From contig JAGDWD010000010.1 in the NCBI GenBank assembly GCA_023255955.1, positions 22,569 to 74,764 of the forward strand: 52,196 nt of DNA, written 5' to 3'. The notes beneath the pieces were generated by a model, which searched no databases, was not told where the DNA came from, and saw only the letters and a list, made by a program, of their open reading frames with translations. A program made the translations under genes and the position numbers. This document shows positions 1-52,196 of the stretch, one piece after another; the stretch's first letter is position 1, and each line of letters begins with the position of its first letter. This DNA is from Desulfurococcales archaeon. GTDB lineage: Archaea; Thermoproteota; Thermoprotei_A; Sulfolobales; NBVN01.

Positions 1-77
1 GCAGAACTAAGGAGCCACCCCTCGTAGAGGTAGGTAGAAACCATAGAGTAGCGTGTTGGTTGGTTGGGAGGAGGTGA
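1..77 (+). CDS. Oligo/dipeptide ABC transporter ATPase, C-terminal end only
   Basis: Only the last 25 codons lie in the window, read from base 3 to the TGA at 75-77. The encoded tail carries the Cys-Arg-Thr-Lys-Glu-Pro-Pro run typical of the C-terminal oligopeptide-transporter domain of OppD/DppD/OppF ATPases. The gene ends six bases before the GTG start of the next ATPase and the GGAGGTGAT ribosome site of that gene overlaps its stop codon, so both are in one operon. Bases 1-55 are identical to 969-1023 in the following gene, including silent positions. By context this is the DppD-type partner, but too little is present to prove it. Confidence 0.75.
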   Translation, partial: RTKEPPLVEVGRNHRVACWLVGRR

Positions 78-82
78 TGTGA

Positions 83-1045
83 GTGGAGCCTCTAATTAAG
101 ATAGAGAATCTCCGCAAGTACTTCGGGGTTAGAGGGTCCTTCACCAAGAAAGTTAAGGCTGTTGACGGTGTGGACCTGGAGATCTATCCTGGGGAGACCC
201 TAGGAGTCGTAGGTGAGAGCGGTTGTGGTAAGACCACCCTAGGGAAGACGGTGCTGAGGCTCTACGAACCTACGTCCGGTAAGGTGCTCTTTGAGGGTGT
301 AGACATAACGAAGCTGAGGGGTGCTGAGCTTAAGAGGTTTAGGAGAAATGCGCAGATGGTTTTCCAAGACCCGCACACCTCACTCAATCCTAGGCTCACA
401 ATAGCTGAGACCCTGCTCGAGCCTCTGAGGGAGCATGGGGTTGATGTAGGTAATGCTGAGGAGTACCTAGCTAAGCAACTTGAAACCGTCGGTTTAGGTG
501 GTGAGCACCTCTATAGATACCCCCACGAACTTTCCGGTGGTCAGAAGCAGAGGGTGGCCATACTGAGAGCCATAATTCTGAAGCCCAAGTTCGTAGTACT
601 GGATGAGCCGACATCGTCCCTCGATGTCTCAGTTCAGGCACAGATACTGGAGCTACTTAAGTCTCTTCAAAACGTGTATAACCTGACCTACATGTTCATA
701 TCCCACGACATAGCTGTCGTGAAGTACATGAGTTCCAGGATGGCTGTGATGTACTTAGGTAAGGTAGTGGAGATAGGGGAATCCGATGAGGTTTACAGCA
801 ACCCGCAACATCCGTACTCAACGATGTTGCTGTCCTCAGTACCTATCCCGGACCCTAGGCTATCCAGGGAGAGGAAGAGGATTAAGCCTCAGGGGGAGCC
901 ACCATCACCAATAGACCCGCCACCTGGTTGTAGGTTCCACCCGAGGTGTCCTTACGCTATGGATATCTGCAGAACTAAGGAGCCACCCCTCGTAGAGGTA
1001 GGTAGAAACCATAGAGTAGCGTGCTGGCTCCACTTCAAGACCTAG
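83..1045 (+). CDS. Oligo/dipeptide ABC transporter ATP-binding protein, DppF/OppF type
   Basis: Cytoplasmic ATPase of a peptide importer; it drives uptake of oligopeptides (or, in some archaea, oligosaccharides) with a second ATPase and two permeases upstream of the window. The 320-residue length is normal. Walker A GESGCGKTT is at residues 44-52, the LSGGQKQR signature near 148-155 and Walker B VVLDEPTSSLD near 171-181. The C-terminal extension has the Pro-rich linker and the Cys-rich stretch PPGCRFHPRCPYAMDICR found only in peptide-type transporters. The GTG start is chosen because GGAGGTGAT lies just upstream at 70-78. Its last 77 bases repeat the end of the preceding gene. The true substrate cannot be read from the ATPase alone. 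Confidence 0.92.
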   Translation: MEPLIKIENLRKYFGVRGSFTKKVKAVDGVDLEIYPGETLGVVGESGCGKTTLGKTVLRLYEPTSGKVLFEGVDITKLRGAELKRFRRNAQMVFQDPHTSLNPRLTIAETLLEPLREHGVDVGNAEEYLAKQLETVGLGGEHLYRYPHELSGGQKQRVAILRAIILKPKFVVLDEPTSSLDVSVQAQILELLKSLQNVYNLTYMFISHDIAVVKYMSSRMAVMYLGKVVEIGESDEVYSNPQHPYSTMLLSSVPIPDPRLSRERKRIKPQGEPPSPIDPPPGCRFHPRCPYAMDICRTKEPPLVEVGRNHRVACWLHFKT

Positions 1046-1700
1046 ACAGAGCTAGAATCCTGCGCAGGGCCTCACCATCCCTAGACAGCTCGAAACTGAT
1101 TACACGGTTCTTCACTAGTTTATCCCCGATTACTACGAAGGCTTCCGGCTTCCTCATATTGATTGCGTAGAGAACTCTAGCAACCTCTGCATTCCCACCA
1201 CTAAGGAAGTTAGTAATTCTGGAAACTATCTCAGCTATTACAGACGAGGCTATCCTACTACCTATACCCTCCCCGACCGTTCTGGTATCCCCTATGACAA
1301 GCCTTGTTGGGGATAGGAAGTGTGAGAGTGCCTGCCTCGTAGCTCCAGGAAGCCTGACCTCGGATTCAGCAAGCCTACTGGACATCTCTAAGAGTGACCT
1401 AACAGAGCCCTCAAACTCCTCTACAGTACAGCCAGATGGCTCCAGCTCCGGTGCTTTAACTAATGCTTCACCTACTAACTTCACGTTCTTACTAGGTAGG
1501 ATCATCGAGGAAAGTACTTGAATAATGCTCTTCCTACTGAAGAAGGATGTGAGGGAGCAGTCGGAAACCATAAGCTCTGCGGACGGCTCCCTACCATGAC
1601 TAAATATAAGGGAGGGAGCCCAAAGCATTACGAGCTCGGCCTTCCTGAGGCTAGTAAGCCTACCTACATCAACATAGATGTACACAGCCTGACTACCCAC
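1035..1700 (-). CDS. Hypothetical protein, no recognised family
   Basis: A 221-residue predicted soluble protein that I do not recognise. The start is GTG at 1700. The sequence alternates beta and alpha character: an N-terminal strand rich in Val/Tyr, a Glu/Ser-rich helix in the middle, and a C-terminal strand-helix unit around 'EAFVVIGDKLVKNRVISFEL'. There is no clear membrane segment, Cys cluster or nucleotide-binding motif. Its end overlaps the dppF end by 11 bp tail to tail, so it is transcribed separately from that operon. Codon use resembles its neighbours, so it looks like a real gene rather than a shadow frame. Confidence 0.6.
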   Translation of the reverse strand: MGSQAVYIYVDVGRLTSLRKAELVMLWAPSLIFSHGREPSAELMVSDCSLTSFFSRKSIIQVLSSMILPSKNVKLVGEALVKAPELEPSGCTVEEFEGSVRSLLEMSSRLAESEVRLPGATRQALSHFLSPTRLVIGDTRTVGEGIGSRIASSVIAEIVSRITNFLSGGNAEVARVLYAINMRKPEAFVVIGDKLVKNRVISFELSRDGEALRRILALSRS

Positions 1701-1798
1701 TACTAGGATCTACAATCATTTTAGAAACTCACAGGGATCTTGGTCCCTCAGCACAGTGTAACGGTCTCAACGGGACATTAACAGGTTTTGAGGAATCT

Positions 1799-3040
1799 TC
1801 AGCGGGTTTCCCGTGCTTTCTCTGCTATTATGTAGGAGAGTATTGAGAGTGCTTGGATAAATAGGGTGTACGCATCTACAGCGTTCTTGTATGGGCTGAA
1901 GTATTTGTGGACCTCATCAAAGGATCCGAACTTAGTTGCCATGTAGTAGAAGTGATCACTTATCGTTAGGAGTTTCCAGAGCCTTGCGAGGCTCGGACCC
2001 CCTAGCGAATCAACATACTTTCTCAGCTCGAGTAGGAGGTTGAAGGCAGACTTCTGCATGAAGTTACCGAGCCACGGGCTCGCATCCCTCTCGTCGGCCC
2101 AGCTTATGGTCGCCCAGGGAGGTACGTCATATACGTCCACTACCGGGTGGTCGAACGCGGCTCTCGAAGGTGTTGAGAACCTTAGGTGTTCGTACTTCAG
2201 CACCTCCCTAGGTAGGTACCGCAGGAAGTCGTGTATGCCTGTCTCAGGCCAGTGATGCTCACCGAATGTCTCGAAGTCCATTGCTAGGAGGATTACGTCT
2301 CCAGGTGTAGCCGCTAACCACGACGCGTACTTACTAGCTGTTAGTGGGTACTGGTCCCAAGAAATGTTGCTGAACCTGAAGCCGACGTCGTCACTTAACC
2401 TGTAGTTCCTTGTGAGTACCTTAATATCACATAGGTAGCCTCTGTAAACGAAGTTAGGGCTACGCCAGCCTAGAACCGTGTCGACACCCTCCGTCAGTAT
2501 GACCTTGAAACCGGCTGAGTAAAGCTGGCACGCCATGTCGTTATTGTACATAAACTCAGTACACTCCACAGCTGAGGGGGTGACCCCGAAGACCTCACGT
2601 AGAAGTTTAACGTGCTCATCTACCTGCTCCATAAGCTCTCGGTAGCCAGGTATGAGCGGGGCTATACTGTGATAGTATGTCTGAGCTACTAGCTCTACAT
2701 AGCCTGTAGACACTAGCTCCTGGAAGAGCTCGACTAAGTTGGGGGCCCACCTTAAGGCCTGCTCGATGAATGTTCCAGATATCCCGAAGGAAACCATGAA
2801 CTTCCTGTCACTATTCATGAAGTTCTTAATGTTTTCAAGTATTATCTTTGAGGCCGGTATGTAGCACTTACTAGCCGCCCTCTCAAAAACTATTTTGTTG
2901 AGTCCCTGATCAAATATTATCTCCTCGAGGTGCTTAGGTTCTAGCGACCCCCTCATAGCTGATGCTATGAGCTTCTCAAGCATTCTCCTATCAAGCCTGT
3001 AGGGCTGGTGGACCTCAAAGAATAGCACTATGTCCTTCAT
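1799..3040 (-). CDS. Glycoside hydrolase family 57, alpha-amylase type
   Basis: Retaining alpha-glucan hydrolase or transferase, probably acting on glycogen in the cytoplasm, since no signal peptide is seen. GH57 conserved regions are visible: HQPYRL near the N-terminus, the nucleophile region ECTEFMYNN (second Glu is the expected nucleophile), and the acid/base region MDFETFGEHHW (its Asp is the expected proton donor). At about 413 residues it fits the short archaeal alpha-amylase-like GH57 group rather than the longer amylopullulanases. I prefer the ATG at 3040 because the conserved beta strand MKDIVLFFEVHQ begins there; a GTG nine bases upstream (3049) is possible. It lies 56 bp downstream of the glycogen synthase gene on the same strand, which supports a role in glycogen breakdown or trimming. 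Confidence 0.9.
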   Translation of the reverse strand: MKDIVLFFEVHQPYRLDRRMLEKLIASAMRGSLEPKHLEEIIFDQGLNKIVFERAASKCYIPASKIILENIKNFMNSDRKFMVSFGISGTFIEQALRWAPNLVELFQELVSTGYVELVAQTYYHSIAPLIPGYRELMEQVDEHVKLLREVFGVTPSAVECTEFMYNNDMACQLYSAGFKVILTEGVDTVLGWRSPNFVYRGYLCDIKVLTRNYRLSDDVGFRFSNISWDQYPLTASKYASWLAATPGDVILLAMDFETFGEHHWPETGIHDFLRYLPREVLKYEHLRFSTPSRAAFDHPVVDVYDVPPWATISWADERDASPWLGNFMQKSAFNLLLELRKYVDSLGGPSLARLWKLLTISDHFYYMATKFGSFDEVHKYFSPYKNAVDAYTLFIQALSILSYIIAEKARETR

Positions 3041-3096
3041 CCCAAACACATCCAGCTAACTAATGGGGGTGAGCTATTAAACACTCAACTACGTAC

Positions 3097-4698
3097 CTAC
3101 TCAGGGAACTTAGTGACTGCCCTGTAGTAAGCCATCTGCCTAGCCAGCTCATAACATGCGAGAATGTTGTTTACCGTATGTTCAGGCCTGAAGAACGCGT
3201 CTACATAGGCTACAGCGAGACTCCTAAGCTTCTCACCGAACTTCGGCTCCCTCAGAGCAATAACCCTAAGCTCCTCCATAGTAATCTTATCGAAGCCTTT
3301 GCCGGACTCGCTGTAGTACATTAAGTACCCTAAGCTCTGGACAGCTCTAGCAAGCTCATATACGTTGTCCGGTGGTACCTTGAGGCCCACACCTAGAGGG
3401 GTTGCCCTCAGGTCAGCTACATATTCCCCTAGACCACCTACATCTGATACTACTACCAGTGTTCCCACCGCGAGTGCTTCTATAGCTGAGATACCGAATG
3501 GTTCGTACCTCGAAGGGAGGACATATACGTGTGAGGCGTAGACTAGGAGCTTGTAGAGATCCTGATCTATATCCCCATAAACAACAGCTGACCTACCCCA
3601 CGAGTAGCTAAGTAAGCTCCTCAGGTAGAACTCGTACCCCTCATCCCCAACCCTACGCCCGAGGATAACGATCTTCGTGGAGTGAGGTAAGTACTGAGCA
3701 GACTGGAGAAGTACGTCGAACCCCTTCTGAGGTGTTAACCTACCTGAAGCAACCACTAACACCTCAGCATCTCCTAGATCTACATAACCCCAGCTAGGAA
3801 CTCTCCTCAGGACCTCACCTAGAGCCTCCCACCTGACCTCACACCGCCTATATGTGTTGAAGTGCTTGAGCGCTATGTCCTCAACCTCCTTCAAGTTCCA
3901 CGCGGTGGAGTTGTAGGAGTAGCATGCTTTCTCCTTGACATACCTGCCGTAATCCTTTGAGAGAAGCTCCACCTCCGACCTACTTACCGTCACCACAGCA
4001 TCTGCCACCCTCACAGCGAAGCACTCTACGTTACCCCAGCAACTATCCCATAGCCTCTGAGTCCACTCAAACACGTGTCTCTCAACAGCCCAGACCCTCT
4101 GCTGAGTATTCGGAAGACCGCACCACTGCTCCGACCCGTAATGCCAGGGGAAGGAGGGCGAACCCCGTAAGTGGATCTGGTATAGTACGGGTAGTGCGTA
4201 GCCCTGCCTCTCCGCATCTACCTTAAGTACTGAGGCAGCTAGAGCTGTGTGCCAGTCGTTTGTGTGGACTAGGTCAGGGTACCCGTAGATCTGGGTAAGA
4301 CATCTAGTAGCTCTAGCTAGGAGGCAGGCCTTCTCCTCGACGTAGCTATATGGGGGCCAGACATCTACAGGTTGTTGGGGACTACCTGACCTCCCCCCGA
4401 TGAGGACTACCCTAACGTTCCCTACGTAGCCCTCGAGTAGCGTTAGGTCGTAGCTGTATTCCCGGCCATCAGCACCGTACCTAACCCCACTACACCCAGC
4501 ACCCAGCTCCTTAAAGCCATGCGGGCGTAGCCCGTGTGAAGGCATTATAGCTGTTACTTCAAAGCCCCTCCTAGAGAGCTCGTGGGCTATGGTGGACACT
4601 GCCTCACCGAGCCCACCGACCTTTACTATACCGCTGAACTCGAATGTGAGGATCCACACCTTCCTAGCCTGCGTAGGGGCGTATAAGGTTGCTACCAC
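3097..4698 (-). CDS. glgA: Glycogen synthase, GT5 family
   Basis: Transfers glucose from a nucleotide sugar (ADP- or UDP-glucose) to the end of an alpha-1,4-glucan. The N-terminal KVGGLGE loop binds the sugar nucleotide and the C-terminal EPFGISAIEAL motif is the E-x7-E signature of retaining GT4/GT5 enzymes, followed by VVVSDVGGLGEYV. The length (about 530 residues) fits archaeal GT5 proteins. The reading frame is open to a TTG at 4728, but a TATA box at 4741-4749 on this strand would start transcription near 4720, so GTG 4698 is the more likely start; GTG 4662, just before the first conserved strand KVWILTFEF, is also possible. It is divergent from a nucleotidylyltransferase that may supply its substrate. 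Confidence 0.92.
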   Translation of the reverse strand: MVATLYAPTQARKVWILTFEFSGIVKVGGLGEAVSTIAHELSRRGFEVTAIMPSHGLRPHGFKELGAGCSGVRYGADGREYSYDLTLLEGYVGNVRVVLIGGRSGSPQQPVDVWPPYSYVEEKACLLARATRCLTQIYGYPDLVHTNDWHTALAASVLKVDAERQGYALPVLYQIHLRGSPSFPWHYGSEQWCGLPNTQQRVWAVERHVFEWTQRLWDSCWGNVECFAVRVADAVVTVSRSEVELLSKDYGRYVKEKACYSYNSTAWNLKEVEDIALKHFNTYRRCEVRWEALGEVLRRVPSWGYVDLGDAEVLVVASGRLTPQKGFDVLLQSAQYLPHSTKIVILGRRVGDEGYEFYLRSLLSYSWGRSAVVYGDIDQDLYKLLVYASHVYVLPSRYEPFGISAIEALAVGTLVVVSDVGGLGEYVADLRATPLGVGLKVPPDNVYELARAVQSLGYLMYYSESGKGFDKITMEELRVIALREPKFGEKLRSLAVAYVDAFFRPEHTVNNILACYELARQMAYYRAVTKFPE

Positions 4699-4740
4699 CT
4701 CAACCCACTCCCTGATACCACAGCTCAAGCTATTACTAGC

Positions 4741-4749
4741 ATATAAAAT
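4741..4749 (-). promoter_or_regulatory. TATA box for glycogen synthase gene
   Basis: Read on the minus strand this is ATTTTATAT, a good crenarchaeal TATA element. It places the transcript start near 4720, inside the longest open frame of glgA, and so argues for a downstream start codon. Confidence 0.45.
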
Positions 4750-4761
4750 CGTCGCAAGCTC

Positions 4762-4770
4762 TCTATATAT
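4762..4770 (+). promoter_or_regulatory. TATA box for sugar-phosphate nucleotidylyltransferase
   Basis: TCTATATAT lies about 23 nt (centre to base) upstream of GTG 4789, the spacing of a leaderless archaeal transcript. The two divergent TATA boxes are only about 15 bp apart, so the synthase and nucleotidylyltransferase promoters probably share regulation. Confidence 0.45.
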
Positions 4771-4788
4771 TGGGTGGGACTTATTGTT

Positions 4789-6045
4789 GTGAATAAGCTA
4801 CGGGTCGCTCTAATACCTGTTGGTGGTGAGGCTGTTAGGTTAAGGCCCATCACCGTCGGGACCTCTAAAGCGCTGGTACGTATCCTCAATAGGCCTATCC
4901 TCGAGTTCATAATACTGGAGCTAGCTACTAACAGCTTCGAGGAGGTCTACCTGGGGGTTAGGGGGTACTACAACTACAGGTCTGTCTACGACTACTTCAG
5001 GGAGGGTTACTGGATAAGGGTTAAGTACCCGTTCATAGACCACGACATCAGGTTAAGGTACATGCCTAGGTACGAGACGTCCGGTAATGCTGAGGCTGTG
5101 AAGATCCTTATGGAGTACTACGGTATAGAGGAGCCCTTCGCTGTCGTGCAGTGTGATAACCTCTTCAAGCTAGATCTAGCTAAGGTGTTCGAGTTCCACA
5201 GGGATCGGGGAGCTAACATGACGATAGTGTTGAAGGAAGTGGAGGACGTTACAGGGCTGGGTGTTGCTGTTTTAGATGGTGAGAGGGTGTCGAGGTTCGT
5301 GGAGAAGCCGAGACCTGAGGAAGCACCTAGTAGGCTCGTTAATACCGGGATATACGTGGTGGAGCCTGACGCACTCGAGAGGTTCTTCAACTCGGAGACC
5401 GGCCGGGAGTTTCTGAGGACTGGTAGAACGGATTTTGGTCAGCACGTGATTCCTAAGCTAGTGGAGAGCGGATACAGGGTGTACGGATACGTAATGAGGG
5501 AAGGTTACTGGTTCGACATAGGCACACCGGAGAGGTACCTCGAGGCAATGAGGTTCCTACTCTACCTACGAGATCCTCAGCTACTTGAGGCAGTGGAGAA
5601 GTTACCGGGCGTCTTCCTCCAAGGGAAGTCAGCTAAGTCTGTGGCACTACATAGGGAGATAGTGGAGAAAGCTGAGAAAGGACTCATAAAGTTCTCCGGC
5701 TCGGTGTTAATGGGTAGGCACACCCTAGTAGGTAGCAACACACACATAGAAGACTCTTCAATAGACAACTACTGCGTTATAGGTCCTGGGAGCTACATCT
5801 CGGGGTCAGCAATAATGGACAGGAGCTACATAGGGGAGAACGTCAAGATAGTCAACTCAATCATAGGTAGGCACGTGTACATAGAAGACGGAACAATAAT
5901 AATCAATAGCTACATAGGAGACAACGCATACATAGGAGCCCGTAGCAAACTCATAAATGTCAAGACATGGCCCCACGAAAGAATCCCGCAAAACGCCCAC
6001 CTAGAAAACTACGAAGTCGAAACACACCGACACCAAGAAACATAG
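4789..6045 (+). CDS. Sugar-1-phosphate nucleotidylyltransferase with C-terminal left-handed beta-helix
   Basis: Makes an NDP-sugar from a sugar 1-phosphate and NTP. The N-terminal domain has the family signature in variant form, GGEAVRLRPITVGTSKAL, in place of GxGTRLxPLTxxxPKxL. Residues VVQCDNLF hold the metal-binding Asp, and VEKPRP and GYWFDIGTPERYLEA are typical of GlgC/RmlA/GDP-mannose enzymes. The last 120 residues show hexapeptide repeats (patterns such as SIIGRHVYIEDGTIIINSY). GTG 4789 is chosen because of the TATA spacing; GTG 4774 is in frame but sits inside the promoter. Divergence from glycogen synthase suggests ADP-glucose or UDP-glucose as product; GDP-mannose or dTDP-glucose synthesis cannot be excluded. 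The final 40 codons are unusually A-rich compared with the rest. Confidence 0.85.
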   Translation: MNKLRVALIPVGGEAVRLRPITVGTSKALVRILNRPILEFIILELATNSFEEVYLGVRGYYNYRSVYDYFREGYWIRVKYPFIDHDIRLRYMPRYETSGNAEAVKILMEYYGIEEPFAVVQCDNLFKLDLAKVFEFHRDRGANMTIVLKEVEDVTGLGVAVLDGERVSRFVEKPRPEEAPSRLVNTGIYVVEPDALERFFNSETGREFLRTGRTDFGQHVIPKLVESGYRVYGYVMREGYWFDIGTPERYLEAMRFLLYLRDPQLLEAVEKLPGVFLQGKSAKSVALHREIVEKAEKGLIKFSGSVLMGRHTLVGSNTHIEDSSIDNYCVIGPGSYISGSAIMDRSYIGENVKIVNSIIGRHVYIEDGTIIINSYIGDNAYIGARSKLINVKTWPHERIPQNAHLENYEVETHRHQET

Positions 6046-6257
6046 AAGCCCTGAACCAATACATTAAAATGCTAATCATCAAAACCGGGAGTAAAGTTTA
6101 TCTGAAGGTCTTTAAAACTTTTATGTGGGAGAATATCCAAGATTACGTCGACCCTCTAAATACAGCTTAGCTGTAGGTTCTTGATCTAACGAAAGAGTTA
6201 TTGTGGAGTATGTACAGTATTACTGTTCCGGTCTAGAGAATTTAGCGGTTAGTTTAA

Positions 6258-6926
6258 CTATGTGAGCTTCTTGGGTTTTGTGAGTGTTTTTACTAGTTCT
6301 CGATGTAGTTCTAGGAAGTTCTCTATGTTTTCTAGTGTTATTTCACATGATGCTGTCACTATGTTTTCCTGTGGTACTGCTGTTATGTAGAGTATTGGGA
6401 GGCTTGAGTTTTCTACTAGGTTCCTCACCGCGTCAAACGCTTTCTCATCTTTGTAGTAGGCTACGTAGCTATAGCTTCCTGCCTGGAACTCTCTGATACC
6501 GAACTGATGCGCTCTTCCGGTGATGGTCTTTCTTATTACTGCCTCAGCTGTCCACGAATTCTTTCTGTGTATATGTAGTTCCGTGGTTACGTACCTGTCG
6601 TAAGGCTCTACAGCTACCTCCAACCTATCTCTACGCTTTAGTAGCTTAGCTATGGGTAGGTAGAGGATGGAGTGTCTCGGAACTGTCGTTAGGAGTACGT
6701 ATGCCTTGTTATTTCCGGGGAGGTCGTACTTAGCTCTATAACCTACTAGGTAGCCTAGCCAGACGTAGGTCTTATCTACAGGCTTGAAGTACTTCTCAAG
6801 CACTTCGGTTACATTCTTCAGGAACAATATAAGCTCCCTCCTCTTCCTAAAGAACCAGGCAACTGAAGCTACTGCTAGGGCCGATATAGATACGACGATT
6901 AGGTAGTTCAGGAGCATCCTAGACAA
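6258..6926 (-). CDS. Membrane-anchored conserved archaeal hypothetical protein
   Basis: 222 residues. An N-terminal hydrophobic helix (about residues 6-25) followed by FRKRR suggests one membrane anchor with the bulk in the cytoplasm. The rest is a mixed alpha/beta domain with a Tyr-rich centre (FQAGSYSYVAYYKDEKAF) and a basic C-terminus. I do not recognise a named family. Its start overlaps the end of the ArsA-like ATPase gene by 8 bp, so the two are translated from one message and may work together at the membrane. Codon use is like the neighbours. Confidence 0.65.
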   Translation of the reverse strand: MSRMLLNYLIVVSISALAVASVAWFFRKRRELILFLKNVTEVLEKYFKPVDKTYVWLGYLVGYRAKYDLPGNNKAYVLLTTVPRHSILYLPIAKLLKRRDRLEVAVEPYDRYVTTELHIHRKNSWTAEAVIRKTITGRAHQFGIREFQAGSYSYVAYYKDEKAFDAVRNLVENSSLPILYITAVPQENIVTASCEITLENIENFLELHRELVKTLTKPKKLT

Positions 6927-7862
6927 CCCTCACCTTACCCATAAGCTCGTAAATATCCCTCATACTTGACGTGGGCCTACCCAAGTACTCGACGATGACT
7001 AGCGGGAGCATCAGCCCCTTCAATTCCTCAACAAACCTCCTCTGCGCCTCCAAAACACCCAGCTCCCGCGCAGAGTCCTCAGGTAGGTACCTATTGAGTA
7101 CGAGGACCCTGGGAAGAACCCCCAGCTTTTCGCGGATGAAGTTGGTGGACTCCTTGAGCTCATATATCGGTAGGGGCTCCGGGGTCGCTACGAAAACATA
7201 CGACGTTCTATTACCGTCTCTAAGGTTTTCGTACAGCTCTCTATAGCTATCCCTCAACTCGTAGAGCTTCTCCAGCACCTTATCCCTAACCTCAGCCTCC
7301 CTACCTAGGGCCCTGGCTATGGAGTACCTTAACGAGACTATCCTCTCCCTAACCTCCACCAGCTTATCCACCCAGACACCGTAGACTGCCGGTAGGTAGA
7401 GAGTCCTCAGGGAAACACCTGTCGGGGGCGTGTCAACAACTATGAAGTCGTAGTTATCGACTCTGTAGAGACCCCCTATGACGTTGAGGAACACTTCCTC
7501 TTCAACACCCGGGAAGTACCTGACGACATCGACAGCGCTCTCTATGTTGAGTACCTTGAGGGAGGGCATTAAGTCGTTAACCCACTGAGCGTGGCGCTCC
7601 GTGTACTTCCTAATCTCCAGCTCTAGATCTAGCTGCTTTACTTCCAGCCCCTCATCAACCCTGACCTCACCCTCGAGGACCTTGAAGCCTACGTAGCTAG
7701 CTAGATGCTTAGCAGGATCTAAGCTGACTAGTAGTACCTTCCCCCGGTTTGTGAGGGAAATGCCCGTAAGTAGGGAGACCGTCGTCTTCCCGACACCCCC
7801 TTACCTAAAACGAAGATGATGTGGGGCCTCTCCTTAGTTGAGGGGAAGAAGGAGCTTATCAT
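6919..7862 (-). pseudogene. ArsA/GET3-like ATPase, apparent one-base frameshift in the P-loop
   Basis: ATPase of the ArsA/GET3/MinD class, which uses ATP to handle membrane or metal cargo. From ATG 7862 the frame reads ...RPHIIFVLGKG and then goes wrong; adding one G to the G5 run (C5 at 7796-7800 on the plus strand) restores GKGGVGKTTVSLLTGISL and stays open for the whole gene, giving 314 residues, the normal single-domain length. Downstream lie a switch Asp (VSLDPAKHLASYVG, where DPAKHL is diagnostic of ArsA), and YDFIVVDTPPTGVSLR with the second switch. As written, only the part from ATG 7569 could be translated and it lacks the P-loop. The break sits in a homopolymer, so a read error is as likely as a true mutation. 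It is two bases after the upstream gene and overlaps the downstream one. Confidence 0.85.
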
Positions 7863-7864
7863 GC

Positions 7865-8161
7865 CTACCCACCCCCCAAAACACTTACTAGATCGGCTAG
7901 TACGTCCTCCCCTCTAAACCCCCTAGATAGCAGGATCTTAACCTCGTCCTTAGCGTATTCAAGTAGCTCTAGCGACGCCATTAGGGGCGCTGTCTTCACA
8001 CCTATTAAGGGCCCGAAGAGAGTCATTAGGAAAGCGTACTCGAGCTCCAGGTACTCCAACTCGAGGGCGTTTACACTACTCTCTATGACACCCCTCCAAA
8101 ACCACTTGAAGACAAGGATAAGCTCCCTCACTGCTCTCCTAAACCTTTCGAGCACTGACAC
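7865..8161 (-). CDS. Small conserved protein of the ArsA operon
   Basis: 98 residues, rich in Leu and Glu, with a repeated LELEYLELEY segment around residues 32-42 and amphipathic helices elsewhere; no certain membrane span. The gene stops two bases before the ATG of the ArsA-like ATPase and is first in that operon. The family is unknown to me. Its position and helical nature suggest an adaptor or partner for the ATPase, but this is inference from context only. Confidence 0.65.
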   Translation of the reverse strand: MSVLERFRRAVRELILVFKWFWRGVIESSVNALELEYLELEYAFLMTLFGPLIGVKTAPLMASLELLEYAKDEVKILLSRGFRGEDVLADLVSVLGGG

Positions 8162-8205
8162 ACCTCTAATAGAAATGAGGGCCTTAGAAGTAAAAAAGTG
8201 TTGGT

Positions 8206-10023
8206 TTAGGTTCGGAACTTAGCCAGCCTTAAGCCCCTAACGAATAGCCCCAGGAGTAGTACGTCCAGTACTAAGCTAATGAACACTGCGACGCCTGCCG
8301 TAGCTATGTAGAGTGCTGGCAGGTACGGGACTACATATATCAGCCAGATCAGGAGTGCTCCGGTAACTGTGACCCAGAGGAATAGTGCTGGGACCATGAT
8401 TAGGTAGCTGACAGCTCCACGAACCTTCAGTATAGCGTAGACCCACAGTGCTGACGTTAGGAGAGCTAGAGCTGCTAGTAGCTGGTTAGTACCTGCGAAT
8501 GCTGGCCAGACTATCTGGTAGGCATATATGGTCTTCTTAGGGTCTATCGGGTCAGGTAGCTTCGGGTACGCCATTAAAGCACCAATGAGCACACCTATCG
8601 TTGAAGCAAACCACCTATTCGTTAAGACCTTCCTCACGCCTGGGCTAACCCAGTCGAACATCTCAGACCATGCAAACCTAGCTAACCTATTCGCTGTGTC
8701 GAGGGTCGTTAAGACGAACGCTGCTAGACACCAAGCTGCGAACGTGTAGAACCCTCTGTAGAGGTCGGGGAAAGCCTCTAAACCGAATATCTTAGACCAA
8801 GCTGCTGCCTGCATCAGGCCGTAACCGGTGTAGAATCTCGCTGTACCGGCGAGTTTAAGTATGTTCGGTGTGGCTGTTATGTTGATTGCCTTCATGAGTA
8901 TGTTCGTTGGTATACCTACGTTAGATGCGAACTGAGCGAAGTCCCAGGCAAAAGCTGCTGGTAGTATGACTGCTAGCGACGATACAGCACCCTCAGTTAA
9001 CATCCCTCCATAGCCGACGAGCAGCCCATCTAACTCGCTTGATAGCTGCTTCGAGGTTGTACCTGAAGCTGTCACGGAGTGGAACCCGGATAGAGCTCCA
9101 CAAGCTATTGTGAGTGGTACCGTAGGCCAGAACCAGGCTATATCCCAGCCAGCAGGGGCTGTACCAGATACAGCGCCTATCACAGCTCCCTTAGCAACAA
9201 ACGACGTGATTAGGGGACCCGTTAACGGTACTGCGGCTACGAATAGGGGTGCTATCACCGCTAGAGCTACGAAGCCCCAGAGTAGGTAGGCGTTGAGGTA
9301 GTCTCTAGGCTGTAGGAGGTACCAGACCGGGAGGGAAGCTGCTACGATGCTGTATAGGGCTAATACTAACACCCAGTTCTCGTAGGGCATCGAGATGCTC
9401 GAGTTCAAGCTGAAAACTATTATCCCGACAAGTAGCACCAGAGCTATGGATGTGGCTACCTTCACCGACAGCCCGACCCTGTAGACCAGTAACCCGAAGA
9501 GAAGTGCTAGCGGCATGTAGAGGAGGGCTACTACGGCAGCTGACGGCGAGGCAATGAACGTCGAGCTCGCAACACTTAGGAAAGCTGCTAGTACCAGTAT
9601 TAGGGCGAACCATATATATGCTAGGAATATGTACCTAGCCCTCCTACCCATCACAGACTCCGTTATCGTACCTATGGAGACACCTCCATGCCTGACACTA
9701 GCCATTAGCGATAGGTAGTCGTGGACAGCACCGATGAATATGTTACCGAAGAGAACCCACACTAACGGTAGGAACCATCCCCAAGCAAGTGCTATTGCGG
9801 GCCCTGTTATAGGGCCTGCACCAGCTATCGAAGCGAAGTGATGGCCGTACAGCACGTACTTATTTGCTGGTACGTAGTCCACACCATCGAACTTCTCTAC
9901 AGCTGGTGTAGGTCTGGTCGGATCTGCCTTCACAATTCTCTGCTCTAGAAGTTTCCTACCATAGAATACGTAGGCTACTCCATATATTAGTAAAACTATT
10001 AGGAGGATTACTATGGGAGTCAC
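8206..10023 (-). CDS. cstA: CstA-family carbon starvation transporter
   Basis: Multispanning membrane carrier of the CstA family; bacterial members take up pyruvate and, in some cases, peptides. The 605 residues form about 15-16 hydrophobic helices. Family blocks visible include YGHHFASIAGAGPITGPAIA near residues 60-80, a HDYLSLMASVRHGGVSIG loop near 100-120, and WPAFAGTNQLLAALAL near the C-terminus. The GTG start at 10023 overlaps the stop of the upstream small membrane gene in GTGA, indicating translational coupling. The exact substrate in archaea is not settled. Confidence 0.93.
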   Translation of the reverse strand: MTPIVILLIVLLIYGVAYVFYGRKLLEQRIVKADPTRPTPAVEKFDGVDYVPANKYVLYGHHFASIAGAGPITGPAIALAWGWFLPLVWVLFGNIFIGAVHDYLSLMASVRHGGVSIGTITESVMGRRARYIFLAYIWFALILVLAAFLSVASSTFIASPSAAVVALLYMPLALLFGLLVYRVGLSVKVATSIALVLLVGIIVFSLNSSISMPYENWVLVLALYSIVAASLPVWYLLQPRDYLNAYLLWGFVALAVIAPLFVAAVPLTGPLITSFVAKGAVIGAVSGTAPAGWDIAWFWPTVPLTIACGALSGFHSVTASGTTSKQLSSELDGLLVGYGGMLTEGAVSSLAVILPAAFAWDFAQFASNVGIPTNILMKAINITATPNILKLAGTARFYTGYGLMQAAAWSKIFGLEAFPDLYRGFYTFAAWCLAAFVLTTLDTANRLARFAWSEMFDWVSPGVRKVLTNRWFASTIGVLIGALMAYPKLPDPIDPKKTIYAYQIVWPAFAGTNQLLAALALLTSALWVYAILKVRGAVSYLIMVPALFLWVTVTGALLIWLIYVVPYLPALYIATAGVAVFISLVLDVLLLGLFVRGLRLAKFRT

Positions 10024-10259
10024 TTCCTCCCACCCTCAGGTAGCTTCTTCCCGGTTCTAGCCTCCACAAACTTCCTTACAGCTATCGGTACATCACCCAG
10101 CCAGAGCCAGGGACCCAATATGAGGACCACGAAACCCATGAAGGTTGCTGCTAAAGCCATATCACCCGAGATCTTCCCACCACCCACAACGAATCCCGCT
10201 ATGATCACGATTATGGCGAGCGCTGTTAAGGCTAAACCGATTAATTCCTTAGCGGACAT
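10020..10259 (-). CDS. Small two-helix membrane protein coupled to CstA
   Basis: 79 residues with two predicted membrane helices (about 9-27 and 35-53) and a basic C-terminal tail. It is the first gene of the cstA operon and overlaps cstA by four bases. A GAGGTG ribosome site lies at 10263-10268 and a TATA element at 10291-10300. It is probably an accessory subunit or stability factor of the carrier, in the way small proteins accompany many solute carriers; this is inferred from coupling, since I do not recognise the sequence family. Confidence 0.75.
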   Translation of the reverse strand: MSAKELIGLALTALAIIVIIAGFVVGGGKISGDMALAATFMGFVVLILGPWLWLGDVPIAVRKFVEARTGKKLPEGGRK

Positions 10260-10290
10260 AGAGGCACCTCAACATTATTATCTACAGCAA

Positions 10291-10300
10291 ACTAATAAAA
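10291..10300 (-). promoter_or_regulatory. TATA box of the cstA operon
   Basis: Reads TTTTATTAGT on the minus strand, about 37 nt before ATG 10259. With GAGGTG between, a short-leader transcript beginning near 10270 is expected. Confidence 0.4.
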
Positions 10301-10589
10301 TTACATGTTTACTAACATACACAGCACGTAGCCCGTAACTATCGCGGGATCATCGGCGACGGCAAGATATCGTTAGCGTCGCACTTTAAGAGACGTACCT
10401 CACCCAACTACCGTGAGTGAACCCCTATTTCTGAGTAAGTCACAGCTTCCCGCACTTAACCGAAGCAACACCTACTACCTACGGGGTCCTGAAAGACTGC
10501 CATAACGAGTTTTTGCTGAAGAGTTCTAGGAAAACCCATGGAGTCATTAGTAGATATGGCTGGACCCAGCAAAGTAGAGAAAAATTACC
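10301..10589. other. Intergenic stretch, no gene seen
   Basis: Between the cstA operon promoter and the tail of the next gene I see no convincing frame, tRNA or repeat. An inverted element GCCCGTAACTATCGCGGG (near 10330-10347) could form a short hairpin but has no known counterpart. Confidence 0.4.
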
Positions 10590-11348
10590 TCATGCTTTTG
10601 ACGCTATCTCTCTTAGAGCAGCCAATATTTCCCTCTCCAATATACCGTGGCTCTCGAAGTGGTTGTTAGGGTCTTTCGTTAATGTGTAGACCCAGTACAG
10701 GAGAAAGAGTCCTGTGAATATTGTGAGTATTAGATATAGGAACGTGCTTCTTTCCGGGACACTCTTTAACTCCTCCGCTCTCCTAATGAACGTCGGCACC
10801 CTCTCCCTAACCTCATCTACTAGCTCCGCGAGTAGGAGTTTCTCCTTTTCGGAGTGTTTAGAGAAGTCCTTGTTTAGGAAGTGGTATACGTAGTAGATAT
10901 AGAGCGGTACAATTATCAGGATAGTGTTAGCTATGGCACTCCTCTCCCTGGAGTTTACCTCCCTAAGCTCGTTGAGCCTGGATTTAATTAGAGGAGTTTT
11001 CCTGAAGTTCAGTAGCTCAGCTATCTCAGAAACTACCTCGAAGAACATTAATGTTCTACTGAAATGATCGTTCCTCCTCTTAATCCATCGGTACACGACA
11101 TAGAAGTTTAGGACTATAGCTACGATTATCACTACCAGCCCCGCGGCAATCAATCCGAGACCGGACGGCCCTCGAGGTGTTATTGCGGCGATTACTCCTA
11201 TAAACAGCATTAATACTCCTATAAAGATCAGTATAGCGGGCACGAACGGGAGGATCGTGGGCATCATGTAGTCGGTCTTCCTAGCCTCGTTAACGAGTTC
11301 CTCAGCCCTTTTAAGGAGGGCCTCGACCCTGTCCTTCGGTGAGGACAA
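10590..11348 (-). CDS. Four-helix membrane protein of unknown function
   Basis: About 252 residues. An N-terminal cytoplasmic amphipathic helix (VEALLKRAEELVNEARK) is followed by two adjacent membrane helices, a basic loop (RWIKRRNDHFSR), a third helix (AIANTILIIVPLYIYYVYHFL spread), a charged helical segment and a fourth helix near the end. I know of no function. The open frame reaches a TTG at 11378, but a TATA-like ACTTATATT at 11377-11385 abuts that codon, so the TTG at 11348 is the better start. It is divergent from the SpoIIM-like gene. Confidence 0.6.
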   Translation of the reverse strand: MSSPKDRVEALLKRAEELVNEARKTDYMMPTILPFVPAILIFIGVLMLFIGVIAAITPRGPSGLGLIAAGLVVIIVAIVLNFYVVYRWIKRRNDHFSRTLMFFEVVSEIAELLNFRKTPLIKSRLNELREVNSRERSAIANTILIIVPLYIYYVYHFLNKDFSKHSEKEKLLLAELVDEVRERVPTFIRRAEELKSVPERSTFLYLILTIFTGLFLLYWVYTLTKDPNNHFESHGILEREILAALREIASKA

Positions 11349-11455
11349 GTTACCCCCAGATTTTCTCCTATTGAGCAATATAAGTGCCTACATAGATTTG
11401 ATTGAAGGAAGTACTTATTACTTAGTAGCATGGATATACCTAGCGGTAGAGGGGT

Positions 11456-12025
11456 TTGAGGCATCTTGCTAAGCACTTCCTTGTATGGCTTTTAGTTACT
11501 TTCGTTTCGGTAGGCTACATAGCTTACGTGCTCCACCTAGAGATACCGCCCTTCCTGAGACCTATCACAGAGACATTATCTAAGACCCTGATCGACACAG
11601 CTCAAGCTACCAGACCTGAGGTAGGTGAGCCTCCATGGACCTACGTATTGAGGGTTGCTACCTTGATCTTCCTCAATAACGTGAGGGTTGAGCTCCTCTC
11701 AGCATCCCCATTTCTCGGCATCCTCTCCTACCCAGCATCACTCACCGTTACTGCCTGGGTACTGAAGTCCATAACTATCGCGAGGTTCGGTGAAAGGTGG
11801 CTGGAGGTGAGTATCGGGGTGCTCTACATGCCGCACACATACCTGGAGCTACTAGCCTACAGCATAGTCTTCGTGGAGGGATGTATAGCAACATACTACC
11901 TAGTAGCTAGAGAAGACATACCGGAAAGCCATGTAAGGACGTACGCCATATCCCTCGCAATCTCGTTGACGGTACTCATCATAGCAGCACTCGTGGAAGC
12001 ATACGAGATAGCACTCAACCTATAG
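11456..12025 (+). CDS. SpoIIM/DUF95-like membrane protein
   Basis: 189 residues, about five membrane helices. The middle has FLNNVRVELL followed by a Gly/Pro/Ser turn, and later LYMPHTYLELLAYSIVFVEG, which matches the SpoIIM/DUF95 pattern of an NN-x-R block and a P-H-x-x-x-E-L motif in a membrane helix. In bacteria the family includes a septal peptidoglycan-complex member; archaeal members, often encoded near RDD or ABC genes, have unknown roles. The TTG start at 11456 is supported by GAGGGG a few bases upstream and a TATA-like CTTATTACTT near 11415. It is monocistronic. Confidence 0.7.
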   Translation: MRHLAKHFLVWLLVTFVSVGYIAYVLHLEIPPFLRPITETLSKTLIDTAQATRPEVGEPPWTYVLRVATLIFLNNVRVELLSASPFLGILSYPASLTVTAWVLKSITIARFGERWLEVSIGVLYMPHTYLELLAYSIVFVEGCIATYYLVAREDIPESHVRTYAISLAISLTVLIIAALVEAYEIALNL

Positions 12026-12054
12026 ATATAGCAACAATCGAAAACAAGCTTCCA

Positions 12055-12070
12055 GCTTTAAACTATTTAA
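12055..12070 (+). promoter_or_regulatory. TATA region for the first HEPN/MNT pair
   Basis: The A/T-rich TTTAAACTATTTAAG block lies 30-45 nt before the GTG starts of the HEPN gene, suggesting a transcript with little or no leader. Confidence 0.35.
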
Positions 12071-12099
12071 GTATCTCCACATAGATATGTTGTTACTAG

Positions 12100-12534
12100 G
12101 TGCTTCCAGTGTCTTACTTAGATGATGCTGAGTTTGAGAGATGGATGAGGAGCGCTCTGAAGACCCTCGAATCTGCTAGGAGAGACCTGGAGTTCGGAGA
12201 CTATAACTGGGCATGCTTTAAAGCCCACCAAGTTGTTGAGAAGGCGTTGAAGGCTGTTCTATGGGGGGTTGGGAAACCTAAGATTGGACACTCACTCATC
12301 CACTTACTTAACTACCTTGCTGAGAGCGTGGGTATGGAACCTCCTGAGGAAGTAGTCCATGCGTGTACTGTTTTAAGTAAGTTTTACACCCCTACTAGGT
12401 ACCCTGACGTGTGGAGTGAGGGTATTCCGGAGGAATACTACAGCAGGAACGAAGCAGAGGAAGCTATAAAGCTCTCTATGAGAGTTATCGACTGGGTAAG
12501 GGAGCTGTGGCGAGGATTATCGAGGAAAGGTTGA
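12100..12534 (+). CDS. HEPN domain protein of a HEPN/MNT pair (first pair)
   Basis: 144-residue helical protein of the HEPN family (PF05168 type). The block GDYNWACFKAHQVVEKALKA is the hallmark of this group, and FYTPTRYPDVW gives the conserved aromatic-TRYPD segment. HEPN proteins paired with minimal nucleotidyltransferases form type VII-like toxin-antitoxin modules in which the HEPN partner is an RNase toxin or is silenced by AMPylation. GTG 12100 is the longest start; GTG 12109 is equally possible. The gene overlaps the nucleotidyltransferase gene by 28 bp, so the two are expressed together. Confidence 0.9.
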   Translation: MLPVSYLDDAEFERWMRSALKTLESARRDLEFGDYNWACFKAHQVVEKALKAVLWGVGKPKIGHSLIHLLNYLAESVGMEPPEEVVHACTVLSKFYTPTRYPDVWSEGIPEEYYSRNEAEEAIKLSMRVIDWVRELWRGLSRKG

Positions 12535-12899
12535 ACATCAGGGAGAGAGCTATCCAGGAAGCTAGAGAGTTCGCTATCTGCGCCTCTGAGAAGCTGGGAG
12601 AGATTACAGCAGTTCTATTTGGGAGCTACGCTAGGGGGGACTTCAACGAGTGGAGCGATATAGATGTACTTGTAGTAGCTAAAAACCTCCCGAAAAACCC
12701 GCTCCAAAGACTCAGCCTAATCGATGAGTGTGTTAGGAGGTTTCCGAGAGTGGAGGTGGTGATCGTAACTATCGAGGAGTTTACGAAGATGAGAAATAAG
12801 AACCCAGCCATCATGGAGGCCACTCAGAAGGGTGTTACACTAATAGATGGTGTGGGTCTACTAACCGAGAGAACCCGGTCTTCACATTCAGGGAAGTAG
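12507..12899 (+). CDS. Minimal nucleotidyltransferase (MNT) of the first HEPN pair
   Basis: 130 residues. The motif GSYARGDFNEWSDIDVLVV at about 39-57 is the catalytic core of DNA polymerase beta-like nucleotidyltransferases; the two Asp of SDID are the metal ligands and a third acidic residue lies in VEVVIVT. MNT antitoxins modify their HEPN partner with AMP. GTG 12507 lies inside the HEPN gene. The C-terminal 20 residues (after VTLIDG) run beyond the usual end of the fold and look unconserved. Confidence 0.9.
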   Translation: MARIIEERLNIRERAIQEAREFAICASEKLGEITAVLFGSYARGDFNEWSDIDVLVVAKNLPKNPLQRLSLIDECVRRFPRVEVVIVTIEEFTKMRNKNPAIMEATQKGVTLIDGVGLLTERTRSSHSGK

Positions 12900-12900
12900 C

Positions 12901-13098
12901 TACAGAAATAGAAGTTCTCATGTTAATATACCCAGAACCTGCTATTTTATCTATATAGGTGCTGTCTCCGGAGACTTAATTACCGAGGAAACAGCGTGGA
13001 ACATCTTCAAGAGGAAGCACTGGAGTAGATATGAGGGACCGGGTTATACTTCCCAGGTTTTAGCAGAGTGCTTTATGTTGGTGGGCATGATACTTTAG
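12901..13098 (+). other. Orphan open frame between the two HEPN/MNT pairs
   Basis: Directly after the MNT stop, in another frame, 65 codons stay open to a TAG at 13096-13098. The second half encodes WNIFKRKHWSRYEGPGYTSQ followed by a hydrophobic end; it has protein-like composition but no good start codon. It may be the degraded tail of a lost gene. The rest of 13099-13296 holds short, unconvincing frames only. Family not recognised. Confidence 0.25.
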
Positions 13099-13296
13099 AA
13101 CACCTTAATGTATCATGTATCTATACGCGGCAGTAGCTGAAGATGGGTTCTAATGGAGGTCTCAATTTCATACTATTTCTTCAGCTGTTAAATACTGAAG
13201 TAGCTGAGTTGAAGGCGATTATGGGATAGGTACTACGAACGTGCTCTACCACTCTCGAAGCTCTTCGTAAATATGTGGAGTAAGTAGTGAAATACG

Positions 13297-13671
13297 TTAG
13301 TGAGACTTATGATCACTTACTACCTCTTGATAGACGTCAATAAGCTTTCTGTAAACTTCTTCGTATTCTCTCCCTGTGATTATATGTAGCTCAAAAGGGT
13401 TATCGATCCCAACCTCATTAACAACCTCCCTGAATATCTTTCCCCTCAAGAGGGGGTCCCCAGCTAGCTCGGTAATTACGAGTACGTCTATATCGCTATC
13501 GCTCCTCATAGTACCCTTAACGAAGCTCCCGAAGACTACCACTCTACAGTCAGGATCGAGCCTCCTGCAGGTATCCCTTATCTTCACTAGGTAGGTCCAG
13601 GCTTTCTCGATATACTCCCTCCTCCTAGTTACGTACTCGAGCAGGAGGTCTATGAGAGATTCTCTAAACAC
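13297..13671 (-). CDS. Minimal nucleotidyltransferase (MNT) of the second HEPN pair
   Basis: 124 residues with VVVFGSFVKGTMRSDSDIDVL near 44-64: the GSF and DSDID elements form the nucleotidyltransferase active site, and FELHIIT supplies the third carboxylate strand. The tail YEEVYRKLIDVYQEV is typical of the crenarchaeal branch of this family, which differs from the first pair's MNT (GSYARG type). GTG 13671 is inside the HEPN gene (22 bp overlap). It is the second gene of its operon and converges on the first pair. Confidence 0.88.
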   Translation of the reverse strand: MFRESLIDLLLEYVTRRREYIEKAWTYLVKIRDTCRRLDPDCRVVVFGSFVKGTMRSDSDIDVLVITELAGDPLLRGKIFREVVNEVGIDNPFELHIITGREYEEVYRKLIDVYQEVVSDHKSH

Positions 13672-14045
13672 CTAAACACCTCCAATAGCTTCTCACCTAG
13701 GTTAATAGCTCTAAGTGCTACCTCCCTCTCATACTCTCTAGGTACGTAGCGTGAGGAGATGTAGGATTCCTCCAGTAAGTAGAGGGCCTCCAGGTTCTCA
13801 GATATGAGCTTACCTAGCTCGCAGTCCTCGTAGACCCTAGCTAGATCCCTCAGTAACTTCACGAGTGTGTGTACCTTTGGGAAGTCTCCGAGTTTCCTAT
13901 ATATAAGGTACTTAGCGTATAGCTGAGCAAACTGCTCGACGTGGAAAAGCACTAGGTCGTAGTCACCGCTATCGAGATCGACTCTAGCATCTCTAAGGAA
14001 ACTTAAAGCCCTTCTCTTAAGTAATTCAAAGCTCGTAGACCCCAC
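13650..14045 (-). CDS. HEPN domain protein of the second HEPN/MNT pair
   Basis: 131 residues, all helical. RARVDLDSGDYDLVLFHVEQ-like helix (residues about 18-38) with FAQLYAKYLIYRKLGDFPKVHTLVKLL matches the crenarchaeal HEPN group that pairs with DSDID nucleotidyltransferases, including the K-x-H-T-L segment. SSRYVPREY corresponds to the TRYPD region of other HEPN antitoxin/toxin proteins. GTG 14045 sits about 27 nt from a TATA-like GCTTATTA at 14068-14075, so the message is probably leaderless. Confidence 0.85.
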   Translation of the reverse strand: MGSTSFELLKRRALSFLRDARVDLDSGDYDLVLFHVEQFAQLYAKYLIYRKLGDFPKVHTLVKLLRDLARVYEDCELGKLISENLEALYLLEESYISSRYVPREYEREVALRAINLGEKLLEVFRCLENLS

Positions 14046-14067
14046 CTTACCAAGCTTAAGGTTAAGC

Positions 14068-14075
14068 TAATAAGC
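14068..14075 (-). promoter_or_regulatory. TATA box of the second HEPN/MNT pair
   Basis: GCTTATTA on the minus strand, centred about 27 nt from GTG 14045, the distance expected for a leaderless archaeal gene. Confidence 0.4.
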
Positions 14076-14229
14076 AAAGCCAAGCCGCTGCCTACGGTAG
14101 CTGGGAGCATCGAACCCTTTGAGGTTTAGGAACCGCTTCTGATTAGCATTAACCTCGTTACAGACCATTTACATTAAATGACGACCTTAAGCAGTAACTA
14201 CAAATTTATATGGAGAGAAAAATTATTAG

Positions 14230-14418
14230 TTAAGTAGGTAAAGGGTTGATGACTAGATTCACAATGTACGTTCCTACAGCTCCGGCTATAGTTATCACCA
14301 TAAACATTTTAGTTGGAGTCTCTCTTTCCAAGTCATTTACTCGCGGCTACCTGAAGAACAGTATAAGCAAGGTAAGTATAAGAGCTATCGCAGTGGCTTC
14401 ACGTAGTTGCGTTAGCAT
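14230..14418 (-). pseudogene. Degenerate small membrane protein gene (paralogue of 14716-14889)
   Basis: From ATG 14418 the minus strand encodes a 23-residue hydrophobic peptide starting MLTQLREATAIALIL and ending at a TAG (14347-14349). The same frame then stays open for 38 more codons to TAA 14230-14232 and contains a second hydrophobic helix (KMFMVITIAGAVGTYIVNLV). The first 40 nt and the DNA just upstream resemble the start of the gene at 14889 (shared TQLREA/VQLYEA and a common GGGT-AT-TTA leader). I read it as a broken tandem copy; two very short proteins or TAG readthrough are less likely. Confidence 0.4.
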
Positions 14419-14518
14419 TACCCAGTTTATCAGTTGAGATCGAACATTAGCACTTCATTTAGAGACCCCGCTACCTAGAAACCTACGCGAGTAGTAGTCC
14501 TAGATGGAGAGTTATTAA

Positions 14519-14683
14519 TTAGAATAGGGAGAGGAACATTATTAAAAGTATGATGAATATCGTTACAGCGTAGGTAGTGATTACTGTCTTACTATACAGC
14601 ATCTTCGGTATAGTTTCACTTAGTATCTTTTCCTGAAGCTCCTTCACCTTCTCCTGCATCTTCTCCTGAATAGCTTTCCTCAT
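14519..14683 (-). CDS. Small coiled-coil membrane protein, probable C-terminal part of a frameshifted gene
   Basis: 54 residues from ATG 14683: a charged heptad-like helix (MRKAIQEKMQEKVKELQEKI) followed by one membrane helix near the C-terminus (TTYAVTIFIILLIMFLSLF). The same frame is open upstream to about 14730 without a start. The preceding gene (14716-14889) stops by frameshift just where this frame begins, so both may be halves of one 110-residue protein with a membrane helix at each end and a coiled coil between. Unknown family. Confidence 0.45.
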   Translation of the reverse strand: MRKAIQEKMQEKVKELQEKILSETIPKMLYSKTVITTYAVTIFIILLIMFLSLF

Positions 14684-14715
14684 CTCCTCTGGGATTGAAT
14701 CGAGGGAGGCTTCTC

Positions 14716-14889
14716 TTAAGGTACCGATTCATCTATTACATACATGAATGGGCCGTAATCATGTACTTTAACTTTATATAGATACTTACTTAGTCGTCTA
14801 TGTCTAGACGTAATTATGATAGTAGCCGTAATAATTGGAGTAAGTACGAGAGCACGTACTACTGCTTCATATAGCTGCACTAATATCAC
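14716..14889 (-). CDS. Small membrane protein, probable N-terminal part of a frameshifted gene
   Basis: 57 residues from GTG 14889: a hydrophobic helix (RALVLTPIITATIIIT) then a basic stretch (SRHRRLSKYLYKVKV) and DYGPFMYVIDESVP before TAA at 14716-14718. Directly beyond, in the next frame, begins LREASLDSIPEEM leading into the coiled-coil protein at 14519-14683, so a single inserted or lost base near 14716-14725 would join them. It resembles the start of the broken copy at 14230-14418. Function unknown; a small membrane partner of the adjacent HEPN modules is only a guess. Confidence 0.45.
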   Translation of the reverse strand: MILVQLYEAVVRALVLTPIITATIIITSRHRRLSKYLYKVKVHDYGPFMYVIDESVP

Positions 14890-15002
14890 CCAATCTACCA
14901 GTTAAAACTAAACATATGTTCTAATCACACCAACATTTTAACATTTATGGACACCACCACTTGTTCACATTATAACTATGTAGTGCGCTACCTCACGATA
15001 GA

Positions 15003-15035
15003 CAGCCCTCACATACTGTGGTGCGTAGAGGGCTG
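15003..15035. other. Hairpin with 8-bp perfect stem in a 450-bp gene-free stretch
   Basis: CAGCCCTC (15003-15010) and GAGGGCTG (15028-15035) pair perfectly around a 17-nt loop. The flanks 14890-15343 hold no convincing coding frame (a 71-codon frame at 14947-15162 has unlikely Cys/His-rich composition) and no tRNA. It could be a small structured RNA or a transcription end signal. Confidence 0.3.
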
Positions 15036-15343
15036 GGAGACCGAGTTTTGTATAAGATGCATAAACATACTTCGACTACGTAAACTTAAGAGTGTATGTT
15101 CTCACCATATTCATCACCCACTAAACCCGGTGGATACGTTCTTAGTAGATTTCAGGGCTTAGGCTTACACTATCTAGGTAATGATTAGGTCTGTAGGGTT
15201 CGCGAAGTCCGTTATCTTTCTTGGGGGCATGTTTAAGGTAGGGCTCCAGATTTCCTAGCTGGATAAGAGGAGCTCTAGGGTATTCACCTCCTACTAACCT
15301 GCTAGATGTATTTTGCTGTAGGGAAATGTGAGGTGGTGGTAAC

Positions 15344-16006
15344 GTGAAGGCGTTACTCACTGGTTTCGAGCCTTTCGGTGGGGATAGGTTGAACCCCTCG
15401 GAGATGGTAGTGAGGAGATTTAGTGAGGTAGGGACCTCCGAGCTGCCGGGTCTGGAGATACACACAGTGGTTTTACCGGTATCCTTTAGGAGGGCTGGGA
15501 TGGTGTTGAGGGGTCTCCTAGACGAGCTTAAGCCTGACATCTACATAGGTCTCGGCCTCTCAGCAGGCATATCATTCGTTACTGTCGAGAGGGTGGCGAT
15601 TAACGTTAAGGACGCTAGGATACCTGATAACGACGGGGAGCAACCGGTAGATGAGCCGATAGATCCCGATGGACCGGCAGCGTACTTTACTACCCTACCT
15701 AAGAAGGCCATAGTTAGGAGGCTTAGGGAGAGCGGTATACCGGCAGCTATCTCTAACAGTGCCGGGACCTTCCTCTGCAACTATGTGACGTACATCTCAC
15801 TGCATTACTCCGCAAGGTACGGCTATCCGAGGAGGGCTGGCTTCATGCACCTACCTCTACTCCCGGAGCAGGCGGCTACGAGGAGTGGTGAGCGTGCTGG
15901 GATCCCACCGAGCATGTCTTTAGATACTATGATGAGGGCGGTTAAGATAGCTTTAGGAACTACTATGGAGATGTTTGGTGGGCCTGATGAGAGGTTACCT
16001 CCCTAG
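15344..16006 (+). CDS. pcp: Pyrrolidone-carboxylate peptidase (pyroglutamyl peptidase I), family C15
   Basis: Cytoplasmic cysteine peptidase that removes N-terminal pyroglutamate from peptides. 220 residues, normal for the family. The signature start LLTGFEPFGG is present and the triad is complete: Glu82 in VERVAINV, Cys145 in SNSAGTFLCNYVTY, His169 in AGFMHLPLLP. The GTG start at 15344 follows GAGGTGGT with good spacing. It stands alone between a gene-free stretch and the LemA gene. It fits the peptide-uptake genes elsewhere in the window. Confidence 0.97.
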   Translation: MKALLTGFEPFGGDRLNPSEMVVRRFSEVGTSELPGLEIHTVVLPVSFRRAGMVLRGLLDELKPDIYIGLGLSAGISFVTVERVAINVKDARIPDNDGEQPVDEPIDPDGPAAYFTTLPKKAIVRRLRESGIPAAISNSAGTFLCNYVTYISLHYSARYGYPRRAGFMHLPLLPEQAATRSGERAGIPPSMSLDTMMRAVKIALGTTMEMFGGPDERLPP

Positions 16007-16042
16007 CTTATACGTTCTCTTCTCTTTGATGGATGGTTAATC

Positions 16043-16052
16043 TTTTTTTAAG
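16043..16052 (+). promoter_or_regulatory. TATA element of the lemA-DUF2207 operon
   Basis: TTTTTTTAAG about 34 nt before ATG 16082 would give a short leader of under 10 nt. Confidence 0.35.
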
Positions 16053-16081
16053 TTCACTAGGCAGTAGTACTGGGTTAACCT

Positions 16082-16669
16082 ATGGATATGGTTACTATTA
16101 TAGTTGCTCTGGTACTGGTGATATTCCTCACTATCCTCATAGGGTTCTACGTAGCTACCTACAATAGGTTCATGAAGCTCAGGAACGCCTCCATCGCTAC
16201 GCTGGGCCAGATAAGGGTGGCCTTAAGGAAGAGGTTGGATCTAATAACGTCCCTTGCTGAGGCTGTCGGCTCCTACGCTAAGTTCGAGAAGGAGGCTCTG
16301 GAGTCTGTCACGAAGATGAGGGCATCTATCTCGACCGCGTCTCCTGAGGATATAGCTAGGGCTGAGAGGGAGACTCGAGGTCTCCTAGCAAGACTTCTCG
16401 CAGTTGTCGAGCAGTACCCGGAGCTGAAGACCGTTGAGGTTGTGAGGAAACTTATGGATACCTCGCGTGATGTAGAGGATGAGATAGCGAGGCACCGCTA
16501 CACATACAACAACATAATCCAGGAGTATAACACCATGATCGATACGATACCGAGTCGCTTCATAGCCCTAATACACGGACTCCAGAAACTTCCGTACCTA
16601 GAGGTTGGGGGTGAGGAGATTGAGAGGAGGCCTAGCCTAGCTTTCTACGGTGAAAGGAGTGAGAGATGA
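16082..16669 (+). CDS. lemA: LemA family protein
   Basis: 195 residues: one N-terminal membrane helix (about 4-25, VTIIVALVLVIFLTILIGFY) then a long helical bundle with the LemA hallmarks YNRFMKLRNAS near 28-38, KRLDLITSLAEAVGSYAKFEKE, and YNNIIQEYNTMIDTIPS near the end, as in the usual YN..v..yN......P motif. LemA proteins are membrane-anchored with the bundle probably outside the cell; their role is unclear. The gene overlaps the DUF2207 gene by 20 bp, a pairing widely conserved in bacteria and archaea. Confidence 0.95.
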   Translation: MDMVTIIVALVLVIFLTILIGFYVATYNRFMKLRNASIATLGQIRVALRKRLDLITSLAEAVGSYAKFEKEALESVTKMRASISTASPEDIARAERETRGLLARLLAVVEQYPELKTVEVVRKLMDTSRDVEDEIARHRYTYNNIIQEYNTMIDTIPSRFIALIHGLQKLPYLEVGGEEIERRPSLAFYGERSER

Positions 16670-18515
16670 GAGGGTAGTACTCACCATCTACGTCACTGTC
16701 CTGGTAGCCATATCCGTAATCGCAGTGTTCTCACTACCTACACTCTTAACTTCCCTAGGCCCCATATACGCTGACTACAGGGCGACACTATTCAGTAACC
16801 TCACCCTCATAGAGGAGTACACATACCACATCGGAGAGACAGGGAAGACCATGCTGTACCGGTACTGGGAAGCTCCTCTCTATATTCCACCTAAGTTGCT
16901 CATAACTGAAAAGCCCCCTCCTGAGCCACTCACTATTGAAGAGCCCCACATAGTTGTTGTACACGTCGACTGCCCTCAGAACTCCATCCCGTACGTCAAG
17001 GACTATCAGGGGCTATCACTTCTCTACACTTACGGACCGGAATATTCTACCTACCTACGTGAGATATCGATTAGGGCATACAAAAACGAGGCTGGCTGCT
17101 ACTTTCCTGGAGGGGTACCCCTAGGTAGCTACACTGTTAGATTTACATTCCAGCTCAACCCACCAGTACATGTGGATGGGAAGTACGCACATCTTAACAT
17201 AATGCTAGCTAGTACTCACATACCGTACAGACAGGTTGAGGTGGTTCTAGCCGGCTTCGATATTGTGAAGCTCTACGTTCACGTACCTGAATACAGTGTG
17301 GAGAGGGTTGGCTCACTGACAATAATTAGAGGATCATCGCCACGCGACGTTCTTCTAGAAGTAGAGTTTGTTGTACCTAGGGACAGCCTGGAGGTGGTAC
17401 CTACATACACGACGTCAGTTGATGATGTCCTATCTAAGGTGGATCAAGCGAACAGCTCCTACAGCTTAGCTTACGGTATCACTAAGGGAGCTTTCTACGT
17501 ATTCGCTGCGGCATTACTAGCCTTCCCCCTCATGCTCGTAGTCAGATACGTTTTCACCGGAACCGAAAAGAGGTTCACGGTCCCAGAATACCTCAGCTAC
17601 ATACCCAACCCATCGAGGAAACCGTGGCATGTGAACCTACTCTTCCATAAGGATGTCGTAAAGATGGATGAGAACGCGTTCTACGCTACAATACTTGACC
17701 TAGCTAAGCGCGGTGTTATCGAGATCAGGGAGGTAGGTAAGGACGACGTCGTAGTAGAGGTGAAGGAGGTAGGTACTGCGGAGGACCTTGATGTCTATGA
17801 ACGTAGGGTCCTCGAGTTCCTCAGGGAGTACGGTGAGGGCAGGGTATTCAGCTTCAAGAAGTTCTCCGAGATGGTGAAGAAGGACGCTGAGTCCAGTGTG
17901 GTGAGGGCCCGGCATCATTTCTCTAAGCTCACTAGCTTAACAAGAACACCGCGGGAGGCTTACACCTACGTAATGCAGTTCATTGAGCCTAGGAAGCCTC
18001 TCCCAGTATACGTCATGGTCGCCCTCCTCCTGGTTGTTGCTCTCACTGTGGTGCTCATACCTAGGGGTCCGGAGTACCACATCTACCCTATGGGGGTGAC
18101 AGCCTTCTCCATTCTACTCTTAGTTGAGGCCGCAGTATCCTACACGATACCTTCCTACGTCTTCGGTAGGTGGAAAGAGGATTACTACCGCGAGAAGCTT
18201 GAGTGGGGAGCTTTCAGAAACCTCCTGAAGGACCTGGCAAAGCTGGGTAAGTACGCTCCTCAGGACTTAGTGATATGGAGGGACTGGCTAGTCTACGCTA
18301 CAGCACTAGGAGTAGCAGATAAGGTCGTCGAAGCCATGGAGAAGCTGAACGTTCCCGTACCGAAGGAAGCCTACGTACCGATAGTCTGCCGCCCCATATT
18401 CACTAGAACCCTGGCCACGACCCGAGCCGCAGTGAGCTCCGGGGGCAGGGCTGCTGGTAGGGGCGGATTCGGAGCAAGAGGTGGGTTCGGGGGAGGTGGT
18501 GGGGGCGCTCGCTAG
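16650..18515 (+). CDS. DUF2207 membrane protein with Gly-rich tail, LemA partner
   Basis: 621 residues. An N-terminal helix (about 10-30) anchors or exports a beta-rich domain of about 240 residues; a second membrane helix lies near 280-300, a winged-helix-like cytoplasmic region follows (FYATILDLAKRGVIEIREVG), then two more helices near 450-500 and a C-terminus ending in GFGARGGFGGGGGGAR. This order is that of DUF2207 (YciQ-like) proteins, whose Gly-rich tail is characteristic. Overlap with lemA implies a joint complex at the cell surface. Biochemical function is unknown. ATG 16668 just inside the LemA end is not in this frame; the start used is ATG 16650 region within the overlap. Confidence 0.88.
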   Translation: MKGVRDERVVLTIYVTVLVAISVIAVFSLPTLLTSLGPIYADYRATLFSNLTLIEEYTYHIGETGKTMLYRYWEAPLYIPPKLLITEKPPPEPLTIEEPHIVVVHVDCPQNSIPYVKDYQGLSLLYTYGPEYSTYLREISIRAYKNEAGCYFPGGVPLGSYTVRFTFQLNPPVHVDGKYAHLNIMLASTHIPYRQVEVVLAGFDIVKLYVHVPEYSVERVGSLTIIRGSSPRDVLLEVEFVVPRDSLEVVPTYTTSVDDVLSKVDQANSSYSLAYGITKGAFYVFAAALLAFPLMLVVRYVFTGTEKRFTVPEYLSYIPNPSRKPWHVNLLFHKDVVKMDENAFYATILDLAKRGVIEIREVGKDDVVVEVKEVGTAEDLDVYERRVLEFLREYGEGRVFSFKKFSEMVKKDAESSVVRARHHFSKLTSLTRTPREAYTYVMQFIEPRKPLPVYVMVALLLVVALTVVLIPRGPEYHIYPMGVTAFSILLLVEAAVSYTIPSYVFGRWKEDYYREKLEWGAFRNLLKDLAKLGKYAPQDLVIWRDWLVYATALGVADKVVEAMEKLNVPVPKEAYVPIVCRPIFTRTLATTRAAVSSGGRAAGRGGFGARGGFGGGGGGAR

Positions 18516-18624
18516 TACTCCACAGAAGATGTTTTCGTGGAGAGAACACCCTGTTGCTAGTCTGTGAGCTGTAGATTTCCCGGTATTATTTTGAGTGAGG
18601 TCCTCATATACGTGGTGACCTAGG

Positions 18625-19329
18625 TTGAATGCCTTAATTACTGGGGCATCGTCGGGCATAGGCTTCGAGCTCTCCAAGGTTCTCTGCAGAGACTTTGGTT
18701 ACAGGGTCCTCGGTGTCGGTAGGAACACCGTGGCACTCAAGAAGCTATCGGAGGAGCTCGGGGGTTGTTTTAGCTATCTAGCAGCCGACCTCTCGAGGAT
18801 TGAGGAGGTGAACTCCGTAGCTGACTATGTCGTGAGAGAGTTCGATAGGTTGGATCTACTTGTCAATAACGCTGGGTTCGGGGTTTACGGTGGTGTGCTT
18901 CAGCATAGTGATGAGGACCTAATCTCGGTAACTACGGTGAACTTCCTGTCCCCACTAATCCTAACTAAGAGACTTGTGGGGAAGATGGGGAGAGGATCTA
19001 CGGTGGTTTTCGTCGTGACGGCCGGGATCCATGTCCTCATGAGGGACCTACCGATCTACGGGGCGGCTAAGATAGCGCTACACTACTCTTTGGAGGCGCT
19101 TAGGGAGGAGCTTAAGGGTGTGGGGATTAACGTCCTAGCTGTGTATCCCGGGCTGGTCAGGACGGAATTCCACAGGAGGGCTGGTAGGGAAGTTGCGGGT
19201 GGTGCTGACCCGGCTGATGTAGCTAAGAAGATAGCTCAAGCCATACGAGGAGGTAAGAAGAGGCTCTACGTACCTAGATACCTAACCGTGGTGAGGCTTC
19301 TAGGACCGTACTTACCGGCCTTTAGGTAG
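18625..19329 (+). CDS. Short-chain dehydrogenase/reductase (SDR family)
   Basis: 234-residue classical SDR, an NAD(P)-dependent oxidoreductase of unknown substrate. TGASSGIG (6-13) is the cofactor loop, VNNAG (80-84) the fold signature, and YGAAK (145-149) the catalytic Tyr and Lys. The usual catalytic Ser position reads Thr132 (VVTAG), which may keep a hydroxyl. GRN after the second strand (32-34) suggests NADP preference through Arg33. The TTG start at 18625 follows GGTGACCTAGG. It is separated from the DUF2207 gene by 109 bp and is probably monocistronic. Confidence 0.92.
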   Translation: MNALITGASSGIGFELSKVLCRDFGYRVLGVGRNTVALKKLSEELGGCFSYLAADLSRIEEVNSVADYVVREFDRLDLLVNNAGFGVYGGVLQHSDEDLISVTTVNFLSPLILTKRLVGKMGRGSTVVFVVTAGIHVLMRDLPIYGAAKIALHYSLEALREELKGVGINVLAVYPGLVRTEFHRRAGREVAGGADPADVAKKIAQAIRGGKKRLYVPRYLTVVRLLGPYLPAFR

Positions 19330-19408
19330 GGTTGCGGGCGCAGAGCTTAGGTACTCTACGGAGCCTTTAGGTTGGGAGACACTTAGTGCCCAGCTAGGCC
19401 GTACCTAC

Positions 19409-19906
19409 CTACTCAACATTTTTGGTGTTTGGGTGGGTCAAGCTCTTCCTCATGGATAGCACCACCAGCACTACACCAATGACTAGTAGGACAACACCTA
19501 TCACCGCCCTCTGCTGAACCAGGCCTATTGAGACCCACCTAAGTAACTCTACTAGCTCTACGATAGCCTTCCGCGCGTGTTCTAGTAGTAGAGCTACCCC
19601 GAGAAGGGTGAGTAGGACTCCAAGTACTAGTACTATCCCAGCCGTAGTAGAGACCTTTATACGGCTCAGTCGAGTAGCTCCAGCTTCGGTACCAGCTTCA
19701 ACGACCTCTTTCTCAGGTACTATTAAGCATGCTGCTAGGTACGCGAGCATAGATGTCGGGATGTGGATCAGGGAAGCTATCAAGACCAGGAGCCTAACTA
19801 CTGTTGGGTCCACCCCCAAATACTCAGCCACCCCACCACAAACACCACATATAACCCTATCCCTACTCTTGTAAAGTCTCCGACGCATCCTCTCATCGCA
19901 GCTCAT
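19409..19906 (-). CDS. PspC domain membrane protein
   Basis: 165 residues. The PspC domain covers residues 9-66: RLYKSRDRVICGVCGGVAEY is the signature, followed by a membrane helix (VRLLVLIASLIHIPTSMLAYLAACLIVP region). Two further helices occupy the C-terminal half. PspC proteins sense envelope stress in bacteria and are common in archaea with unknown partners. The ATG start at 19906 is supported by alignment of the domain to the N-terminus. The gene converges on the SDR gene. Confidence 0.9.
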   Translation of the reverse strand: MSCDERMRRRLYKSRDRVICGVCGGVAEYLGVDPTVVRLLVLIASLIHIPTSMLAYLAACLIVPEKEVVEAGTEAGATRLSRIKVSTTAGIVLVLGVLLTLLGVALLLEHARKAIVELVELLRWVSIGLVQQRAVIGVVLLVIGVVLVVLSMRKSLTHPNTKNVE

Positions 19907-19969
19907 AGTGTTACCCCAGGAGAGGTTGAAGCACAGAATTAAAACGGGGTTAAACGGATTAGGAACTAG

Positions 19970-20250
19970 TTAAAGCTAGGATACCTCCGGTGGATATGGC
20001 TAGGAACCATTGTAGCTACAACGACTAGAACCCACCAGCTAACATTATCTGATGTGAATGGGTACAGAGGTAGCCAGACCTGCGACTCCAGGATATTAGA
20101 AGTGCTAAGATAATTAACGATCTTCGCAATGACGGCATGAAGGGAGTAGTCCCTCTAATTACTATAGCGGAATGGTGGATGTGGCTACCCGAAAAGCAAT
20201 ATCCTGACCCGATAAACACTAACATAATGCCATACCCGGCCTACCCCTAG
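19970..20250 (+). pseudogene. Frameshifted gene remnant, possibly the end of a solute-binding protein
   Basis: Two overlapping open frames have protein-like content. The first (19970 to about 20100) encodes YLRWIWLGTIVATTTRTHQL and then SDVNGYRG; the second (20074-20250) encodes a helix IRSAKIINDLRNDG, then VVPLITIAEWWMWLPEKQYP and ends NTNIMPYPAYP at TAG. A single frameshift near 20075-20100 joins them. The ending, an aromatic-rich strand followed by TNIMPYP, recalls C-termini of archaeal peptide-binding lipoproteins, but I cannot name the family. No start region remains. Confidence 0.4.
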
Positions 20251-20367
20251 AACTCTTCTAGGTCGCGTCGACTATTCTAGGCTCACTAATCTGCTGTGTT
20301 TGGTAGGTTTCTCCTCTACTTATTTAACGTGTTTTTATTAAAATTTATTATAGTTGTTCAACAAACG

Positions 20368-20377
20368 TTTTTATAAG
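20368..20377 (+). promoter_or_regulatory. TATA box of the ABC-AOR operon
   Basis: TTTTTATAAG, a strong archaeal TATA element; a transcript from about 20399 would include the GTGGTGAT ribosome site and start at ATG 20408. A second A/T-rich block (TTTTTATTAAAATTTATT) lies 40 bp upstream. Confidence 0.5.
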
Positions 20378-20407
20378 TTTCACAGAAATAACTTAAGTGG
20401 TGATAGT

Positions 20408-21466
20408 ATGAGCACCCAACGTGGAGGGAAGGTATATACCTGGTTAGCGCTCGGGCTAGTGATCGGGTTAGCTATAGGTTTAGTATCAGGCTGGTACCTA
20501 GCCCCCAAAGGAGGGGGGCAGACAACCGTAGCACACATTAAGTTTACCTTGGACTGGGCTTACCAAGGTCCCCAAGCACCCTTCCTAGTAGCACTTTATA
20601 AGGGGTTCTTCGCTGAGGAGGGGCTCTCGGTAACCATAGATAGAGGCTACGGTTCCGCTAAGGCTATAAGCGACGTAGCTGCCGGACTCTTCGACATAGG
20701 TTTCGGAGATATAAACAGCCTCATAGAGTTTAAGTCTAAGAATCCTGACGCTAAGGTCAAGGTGGTTGCCGTCATACATGTTAAGTCACCCCTAAGTGTT
20801 GTTACCCTTAAGGGTAGGGGCATAGAGAGCCCGAAGGACTTAGAGGGTAAGAAGCTGGGAGCTCCAGCTGGGGATGCTGCTAGGAGGGTTTTCCCAGCTT
20901 TCGCTGGTGCTGTAGGTATAGACCCGAATAAGGTGACTTGGGTCACCATGGACATACCTCTGAGGGAGCCGATGCTAGCTAGAGGTGAAGTAGATGCTAT
21001 TACCGGGTTCTACTACACCTCAGTGATAAACCTCCTCAATTTGAATGTTTCTGAGAACGATATCATAGTGTTCAAGTATGGAGACTACATGGAGATAGTA
21101 GGTAACTGTATAGTCGTAAATGAGGACTTCCTTAAGAAGAATCCAGATGCTGTTAGGAGATTCCTGAGGGCTGTAATAAGAGGGCTTAAGTACTCGATAC
21201 AGAACCCTGATGAGGCTATAAGCATACTACTCCAGAGAGACCCAACACTAAATAAGGATGCTGAGAAGAAGAGGCTCATGATGGCCCTCGAGCTGATATA
21301 CGTTAGGGGCATAACAGATAAGTACGGCTTCGGCTACGTCGACCCATCAGTAATAGAGAAGAACATAGACACCATAGTCTCGGTTCTAGGCCTACAGAGG
21401 AGGCCGTCCCTCAGCGAGATAGTGGACTTCAGTTACCTACCCCCACTAGAGGTCAGGCTACCCTAG
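20408..21466 (+). CDS. ABC transporter substrate-binding protein, NMT1/SsuA-like
   Basis: Membrane-tethered solute receptor outside the cell. From ATG 20408 (chosen for the ribosome site and TATA; an upstream ATG 20354 lies within the promoter) the protein has 352 residues: an N-terminal membrane helix at about 11-32 and then the NMT1/THI5 fold, with KFTLDWAYQGPQAPFLVALYKGFF, GYGSAKAISDVAAGLFDIGFGD and FDSL-like domain closure segments. NMT1-like receptors bind thiamine precursors, riboflavin, nitrate-like anions, sulfonates or aromatic acids. It is followed at 18 bp by its ATPase and then the permease, and by ferredoxin and AOR genes, so the ligand is probably the AOR substrate or a related compound. 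Confidence 0.9.
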   Translation: MSTQRGGKVYTWLALGLVIGLAIGLVSGWYLAPKGGGQTTVAHIKFTLDWAYQGPQAPFLVALYKGFFAEEGLSVTIDRGYGSAKAISDVAAGLFDIGFGDINSLIEFKSKNPDAKVKVVAVIHVKSPLSVVTLKGRGIESPKDLEGKKLGAPAGDAARRVFPAFAGAVGIDPNKVTWVTMDIPLREPMLARGEVDAITGFYYTSVINLLNLNVSENDIIVFKYGDYMEIVGNCIVVNEDFLKKNPDAVRRFLRAVIRGLKYSIQNPDEAISILLQRDPTLNKDAEKKRLMMALELIYVRGITDKYGFGYVDPSVIEKNIDTIVSVLGLQRRPSLSEIVDFSYLPPLEVRLP

Positions 21467-21484
21467 ACGAGGTCAGAGTAGACA

Positions 21485-22240
21485 ATGGAGCCCCTAGTGA
21501 AGATCAGAAACGTTGAGGTGAGGTACGACAATAGGAACGGAGGTCTAGTAGCGATCTCAGGGGTCGACCTAGATATAAGGCAGGGTGAGGTCGTCGGGAT
21601 AGTGGGGAAGAGTGGGTGTGGTAAGACCACCCTACTGAAGGTCATAGCCGGCTTAGTGAGGCCTACGCGTGGTGAGGTAATCTACAACGGGACACATAAT
21701 GGCGGTGGCTTCAGAGGTATTGGAATGCTTTTCCAGTCCCCTCTCCTACTACCCTGGAGAACGGTCCTTAAGAACATACTTCTACCTATAGAGCTGAGGG
21801 GTGAGGACGTCGACAGCTACGTACCTAGAGCCCTAGAACTCATGGAGAGAATCGGCTTGAAGGGGTTTGAGAACAGCTACCCGTGGGAACTCTCCGGAGG
21901 CATGCAGCAGAGAGTAGCTCTCTGCAGGGCCCTAATACACAGGCCCTCACTACTCCTCCTCGACGAGCCCTTCAGCGCTCTGGATGCCATAACCCGTGAG
22001 GACATGTGGATGCTTCTTCAGGAGGTCATATCCTATGAGAACTACACAGCTGTTCTAGTTACACACGACATAAGGGAGGCCGTCCTCCTCTCCGATAGGG
22101 TCGTAGTAATGGGCGGTAGGCCGGGGAGAGTTAAGGCTGAGGTCACCATACCGTTTAGAAGACCGAGGGACCTGGGGCTACAATACGGTCGGGAGTACAA
22201 CGACTACGTAGCTAAGATAAGGAGTCTCCTAGGTGATTAG
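21485..22240 (+). CDS. ABC transporter ATP-binding protein, TauB/SsuB type
   Basis: 251-residue cytoplasmic ATPase. Walker A GKSGCGKTT, Q-loop MLFQSPLLLPWRT, signature LSGGMQQRVALCRAL and Walker B LLLLDEPFSALD are all intact, with the switch His in VTHDIREAVLLSDRV. The LPWRT Q-loop and ending are typical of the nitrate/sulfonate/taurine and thiamine-precursor group. The start ATG 21485 follows the binding-protein stop by 18 bp and the permease begins 2 bp after its end. Confidence 0.95.
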   Translation: MEPLVKIRNVEVRYDNRNGGLVAISGVDLDIRQGEVVGIVGKSGCGKTTLLKVIAGLVRPTRGEVIYNGTHNGGGFRGIGMLFQSPLLLPWRTVLKNILLPIELRGEDVDSYVPRALELMERIGLKGFENSYPWELSGGMQQRVALCRALIHRPSLLLLDEPFSALDAITREDMWMLLQEVISYENYTAVLVTHDIREAVLLSDRVVVMGGRPGRVKAEVTIPFRRPRDLGLQYGREYNDYVAKIRSLLGD

Positions 22241-22242
22241 CT

Positions 22243-23001
22243 GTGGTAAGTAAGGCTAAGACCTTTAGCTCGGTACTGACTCTACTAGCTATAGGCGTTA
22301 CCTGGGAGGTTGCTGTGAGGCTATTTAATATACCCCAATTCGTGCTCCCAGCTCCATCAGCCATCGTTAACACGATAGCTAGGTACAGTAACTACCTCCT
22401 ATATAACCTAGCCGATACCTTACTCGCCTCAGCTTTAGGTCTATTTATGGCTGCTACCTTCTCGCTAGCTCTAAGTGTTGTCCTAGCCTACAGTGACAGT
22501 GTTAGGGAGGCTATCTACCCAATACTCTCAGGCTTCAACGCTGTCCCCAGGGCAGCACTAGTACCTCTACTGGCTCTGTGGTTTGGGTTGGGTATGGTGC
22601 CTAGGGTGCTCACAGCATTCCTGATAGCTTTCTTCCCGATACTGGTCCCGACTTTAACAGCCATGATAACCATAGAGAGGGAGCTCTGGGAAATGCTCGT
22701 AGCTTTCGGGGCTAGTAAGAGTCAGGTGTTGGTGAAGGTAGCGATACCGAGGGCCACCCCTTACTTCCTAAGCTCCCTACATATGGGGCTCACGAGCGCT
22801 GTGGTAGGGTCTGTGATAGCTGAGATGGTTGCTTCAGATAGGGGGATAGGCTACGTCATACTCTCCTCAACATCTAGGTTGGATACACCACTAGCTTTTG
22901 CCTGTCTTCTACTCCTAGCTCTTATTACCTTCACCTTATCCAAAGTCTTGAGTCTAGTTGAGAGGAGGGTTGCTAGGTGGGCCTACAGAGCAAATATCTA
23001 A
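22243..23001 (+). CDS. ABC transporter permease, TauC/SsuC type
   Basis: 252 residues with six membrane helices. The cytoplasmic coupling loop, ELWEMLVAFGASKSQVLVKVAIPRATPYF, carries the EAA motif that docks onto the ATPase. Its N-terminal helix (LLAIGVTWEVAVRLFNIPQFVLPAPSAI spread) matches the SsuC/TauC family. The GTG start at 22243 directly follows the ATPase gene. Its end overlaps the ferredoxin gene by 25 bp, linking transport and redox genes in a single message. Confidence 0.94.
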   Translation: MVSKAKTFSSVLTLLAIGVTWEVAVRLFNIPQFVLPAPSAIVNTIARYSNYLLYNLADTLLASALGLFMAATFSLALSVVLAYSDSVREAIYPILSGFNAVPRAALVPLLALWFGLGMVPRVLTAFLIAFFPILVPTLTAMITIERELWEMLVAFGASKSQVLVKVAIPRATPYFLSSLHMGLTSAVVGSVIAEMVASDRGIGYVILSSTSRLDTPLAFACLLLLALITFTLSKVLSLVERRVARWAYRANI

Positions 23002-23375
23002 GTCTGAACCCCGAGCTCTGTACCGGCTGCGGCATATGCGAGCTCGTATGTAGCTTCACTAAGTTCAAGGTCTTCAACCCGAGGCTCTCCTTGGTGAAGA
23101 TAGAGTATGACTACGAGAACTACAGAGTGGAGAGAGCCACCCTGTGCATACAGTGTGGTGAGTGTAGTAAGGTCTGCCCAACCAGTGCTCTCCACCGAGA
23201 TAACGGCGTCATCCTTCTAGATCACTCCCTCTGTAGCCGCTGTCTAGCATGTGTGAGTGCCTGCCCAACCAACGCCATAGTAGTTGTTGATGGGACACCC
23301 TACAAGTGCGATCTATGTGGGGGGAGACCACTCTGTGTAAGGTACTGCGTTAGGGGTGCTCTCCATGTCTCTTAA
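22977..23375 (+). CDS. Four-cluster ferredoxin, HycB/WOR5S-like electron-transfer subunit
   Basis: 132 residues with four Cys groups: CTGCGICELVC, CIQCGECSKVCP, CSRCLACVSACP and CDLCGGRPLCVRYC, enough for four [4Fe-4S] clusters. This is the layout of the small subunits (HycB-like) that accept electrons from molybdenum or tungsten enzymes such as Pyrococcus WOR5. It overlaps the permease gene upstream and, by 11-20 bp, the AOR gene downstream. It is therefore almost certainly the partner subunit of that AOR, giving a heterodimeric enzyme, which is less common than the single-subunit AOR. Confidence 0.93.
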   Translation: MGLQSKYLSLNPELCTGCGICELVCSFTKFKVFNPRLSLVKIEYDYENYRVERATLCIQCGECSKVCPTSALHRDNGVILLDHSLCSRCLACVSACPTNAIVVVDGTPYKCDLCGGRPLCVRYCVRGALHVS

Positions 23376-25323
23376 GGGGTATGCTGGTAAGATACTCTAC
23401 GTCGATCTAAGTAAGGAGAAACACTGGGTAGAGCCACTACGAGAACACGTAGCTAAAAGCTATGTCGGGGGTAGTGGTCTCGCAGCCTACCTCCTGTGGA
23501 ACCTCACTGACGAGAAGACTGACCCGCTCGGCCCCGAGAACCCGCTTATAGTGGCTACAGGACCTGCTACCGGGGCTTTAGCCCCCTCATCAGGTAGGTT
23601 CATGATTGCCGCTAAGTCACCCCTCACAGGTATATGGGGGGAGAGCCATGCTGGAGGGTTCTTCGGGCCTCAGCTGAAGTACGCTGGCTACGACGCGCTG
23701 GTGGTGTTGGGTAGGGCTGAGAGACCTGTCTCAATAGTGATCGACGATTCCTCGGTGATGATCTACAGATCCGATGACTTGTGGGGTATGAACACTAGGG
23801 ACACCACTAACGAGTTGAGGAGTAGATTTGGGAAGGACTACCACGTCATGTGTATAGGTCCGGCTGGTGAGAGGTTAGTGAAGTTCGCAGCAGTAATGGT
23901 GGACTACTACAGAGCTGCTGGGAGGACCGGGATGGGGGCTGTCATGGGCTCTAAGAATTTGAAGGCTATCGCCGTTAGGGGCAGCGGTGGGGTCGAGGTC
24001 CACGACCCGGATAAGTACTTTGAGGTTATGGAGGACATCCTGTGGAGGAATACTGAGGGTCCTTGGGCACTGCCAGCTCAGATGAGTCTAGGTAGGTACG
24101 GGACTCCGAACCTGGTGACAGTAATAAACGCTATAGGTAGGCTACCAACTAAAAACCACTGGACCGGCTACTGGGAGGAGGCGGACAAGATAAGTGGGAA
24201 TGAGTTACTTAAGTACAGAGTTTCCAGAGGCTCGTGCTTCTCATGTATGATTATGTGTAAGCATGTGACTAGGGTTGGGGACGGTAAGTATGAGGGTGCT
24301 TTCTCTGGAGGGCCTGAGTACGAGACTTTAGTTGCTCTAGGGTCTAACCTCTTGATATCTGATCTGAAGGCCATCATATACATGAACCAGCTATGCAACC
24401 TCTACGGGCTTGACACCATCTCAACTGGTAAGGTACTCTCATACGTCTACGAGTGCTACGAGAGAGGCATCCTAACCAAGGAAGACCTCGACGGCGTGGA
24501 GGCTGTTTGGGGTAGTGATGAAGCTGCTGTAAAACTGATTAACGCGATAGCTTCGAGGAAGGGCATAGGTGATGTGCTTGCCGAGGGGGTTGCCAGGGCT
24601 GCTGAGATTATAGGTAGGGGCTCCGAGGTCTACGCCCTACACGTTAAGAAGTTGGAGGTATCGGCTCAGGACCCTAGAGCACATAAATCAGTTGGGTGTA
24701 CTTGGGCTATATCGGTTAGAGGTGCTGACCACCTACGATCTCTAACAACAGTCGATGAGTTGGGCTATAGAGACGTAGCTGCTGAGAGGTACGGTCCGGA
24801 CAAGGTCGACTATGTCTGCGATGTTCTCTCAGAAAAGTATAAGGGCTACATAGTGAAGGACCAGGAGGACCTCTTCGCGTTAGTGGATTCGGTAATTATG
24901 TGTAAGTACGGCACTATGTGGCCACCGATGTACTACTTCGACTTCATAGCTAAGCTCCTCTACCCACTAACCGGGATTAAGGAGTTTGGGGACGTTAAGT
25001 ACCTGAGGCTTACAGCTGAGAGGATAGCTAACTTGAAGAGGTGCTACAACCTGAGGGAGGGTGTCGGGAAGGAATCTGAGGTACTACCTAGGAGATTTAC
25101 TCACGAGCCGATGCCGACCGGACCTGCGAAGGGTCAGGTATGTAACTTGGAGCCGATGCTCCGCGAGTACTACGAGAGTAGGGGCTGGGACTATGAGAGC
25201 GGACTACCCTACGAAGAGACGTTGGAGGGGCTTGGATTGGAGTACGTAGCTGACGTACTTAAGAGGAAGTATAGGCTCCCGAGGATGGGGCATGGCTGTA
25301 GTAAGACTTCACGGGGTACTTAG
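23365..25323 (+). CDS. Tungsten-containing aldehyde:ferredoxin oxidoreductase family enzyme
   Basis: 652 residues from ATG 23365 (GTG 23356 is also possible). The N-terminal GYAGKILYVDLS, the tungstopterin segment TGALAPSSGRFMIAAKSPLTG and AGRTGMGAVMGSKNLKAI are AOR signatures. The [4Fe-4S] cluster is held by Cys291, Cys294, Cys298 (CFSCMIMC) and Cys513 (SVIMCKYG). The family oxidises aldehydes to acids with ferredoxin, or in benzoyl-CoA reductases and some others acts as a reductase. Linkage to a polyferredoxin and an ABC importer separates it from the classic stand-alone glycolytic GAPOR or AOR; WOR5- or BamB-like roles are possible. The substrate is unknown. Confidence 0.95.
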   Translation: MSLKGYAGKILYVDLSKEKHWVEPLREHVAKSYVGGSGLAAYLLWNLTDEKTDPLGPENPLIVATGPATGALAPSSGRFMIAAKSPLTGIWGESHAGGFFGPQLKYAGYDALVVLGRAERPVSIVIDDSSVMIYRSDDLWGMNTRDTTNELRSRFGKDYHVMCIGPAGERLVKFAAVMVDYYRAAGRTGMGAVMGSKNLKAIAVRGSGGVEVHDPDKYFEVMEDILWRNTEGPWALPAQMSLGRYGTPNLVTVINAIGRLPTKNHWTGYWEEADKISGNELLKYRVSRGSCFSCMIMCKHVTRVGDGKYEGAFSGGPEYETLVALGSNLLISDLKAIIYMNQLCNLYGLDTISTGKVLSYVYECYERGILTKEDLDGVEAVWGSDEAAVKLINAIASRKGIGDVLAEGVARAAEIIGRGSEVYALHVKKLEVSAQDPRAHKSVGCTWAISVRGADHLRSLTTVDELGYRDVAAERYGPDKVDYVCDVLSEKYKGYIVKDQEDLFALVDSVIMCKYGTMWPPMYYFDFIAKLLYPLTGIKEFGDVKYLRLTAERIANLKRCYNLREGVGKESEVLPRRFTHEPMPTGPAKGQVCNLEPMLREYYESRGWDYESGLPYEETLEGLGLEYVADVLKRKYRLPRMGHGCSKTSRGT

Positions 25324-25537
25324 GGAGGAGACCGGAGTTAAGGAGGTGGAGGTCCCCGGCTCTAGCTTAGGTGAGGTACTGTTAGGTATGCCCGAGAACG
25401 TTAGGGAGGTACTGGAGAGGTACTCAAAGTACCTGGTATTCCTAGTAAACGGTAGGGTGGTTCACAAAAGGGACATCAACCTGAAGCCTGAAGACGTCGT
25501 CGACGTAACTATCTACGTAAGTGGGGGTAGTAATTAG
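25292..25537 (+). CDS. MoaD/ThiS-family ubiquitin-like sulfur carrier, GG followed by two residues
   Basis: 81-residue beta-grasp protein, overlapping the AOR end by 32 bp. Such MoaD-like genes commonly accompany AOR genes and supply sulfur for the tungstopterin dithiolene. The core strands (VVRLHGVLREETGVKEVEV, YLVFLVNGRVV) and the VDVTIYVSGG end are typical, but the protein ends GGSN rather than GG. The exposed Gly-Gly must be the C-terminus for adenylation, so the last two residues would need trimming, as is known for QbsE-like carriers, or the protein is inactive. It is last in the operon; its end lies 3 bp from the converging aldo-keto reductase gene. Confidence 0.88.
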   Translation: MAVVRLHGVLREETGVKEVEVPGSSLGEVLLGMPENVREVLERYSKYLVFLVNGRVVHKRDINLKPEDVVDVTIYVSGGSN

Positions 25538-25540
25538 ATC

Positions 25541-26581
25541 TCACGCAGTCCTCACCGCACTGACCTCCTCAAGCCTCCTCATATCGTCTGAACCTAGTTT
25601 TAAGTTTACTGATTCAGCGAGCTCCTCTAGTTGCTGTACGTTTGAGACACCTACTATCGGCACTATGCTAACCCCGAGTTCTGCTGCCTTATGCATTATC
25701 CACGCTAGAGATACCTGTGCCGGTGTCGCACACCTCTCCCTAGCTATCTCCAACACCTCGAGCACTATCCTTAAGTTCCTCTCAGTGAACATCTCCTTTA
25801 GGTGTTGAATGTACTCGGCTCTAGAACCTCTAGGTATCACCCACTTTCTCTCCACCGGGTCTACGTACTTACCGGTTAGAATACCTTGAGCTAGTGGTGA
25901 GTAAGCCGTGATCCCCATCCCGAACCTCCTAGCTAGAGGTATTAGGTCCCTCTCAATGGATCTGTCCATCAGGTTATACCTATATTGGAGAACTACTATA
26001 GGTTCGTAACCATATCTCTCAGCAATCATCTGCATCTCAACTATTACGTCCGGCGGTATGTTACTCACTCCTACATACCTAACCAACCCAGCCCTAACTA
26101 AGTCGTTGAACACTGAGATAACCTCCCTAGGAGGTGTTTCCGGATCGTAATGATGTGCGTAGTATATGTCTACGTACTCCATGTCAAGCCTCTTCAAGCT
26201 CTCCCTAATCTGCCACATCACGTGCTTCCTATTAAGTCCCTTTCCGTTAGGCCAGGGAGCCATCTCACCGAAGACCTTAGTAGCTATGACGATGGATTCT
26301 CTATGTATGTTCAGCTCCTTGATGAGTCGGCCGAGGAGCTTCTCAGCGTAACCCACATGCGTGAGGGGTACTGGAGATATACCACCGTGATACCTGTTAG
26401 CTGTATCAATGAAGTTCATACCTAGGTCGTAAGCCCTCCTAAGAACCCTCCTAAACTCATCTACATCGACCTTGAAGACCCCGGCTTCATCCCTCTCAGG
26501 CAACCTTGGGAGGTGCCATGTACCCAGCGATAAAGCTGAGACAAAGAGACCGCAGTTCTGTGAGAGTTTTACGTACCTCAT
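25541..26581 (-). CDS. Aldo-keto reductase
   Basis: 346-residue TIM-barrel NAD(P)H oxidoreductase. The catalytic tetrad is present: Asp59 (FIDTA), Tyr64 (ANRYH), Lys102 (ATKVFG) and a His near 143 (YYAHHYDPE). The motif GVSNIPPDVI and the C-terminal LAWIMHKAAELGVSIVPIVG region with the cofactor-binding loop place it with YajO/perakine-like AKRs that accept aldehydes and ketones. The gene is tail to tail with the AOR operon. Substrate unknown; a link with the aldehyde chemistry of the neighbouring AOR is suggestive only. Confidence 0.93.
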   Translation of the reverse strand: MRYVKLSQNCGLFVSALSLGTWHLPRLPERDEAGVFKVDVDEFRRVLRRAYDLGMNFIDTANRYHGGISPVPLTHVGYAEKLLGRLIKELNIHRESIVIATKVFGEMAPWPNGKGLNRKHVMWQIRESLKRLDMEYVDIYYAHHYDPETPPREVISVFNDLVRAGLVRYVGVSNIPPDVIVEMQMIAERYGYEPIVVLQYRYNLMDRSIERDLIPLARRFGMGITAYSPLAQGILTGKYVDPVERKWVIPRGSRAEYIQHLKEMFTERNLRIVLEVLEIARERCATPAQVSLAWIMHKAAELGVSIVPIVGVSNVQQLEELAESVNLKLGSDDMRRLEEVSAVRTA

Positions 26582-26644
26582 CTAAGGCACCATCTAAGTA
26601 CTATCTCGAAAAATATATTCTAGCGGAGTCGACGACTTTAAGCC

Positions 26645-26995
26645 CTAGATTCTCTCTATGCCGATAGCTAAAGCTATGTTGTATACTAGGGGAGGTTTCC
26701 AGTACTCGTACTCCAGGGATTTGACCATCCCGATAATCCACAACACCAGGAGTGCTATACCGATGAAGATAGTGAATATGCTGCCTATGAATGGAATCAG
26801 GCTGATAATCCCGCATATAGCTCCCGAAATAATCGCAACGATGAAGAACGATATCGAGAGGTATGACCAGTACTTAGCATAGCGTAGGTTAGGTTTGATT
26901 GTTAGAACTAGGACAGCACCTACAATTGATAGTAGCCAAGCAATGAGGCCCCATATCTTCTCCTCCTCAGATACTTGAGAGCTACGTTCCGACAT
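26645..26995 (-). CDS. DUF4870-like three-helix membrane protein
   Basis: 116 residues: a short charged N-terminus (SSQVSEEEKIWGLIAWLLSI), membrane helices at about 14-33, 43-67 and 70-93, and a hydrophilic end with YEYWKPPLVYNI. The E-x-IWG start, the paired helices and the KPP near the C-terminus fit the DUF4870/Tic20-like family. Function unknown. Transcribed alone, divergent from the TRAP operon. Confidence 0.7.
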   Translation of the reverse strand: MSERSSQVSEEEKIWGLIAWLLSIVGAVLVLTIKPNLRYAKYWSYLSISFFIVAIISGAICGIISLIPFIGSIFTIFIGIALLVLWIIGMVKSLEYEYWKPPLVYNIALAIGIERI

Positions 26996-27144
26996 CTAAA
27001 ACCCTTCTATGTTGCTGCTCTAGATATATATACTTGACCCTTGAGGAAGGTTCAATACCGCCTCCATGTTCACCTCACCCACAACTCGCCGAAGACATTA
27101 ACCCATTAAACCACTTCAGATCTGTGGTGATTGATTTGTTAATC

Positions 27145-27154
27145 ATTTATTAAG
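27145..27154 (+). promoter_or_regulatory. TATA box of the TAXI-TRAP operon
   Basis: ATTTATTAAG about 40 nt before ATG 27190, with TTGAGGTG (27173-27180) as ribosome site between. Confidence 0.4.
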
Positions 27155-27189
27155 TTGTGAAACATATTGTACTTGAGGTGTTGCCGTAA

Positions 27190-28188
27190 ATGGCTTCCAA
27201 AACATTATTAGTAGCGGTCTTGGCAGTCGTAGTATTAGTTGTTGTGGGTGTTGTCTCCTACTACCTCCTAATGCCACCTAGAGCCCCGTACAAGCTAGTC
27301 ATATATACAGGAGGGACGGGCGGGGTCTACTACCCACTAGGAGTTAAGCTTGCTGACATGCTTAACAAGTATGCCAGTGACAGGATCACAGCATCCGCAT
27401 CGTCTAGCGGTGCTTCAGTAGCTAACGCGAGGGCTTTGGGGACGGGAGACGCTAACCTAGTCTTCATCCAGAACGATGTAGCTTACTACGCATACCACGG
27501 ACTCTACATGTTTGAGGGAAGCAAGATAGATAAGATAAGAGCTGTAGCCGCTCTCTACCCCGAGATCGTGCAGATAGTGGTCAGAGCTGACAGCGGAATT
27601 AAGAGCATCTACGACCTAGCAGGAAAGAGAGTAGCTGTGGGCGCGGCAGGTAGTGGAACAGCTGTCGAAGCTGAGATAATACTTAAGGCTGCTGGCGTGT
27701 GGGACAAGATAACAGTCCAGAACCTAGACTTCACCCAGGCAGCTCAAGCACTAAAACTAGGCCAGGTCGACGCGGCCTTCGTCGTAGCTGGGATACCTAC
27801 CTCAGCAGTCATGGAGCTAGCTGCGACAACCCCCGTCAACCTAGTTGAAGTCCCTGACGAACTCGTCAACAAGTTGAAGCAGCAGGGATACCTATTCTTC
27901 ATTCCCTTCACGGTACCTAAGGACACATACGCAGGGATGCAAAGCGATGTTAAGACAGTAGCCGTTAAAGCTATGCTCGCAGTAAGCTCCGACGTACCTG
28001 ACGACGTGGTATACCACGTACTTAAAGTAATGTACGACCACATAGACGAGCTAAGGCAGGCTCATTCAAGAGCGCGGGACATTAAGCTTGAGACGGCACT
28101 TGAGGGAGTACCAATAAAGCTACATCCAGGTGCGTTCAAGTACTTCCAGGAGAAGGGAATTACGGTACCTGCTGAGCTGAGGCCGTAG
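27190..28188 (+). CDS. TRAP transporter solute-binding protein, TAXI family
   Basis: 332 residues: N-terminal membrane anchor (about 4-29) then a TAXI-type binding domain, recognised by YTGGTGGVYYPLGVKLADML, ASASSSGASVANARALGTGDANLVFIQND, and GKRVAVGAAGSGTAVEAE. TAXI receptors deliver dicarboxylates, glutamate or other organic acids to TRAP permeases; archaea use them with a fused permease. ATG 27190 follows a good GAGGTG site. The next gene starts 3 bp after its stop. Confidence 0.95.
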   Translation: MASKTLLVAVLAVVVLVVVGVVSYYLLMPPRAPYKLVIYTGGTGGVYYPLGVKLADMLNKYASDRITASASSSGASVANARALGTGDANLVFIQNDVAYYAYHGLYMFEGSKIDKIRAVAALYPEIVQIVVRADSGIKSIYDLAGKRVAVGAAGSGTAVEAEIILKAAGVWDKITVQNLDFTQAAQALKLGQVDAAFVVAGIPTSAVMELAATTPVNLVEVPDELVNKLKQQGYLFFIPFTVPKDTYAGMQSDVKTVAVKAMLAVSSDVPDDVVYHVLKVMYDHIDELRQAHSRARDIKLETALEGVPIKLHPGAFKYFQEKGITVPAELRP

Positions 28189-28190
28189 TC

Positions 28191-28739
28191 TTGGGTAGGC
28201 TAGGACCAGGAAAACGTAAAGCTTTTTTCCTCTATGTAATTGCCTTTGTTTCATTCTTCGTCCTAGCCCTCCCACTAGTGCAGGTAACAGAGGTCGTTGT
28301 AGACGGTGTGGAGTACTTATTCCCGAAGGACGGTGAGGTCTTCATCACACTCGAGTATCTACACAGTGTTGAGCTGTTTAGAGTAGTGGAGACATACTTG
28401 ATCGCCGGGTGTGAGATTAGATTAGTTGAGTTTAGATGGTCTGGGTACGGTGCTGGATTACCATCAACTCCTGAGGATATATTTAGTCAGATCTCGCAGT
28501 CGGGTGGAGAGTTCATAGCTAGGAACATCTCGGTTATCTCAGGGAACGTACTTAGACTAGACATGAAGCATAGGGTTGGTGCCACCGTCTCTGTGAACGG
28601 TGAGATTGTCTCAAGTAATGTAGGTGTTGAGGTTCGGGTATGTGTTCGTGTCTCTCTAGCTAAGATCCTCCACCACCTACTTACTCCTACGAAGCTACCT
28701 ATCTCCTCAGGTAACCAACAACATCTCCGAGCTAGCTAA
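28191..28739 (+). CDS. DUF1850 protein of the TAXI-TRAP operon
   Basis: 182 residues: one N-terminal membrane helix (about 10-33) and a beta-rich domain with FITLEYLHSVELFRVVETY and a GAGLPSTPED loop, which match DUF1850, a family almost always encoded next to TAXI-TRAP systems. It probably sits at the membrane and supports the transporter, but no activity is known. The TTG start at 28191 lies 3 bp after the binding-protein gene. Confidence 0.88.
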   Translation: MGRLGPGKRKAFFLYVIAFVSFFVLALPLVQVTEVVVDGVEYLFPKDGEVFITLEYLHSVELFRVVETYLIAGCEIRLVEFRWSGYGAGLPSTPEDIFSQISQSGGEFIARNISVISGNVLRLDMKHRVGATVSVNGEIVSSNVGVEVRVCVRVSLAKILHHLLTPTKLPISSGNQQHLRAS

Positions 28740-28786
28740 GGTTAAAGGATATAAGCCTACCCGTTATCGCTCTGAGGGTTTACCGC

Positions 28787-30901
28787 GTGGCTGAAGCTCT
28801 CGCTATTGAGAGGGCTAAGACAGGCGTCCTCGCTAAGGTCATACTAGCAATAGGTACTTTATTCGCTCTCTACGAGATCATGTTCGTAATGGGCCTTAAC
28901 TTCTCCCTCTATACGATATTGAAGAACCTCGGACTCGACCTCAGGTTCCTACTCTACGCCCCGGATATACAGCAAAGTATGGCATTCCTCCTCGGACTAG
29001 CAATGCTCACCGCCTTCCTGATACATCCGATAAGTAAGAAGGTGGGGACTGAGAAGGTCCCGATATACGATTACGTGTTAGGTCTCATCGCCTTCGCTTC
29101 GATGATGTACCTAGTCATAGTGTTCCCCATGGTAGTTCAGTACGGGTATGTAGAGGCTACACTACCCAACATGCTCATACCGCTAATAGCGATAGCTCTC
29201 CTCCTGGAGGCATCGAGACGCTCCCTAGGTATATCCCTACCAGCCATAGCTCTAATCATCATGATACTTGGGATAGCCTACGAGGGCTTTAACATCAGGC
29301 GCTTCGTGAACCACATGTTCTACGCCAGGGAGGGGGTCTTCTCAATACCCCTCTACGTGATGGTCTCATACGTCTTCGCGTTCGTTTTCTTCGGCTCCGT
29401 ACTCGAGAAGATCGGTGTTGGAGAGTACATCACAAAGTTTGTTATAGCCTTAGTAGGCCATAGATGGGGTGGACCAGCTAAGACAGCCGTTGTCGCGAGT
29501 GCGCTGATGGGTACGGTATCCGGAAGCTCCGTTGCTAATGTCCTAACAACCGGGACATTTACGATACCCCTGATGAAGAGGGCAGGCTACCCACCTGAAG
29601 TAGCCGGGGCTGTTGAACCAGCTGCGTCGACAGGTGGGCAGCTAATGCCGCCGATTATGGGGGCAGCAGCCTTCGTGATGGCTCAATTCCTTGGAAGACC
29701 ATATAGAGACATAATCATCGCTGCCGCTATACCTGCCATACTCTACTTTACATCTATTTACGTCTTCGTCGACAGGGTGACGAAGAGGTTAGGTATCAGT
29801 CCGCTAGCGAAGGAGGTATTGCCGAACTTCAGGGAGCTGGCTAGGCATATCTACCTGCTTAGTCCGATACCGATAGTAACGTACCTACTACTCTCAGGTC
29901 TTGAGCCTCAGTACTGTGCTCTAGGTGCGATAGGGGCGGCAATAATATCTGCTTGGATCTATCAGAGGGGTATGGGACTCCTCCCTAAGGCCATAATAGT
30001 CGGCGGGATTGTGACAGTAGGTATAGCTTCTTATTTTCTCGGTCTCCCGGTGAGTGCTGCAGTGTTTTTTGCTGGTGCTACGTCGGTCTTCGTTGCGATA
30101 GTACTCGGGTACCTAGTTAGGGGGAGTCGGGAGATATCCTCACGTCTCCTAATGGCGTTTGACTCGAGCTTGAGGAGTGTTGTAACCGTTTTCTTCGCTG
30201 CGTCATGTGCCGGCCTAATTCAGGGTGTCCTCACGATGACAGGGTGGGCAACAACTATTGGGTACCGCCTAGTCGAGATCTCCGGAGGTAACATATTCGT
30301 GTTGATGGTGACAGCCATGTCTATAAGCCTCGTACTGGGGATGGGGGTTCCTACAACCGCGAACTACATAATCACCTCAACGATAGTTGGGGCTCCTATG
30401 GCTAGGGCTATAGCGTCTATAACTGGTATAGGATTCGAGGAAGCTAGGCTCGTCGCACACATGTTCGTGTTCTACTTCGGGATACTCGCTGACCTGACAC
30501 CGCCAGTTGCTCTCGCTTCATACGCCGGCTCATTACTTGCTAAGTCAGATTTCTGGAAGACAGCACTTAAAGCAACTCAGTTTGCTTTAGCTGGTTATTT
30601 AGTGCCCTATATCTTCACCCTAGATCCAGCACTCCTAATCCTACCTGCTGGAGGCCTAACACTACATACATTGTACAGGATAGCATATGGTGTAACAAAC
30701 ACGGTACTCTCAATACTCATGCTGAGTGCTGGGATAGTGGGCTGGCACGGCACGAACATAGGTAAAGCCCAGAGAATATTACTTATAGTACTAGGTATAG
30801 CTAATCTAACACCATACGAGTACATAACTCCGTTACTAGCAGCTACGTACATAGCACTCTACTTCTATAATAGGAGAAAAAGTCCGCAGACTACTAAGTG
30901 A
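28787..30901 (+). CDS. TRAP transporter permease, fused 4TM/12TM subunits
   Basis: 704 residues and about 17-18 membrane helices. The N-terminal part is the small (DctQ-like) unit and the rest the large DctM-like unit, marked by VVASALMGTVSGSSVANVLTTGTF, EPAASTGGQLMPPIMGAAAF, and GMGVPTTANYIITSTIVGAP. Such fusions are typical of TAXI-TRAP systems. It uses an ion gradient rather than ATP. The GTG start at 28787 comes 47 bp after the DUF1850 gene. Confidence 0.95.
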   Translation: MAEALAIERAKTGVLAKVILAIGTLFALYEIMFVMGLNFSLYTILKNLGLDLRFLLYAPDIQQSMAFLLGLAMLTAFLIHPISKKVGTEKVPIYDYVLGLIAFASMMYLVIVFPMVVQYGYVEATLPNMLIPLIAIALLLEASRRSLGISLPAIALIIMILGIAYEGFNIRRFVNHMFYAREGVFSIPLYVMVSYVFAFVFFGSVLEKIGVGEYITKFVIALVGHRWGGPAKTAVVASALMGTVSGSSVANVLTTGTFTIPLMKRAGYPPEVAGAVEPAASTGGQLMPPIMGAAAFVMAQFLGRPYRDIIIAAAIPAILYFTSIYVFVDRVTKRLGISPLAKEVLPNFRELARHIYLLSPIPIVTYLLLSGLEPQYCALGAIGAAIISAWIYQRGMGLLPKAIIVGGIVTVGIASYFLGLPVSAAVFFAGATSVFVAIVLGYLVRGSREISSRLLMAFDSSLRSVVTVFFAASCAGLIQGVLTMTGWATTIGYRLVEISGGNIFVLMVTAMSISLVLGMGVPTTANYIITSTIVGAPMARAIASITGIGFEEARLVAHMFVFYFGILADLTPPVALASYAGSLLAKSDFWKTALKATQFALAGYLVPYIFTLDPALLILPAGGLTLHTLYRIAYGVTNTVLSILMLSAGIVGWHGTNIGKAQRILLIVLGIANLTPYEYITPLLAATYIALYFYNRRKSPQTTK

Positions 30902-31179
30902 AGAGGTACTGCTTATATACCCTATTGTTTACTCATCTTACGCAAAATTTGGTTCCCTGATACTTCTATGCGTTAGTATGTGGGGTTGTTTACCATTAGT
31001 TAGTACGCCGCATAGTTGAAACCGGAATTACCGTTACGTGCGCGGCCGGCTCAATATACCATCGAGGTTTAGTGAAGTGATGGGCCGATGGAGAAATTAG
31101 TCAAATAGATGATCAAAACAGGGTTTGACTATGGCGGATAATAGTGTTTCCTACTGGTTATTAGATAAACTAAAACTCT

Positions 31180-32082
31180 TCAGTTACTACTTAATCTTCT
31201 CTCTAGGTAGTTTCTGATGGCTTTCTCCACTATCTCTTTTTCAGACCTACTTAAGGGTCTGAATACCTCCATTAGGGTGAATTCCCTGTTGTACAGAACC
31301 GAAAGTGCCCCGTAGATCGAGATGTTAAGCTGAAGATCCTTAACTCCTGTGGAGATCTCCAAGATATTCCTGTAGAGCTCCACAGCCCTCGATGTATCAC
31401 CTTCTCTGTATGCTCTATACATACCGACGAAGAGTTCTGGGACGACATTGGATAGTGCTGAGACACAGCCACTCGCCCCGGCTATGAGTGCTGGTAGGGA
31501 GATTTCATCGGCACCGTTAAAAACCTTCAAGCCATCTATGGTTGCTAGGTCAGCTATCTGCAGGATGTTAGCGGAGCTGTCCTTAACTCCTACAAGGTTC
31601 TTCAATTCCCTTTTTAGTACTCTTAGGAGCCTCGGGTGTATATTGTATCCGGTAGTTTGAGGTATGTTATAGACGAAGAACGGTAGCTCAGTAAGTGAGG
31701 CAACCTTAGTGAAGAACTTGAGGGCCCCCTCATCGTCGACCTTGAAGTAGTACATGACGTTCGACGCTATAGCATCCGCACCCACTCTCTCAGACTCCCT
31801 GACCAGCTCCTTCACCTCCTCGAACTCTATAGACGCGGTGTTAACTATCATAAAAGCTGTTCTCCTGTTCTCCGCGACGAACCTGACCAGCTCTAACTTA
31901 CTTTTAATACCCATGGCATGCCCCAACCCGGTCGTAGCAACTACGAAGAACCCGTCAACACCGGACCTCAGAAGCCTATCTAAGTGCTCGGACAGGAGCT
32001 CGAAGTCTACTTCATGGCCTTTGAAGGGGACTGCGAGTGCCGGGACAATCCCCGAGAACTCCACAACCAAGTTAGTCACCAC
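31180..32082 (-). CDS. DHDPS/NAL/KDG-aldolase family lyase
   Basis: TIM-barrel class I aldolase or synthase. The Schiff-base Lys lies in VGVKDSSANI and the catalytic Tyr in VYNIPQTTGYNI; the usual GTTGE loop reads ATTGLGHAM, close to that of KDG/KD(P)G aldolases and unlike strict DapA. The substrate may be 2-keto-3-deoxygluconate, a 4-hydroxy-2-oxo acid or dihydrodipicolinate. The longest frame starts at ATG 32103, but a TATA element (32104-32113) touches that codon, so a leaderless start at GTG 32082 is preferred. It is divergent from queD. Confidence 0.85.
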   Translation of the reverse strand: MVTNLVVEFSGIVPALAVPFKGHEVDFELLSEHLDRLLRSGVDGFFVVATTGLGHAMGIKSKLELVRFVAENRRTAFMIVNTASIEFEEVKELVRESERVGADAIASNVMYYFKVDDEGALKFFTKVASLTELPFFVYNIPQTTGYNIHPRLLRVLKRELKNLVGVKDSSANILQIADLATIDGLKVFNGADEISLPALIAGASGCVSALSNVVPELFVGMYRAYREGDTSRAVELYRNILEISTGVKDLQLNISIYGALSVLYNREFTLMEVFRPLSRSEKEIVEKAIRNYLERRLSSN

Positions 32083-32103
32083 GTAGAGGTAGTAAACCAG
32101 CAT

Positions 32104-32113
32104 TAATAATAGA
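32104..32113 (-). promoter_or_regulatory. TATA box of the DHDPS-family gene
   Basis: TCTATTATTA on the minus strand, about 26 nt before GTG 32082. It abuts ATG 32103, which therefore cannot be the start of a message made from here. Confidence 0.4.
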
Positions 32114-32154
32114 CGCTTACGCTACGTGAATCCCGGCGGAGCGGGGTAGTTATG

Positions 32155-32164
32155 AAATATATAC
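32155..32164 (+). promoter_or_regulatory. TATA box of the queD-queE operon
   Basis: AAATATATAC, with the transcript start expected near 32186 and the GGAGGGT ribosome site (32184-32190) just before TTG 32196. Confidence 0.4.
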
Positions 32165-32195
32165 ACTACCTTAGTTAAGATCTGGAGGGTGTGAC

Positions 32196-32552
32196 TTGAG
32201 GTATAGGGTCTGCGTAGCCGATGTATTCAGTGCTGCCCATAGTATCAGGTCTCACGATGGTGTTGGTAGGTACATCCATGGCCACGACTTCAGGGTGAGG
32301 GCTTGTGCCCGCACTGACGTGCTTGGTGCGGGGAACATAGCGGTAGACTTGAAGGCCCTGGAGGAGGCTCTTAAGGACATCACAGGGAGACTTGACCATA
32401 AGTACCTAAACGAAGTGTTCGGGGTAGAGGATCTATCCGCTGAGTATATAGCTGAGTACGTACTCTCCGAGCTCAGGAAGACCGTCCGGAGCGTGTTTCT
32501 TGTTGAGGTCTGCAGTAATGAGGGTAGGTACTGCGTGGAGGTATCTGAATGA
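32196..32552 (+). CDS. queD: QueD/6-pyruvoyl-tetrahydropterin synthase family protein
   Basis: 118 residues of the T-fold family. Zinc ligands are His15 (FSAAH), His28 and His30 (IHGHDF), and LDHKYLN holds the second active-site His. QueD makes 6-carboxytetrahydropterin from dihydroneopterin triphosphate, the step before QueE on the way to preQ0, which archaea convert to archaeosine in tRNA. The usual catalytic Cys four residues before HGH is missing (DGVGRYIHGH). It overlaps queE by 4 bp, which supports the QueD assignment; a divergent PTPS role is the alternative. TTG start with GGAGGGT. Confidence 0.88.
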   Translation: MRYRVCVADVFSAAHSIRSHDGVGRYIHGHDFRVRACARTDVLGAGNIAVDLKALEEALKDITGRLDHKYLNEVFGVEDLSAEYIAEYVLSELRKTVRSVFLVEVCSNEGRYCVEVSE

Positions 32553-33217
32553 AGGTCTCAGAGATATTTGTGTCGGTACAGGGTGAGGGTCCAAGCATAG
32601 GGAAACCAGCCATTTTCCTGAGGCTCTCACACTGCAATCTTAACTGCTTATGGTGCGATACGAAGTACGCCTGGTACTGTGGGTCGGAGAAATCTGTTGA
32701 TGACGTGGTAGGTGATATTCTGAAGTTACTAGGTGTTTACAGCAAGGTGAACCTCCTAGTCGTAACTGGAGGTGAGCCTCTCTTACAGAGAAATGAGTTA
32801 GAGCTACTTGTAAAGGCCTTGAAGAAAGTTAAAGAGCTGGAGGTCGAGGTCGAGACTAACTGCACTGTAGACCCAGGTAACCTAGTGGATATCGTGGATA
32901 GACTCATAGTATCACCTAAGCTGGAACATTCGGGAGTACCGAAGGAGTTGAGGCAGTGCGCGGAGAGCTTCAGAAACTCCCTCGGAAAGTATCGAGGTAA
33001 GATATATCTGAAGTTCGTTGTCGAAACAGCTGAGGACCTGCTCGAGATCGATGAGATCGTGAACTTCTTTGGTGCTGAACCATCCTCCGTGTATTTAATG
33101 CCTCAAGCATCAAGCCTCGAAGAGCTAGCTAGGAAACTTAGGCTAGTGACGGACCTAGCCATCCAGAGGGGTTTCAGGGTATCGGATAGGCTTCAGATAG
33201 TAGGAGGTTTCCGCTAG
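32549..33217 (+). CDS. queE: 7-carboxy-7-deazaguanine synthase (QueE), radical SAM
   Basis: Converts 6-carboxytetrahydropterin into 7-carboxy-7-deazaguanine. 222 residues. VQGEGPSIGKPAIFLRLS is the QueE N-terminus and Cys29, Cys33, Cys36 (CNLNCLWC) bind the [4Fe-4S]-SAM cluster in the CX3CX2C spacing. VVTGGEPLLQ is the SAM-binding GGE motif. ATG 32549 overlaps the queD stop in ATGA, so the two are coupled. The remaining pathway genes (FolE2-like, QueC, TGT, ArcS) are not in this window. Confidence 0.95.
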   Translation: MKVSEIFVSVQGEGPSIGKPAIFLRLSHCNLNCLWCDTKYAWYCGSEKSVDDVVGDILKLLGVYSKVNLLVVTGGEPLLQRNELELLVKALKKVKELEVEVETNCTVDPGNLVDIVDRLIVSPKLEHSGVPKELRQCAESFRNSLGKYRGKIYLKFVVETAEDLLEIDEIVNFFGAEPSSVYLMPQASSLEELARKLRLVTDLAIQRGFRVSDRLQIVGGFR

Positions 33218-33327
33218 TGTTCTGAGCTTTAGGGCAGGGAAAGTCTGTGGACTACTCACACCAGCAGAAACAGTTGTAGGGTAGTAGGGTACATATTTTT
33301 ACCTCACAACTATCTTTTGCTGGGACT

Positions 33328-33843
33328 ATGTCTGAGGCTTTAAGGAGGTACCTACCTATAGAGGATATCGTGATGAATCGTAGTGAGGAGGTGTTTGAAG
33401 TCACTAATAGAACGAGCACTGCGACGAAGGGGTTCCTAGGTGATGCTGTGGGGTCTCTCGCACCGGTCTCTACCTCGATAGCTGTATTGTTTATAATAAT
33501 TCTGCTAACCATAGTTGCTTTGTTTCTCGCTACTGTGTGGTATGGGAGGGAACTAGTAGGTATGGCGAGGCAGTACGCTTTGAGGAGGGTCGTCTCCGGG
33601 TCATTAGCAGGTGAGTTAATAGAGTACGTCTATCCAGGAATTAAGATGGTTCTGAGGAAGTACTACCTGAAGATTAGGGATGTAGTTGGGTGTAAGAGGT
33701 GTACCCCAAGAGAGATCGTAACTAAGTGCGGTAAAACTGAGTACGAGGAATTCGTTAAGCTCTACGAGGACGTTGTCTACGGATCTAAGGAGCTGACTCC
33801 TGAAGGAAGGAGGCTTGTGGTGTCGTTAGGTGATTCCATCTAG
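33328..33843 (+). CDS. DUF4129-like membrane protein, first gene of MoxR operon
   Basis: 171 residues: an N-terminal extracytoplasmic stretch, one membrane helix at about 50-72, and a C-terminal cytoplasmic domain with TPREIVTKCGKTEYEEFVKLYEDVVYG, which matches the DUF4129 pattern (a TPREF-like motif followed by LTxxYExxRYG). DUF4129 proteins accompany DUF58 and MoxR genes in envelope operons. The ATG start follows a TATA-like CATATTTTTA near 33290. It overlaps the next gene by 14 bp. Confidence 0.72.
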   Translation: MSEALRRYLPIEDIVMNRSEEVFEVTNRTSTATKGFLGDAVGSLAPVSTSIAVLFIIILLTIVALFLATVWYGRELVGMARQYALRRVVSGSLAGELIEYVYPGIKMVLRKYYLKIRDVVGCKRCTPREIVTKCGKTEYEEFVKLYEDVVYGSKELTPEGRRLVVSLGDSI

Positions 33844-34810
33844 GGCCGTAGCTCTTACGATCCTCGGGCTCTGGCTTGTTTTTCTCTCAACTGTGCAGAT
33901 ACCTCTTATCCAGTTTATCGAGGGTGATCCACCGTCGATATATAACACCGGAGATGGTGGTATGACCGAGTTGATATCCTCCCTAACACTCTTCAAGAAG
34001 GTGAAGGTCGCTGAGTCTCTTGAGGATATGTGGAGCTATGACCCTGAATCTACTGTTTTCCTAGTGGTCGGGCTGAGTAGCTCCTTAACGGACTTGGAGG
34101 TAGAGTCCATAGTTAGGTGGGTGGAGAGAGGCGGTCACTTAGTTATTCTCGATGAATATACCACCCCCCAAATACTACTACAGAGGTTTGGGCTCTCTAT
34201 GGGTGGGGCCTCCCAGGACGTTACCCAAGGCTCGTGCCGTTCCGGGTCCCGGGAAATTAAGGTACTCTTCAATGTCTACAGAGAGGTAATTGGTGGGGAG
34301 ACGATATGCTCGGTTAGGAACACGTCAGTAGCTGTCTCAAAGATTATTGGGAGGGGTAAGGTCGTAGTGGTAGGTGACTCCAGCTTATTCATAAACGAGG
34401 TAATGAAGTCCCAGTACAGGCAATACCAAATGTCTTTCGCTCTCGACTTACTAGATAGAGACACGGTAGTCTTCTACGAAGGGGGAAGAGAGTTCAAGTC
34501 GCTTCCTTTTTCACCTAAATTCATAGTTCTGATCCCGTACTATATTCTGAGGTTCGCAGCGTACATGCTGTGCACAGGAACTCCCTACGATATCATCAGG
34601 ATCTTTGTTGGGGCATCCTTAGTATTAGCCATCATGACACCAAAACTTCAGCTGAGGACGGGGAGGCTCCTCAGGAAGCAGAGGAGGTCGGGTTCAGCAT
34701 CTAGCATTAATAGGACTTTCAACAACTCTGTGGCGGTATGGGTCGAGTGGGTGAGTAAGTTTGGGAGAGAAAGTAAGGGGGCTAGCTCAGGTAGTGGGAA
34801 AGGTAGTTGA
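33830..34810 (+). CDS. DUF4350 domain membrane protein
   Basis: 326 residues: membrane helix at about 5-24, an extracytoplasmic domain opening with YNTGDGGMTELISSLTLF and containing VRWVERGGHLVILDEY, and a further membrane segment near 245-265, then a basic C-terminus. The N/T-G-x-G-x-S/T-E-L start and GGxLVILDE strand match DUF4350, a glutamine-amidotransferase-like fold common in MoxR/DUF58 operons. The start is GTG within the upstream gene. Its 3' end overlaps the MoxR gene by 50 bp. Confidence 0.78.
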   Translation: MIPSRAVALTILGLWLVFLSTVQIPLIQFIEGDPPSIYNTGDGGMTELISSLTLFKKVKVAESLEDMWSYDPESTVFLVVGLSSSLTDLEVESIVRWVERGGHLVILDEYTTPQILLQRFGLSMGGASQDVTQGSCRSGSREIKVLFNVYREVIGGETICSVRNTSVAVSKIIGRGKVVVVGDSSLFINEVMKSQYRQYQMSFALDLLDRDTVVFYEGGREFKSLPFSPKFIVLIPYYILRFAAYMLCTGTPYDIIRIFVGASLVLAIMTPKLQLRTGRLLRKQRRSGSASSINRTFNNSVAVWVEWVSKFGRESKGASSGSGKGS

Positions 34811-35702
34811 GGCTATAGAGAGTAAGGTTATAGGGAAGAGGAAGGAAGTAGAGCTAATACTTGCCGCACTCCTATCTGAGGGGCACGTACTTCTCGAGGG
34901 TGTTCCGGGGGTTGCTAAGACCCTCCTAGCGAAAACCATAGCTAGTGTCCTGGGCCTGGAGTTTAAGAGGATTCAAGCTACACCGGACATGCTACCGTCT
35001 GACGTAATCGGGGTCATGGTCTACAATGTGAAGACATCTGAGTTCAGCTTCAGGAAGGGGCCGATATTCACTAACATACTCCTAGTTGACGAGATAAATA
35101 GAGCACCCCCGAAGACCCAGTCAGCACTGCTTGAGGCTATGCAGGAGAGGCAGGTTACAGTGGAGGGCGTCACGTACAGACTCCCAAGACCTTTCCTAGT
35201 ATTAGCTACGATGAATCCGATAGAGATTGAGGGTACTTTCCCCCTCTCTGAGGCTCAGGTAGATAGGTTCCTAGCTAAGGTTGAGATAGGTTACCCGACA
35301 GTAAGTGAGACTGTAGCCATACTTGATAGGTACTATGAGATAGTCTCGGAACCACTTAAACCAGTTCTAACACCTGAGGAGGTCGAGGGCTTAATTGAGA
35401 CAACTAAGGGGATAACCGTAGATCAGAACATCAAGAAGTATATTGCGGCAATAATTCAGGCGACGAGGGAACATCCTATGGTGAGGTTAGGAGCATCACC
35501 GCGAGGAGCTATAGCTATATACCTACTCTCAAAAGGGGTTGCTGTCATCCGGGGTAGGGACTACGTTACCCCAGATGACGTCAAATATGTGACCTACCCA
35601 GCTCTATCGCATAGGATCATACTCAAGAGTGAGGCAAGGATATCCGGAATCAAGGTCTGGGATGTAGTGAGCGACGTGATTGAGAAGGTGGAGGTCCCCT
35701 GA
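34761..35702 (+). CDS. moxR: MoxR family AAA+ ATPase
   Basis: 313 residues, normal length. Walker A GVPGVAKT, ATPDMLPSDVIGVMVYN, Walker B ILLVDEINRAPPKTQSALLE and sensor LATMNPIEIEGTFPLSEAQVDRF are all intact. MoxR ATPases act as chaperones that assemble or activate partner proteins, usually together with the DUF58 (vWA-related) protein encoded next. The TTG at 34761 gives the longest frame; conserved sequence begins near residue 10, so a start slightly downstream is possible. Overlaps on both sides place it in the middle of one operon. Confidence 0.95.
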   Translation: MGEKVRGLAQVVGKVVEAIESKVIGKRKEVELILAALLSEGHVLLEGVPGVAKTLLAKTIASVLGLEFKRIQATPDMLPSDVIGVMVYNVKTSEFSFRKGPIFTNILLVDEINRAPPKTQSALLEAMQERQVTVEGVTYRLPRPFLVLATMNPIEIEGTFPLSEAQVDRFLAKVEIGYPTVSETVAILDRYYEIVSEPLKPVLTPEEVEGLIETTKGITVDQNIKKYIAAIIQATREHPMVRLGASPRGAIAIYLLSKGVAVIRGRDYVTPDDVKYVTYPALSHRIILKSEARISGIKVWDVVSDVIEKVEVP

Positions 35703-36949
35703 GGTTCACCCTCCGAGGATTTTCCGCTGTAGTAGTAGCTATAGCGTTGCTTCTCTATGGGATTAAAAACGTGGATATCTACGCGGTAGCAGTATCCTTT
35801 TCTCTAATTTTGCTCATCTACTACGATTACCACCAGGCAGTGTTAGCTTCAGACCTAGTAGAAGGGCTTTCAATTTCCCGGGACGCCCCGAAGATAGTTA
35901 CCGAGCTGGAGGAATTTGAGGTGCACGTGATTGCCGAGAACTTAAGTGGGACCGACATTCCGTACATCACTATTAGGGACAGCGTCCCGGAGTACGTAGA
36001 GGTCCAGAGAAAACCAACAGCGTCGATGATACTCCCGAGGGGGGAGGCCGTAGGGTTTTCATATAAGATAAGACCGGTCCTATCTGGAAGCCACACACTC
36101 TACGGACTCACAGTCCGTGTAGGCGGCCCCCTAGGCTTCTTCGTTGTCGAGACGGAGTTGCGGAGCCCGACCTCCTTTACTGTCCTACCGTACTCGGGAG
36201 GGGTACCCCTGCGACTTAAGAGTCTCGAGCGGTTATGGGGCTTGATAGTTCCTGGTAGATCTACGGGAGGTATGTACGACATAGCTGATCTACGTGAGTA
36301 TAGCCCAGGCGATGACTACAGGAAAATTGTGTGGAAAGCCCTTGCCAGAAGCGGTAAACTCTACGTTAGGGAGGACTTCGGTGAGGTAACAATGAGGCTA
36401 CTACTCATGTTGGACGTGAACGCTATCAACTGGGAGCTGGGTACACCACCGAACACTCTAGCATCAATAGAGCTCAGAGTTCTGCGCTCAATAGTTGAGA
36501 CCCTCGCTAAGTACGGTGTCTCAGTAGATGTAGCTGTCTGCTGTAGTGCTACTACTAAAGTAGTTAGGAATGCTACTGAGGATGTTGAGAGGTCTCTCGT
36601 AGACATATTCTCCTATATAACACCATACTGTAGCTGTTCCTCACCCATAACCGTGTTCCTGGAGGCCCCGACCTACTTAGGTAGGTCGGTAGAGGACTAC
36701 TCAGCTATGTTACTAGTAGTGAACCCTGTAGCAGTAGCTAGTGAGAACCCTGCTAGGTTCCTCGAGCTAGTACGCACGTTCGGGAGGAAGTTCAAGGTCG
36801 TCATACCTAGGTTCGAGTACGAGAATTACATAGACAAAGAGGATCTAGCCAAATTCTACAGTACCCTAGCATCCCTAGTCGAGAGAGCTGAGGGCAGTGT
36901 CGAGATGCTGGAAGAGAACCTAACACTACGACCTATAAAGAGGGGATAG
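35699..36949 (+). CDS. DUF58 domain protein
   Basis: About 400-416 residues: two N-terminal membrane helices, a beta-rich region (TELEEFEVHVIAENLSGTDI) and the DUF58 core GMYDIADLREYSPGDDYRKI followed by WKALARSGKLYVREDF, then a von Willebrand-like domain with LLLMLDVN. It is the usual partner of MoxR. The family N-terminus (RFTLRGFSAVVVAIALLLYG) lies upstream of the first usual start codon (TTG 35747, which has no ribosome site). CTG 35699, overlapping the MoxR stop and preceded by GGAGGT, looks like the true start. Confidence 0.88.
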   Translation: MRFTLRGFSAVVVAIALLLYGIKNVDIYAVAVSFSLILLIYYDYHQAVLASDLVEGLSISRDAPKIVTELEEFEVHVIAENLSGTDIPYITIRDSVPEYVEVQRKPTASMILPRGEAVGFSYKIRPVLSGSHTLYGLTVRVGGPLGFFVVETELRSPTSFTVLPYSGGVPLRLKSLERLWGLIVPGRSTGGMYDIADLREYSPGDDYRKIVWKALARSGKLYVREDFGEVTMRLLLMLDVNAINWELGTPPNTLASIELRVLRSIVETLAKYGVSVDVAVCCSATTKVVRNATEDVERSLVDIFSYITPYCSCSSPITVFLEAPTYLGRSVEDYSAMLLVVNPVAVASENPARFLELVRTFGRKFKVVIPRFEYENYIDKEDLAKFYSTLASLVERAEGSVEMLEENLTLRPIKRG

Positions 36950-36950
36950 C

Positions 36951-37613
36951 ATGGAGGTAGTGGAGATCCTCATATACGTAGCTACGGTCGCACTAACGTC
37001 GTTACTAACCTACGTAACCGGAGTGGACTTGATTTCCCTGGCGGCAGCCGCCTTAACAGCTTACTACGCGTCCATAGGCAGTAACATGACAGTGATCTCG
37101 GCAATCACCGTGGTACTAGTTTCCATAGTTAGGATAGCTACTGCGAGACCTGTAAAGAGTAGGAAAGCCCTGATGGTGAAGTTAAAGTACTTAACGACAA
37201 TGACGACAGTAATAGCTATAGCCATACCGATAGCCTACATATCAGCTGGTACAGCTATACAACTTCAGCTAGTGGATCCCTGGCCGCTAGCAATTCTTAT
37301 AGCAGCTTCTCTCTACGTACTAGTATATGGTTTGATATCCCCCACAACTCTACATCTTGTCTCAGTAAGCTTTTGGGATATGCTTGACCTCGAGCATGTA
37401 GAGGAGTTCCTCTACAAATCAGGGGTCATAATCGGTGCTCTAGCAATGCTGATCAATGTAGCAACTCACGGAGTTCTCGGGCTAATAATGATGTTAATCT
37501 ATATCGTGACGCTATTCGCGACTATGAAGATGAAGCTATTGTTACATAGGGTGGTAGTATCCCTCATCATGGCGGTAACGGTAGCAATAACATACATATA
37601 CGGCTATACCTAA
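36951..37613 (+). CDS. Multispanning membrane protein, last gene of MoxR operon
   Basis: 220 residues, about seven membrane helices with a short charged cytoplasmic loop (RIATARPVKSRKALMVKLKY) in the middle. The ATG lies 2 bp after the DUF58 stop. No family recognised. As the final gene of a DUF4129/DUF4350/MoxR/DUF58 operon it probably belongs to the same envelope complex. Confidence 0.7.
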   Translation: MEVVEILIYVATVALTSLLTYVTGVDLISLAAAALTAYYASIGSNMTVISAITVVLVSIVRIATARPVKSRKALMVKLKYLTTMTTVIAIAIPIAYISAGTAIQLQLVDPWPLAILIAASLYVLVYGLISPTTLHLVSVSFWDMLDLEHVEEFLYKSGVIIGALAMLINVATHGVLGLIMMLIYIVTLFATMKMKLLLHRVVVSLIMAVTVAITYIYGYT

Positions 37614-37653
37614 GCTCCACTTCAGTATTATTGAGTCGAACCCTCCCAGGCCG

Positions 37654-37848
37654 CTACTTAGGCTTATCGCGCTCCTTCTCCGATATTTCTCTAAACACTC
37701 CTAGAGCGCTACTAAGTAGGACTATCCCAGATGTTAGCGAGAGAAGTGAAGGAACATACCTACCTAGATTAGCTAGGTAGACTGATACTAGGAGGAAAGC
37801 TATTGAAGAGATGAGGAGAATGAGGGAGATTGCTCGAGCGTAGTTCAT
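37654..37848 (-). CDS. Small two-helix membrane protein downstream of MATE exporter
   Basis: 64 residues from ATG 37848, preceded by GGTGAGG with correct spacing; an ATG at 37908 is in frame but would overlap the MATE gene by 44 bp and add a non-hydrophobic leader. Two hydrophobic helices (about 7-25 and 33-50) and a charged tail (REISEKERDKPK). Unknown family. Its position right after the exporter suggests a common message. Confidence 0.55.
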   Translation of the reverse strand: MNYARAISLILLISSIAFLLVSVYLANLGRYVPSLLSLTSGIVLLSSALGVFREISEKERDKPK

Positions 37849-37864
37849 TGGCCTCACCGGGGCA

Positions 37865-39340
37865 CTAGGAGCAGTCCCTACAGTCACCTCTCGGTTCCTC
37901 TCCATCACTCTTTAAGCTTCTCGGTGATGGTGGGACTGTCGCGACTTTAGGTACCGTGGGAGCTGTCTCTATTACCGGCTTAGTCCATCTACCGAAGTAT
38001 GTCCAAGCTAGTGCGAGGACCCCTCCCCCTACGTTGCTTATGGCCATCGATAGCCATATCCCCGCAGGGCCCATTCCTAGGCCGATAGCGAGTACGTAGC
38101 CTAGAGCTATTCTGAGGATCCAGAGCCTGATGAAGGCTATAGCTGATGGTATGTACGTGTGTCCTGATCCCCTCCCCACCGCGAACCCTATGAAGAATAT
38201 CGCGAAGAAGGGTGCTGTCAGAGCGAAGTACTCTATGAAGCTAACCGCCTCACTAAGTACTACAGGGCTCGAGGTGAATATCGATGCTATCGGGTACCTA
38301 AATACGTACACAAAAACAGCACCTAGAGCTGTGACAGCACCTACGAATAGGGAGGAGAGGACGGCGGACCTTCTAGCCTTACTATAGAGCTGAGCACCTA
38401 TTAGTTGCCCGACAACTATGGCTGTCGACTGGGAGAACCCGAACATCGCTGCGTCAGCTATGTCCATGACTGTGAAACCTATGGAGTATGCCGCAGCAAC
38501 CACAGCACCGAAAGCATTTACTAGCCTGAGTTGCATCATAAATGCTAGTGAGTTACTCATCTGTAAAGCTGCTAAGGGTATGGCTATCTTAAATGACTTA
38601 ATGAGCCACTGCCTGTCCGGCTTCACTATCGTTAGCTTCAACCCCCTAAAGCCGCCCACGAACATCTTAATCGCGGCTGAGGCTACTAGAGCTCTCGAAG
38701 CAACCGTAGCGATAGCCGCCCCGGCAACCCCCATAGCTGGGAAGCCGAACCACCCGAATATCATGATCGGATCCAACACTATGTTCAGTAGTGCTCCAGC
38801 TACGTTTAGATAGGTAGGGGTCCTAGTATCACCTATAGCCTGCAGGACGGTCGTAAATGCGGTACCTATATACGTGAAGAATATGTCCAGTAACATTATA
38901 TTCGAGTAGCTGAGGACGTCGTTGTAGAGCTCCGGTGGTACGGTAGTGACGTACGTGAAGATGTAGGGTCTGAGGATGTAGTAGATTAGGCATACTGCTA
39001 ACGCAAGCAATAGATTGAAAGTTAGGAGCTTGGAAGCGGTCTTGCTTGCTTCTCCATATCTCTCTGCTCCGACGAACTGGGAGATAAGGGCTAGGTTAGC
39101 TGTGGATAGCGACATGGCTACAGCGTAGAAGAACATCAGGGTAGGCCATACCTGCCTCGGTACTGCGAGAGCTCCTTCATAGAGCCTACTAAGCCATAAA
39201 GAATCCACTATGTTGTACGATATGTGAACTAATTGAGCGACCACTAGCGGGGCGGCCAGCCATATGACCACCCTAAGTGGTTCACCCTTAACTATTTTCT
39301 CCCTGTACTTCTCAGCTACGTGGCCTCCAGCTCTAGGCAT
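37865..39340 (-). CDS. MATE family efflux transporter
   Basis: 491 residues with 12 membrane helices in two homologous halves. The start PLRVVIWLAAPLVVAQLVHISYNIVDSLWL, the AIGDTRTPTYLNVAGALLNIVLDPIMIFG segment and ATIVVGQLIGAQ-type repeat are typical of NorM/DinF-like MATE proteins, which export drugs or metabolites using an H+ or Na+ gradient. ATG 39340. The final 50 residues after the last helix are hydrophilic and Cys-containing and are not typical. A TATA-like element lies in 39365-39400 (AAAATAGTATTTAAG read on plus). Confidence 0.93.
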   Translation of the reverse strand: MPRAGGHVAEKYREKIVKGEPLRVVIWLAAPLVVAQLVHISYNIVDSLWLSRLYEGALAVPRQVWPTLMFFYAVAMSLSTANLALISQFVGAERYGEASKTASKLLTFNLLLALAVCLIYYILRPYIFTYVTTVPPELYNDVLSYSNIMLLDIFFTYIGTAFTTVLQAIGDTRTPTYLNVAGALLNIVLDPIMIFGWFGFPAMGVAGAAIATVASRALVASAAIKMFVGGFRGLKLTIVKPDRQWLIKSFKIAIPLAALQMSNSLAFMMQLRLVNAFGAVVAAAYSIGFTVMDIADAAMFGFSQSTAIVVGQLIGAQLYSKARRSAVLSSLFVGAVTALGAVFVYVFRYPIASIFTSSPVVLSEAVSFIEYFALTAPFFAIFFIGFAVGRGSGHTYIPSAIAFIRLWILRIALGYVLAIGLGMGPAGIWLSMAISNVGGGVLALAWTYFGRWTKPVIETAPTVPKVATVPPSPRSLKSDGEEPRGDCRDCS

Positions 39341-39458
39341 GCGGTTAGTACCCCCTCTTAGACCGCTCTATTAATCCCTTAAAATAGTATTTAAGCACGA
39401 TAAGGAGGTATTTAACTGATGATACATAGATTCACCTTCTCGAACACCTTTCGAGACT

Positions 39459-39812
39459 CTAGCTGAGGCCCCTATAGACCCTGTCAACAACCTCAAACCT
39501 CTTTATCACTTCAGAGAACAATTTATCTAAGTCCCTCTCCAGGACATAGTAGCCATACGGGGAGTACTCCACTACCTCACAACTCCAGTCAACATTCATC
39601 AGTAACTCGGGAGCTACCACCTTAGCTATGTACGTATCAGCCATAGTACCCCTACTTAAACTAATAACATACACCTTATCACCGGTCTTTACTGAGATGA
39701 TGGAGCAGTGTTCATATTTCCTAACAGCTACTTTAAACCCTAGATCTTTCAGGCGGTTAGCTACGATGTCCGCGACATCCAGAGCCTGCCACCAAGATGA
39801 GGGTGGTGTAAG
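39459..39812 (-). CDS. Hypothetical protein with unclear start or N-terminal frameshift
   Basis: The first usual start codon is GTG 39674 (71 residues), but the frame is open and protein-like for 46 more codons upstream to TGA 39813-39815, encoding WWQALDVADIVANRLKDLGF and VAVRKYEHCSIISVKTGDK. No ATG, GTG or TTG occurs in that part; CTG 39782 is the only near candidate. A TATA box (TATATAT on the minus strand near 39817-39822) predicts a message starting near 39791, consistent with a start upstream of 39674. Either CTG is used or a base is missing. The protein (about 107 residues) is soluble and alpha/beta; family unknown. Confidence 0.55.
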   Translation of the reverse strand, partial: LTPPSSWWQALDVADIVANRLKDLGFKVAVRKYEHCSIISVKTGDKVYVISLSRGTMADTYIAKVVAPELLMNVDWSCEVVEYSPYGYYVLERDLDKLFSEVIKRFEVVDRVYRGLS

Positions 39813-39882
39813 TCATATATAGCTTATGAGAGCCTGAACGTAGTCTAACGTCTAGTCGCTACCTGAGTGTATTGAATTGATA

Positions 39883-39899
39883 AGATAGTTGCGCTATCT
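39883..39899 (+). promoter_or_regulatory. Inverted repeat immediately before the M24 gene start
   Basis: AGATAG and CTATCT flank a 5-nt spacer (TTGCG) and end one base before ATG 39900. It may be an operator or an RNA hairpin affecting translation. Confidence 0.35.
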
Positions 39900-41108
39900 A
39901 TGTTTATTTGTTTTAAGTTAAGTGATTCCTGTGAGATCTTGCCCGGGGTTTCTAGGAGGGAGATCGAGCGTCGTAGGCTCTCCCTGATAGAATCTATGGA
40001 GAGGTTGGGTGTAGACGCTCTCTACGTAGCTACACCGGCCAACATAAACTACCTAACCGGTTTCGAATTCATAGCTACTGAGAGGCCGTTCGCAGTTATC
40101 TTGAAGAAAAGCGGGGAAGTTACGGTCTTCTGCCCTCTCCTCGAGGTGGACCATGTAGCTAAGTATGCGTATGTTGATAGCATTGAACACTATCCTGAGT
40201 ATCCAGATGAGAGACATCCTATGGAGTTACTAGCTGAATTACTTAAGAAGTTAGGACTCAGCGGGAAGGTTATAGGGTACGATGTCGATGGTTACGGGCA
40301 TGTAATGGGTTATAGGGGGCCTAGACTCAGCGAGGTGTTTAAGGACGCTAAGTACGTCTATGCTCGCGATCTAATTGAGGAGCTCCGAATGGTTAAGAGT
40401 GACGAGGAGATCAGACTTCTCAGGGAGAGTTCTAGGTGGACTACACTAGCTCACAGGTTACTCCAGGAATACACCTTGCCAGGTAGGTACGAAGACGAGG
40501 TCTCCATGATGGCAAGCATGAGAGCTACTCTAGCCATGATCAGAGCATTACCGGGTTGGAGGAATCTTAGAGCCTCAGCAGGCTTTAGAGGTCAGGTAGG
40601 ACCTCACTCTTACTACCCCCACTCTATGTCCGTTCACGCTGTGATCAGGAGAGGCCAAATCCTCGTGACAGGTGCTGGCGCTCGTATAGCTGGATATAGT
40701 GTTGAGCTTGAGAGAACCATGGTCGTGGGTAAACCAACGGAGGAACAGAGGAAGTACTTCGACCTCATGATGAAGGCCCGTCACATAGCGTTCGAGAACG
40801 TAAAACCTGGTGTGAGGTGCGGTGATGTCGATAGAGCTGTAAGAGCGTTCTATAAGGAGCGTGGTATCTGGCAGTTCTGGCGTCATCATACAGGTCACGG
40901 CATCGGACTGGAGGTCCATGAGGCACCGTTCTTCGATGTAGGTGACCAGAGAGTCTTAAAGCCGGGTATGGTGATGAGTGTGGAGCCCGGGATCTACGTC
41001 CCGGGTCTCGGAGGCTTCAGACACTCTGACACTGTGCTAGTAACCGAGGAAGGATTCGAGAAGCTCACTGAGTACCCGGATGAGCTGGACGACCTCACTA
41101 TAGACTAG
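39900..41108 (+). CDS. M24 peptidase-fold protein, creatinase-like (degenerate metal site)
   Basis: 402 residues: N-terminal creatinase/prolidase domain (1-160) and C-terminal pita-bread domain. His333 (HTGHGIGLEVHE) and Glu362 (VEPGIY) are kept, but the two metal Asp and the last metal Glu of prolidases are changed: position one reads Thr257/Gly258, position two Glu269 (YSVELERT) and position five Ser376 (GFRHSDTV). The blocks IAGYSVELERT and GGFRHSDTVLV resemble bacterial creatinase (which is metal-free) rather than Xaa-Pro peptidase. Likely activity is hydrolysis of an amidino- or amide-type small molecule, not peptides. Start ATG 39900 follows a small inverted repeat. Confidence 0.88.
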   Translation: MFICFKLSDSCEILPGVSRREIERRRLSLIESMERLGVDALYVATPANINYLTGFEFIATERPFAVILKKSGEVTVFCPLLEVDHVAKYAYVDSIEHYPEYPDERHPMELLAELLKKLGLSGKVIGYDVDGYGHVMGYRGPRLSEVFKDAKYVYARDLIEELRMVKSDEEIRLLRESSRWTTLAHRLLQEYTLPGRYEDEVSMMASMRATLAMIRALPGWRNLRASAGFRGQVGPHSYYPHSMSVHAVIRRGQILVTGAGARIAGYSVELERTMVVGKPTEEQRKYFDLMMKARHIAFENVKPGVRCGDVDRAVRAFYKERGIWQFWRHHTGHGIGLEVHEAPFFDVGDQRVLKPGMVMSVEPGIYVPGLGGFRHSDTVLVTEEGFEKLTEYPDELDDLTID

Positions 41109-41165
41109 ACGTACATGGAGTTCCGGGCTATTCCTTCTTCAGGACCTAACCATCAAATAACTTCT

Positions 41166-41933
41166 TTACTGGTGATTAAGGTCTTTATTTAATAGGGAGC
41201 TCATGATCGAGCTCGATATCTGCCTATCCACCTCCCTAGCGAACTCAGTAGCCAGCATCTTCTGGGGGTTACCTATAGCCTGCTCAACCATCGGGTCGTA
41301 AGGTAGTACATAAACCGGGAGTTTCAGCTCCTTAATTAGTTGAGTAACTTCACTAGCTGACTTACCTTGAACCATGTTGATCGCCACCCCACTAACCTTC
41401 GGGCTAATTAGGTCGAGGAGCTTCATAGCTGACCGTATGGACAGTATCGAAGGTGTTGTAACAACTACAGCGTCGAACCTCCTAATATTTGTTACTAGCT
41501 CCAGTAACTCGTCGCTAACCCCAGGAGGTGTATCGATTATGAGTACGTCAACCCCTGTCCAGAGAGTTACTGAGAGTATCTCCCGTATAGCTGAGGACAC
41601 GCTCTCACCTCTTAAGGCAGTGGGCCTGTCTTCAGTGAAGAAAACGGGGCTCATGAACTTAACCCCGTAGACTTCTGGAGGTATTATACCTCTATCCTCC
41701 ACAGGCTTCACTTTACTTGGATCAACTCCGAGAACTATGTGTGCTGTAGGGTTCGTGACATCTATATCGAGTAAACCCACCCTGATACCCCTCCTACTTA
41801 ATGTGAGTGATGCTGTCGCGGATATCAGTGTCTTGCCTACACCACCCTTACTACTCGTGAAGACCACTACCTTCCTTATCCTGCTAAGTCTTTCCGGAAG
41901 TACGCTGAGTCTGGGATCTAACGGGTACGTCAT
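41166..41933 (-). CDS. hypB: MinD/Mrp-type ATPase, archaeal-type HypB
   Basis: 255 residues with a deviant P-loop SSKGGVGKTLISATASLTLS (27-46), switch LLDIDVTNP and VLIIDTPPGVSDE. It starts in the last codons of hypA (ATGA overlap). In Thermococcales the hydrogenase nickel-delivery ATPase partnered with HypA is a MinD/Mrp-type protein instead of the bacterial GTPase HypB, and this linkage points to that role. A general Fe-S carrier (Mrp/NBP35) is less likely because the CxxC cluster motif is absent. Confidence 0.85.
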   Translation of the reverse strand: MTYPLDPRLSVLPERLSRIRKVVVFTSSKGGVGKTLISATASLTLSRRGIRVGLLDIDVTNPTAHIVLGVDPSKVKPVEDRGIIPPEVYGVKFMSPVFFTEDRPTALRGESVSSAIREILSVTLWTGVDVLIIDTPPGVSDELLELVTNIRRFDAVVVTTPSILSIRSAMKLLDLISPKVSGVAINMVQGKSASEVTQLIKELKLPVYVLPYDPMVEQAIGNPQKMLATEFAREVDRQISSSIMSSLLNKDLNHQ

Positions 41934-42325
41934 AGCTCGATACCTACAATATTTAATCCCCTACCCTTAACAATGACGAAGTCCGGAGATCCACACCTCG
42001 GGCACTTAACGTAAGCGAACACAGCCTCAGGTAGGAAGTGTATCGACTCGCGGATTTCCTCAGGTATGTTCAGGTCCTTAAGTCTCCACTCATAGCCGCA
42101 CGCATTACACTTAAACACGGCCTCCTCAGTGACTAGCTCGAGGGATTTCACATCGATACCGGAGGACCTCATTATCTCAGATAGAGCGAACTCGAAGATT
42201 TCTCTATCTATTGCCTGAAGCTCACCTAAAGCGATGATGAGTCTCTCGATCTTCGATGTTCCCACGTCTCTAATATACCTAGATAGAGACGTAGCAACTG
42301 CCTCCGCAAGAGCCCACTCATGCAT
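41930..42325 (-). CDS. hypA: Hydrogenase nickel chaperone HypA
   Basis: 131 residues. The N-terminus MHEWALAEA has the MHE nickel-binding site; the zinc domain is formed by CNACGYEW and CPRCGSPD, with an insertion between the Cys pairs as in Thermococcal HypA. It delivers nickel to [NiFe]-hydrogenase together with HypB. ATG 42325. No hydrogenase subunit is encoded in the window, so the target enzyme must be elsewhere. Confidence 0.94.
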   Translation of the reverse strand: MHEWALAEAVATSLSRYIRDVGTSKIERLIIALGELQAIDREIFEFALSEIMRSSGIDVKSLELVTEEAVFKCNACGYEWRLKDLNIPEEIRESIHFLPEAVFAYVKCPRCGSPDFVIVKGRGLNIVGIEL

Positions 42326-42522
42326 TTAGCCTCCCGAAAAACTTGAGGATGTGAGCATAATAAGCGTAGACATCAAAGCGGAGATATTAAGGAGGCTAGG
42401 AAATGAATTAATCAGAGACCTTGATGGGCTCGCTAGCTCTACCTTAAATTAGACTTAAGGATATAGTAGTGGTGATGAGTGTCTCGACCACTACTTAGCG
42501 GTGCTGAGGCGGTGGCTGTCTG

Positions 42523-44316
42523 ATGCAGCATCCTTATCCTTTCTTCAGGAAGGGTCAGAGAGAGTCCATCGAGGTTCTGAGGGCTAACCTGGGGAGATAC
42601 CTCGCTCTTAAGGCCCCCACAGGTTACGGGAAAACCCTGGTTGCCTTAATGTCCCATACCGGAAGCGGTAAGGTCCTCTACGTCGTTAGGACGAGGAATG
42701 AGATAGCTCCGGTTGTTAGGGAGGCTAGAAGGATCGGTACGACGTTCACGGTGGTCTTCAGTGGGAGGAGGATGTGTCCCCTCGTGAAGGGTAGTGAGGT
42801 ACCTTCAGAGGATTTCTGGCTGAACTGCAGGCTCCTGAGGATCAAAGGTATGTGCCCCTACTACCACAACCTGAGAACCATCGACTACGGGGAGCTAATA
42901 AACCTGCTATCTACCTCCAAGGAGAACGACCCCCACAACTTGGCCTCCATGGTTGTTCGGGAGACGTCGGCCTGCCCCTTCTTTGCTTTAACCGGGCTAG
43001 CTGAGCGTGTGGAGTTTACTGTAGCTACCTATCCGTACCTATTCAATGAAAATGTCTATACAATAGCGTTCCAGGGGGTGGGTCTTGACGAGTTCTACGT
43101 AGTAGTTGATGAGGCTCACACCATAGTATCACCTCAGTCGGTTTTATCTGATGTATTGGACTTAAACTCTCTGAGGGCGAGCATTAAGGAGCTCTCACAG
43201 GAAGGTTACAGTGAGCTGTCAGGTGAGCTGGAGGTCGTTGAGGAATATATGCTTAGAGCTGAATCGAGGAGGCTTACGAGGGTTAGTAAGGACGAGCTTG
43301 GGATTAGCCGGGAGCTACTCGATAAACTGAGTGAGGCTCTCAGCGAGATAAAGCTCTCAGCTCTCTCCGCTTTAGAGGATCTAGGTGCTGAGGTCTTTAT
43401 TAGAACAGCATCGTCGGTGAGCAGGGTCGTCAGGTTCCTGGATCTAGCAGTTAGGGAATACTTTTCTCTATATACTCAGCTACTTCTCGACGGGCCGAGA
43501 CTGCATGCTCTCCCCATAAGCTACGAACCTGTGAGAACGAGGCTTGCCGTAGCTAAAGGAGTGTTAATGATGTCGGGTACCCTCCCACCTAAGGAACTTC
43601 TCGATAGAATAGTAGGTAGGGAGACTGTCTACTTAGACGTGGAGAAGGAGTACGGGAATGTATTCCCACGCGAGAACGTCTTCTACGCTGTTTACACACC
43701 CCTAACTACGAGCTACACATACAGGTCTACCAGGATGTTCATGGAGTACGCTAAGCTTGTTAGGGCTGTGTTCGAGAGTGTTGGTAAGGCTGTCCTAGCT
43801 GTTTACCCGAGCTACGAGGTCATGGAGGAGGTGGTAACATACCTAGGTGGGTTGGAGGAGATCTACGTAGAGAGTGAGCGGACTAAGATAAGTGATGTGG
43901 AGAAAGCCCTGAGGGAGAGACCACACACCTTGGTAAACGCCGTAGCTAGTGGGAAGATAGTGGAGGGCGTGGAGTTCAGGGACGAGTCAGGTGTGTCCCT
44001 AATTGAATCTGTAGTTGTGTGTGGGGTACCCTACCCCTACCCAGACGACTACTTCGAGGACTTTAAGTCGACGATAAGAAGGGAGGTAGGGGAATATGCT
44101 GACGTTATTGTTACTGATGCGCAGGCAGCCATCAGGGTGGCTCAAGCATGTGGTAGAGCTGTCAGGTCTGAGGTAGATAGAGCTTACATGGTCTTAGCTG
44201 ACAGGAGGTACCTAAAGAGGAGCATTAAGAACTTGCTAGGCGTTAAGTACGATGCTGTCTTCACTGAGATCAGTGATCTTATCAGTAGCCTGAGGAGATT
44301 CTTTAGCGTGCATTGA
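42523..44316 (+). CDS. XPD/Rad3-type DNA helicase with Fe-S cluster
   Basis: 597-residue superfamily 2 helicase, 5' to 3' type. Walker A APTGYGKT (31-38), four Fe-S Cys at 85, 102, 111 and 151, DEAH box VVDEAH (194-199), motif III LMMSGTLPP, and the C-terminal VNAVASGKIVEGVEF and QACGRAVRS motifs V and VI are all visible. Archaeal XPD unwinds damaged DNA; whether it serves true nucleotide excision repair in archaea is open. Start ATG 42523; an upstream stretch (42470-42520) with GTGATGA has no coding extension. Its 3' end overlaps the next gene by 81 bp tail to tail. Confidence 0.94.
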   Translation: MQHPYPFFRKGQRESIEVLRANLGRYLALKAPTGYGKTLVALMSHTGSGKVLYVVRTRNEIAPVVREARRIGTTFTVVFSGRRMCPLVKGSEVPSEDFWLNCRLLRIKGMCPYYHNLRTIDYGELINLLSTSKENDPHNLASMVVRETSACPFFALTGLAERVEFTVATYPYLFNENVYTIAFQGVGLDEFYVVVDEAHTIVSPQSVLSDVLDLNSLRASIKELSQEGYSELSGELEVVEEYMLRAESRRLTRVSKDELGISRELLDKLSEALSEIKLSALSALEDLGAEVFIRTASSVSRVVRFLDLAVREYFSLYTQLLLDGPRLHALPISYEPVRTRLAVAKGVLMMSGTLPPKELLDRIVGRETVYLDVEKEYGNVFPRENVFYAVYTPLTTSYTYRSTRMFMEYAKLVRAVFESVGKAVLAVYPSYEVMEEVVTYLGGLEEIYVESERTKISDVEKALRERPHTLVNAVASGKIVEGVEFRDESGVSLIESVVVCGVPYPYPDDYFEDFKSTIRREVGEYADVIVTDAQAAIRVAQACGRAVRSEVDRAYMVLADRRYLKRSIKNLLGVKYDAVFTEISDLISSLRRFFSVH

Positions 44317-44895
44317 TCTGAGAATACTGTATACTAGGTATGTGAGGACGAAAGGTATTAGCGCGGAGAGAGGTAACGTAGCACTCATATACAGCAACCC
44401 ACTTAACGTAGCGAGTTCCTGAGGACTCCACGTAAAGCCTTCAAGAAACCCTCCCAACGAGTTTAGAGCCTCGTAAAAAGTTAGCGCGAGAGCTACTGCG
44501 GTTACTGACATAACTAGGAGATCTACTTTACCTAGCTTACGCCTTAAGATAAACACCTTCACCTCGACATAAAGCACTAGTAATGATACTACTAAGATTA
44601 CCGCTCCCAGAGCTAGATATTCCGCGGAATATGTTAACAGGAATTCTCCGAGGAAGTAGAGACTAGCTAAACCGGTACCTGACTGAGTTATAGCGGTAAT
44701 AAGGACCGCCTTAGACATTCCAGTAGTAGCTACCACCCCGGTAAGCCCAGCAATAACTGCTAGGAAAGAAGCAGCTGGAGCAGAAAAGAAGCTTATGAGC
44801 GCCATCAGATACAGTATGATAGTTGCAAGTCTAAAATGTGGTTCGAGCCTATCTCGAAGTGTCCTGGGCTGGGTACCCTCCCTGGGGGATGTCAA
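44236..44895 (-). CDS. Multispanning membrane protein of unknown function
   Basis: 219 residues with six or seven membrane helices and a basic loop KVFILRRKLGKVDLL. The start is TTG 44895; a TATA-like CTTATAAG lies at about 44935-44942. The last 27 codons overlap the end of the XPD gene on the opposite strand and form a hydrophilic tail. I recognise no family. Confidence 0.6.
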   Translation of the reverse strand: MTSPREGTQPRTLRDRLEPHFRLATIILYLMALISFFSAPAASFLAVIAGLTGVVATTGMSKAVLITAITQSGTGLASLYFLGEFLLTYSAEYLALGAVILVVSLLVLYVEVKVFILRRKLGKVDLLVMSVTAVALALTFYEALNSLGGFLEGFTWSPQELATLSGLLYMSATLPLSALIPFVLTYLVYSILRSMHAKESPQATDKITDLSEDSIVLNA

Positions 44896-45034
44896 GAGCT
44901 ACCGCATCCCTCGTACTAACTTCTTTAGAGTTACTTATAAGGTGTGTTGGAGGACATCCATCATTAGAGCTTCAATTCTATATTATGCAGATGTAGGGTT
45001 GCGGAATTATATTGATAGCTTATGGCCCTAAGCA

Positions 45035-45369
45035 ATGAGTACTTTGAGGAGCTTCGACGAGGTCATAGTAGTTAACTTTGGAGGATAGTACACGCACCTC
45101 ATAGCTAGGAGAGTTAGGGAGCTTAATGTCTATATAGAGATTGTAAATTACACTGAGTTCACTAGGATGTAGTTGACGAGCTAAGACCATCGGTTATATA
45201 GTGACCGTAAGTTGTGGAGAGCGATGACGATATGATAGCTAATTGGAGTAGAGTACCTCACGAAGTGCTGGAGAGGATTGCTAGCAGGATAGCTAGTGAG
45301 ATACCGAGGGTAGCTATGGTGACCTACGCAATAACCTCGAAACCACCATCAACTATAGAGTCTTGTTAA
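45035..45369 (+). pseudogene. guaA: Decayed guaA (GMP synthase) with internal deletion
   Basis: Both ends of GMP synthase are readable. From ATG 45035 comes FDEVIVVNFGG, then a TAG where Gln is expected (CAG to TAG), then YTHLIARRVRELNVYIEIV, the start of the amidotransferase domain. After a frameshift near 45165, DVVDELRPSVI follows, then stops. From 45214 the frame encodes [20 protein letters not shown] and ends [14 protein letters not shown] at TAA 45367-45369, the dimerisation end of the enzyme. Some 400 internal codons are missing. A true GMP synthase must be encoded elsewhere or purines taken up. Confidence 0.9.
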
Positions 45370-46280
45370 CTAAACTAATGGATATACTCCCAAGCCGGAT
45401 ACACGACATCATCTCTTCCAAGGACGGAGCGGTAGTTGCTGAAAGCCTTTCTCGAAGACCTGCTTTCAGCTGTAAATATTATCTGATCCAATTCTTTGTG
45501 GGGTATGAGTTGATTCCTAGGTATGTGGTTGATGAAATAAAGAAGAGGATTGCTGGTGACATAGTCTTCAGTGAGAATCCAGGCCAGGCAGTTAGGAAGT
45601 GGAGGACTGTGTTCGGGCTTAGTCAGGTAGAGCTCGCTAAGTACCTAGGAGTCGCTTCCAGCGTTATCAGTGACTACGAGAAAAGTAGGAGGAGACCTGG
45701 CATGAAGTTTGTTAGAGCGTTTATCGAGTCCTTAATAAAGCATGACGAGCTCTCCGGCTACTCAGTAATTAAGAGCTTAGCCCAGAGTATGGGTATCCTA
45801 GTAGCTGGGGTGATAGACCTCAGGGAGTTCAGCCGTCCGGTAAAACTAGACGACCTCGTTAACGCGGTCGAAGGCTACATCGTTAACTCCAGGTTCGTGC
45901 TCCTACCGATCTACGGCTACACAGTCCTCAACAGCTACGAAGCTATAGAAGGCTTGCGAGGTAATGAGTTCTGGAGTATTATGGGTTTGACAAGTGTTAG
46001 GGCACTTATATTCACTGCGGTAAGTACCGGAAGATCTCCTATGGTAGCAATACGTGTAGCACCTACAAAGCCTGCTGCTGTAGTTATACACAATCCCAGG
46101 ACCGTGGACGTCCTAGCTATAAGGCTAGCGGATAAGGAGATGATACCTCTAATTGTCTCAACCTACACGAAGATTGAGGATCTAGTCGAAGCGTTAAGAA
46201 CTAGACTCCCGCAGGAGAGACCTCCCCTCAGCACGGGCGTTACTAAGACTAGACCGAAATCCGGCTCTCATAGAGCTTAG
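45363..46280 (+). CDS. HTH (XRE-type) transcriptional regulator, archaeal
   Basis: 305 residues. Residues 1-70 form a helical lead domain, 75-125 an XRE/Cro helix-turn-helix ([35 protein letters not shown]), and the rest a large alpha/beta domain that may bind a ligand or hold a dimer. This three-part layout is that of the archaeal 'putative HTH-type regulatory protein' family. The TTG start lies inside the guaA remnant end; ATG 45378 is also possible. It is the only clear DNA-binding regulator in the window. Confidence 0.85.
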
Positions 46281-46387
46281 CTAACCCTCCGCATCCGAAC
46301 CCTAATACACCTCTAGACACCCTCTGATTCAGAACGTCAACAACTCAACATCGTTGACCGGTTAAATAACCCTCTCATAAAACCGTG

Positions 46388-46440
46388 AGAAACTCAGGGC
46401 CACGTAGATGGCCCGGATATCTGAGCCCTGCGGAGCCCTA
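46388..46440. other. Small hairpin-rich segment
   Basis: GGGCCACGTAGATGGCCC can fold as a six-base stem with a six-base loop near 46397-46414, followed by a second G/C-rich inverted element. It lies between the converging HTH and NAC genes and may mark transcript ends. Confidence 0.3.
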
Positions 46441-46450
46441 CTGAAAGAGT

Positions 46451-46825
46451 TTATGTTGTGCCGGCCTTCCTTTCTTGAAGCGCTAAGATCGCTTTAGCTA
46501 TATCTCCCTCAGATTTTTTGAGGGCTTCTAACGCTTCGTCACGGCTGGCACCTGTCTGCTCCATAACAAACTGTATGTCTTCCTCAGATACCTCGACATG
46601 CGGCTTTCTCTCTTTCTCCCTTCTCTCCAACCCCGAGCAGATTATCTGTATTATCTTCTGCTGACCTACGTTTAGTACAGCGACTTGAGGATCCTTAGCG
46701 ACTATCTCGTAGTTTTCGGCATAGAGAATTACGGACCTGACCTCAGGAAGTTCCTGAACATCGATACCGTATTTCTTCAGCATCTTCTTCATCTCCTTCA
46801 CGTTAATAGGTAGCAACTGAGACAC
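46451..46825 (-). CDS. Nascent polypeptide-associated complex protein (archaeal NAC)
   Basis: Ribosome-bound chaperone that covers emerging proteins; archaeal NAC is a homodimer of this alpha-like chain. 124 residues: a NAC domain (about 10-70, with MKKMLKKYGIDVQELPEVRSV and KIIQIICSGL) and a UBA domain (84-124, with VMEQTGASRDEALEALKKSEG). The start is GTG 46825, about 27 nt from a TATA-like TTTTATTT on this strand, fitting a leaderless message. It is divergent from the nuclease gene. Confidence 0.95.
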   Translation of the reverse strand: MSQLLPINVKEMKKMLKKYGIDVQELPEVRSVILYAENYEIVAKDPQVAVLNVGQQKIIQIICSGLERREKERKPHVEVSEEDIQFVMEQTGASRDEALEALKKSEGDIAKAILALQERKAGTT

Positions 46826-46827
46826 CG

Positions 46828-46856
46828 TGCTTAATACCTTTCAGGAAATAAAAGCA
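46828..46856. promoter_or_regulatory. Overlapping divergent promoters of NAC and beta-CASP nuclease
   Basis: TTAATA near 46832-46837 faces the nuclease (start ATG 46866), and TTTTATTT read on the minus strand near 46847-46854 faces NAC. The two start codons are only 40 bp apart, so each promoter must lie over the other's leader. Confidence 0.4.
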
Positions 46857-46865
46857 GGAAAGAAT

Positions 46866-48134
46866 ATGACAAAAACGTCGATAAAGGTGCTTGGAGGAGG
46901 GATGGAAGTCGGTAGAGCAGCTGTAGTACTCTCCTCAGAGGGAGGGAAGGTACTTATGGACTACGGAGTTAACTTCTCTGAGGATGACCTACCCCAGCTC
47001 CCAGGGCATGTCAGACCTTCAGAGCTGGACGCTATAGTAGTCACCCACGCACACCTAGATCATGTAGGTGCTGTTCCCTACCTCTACTCATCCGAGGCGC
47101 GCCCTCCACTAGTTATGAACAGACTGACTAAGGCGGTTTCCGAAGTCCTCATAAAGGACTTCGTTAAGATATCTGGCTACTACCTCCCGTTCGATGAGAG
47201 TGATTGGTTGAGAGCTGTTGAGAGTATAAGGTACCTCGAGATAGGGGAGAGAGCTGAGATTGGTGAGGTCGTGGTTGAGAGCATCAATGCTGGGCACATA
47301 CCCGGTAGCCAGGTGTACGTCGTTGACTTCGGTTCTGTGAGGGTAGCTTACACCGGGGACGTTAACACTATTGATACTAGGTTAGTGAGAGGGTACAATG
47401 CTAACGGAGTGAAAGCAGATATATTGATAATTGAAGGAACCTACGCTGACATCGACCACCCCAGTAGGGAATCCGTCGAGAAGGACTTCATTGAGGCTGT
47501 CGAGGAAGTTGTTGATGCTGGCGGTAACGTACTGGTTCCGTGCTTTAGCCTAGGTAGGGCCCAGGAAATCCTTTCACTACTCTACGAGAGGTTTAGTGGG
47601 GGTGACGTATTCTACGACGGCATGGTGCGGACAATAAACAACATATTGATAAGCTACCCAGAGTACATCAATAAGTACGAGACCCTGTTAAGTGCTGTGA
47701 AGGAGTTCAGGGAGGTTAAATCAGCTAGTGAGAGAAAGAAGATCGTTAAAGGTGAGGGTAACGTGATCGTAGCATCGGCAGGAATGCTTAAAGGAGGTCC
47801 AGCCCTCTACTACCTAAAGAAACTCTACGATAATCCTAGGAATGCTGTCTTCTTAGTGTCCTACCAGGCTCCACTAACACCTGGAAGAAGAATACTTGAG
47901 ATGGGGGTCCTCGAAGATCTCGGCCCTGTGAGAGCTAGAGTAGAGTGGTACGACTTCTCAAGTCATACAGGGTTCAGCGGCCTACTCAAGGTTATCGACT
48001 CGTTCGTAGATCTCAAGGCGGTGGTGATAGTACACACAACGGAGAAATCGTACTCAGCCCTAGCCGAGGTTATTAGAGAGAAGTACGATGTTTACGTACC
48101 TAGGAGCGGGGAGAGCCTGGAGCTGGAGATCTAG
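46866..48134 (+). CDS. Beta-CASP metallo-beta-lactamase ribonuclease, aCPSF2-like
   Basis: 422 residues from ATG 46866. Metal motifs: HAHLDH, a later His in AGHIPGS, and TGDVN (Asp); beta-CASP motifs follow, with IIEGTYAD (motif A), CFSLGRAQE, SAGMLKGGPA and the C-terminal SSHTGF and VHTTEKS His motifs. The absence of N-terminal KH domains and the length fit aCPSF2 rather than aCPSF1 (about 640 residues) or aRNase J. It likely processes or degrades RNA. An upstream ATG 46827 is in frame but falls in the promoter. Its end overlaps the thiI-like gene tail to tail by 35 bp. Confidence 0.92.
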   Translation: MTKTSIKVLGGGMEVGRAAVVLSSEGGKVLMDYGVNFSEDDLPQLPGHVRPSELDAIVVTHAHLDHVGAVPYLYSSEARPPLVMNRLTKAVSEVLIKDFVKISGYYLPFDESDWLRAVESIRYLEIGERAEIGEVVVESINAGHIPGSQVYVVDFGSVRVAYTGDVNTIDTRLVRGYNANGVKADILIIEGTYADIDHPSRESVEKDFIEAVEEVVDAGGNVLVPCFSLGRAQEILSLLYERFSGGDVFYDGMVRTINNILISYPEYINKYETLLSAVKEFREVKSASERKKIVKGEGNVIVASAGMLKGGPALYYLKKLYDNPRNAVFLVSYQAPLTPGRRILEMGVLEDLGPVRARVEWYDFSSHTGFSGLLKVIDSFVDLKAVVIVHTTEKSYSALAEVIREKYDVYVPRSGESLELEI

Positions 48135-49578
48135 CACAGCCTATGTCCGCAGATCTCCTCTTCCTGTAGCCAGCGAACCCACCTCTAAGACTGTAAGCCT
48201 CCCGACCTAATTTCCTCAGCTCCATAGCCGCTAGTAGGCTAGCAGAACCGAACTCACAGTAGAGGACTACAGGTTTACTCACATCCTCCCCGAGCTCGGA
48301 TATGTGTATGGCTCCGGGGATGTGGTCCTTCAGGTACTTACTCTTATCCCTTATATCCACTAACACCCAGTTTTCCGGAACATCGTCGACCTCGATATCG
48401 GCTCCGAGTTCCTTGAGAACTACCTCAGGGTTTAAGTCACCGACCTTATATGTCTTGGCGTTTGCTACCACACCTTCGATAACGTCCTTACTGATGCGGG
48501 TAACTGCCTCCTCCACCTCATCGATCCTGGCTCTTGTCTCCACCGGACCCTCTGAAAGCTTGCAAACCTCCTCAACCCTCACTACAGCATCGTAGAGTCC
48601 TAGCTCCCTTACCTTACTAACTATCTCCTCCTTATCTAAGCATGCGAGGGGTCTGAGAAGAGCTGTCCTCAAATTAATAAGGGAGTCCACTACCTTCAGG
48701 TTCCTGAGGGTTTGAGAAGATGCTTGCCCAACAGATTCCCCAGTCACTACAGCATCGTAGCCGTACTTCCCAGCTATCTCCTGCCCTATTTCATGCATGA
48801 TGACTCTGAGCACTACCTGCCTAATCCTCCCCTCAACCTTCGCTTTGAGCTCGGCGAGTACTGGGACGAGGTTAACGAAGATAGCTACGGGCTCGTACGG
48901 AGCTAGGAACTCCGAGAGCCCCCTCATTACATCTATAGCAGCTAGGGTAGACTCGCTCGAGCCCATATAGAAGTGAAGAAAGTCAACCTCAGCACCTCTC
49001 TTAGCAGCTAAGAAAGACGCTAGTGTCGAGTCAAAACCTCCTGAAAATAAGGTCAGTGCCCTGCCCTCCGTACCTACCGGAAGACCCCCCAACCCCCTCC
49101 AACACCTTAACACATAGTAAGCCCACTCATCCCTCACCTCTATCTTCACCTCAATGTCGGGGGCTTCAAGGTCGACTCCGGCGGAGTATTGTAGGAGCCT
49201 AGAACCTACGGCCCTAGCTACATCTAGAGATGTAAACGGGTGGTCACCATGCCTCTTCACCCTGACAGCGAATTTCTTACCTGCTACAGCGTCTCTGAAT
49301 AACTCCTCAGCCTTAGCGACGATCTCATCTAATGAGGTGAACCTATGCGGGACGACCTCACATAAGTCATGTATGCCGAAGACTTTGGTTAGCACATGTG
49401 AGACATCCTGGTCAGCTTCAAGGAAGAACACCCCCTCCGAGTAACTTAACTTGAAGCTGGCTCCCACCTTCTTGAGCGAGTATTCTATTGCTCTTGAGAG
49501 GGCTCTCTCAAACTTAGGCCTAGTCCTCCAAGACTTTAGCGGTATCTCTGAAGACTCCTTTATTAGATAGTACTTCAT
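48100..49578 (-). CDS. thiI: tRNA 4-thiouridine synthase ThiI with rhodanese domain
   Basis: 492 residues: N-terminal ferredoxin-like domain, THUMP domain (about 60-160), PP-loop SGGFDS (179-184) for adenylation, a conserved Cys339 in EEVCKLSEGP, and a C-terminal rhodanese domain with active-site Cys441 (VLYCEFGSAS). It transfers sulfur to U8 of tRNA and, in bacteria, to the thiamine pathway. The rhodanese extension is found in gamma-proteobacteria and only some archaea; many archaeal ThiI proteins lack it. The last 20 residues after the rhodanese fold are unconserved and overlap the nuclease gene. ATG 49578. Confidence 0.95.
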   Translation of the reverse strand: MKYYLIKESSEIPLKSWRTRPKFERALSRAIEYSLKKVGASFKLSYSEGVFFLEADQDVSHVLTKVFGIHDLCEVVPHRFTSLDEIVAKAEELFRDAVAGKKFAVRVKRHGDHPFTSLDVARAVGSRLLQYSAGVDLEAPDIEVKIEVRDEWAYYVLRCWRGLGGLPVGTEGRALTLFSGGFDSTLASFLAAKRGAEVDFLHFYMGSSESTLAAIDVMRGLSEFLAPYEPVAIFVNLVPVLAELKAKVEGRIRQVVLRVIMHEIGQEIAGKYGYDAVVTGESVGQASSQTLRNLKVVDSLINLRTALLRPLACLDKEEIVSKVRELGLYDAVVRVEEVCKLSEGPVETRARIDEVEEAVTRISKDVIEGVVANAKTYKVGDLNPEVVLKELGADIEVDDVPENWVLVDIRDKSKYLKDHIPGAIHISELGEDVSKPVVLYCEFGSASLLAAMELRKLGREAYSLRGGFAGYRKRRSADIGCARSPAPGSPRS

Positions 49579-49715
49579 TCCAGTACACCTCTAGGTACGC
49601 AACCTAAAATAAACTTACGCGTAAGTAGAGTAAGCCTGTACAAACCTCATGTGGATGCTGTTCCTCGAGGAAAACCCTATCGAAAATCTAAAAAATTTCA
49701 GTATCTACTTTAGAG

Positions 49716-51764
49716 CTATATCGCGGCAAACGCTGATGCTAGTGCTAGTGCTACCACACTCATAAGCTTTATCAGTATGTTCAGTGATGGCCCGGCAGCG
49801 TCTTTGAGTGGATCACCGACAGTATCACCTATAACAGCTGCTTTATGGGCTTCACTACCCTTCCCACCGAAGTGGCCTTCCTCTATGAACTTCTTAGCGT
49901 TGTCCCATGTGTTACCTACATTGCCCTGGAATAACCCTAGGAGAAGTCCTGAAACGATAGCTCCGGCTAAGGTTCCGGCGAGGGCGTAGGGTCCTAAGGC
50001 TACACCTACTATGATTGGGACAGCTATTGCGACTATGCCTGGGGTGACCAGCCTCTTTATTGCGTACTTAGTGACTACATCTACTGCCCTACCATAATCA
50101 GGTCTCTCCTTGAACTCCAATATCCCGGGCCTCTCCTTGAACTGCCTCCTTATCTCAGCTATAAGCTCGAAGGAAGCATCGCTGACGGCCCTTATGACTA
50201 TGGAGGTAAATAGTGGTGGTACAGCCATCCCTATGAACATGCCGGCAATGACGTAGGGGTTGAGAAGGCTGAGTTGAGCCATGTCAACCTTAGGAAGCGC
50301 GCTGACGTAGGCTGCTAGCAGAGCTAGGGCAGTCAGAGCTGCTGAGCCGATAGCGTATCCCTTAGATATGGACTTCATGGTGTTACCTGCTGAATCTAGT
50401 GAATCAGCTACAGCCCTCACATCCTCACCGTAGCCTGCTTGCTCAGCTAACCCAGCAGCGTTATCTGTTATAGGGCCGTACGCGTCGGCACCGACAACGA
50501 AGCCCGTTAACGAGAGCATGCCGACAGCTGCTAGGGAAACTCCGTAGATGCCGTACCAGAACCCACCTACATCGGCCATAAGGTAGTAGGAGATTAGTGC
50601 TGCTATAGCTATACCTACAGCAGGTATAGCAACACTTAGGAATCCGTACGACATACCTGAGAGTATGGTTAGGGCAGGGCCCATCTGAGACATCTCAGCA
50701 ACCTTCTTTGTCGGTGGGAGCCCCTTCCTCGTGAAGTAGTCACTAGTAAACCCGACAACTATGCCCGCGGTAAGCCCGATAACGACGACCGCCCAGACTC
50801 TCAGACCTATCTGCTGGCCTAGTAGGCTTGTCGAGATGAAGTAGCTGATGACGGCTACTATTACCGCTGACGCTGTACTTGAGAGTGTGAGGGTTTGTGC
50901 TGGGTCCCTAACCTTCCCTAAGAGGGCTATACCGACCGAGGCGGCGGACGCTATGAGCCCTGCAGCCGATACTAGCACGGGTAAGACGAGGAGGTTCTGT
51001 AGCTGTGAGGCTCCGAGAGCTAGAGCTATGACCATGACCGATATTATCGCCTCAACGTAGGACTCGAAGAGGTCCGCACCCATCCCAGCAACGTCCCCCA
51101 CGTTATCACCTACGTTATCAGCTATGACACCGGGGTTTCTGGGGTCGTCCTCCGGGATCCCGACCTCGACCTTCCCCACTAGGTCCGCACCTATGTCGGC
51201 AGCCTTAGTGTAGATACCTCCTCCAACTCTAGCAAATAGAGCTACTGCTGACGCACCGAACGCGTAGTATATCAGGTCTCTGACGACCTCCTCTGAGGGT
51301 CCGAAAATCAGTGAGAGTGAGGCTATCGCGAAAGTTCCTAGCCCAGCTACGGTGAGCCCCATTACGAGGCCTCCTCTGAACGCAACTGCGAATGCCTCTC
51401 TAAGACCTCTAGTAGCAGCAGCGTTTAGGGTCCTTACATTAGCGTTAGTAGCTACATACATACCGAAGTACCCAGCTATCATCGAGGATATTGCTCCCAC
51501 TATGAACATTAGGGGTGATCTCCAAGGAGTGGATCTCCCGGCTATCAAGTTAGCTACTAGAATCACGACGGTTAGCACAGCTACTATGATGAAGATGACG
51601 CTGTACTGTCTCCTTAGGTAGGCTCCAGCACCCTCCTTTATGAACTCATGTATCTCCACGGCTCTTCCAGTACCTCGCGGGTATTTTAGGACGGATATAG
51701 CTAGGTATGCCGTATACAGCAATACTAAGCCTCCGACTAGAGCACTCAGTGCTAGGAGTAGCAC
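49716..51764 (-). CDS. hppA: Membrane-bound ion-pumping pyrophosphatase, K+-independent type
   Basis: 682 residues, about 16 membrane helices. Pyrophosphate and Mg sites are visible: ADIGADLVGKVEVGIPEDDPRN, IADNVGDNVGDVAGMGADLFESY, and DNAAGLAEQAG and DTVGDPLKDAAGPSLNILIK near the end. The potassium switch region reads GNTMKSISKGYAIGSAAL with Lys in place of Ala, the mark of K+-independent proton-pumping enzymes. It couples PPi hydrolysis to proton export. The GTG start at 51764 is supported by a TATA element at 51798-51807. Confidence 0.97.
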   Translation of the reverse strand: MLLLALSALVGGLVLLYTAYLAISVLKYPRGTGRAVEIHEFIKEGAGAYLRRQYSVIFIIVAVLTVVILVANLIAGRSTPWRSPLMFIVGAISSMIAGYFGMYVATNANVRTLNAAATRGLREAFAVAFRGGLVMGLTVAGLGTFAIASLSLIFGPSEEVVRDLIYYAFGASAVALFARVGGGIYTKAADIGADLVGKVEVGIPEDDPRNPGVIADNVGDNVGDVAGMGADLFESYVEAIISVMVIALALGASQLQNLLVLPVLVSAAGLIASAASVGIALLGKVRDPAQTLTLSSTASAVIVAVISYFISTSLLGQQIGLRVWAVVVIGLTAGIVVGFTSDYFTRKGLPPTKKVAEMSQMGPALTILSGMSYGFLSVAIPAVGIAIAALISYYLMADVGGFWYGIYGVSLAAVGMLSLTGFVVGADAYGPITDNAAGLAEQAGYGEDVRAVADSLDSAGNTMKSISKGYAIGSAALTALALLAAYVSALPKVDMAQLSLLNPYVIAGMFIGMAVPPLFTSIVIRAVSDASFELIAEIRRQFKERPGILEFKERPDYGRAVDVVTKYAIKRLVTPGIVAIAVPIIVGVALGPYALAGTLAGAIVSGLLLGLFQGNVGNTWDNAKKFIEEGHFGGKGSEAHKAAVIGDTVGDPLKDAAGPSLNILIKLMSVVALALASAFAAI

Positions 51765-51797
51765 GTACTGACCCTTACTTCACTGAGTAGAAGCTCT

Positions 51798-51807
51798 GCT
51801 TATAAGC
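51798..51807 (-). promoter_or_regulatory. TATA box of the pyrophosphatase gene
   Basis: GCTTATAAGC, a palindromic TATA element about 39 nt before GTG 51764; a short leader of about 12 nt is predicted. Confidence 0.45.
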
Positions 51808-51856
51808 TTTACTAACTAGAGGATTAACTGGTCATATACTACCTTTACCTAAAGCA

Positions 51857-51912
51857 CCCTCAGTGATGAGGAACCGGGCCCGAGAGATGACGACCGCGCT
51901 CTTCTCTGAGGG
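51857..51912 (+). ncRNA. Possible C/D box sRNA
   Basis: GTGATGA (51863-51869) fits box C and CTGA (51906-51909) box D; between them CCGA and GAGATGA resemble degenerate D' and C' boxes. CCCTCAG and CTGAGGG at the ends can pair. The size (about 55 nt) suits an archaeal methylation guide. A chance hairpin is possible; no target could be checked. Confidence 0.25.
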
Positions 51913-52196
51913 TCAGAGCTCGAGTCCTAGACTCACCAATCATTTTCGGCGGACTCATCATCCACTAAAACCAGTTACTTAACGACTAATATTTCCTAAA
52001 CCAGATAAAACCACGTCACTACCTAGACTAAGGGATCTAACTCGTCATACTGTTACTGCTGCTCCATCCTCTTAGAGTCTTACCTAAGGTGATCCACCCG
52101 GCCCACGATTATAACCTACTGAACGTAAGTCCGTAGGGTAGGTACCGGCAGAAAGCAGTGCTGAGGGCTGTAAGCAAGGCTCACTATATTTATAGC
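51913..52196. other. Gene-free right end
   Basis: No convincing coding frame, tRNA or repeat. The last 15 bases (CTATATTTATAGC) form an A/T-rich, TATA-like palindrome that may belong to a promoter of a gene beyond the window. Confidence 0.4.

Follow-up and report, generated by a model that had tools for sequence, protein, structure and literature searches.

Six genes that abut or overlap on one strand (20408-25537; open reading frames and overlaps checked) have been found in the window, the whole stretch of 52,196 nucleotides of Desulfurococcales archaeon DNA that was analysed, and the view that they form one functional, co-selected unit is well supported. By composition, the enzyme of this cassette is a class II tungsten oxidoreductase (WOR), with WorL and WorS subunits and an accompanying WorX, and its large subunit is placed by sequence in a so far uncharacterised clade that has Gln for the catalytic second-shell Tyr427. 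The relatives of both enzyme and pump suggest a role in the uptake and conversion of purine-like nitrogen compounds.

Organisation and conservation of the gene block

The block comprises the following genes:

20408..21466, + strand: NMT1/THI5-like substrate-binding protein with an N-terminal membrane anchor and a type II periplasmic fold (Pfam NMT1 PF09084, E=1.6e-44; AlphaFold model)
21485..22240, + strand: ABC importer ATPase, TauB/SsuB/NrtD/ThiZ-like (ABC_tran, E=1.5e-32)
22243..23001, + strand: ABC importer permease, TauC/SsuC/SaoP-like (BPD_transp_1, E=6.8e-24)
22977..23375, + strand: four-cluster polyferredoxin, WorS-type small subunit of class II WOR (16 Cys)
23356..25323, + strand: AOR/WOR large subunit WorL (AFOR_N 272 bits, AFOR_C 414 bits)
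25292..25537, + strand: MoaD/ThiS-like sulfur carrier of the WorX type (PF02597 (ThiS), 28.2 bits, cut-off 22.5)

This layout agrees with that given in an earlier note on the sequence, including the mutual overlap of the last four genes: the ferredoxin gene overlaps the permease gene by 25 bp, the AOR gene overlaps the ferredoxin gene by 20 bp and the MoaD-like gene overlaps the AOR gene by 32 bp. An alternative TTG start of the receptor gene is possible upstream, at 20354. The ATPase reaches no NCBIfam equivalog cut-off, and the permease misses all of them by far. The same note had described all motifs as intact, which holds with one reservation, the C-terminus of the MoaD-like protein. In the window this protein ends in ...VSGGSN, two residues beyond the GG that closes all seven orthologs read to their ends (7/7); one extra G in the G-run of the window, at 25516-25537, would restore ...VSGG followed by a stop, and therefore a one-base indel is likely at this place. 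Family and position beside WorL, together with the GG terminus of the orthologs, agree with a WorX or AOR-linked MoaD protein, and MoaD genes adjoining AOR genes have been described before (PMC1779556; PMC13328260, under the name WorX).

The six genes recur in identical order in eight other genomes, as six whole blocks (the MoaD gene being inverted in one of them) and two cut by contig ends, so that the order is not peculiar to the genome of the window; had it been so, this would have spoken against the earlier proposal. The block spans several genera and two families of uncultured heat-loving archaea, the second family being represented by one of the eight genomes, and its flanks differ everywhere with the sole exception of one pair of sister species. 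A conserved block between unrelated flanks is what is expected of a self-contained, co-selected unit, and to this extent the dedicated uptake-and-redox system proposed in the note stands; that the imported solute is the substrate of the AOR we still infer. No catabolic gene is conserved together with the cassette itself. Cassettes of this ABC-linked sort are not mentioned in the main text of the 2026 WOR classification.

The predicted tungsten enzyme and its active site

The assignment to class II WORs follows from a WorL that carries both the AFOR N-terminal and C-terminal domains, an adjacent, overlapping gene for a small subunit with four 4Fe-4S clusters, and the finding that no WorN or WorABC gene is conserved in the block. 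The 16 cysteines of the ferredoxin are arranged in four 4-Cys motifs, i.e., four 4Fe-4S sites, which are kept in the orthologs, and the protein resembles the small subunits 9mqx_E, 6x1o_B and 8c0z_C. Its N-terminus, MGLQSKYLSLNPELC, is without a twin-arginine motif (i.e., no Tat signal).

The earlier comparison with the WOR5 type is correct for subunit composition and not for kinship. In phmmer searches, the cassette AOR scores 426 bits with AmWOR1 and 417 with PfAOR, and only 262 with WOR5 (6x1o). The enzyme ASOR/WOR5 is marked by the loss of a conserved Thr, a His at the Tyr427 position and the change of a conserved Arg to Tyr199 (PMC12096430), whereas the cassette AOR has Thr250, Gln438 and Arg186; identity with WOR5/ASOR was rejected on these residues and the low score, the distance to WOR5 resting on phmmer scores and signature residues. 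Residue mapping against 1AOR and the orthologs indicates that WorL keeps Thr250, Arg186, Glu323, His459 and the FeS cysteines, and that Gln438 and Leu463 occupy the positions of PfAOR Tyr427 and Tyr452. Three of the four second-shell residues of AOR sensu stricto (Thr243, Glu313, Tyr427, His448) are therefore present, and the enzyme falls outside that group as defined by all four. Gln is found at the Tyr427 position in all cassette AORs, and a single clade holds 19 Gln rows with the cassette orthologs nested inside it (SH-aLRT 83; most inner nodes 96-100). One further Gln AOR, L147, branches apart from the main clade, and no marker gene is found near it.

Genomic neighbourhoods of the Gln clade

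Outside the cassette, purine/ureide-catabolism genes lie within 6.5 kb of the Gln-clade AOR on seven of seven contigs, compared with none of 65 loci of other AORs. These markers are PreA-like (dihydropyrimidine-dehydrogenase-like), SsnA-like, cytosine-deaminase, allantoinase/hydantoinase and carbamoyltransferase genes. When marker-source contigs are left out, the figures are 4/5 Gln loci against 0/65 (p=5e-6); L213, a long-branch Gln AOR near PreA and an SsnA fragment, was not counted because it had been fetched on account of PreA. Among three Gln AORs of Endomicrobia, one is near a marker. Tyr-type AORs lie 6-10 kb from PreA clusters in the family of the cassette, and thus the association can arise without Gln.

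The genes beside the Gln-WORs of Bathyarchaeia match the set of the reductive uric acid pathway, namely SsnA, DHO_dh-type UacX, HyuA, carbamoyltransferase and PALP (PMC12507026). On two Bathyarchaeia contigs the Gln clade is accompanied by a PnrA/Bmp nucleoside-type ABC importer, which is an independent arrangement of an importer with a Gln-WOR. In the family of the cassette, the PreA-like cluster occurs in 14 of 23 other genomes and in none of the eight with the cassette; the two are never found together, and therefore the cassette does not feed the PreA pathway. Its role as the front end of a PreA/SsnA cluster in the same genomes was rejected for this lack of co-occurrence.

A further contrast involves xanthine dehydrogenase (XDH). 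Genes of the XDH family are present in all 23 cassette-free genomes of the family and absent from five of the eight cassette genomes (counts uncorrected for kinship), the other three retaining XDH. In the genome of the window, a three-gene XDH operon and XdhC, which a congener retains at the syntenic locus, have been lost, and the allantoinase-like neighbour remains. The neighbouring genus g52 has no XDH, whether the cassette is there or not. The absence of XDH in G143 was dropped as support because its whole genus lacks it. Enzymes of the XDH family also oxidise aldehydes.

Importer and receptor

The AlphaFold model of the receptor (pLDDT 74.6) has its best PDB folds among binders of thiamin and HMP precursors (4nmy, thiamin; 3ix1, ThiY; THI5), at only 22-24% identity to 3ix1 and 4nmy, and TauA is a poorer structural match. 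The receptor stays below the curated cut-offs of SsuA_fam (85.2 of 163.5 bits) and TauA (40 of 304). Neither thiamine-gene linkage nor similarity at the ThiY level, by which ThiXYZ would be recognised, is seen for the cassette importer. The firm grouping with ThiY against which the earlier note had warned does not appear, because closer bacterial relatives (34-44% identity) often adjoin allantoin, urate and dihydropyrimidine genes; membership of ThiY was rejected, the nearness being structural only and at low identity.

Purine/pyrimidine-catabolism genes accompany these bacterial relatives in five of ten distinct contexts, with 8-oxoguanine deaminase, hydroxyisourate hydrolase, allantoinase, dihydropyrimidinase, uraD or dihydroorotase-family genes at their flanks, so that the setting is often, not exclusively, that of allantoin, urate or dihydropyrimidine operons. 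Three of ten distant NMT1 controls are also near nucleobase genes, and the contrast between near and distant relatives (5/10 vs 3/10) was dropped as a test; the receptor neighbourhood is a weak argument for the substrate.

Proposed function and alternative explanations

The cassette may serve, at somewhat less than an even chance, in the uptake and ferredoxin-linked oxidoreduction of an N-heterocycle whose presumed class is that of nucleobases or ureides. The ABC importer with its NMT1-type receptor would take up a small planar compound of this kind, either a nucleobase (an oxidised purine, for example) or a product of one that is of the ureide/hydantoin type. The two-subunit enzyme, a WorL of the Gln-427 clade with a four-cluster WorS, would oxidise or reduce it and exchange electrons with ferredoxin, and the MoaD-like WorX would provide sulfur for the tungstopterin. 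In such a reaction water would add to the carbon of a C=N or C=O bond and W would accept a hydride, in parallel with AOR on an aldehyde and xanthine dehydrogenase on a purine, and the Gln at the Tyr427 site would form its hydrogen bond with a lactam edge and not with the oxygen of an aldehyde. The direction of the reaction, the ferredoxin partner, tungsten as the metal and the function of WorX in the cassette are likewise inferred. Where a cell has no catabolic cluster of the uric-acid type, the cassette would probably serve to scavenge oxidised purines or to use them for redox balancing. It is possible, if rather doubtful, that the Gln-427 clade as a whole consists of tungsten-dependent oxidoreductases of purines or related N-heterocycles that stand in for molybdenum XDH-type enzymes among anaerobic archaea and in some bacteria, the cassette being a stand-alone version with its own importer.

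The AOR fold, the conserved Thr250, Glu323 and His459, and the broad aldehyde oxidoreductases AmWOR1 and PfAOR as nearest solved enzymes would also suit an importer of an aliphatic or aromatic carboxylic acid or aldehyde and a WOR that turns acid into aldehyde or the reverse with ferredoxin as partner, whether for acid reduction or for detoxification of the AOR type, and some NMT1 relatives do adjoin aromatic or CoA-type genes. Such a function is unlikely, however, given the Gln and Leu in place of Tyr427 and Tyr452 and the nucleobase-type genes, not those of acid or aldehyde metabolism, beside the Gln-clade relatives; besides, free aldehydes rarely require an ABC importer. It is improbable that an aliphatic sulfonate such as taurine is imported and then oxidised by the WOR as in the P. 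furiosus ASOR (WOR5): although the importer falls within the TauABC/SsuABC superfamily and the taurine-oxidising ASOR is a class II WOR (PMC13328260; PMC12096430), the ASOR signature residues are absent, the score against WOR5 is far below that against AOR, thiamin/HMP binders match the receptor better than TauA, and all Tau and Ssu equivalog cut-offs are missed widely.

Quite improbable is the import of a thiamine precursor by ThiXYZ-like genes merely co-transcribed with an unrelated AOR. The best solved structures for the receptor point this way, but at the low identity given above; no thiamine gene is conserved beside the cassette, the six genes remain linked while the flanks change, and the NMT1 control that does lie beside TenA is only distantly related to the receptor. 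Delivery of the metal or cofactor of the enzyme (tungstate or pterin) instead of its substrate is barely credible, since the tungstate receptors TupA and WtpA are of other families than the NMT1 receptor of the cassette, on which ground tungstate import was rejected, and the fold of this receptor is one for organic ligands; moreover, eight AOR genes in the genome stand against one such importer. The MoaD-like gene in the operon would fit this delivery, as would the oxyanion-type SBP_bac_11 receptor, with permease and ATPase, that adjoins a distantly related AOR (G013, L213).

Of 92 WOR clades, only five include an enzyme whose physiological role has been defined (PMC13328260). The active-site change shared by the Gln clade, the consistency of its neighbourhood and the receptor that the cassette brings with it point to ligands that can be tested directly. 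Should a purine or ureide prove to be the substrate, nucleobase metabolism, until now credited to molybdenum hydroxylases, would come to include tungsten enzymes, and reductive uric acid degradation as described in gut bacteria would gain an archaeal counterpart; to our knowledge, no tungsten enzyme is known for the conversion of purine-like nitrogen compounds.

Comparison with known systems

The closest characterised large subunits are those of AOR sensu stricto (PfAOR and AmWOR1, clade 87; 417-426 bits), which have Thr243, Glu313, His448 and the FeS cysteines in common with the cassette AOR. The latter differs in Tyr427 to Gln and Tyr452 to Leu, in its dedicated small subunit and importer, and in having Tyr or His in place of the iron-bridge ligand Glu332. 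With class II WORs such as P. furiosus ASOR/WOR5 and C. bescii GOR, the cassette shares the two-gene WorL and four-cluster WorS, a ferredoxin link by composition and a nearby WorX-like gene, whereas its AOR is in sequence far nearer to the AORs of clade 87 than to WOR5, is without ASOR signature residues, has Gln for Tyr427 and has an ABC importer in its operon. A MoaD-like gene strictly beside AOR is also the mark of the AOR-MoaD (WorX) neighbourhoods in Iyer et al. (2006), which have been interpreted as a mobile unit for the tungsten cofactor; the six-gene block is without MoeB, MoaE and MoeA and has the importer in their place. Genes similar to the reductive uric acid cluster (XdhD, YgfK/UacX, SsnA, HyuA, YgeW, YgeY, YgeX) surround the Bathyarchaeia relatives of the cassette AOR, whereas the cassette itself has none of those enzymes and holds a W-type AOR fold, not the Mo enzyme XdhD. 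Finally, the TauABC, SsuABC and ThiXYZ importers with NMT1 receptors have the same receptor, ATPase and permease families in the same order, whereas the cassette importer lies under every curated equivalog cut-off and is linked to a redox enzyme.

Organization and Distribution of the Cassette

The six cassette genes (receptor, ATPase, permease, ferredoxin WorS, AOR WorL and MoaD-like WorX) have been confirmed on the window sequence, all on one strand, in the positions and with the overlaps described in the earlier note. Their Pfam matches are NMT1, ABC_tran, BPD_transp_1, several Fer4 models, AFOR_N with AFOR_C, and ThiS, respectively.

20408-25537, all on one strand: cassette; overlaps of 25 bp (permease/ferredoxin), 20 bp (ferredoxin/AOR) and 32 bp (AOR/MoaD)
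25541-26581, strand opposite to the cassette: aldo/keto reductase, next gene downstream
27190-30901, shortly downstream: TAXI-type TRAP transporter (NMT1_3-fold receptor, DUF1850 protein, fused DctM permease), not conserved together with the cassette

The MoaD copy ends in GGSN (25516-25537) and all seven orthologs with a readable end close in GG; since one extra G in a G-run would restore that end, a one-base indel, through an assembly error or a recent mutation, is likely. The window belongs to a 1.64 Mb Ignisphaera-like MAG, in which AFOR_C has eight matches. Orthologs of the cassette AOR (72-84% identity) are present in seven further genomes, and on an eighth contig (G004) four cassette genes are whole and the AOR is present as its N-terminal end; full-length orthologs are found in 8 of 214 genomes of the order. 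The earlier note had allowed for a gene order peculiar to this genome, but the same block occurs in eight others (G004, G005, G008, G011, G012, G014, G026 and G143, the last being Ignisphaera SKYB63, a member of another family). The block runs off the contig in G005 and G004, and in G011 its MoaD gene is inverted. The flanks show no kinship between genomes, with the sole exception of the G011/G012 pair. This distribution fits a self-contained block, sporadically gained or kept, and does not fit chance neighbours; the six genes very probably act together.

The Putative Tungsten Enzyme

Among solved large subunits, the window AOR is nearest to PDB entry 9mqx, which we take to be the A. mobile enzyme AmWOR1 (426 bits), and to PfAOR (417 bits), with lower scores against WOR5 (262) and BamB (190). 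By subunit composition the enzyme is a class II WOR (WorL with a four-cluster WorS) accompanied by a WorX/MoaD gene, in the terms of PMC13328260; the pairing of AOR with a MoaD gene has been previously described (PMC1779556). The earlier designation "WOR5 type" therefore holds for the subunits, but neither for the sequence score nor for the ASOR residues. Residue mapping indicates that the enzyme keeps PfAOR Thr243, Glu313 and His448 together with the conserved Arg and the FeS cysteines, whereas Tyr427 is exchanged for Gln438, Tyr452 for Leu463 and the iron-bridging Glu332 for Tyr. Four second-shell residues (Thr243, Glu313, Tyr427 and His448) have been recognized in AORs, exchanges in characterized enzymes being limited to Tyr-to-His or Thr-to-Ser, and the taurine chemistry of ASOR has been attributed to the missing Thr together with His in place of Tyr427 and Tyr in place of Arg (PMC12096430). 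With Thr and Arg kept and Gln at Tyr427, the window enzyme fits neither pattern. Two other AORs of this genome differ at the same position: one (contig 11, L059 5388-7304), with its own MoaD gene, shows an ASOR-like signature (Tyr at the conserved Arg, His at Tyr427) despite scoring as AOR by sequence, and another (contig 5, L057 6160-8103), with its own four-cluster ferredoxin, has Ala there and is sister to the Gln clade.

Neighbourhoods of the Gln Clade

In a tree of 96 sequences, the cassette AORs fall inside a group with Gln at the Tyr427 position in 19/19 members (SH-aLRT 83; inner nodes mostly 96-100), which takes in Bathyarchaeia and one Endomicrobia MAG; two more Gln sequences arose separately. 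For example, the Bathyarchaeia genome G418 has three Gln AORs, one ferredoxin apiece, surrounded by two carbamoyltransferases, an allantoinase/hydantoinase-like protein, a PreA-like DHO_dh/ferredoxin fusion, SsnA-like and deoxyadenosine-deaminase-like amidohydrolases and a PALP enzyme. The Gln AOR adjoins PreA and SsnA in G517. In G383 it has PreA, hydantoinase and deaminase relatives nearby, and in Endomicrobia PreA is close to it. Two further loci show an importer and a WOR brought together independently in Bathyarchaeia:

L090 3644-12752 (G343) and L132 (G303): Gln AOR, ferredoxin, adjoining cytosine-deaminase relative and divergent PnrA/Bmp-type ABC importer (ThiS-like gene in G343 only)

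A further 60 AOR loci of the same class were picked blind to context. With the cassette and the marker-supplying contigs excluded, a nucleobase-type marker gene lay within 6.5 kb in 4/5 Gln loci vs 0/65 other AOR loci (Fisher p=5e-6, a guide only, as independent lineages are fewer than loci).

Receptor, XDH Loss and Substrate

The nearest folds to the receptor model (pLDDT 74.6) are thiamin- and HMP-precursor binders, then TauA, all at about 18-24% identity. Bacterial plasmid relatives are closer (34-44%). In five of ten distinct contexts they are encoded with allantoinase (alone or alongside 8-oxoguanine deaminase and hydroxyisourate hydrolase), dihydropyrimidinase, dihydroorotase-family proteins or uraD, the other contexts having no such neighbours. 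Similar neighbours accompany 3/10 distant NMT1 relatives, so receptor context by itself is not decisive. In bacteria, a xanthine/uric-acid riboswitch is known to control NMT1-annotated genes (PMC7373994).

Of the 31 genomes in the family, the 23 without the cassette all have XDH-family genes, and of the eight with it five lack them and three keep them; in the next family (genus g52) there is no XDH, cassette present or not. A locus of the window's genome (contig 12, L220 8408-10160), syntenic with congener locus L221 5912-12674 (G008), retains ABC genes and an allantoinase-like gene (67% identity), whereas the three-gene XDH operon and XdhC, which lie between and beside these genes in G008, are deleted; 379 bp stand where the operon would be. 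The contig is unbroken across the deletion, which excludes an assembly gap.

The imported solute is probably the substrate of the cassette enzyme or its precursor. Two sets of neighbouring genes, along with a single gene loss, tentatively suggest a purine-, nucleobase- or ureide-type N-heterocycle. The searchable full text of a 2026 WOR classification mentions no ABC-linked WORs, tungstate/molybdate transport aside, and no paper among the matches listed ties an AOR to purine or hydantoin catabolism, most subscription journals lying outside the search.

Comparison with the Reductive Uric Acid Pathway

This pathway, known from E. coli and C. difficile, includes SsnA, UacX (a ferredoxin-linked reductase of DHO_dh type), HyuA, carbamoyltransferase, carbamate kinase and a PALP enzyme, its first enzyme being the molybdenum XdhD (PMC12507026, PMC12990295); a 2025 paper on it does not mention archaea. 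A search for XDH-family genes in G418 (80% complete) and G517 (100% complete) returned none, and a Gln-type WOR could take the XdhD step. Within the family, the PreA/SsnA cluster occurs in 0/8 cassette genomes vs 14/23 cassette-free ones; as the two are never together, the cassette does not serve as the entry to that pathway in this family, and salvage or redox balancing is the more likely role. The Gln-AOR neighbours share gene types with the bacterial pathway. A cluster conserved in Ignisphaera-family genomes lacking the cassette (L208 13327-19670 in G020, L209, L210, L211 and L212) encodes carbamoyltransferase(s), an AA_kinase/carbamate-kinase-like protein, an SsnA-like protein, a PreA/UacX-like DHO_dh-ferredoxin fusion and a PALP enzyme, and is an archaeal equivalent of the bacterial cluster for reductive uric acid degradation.
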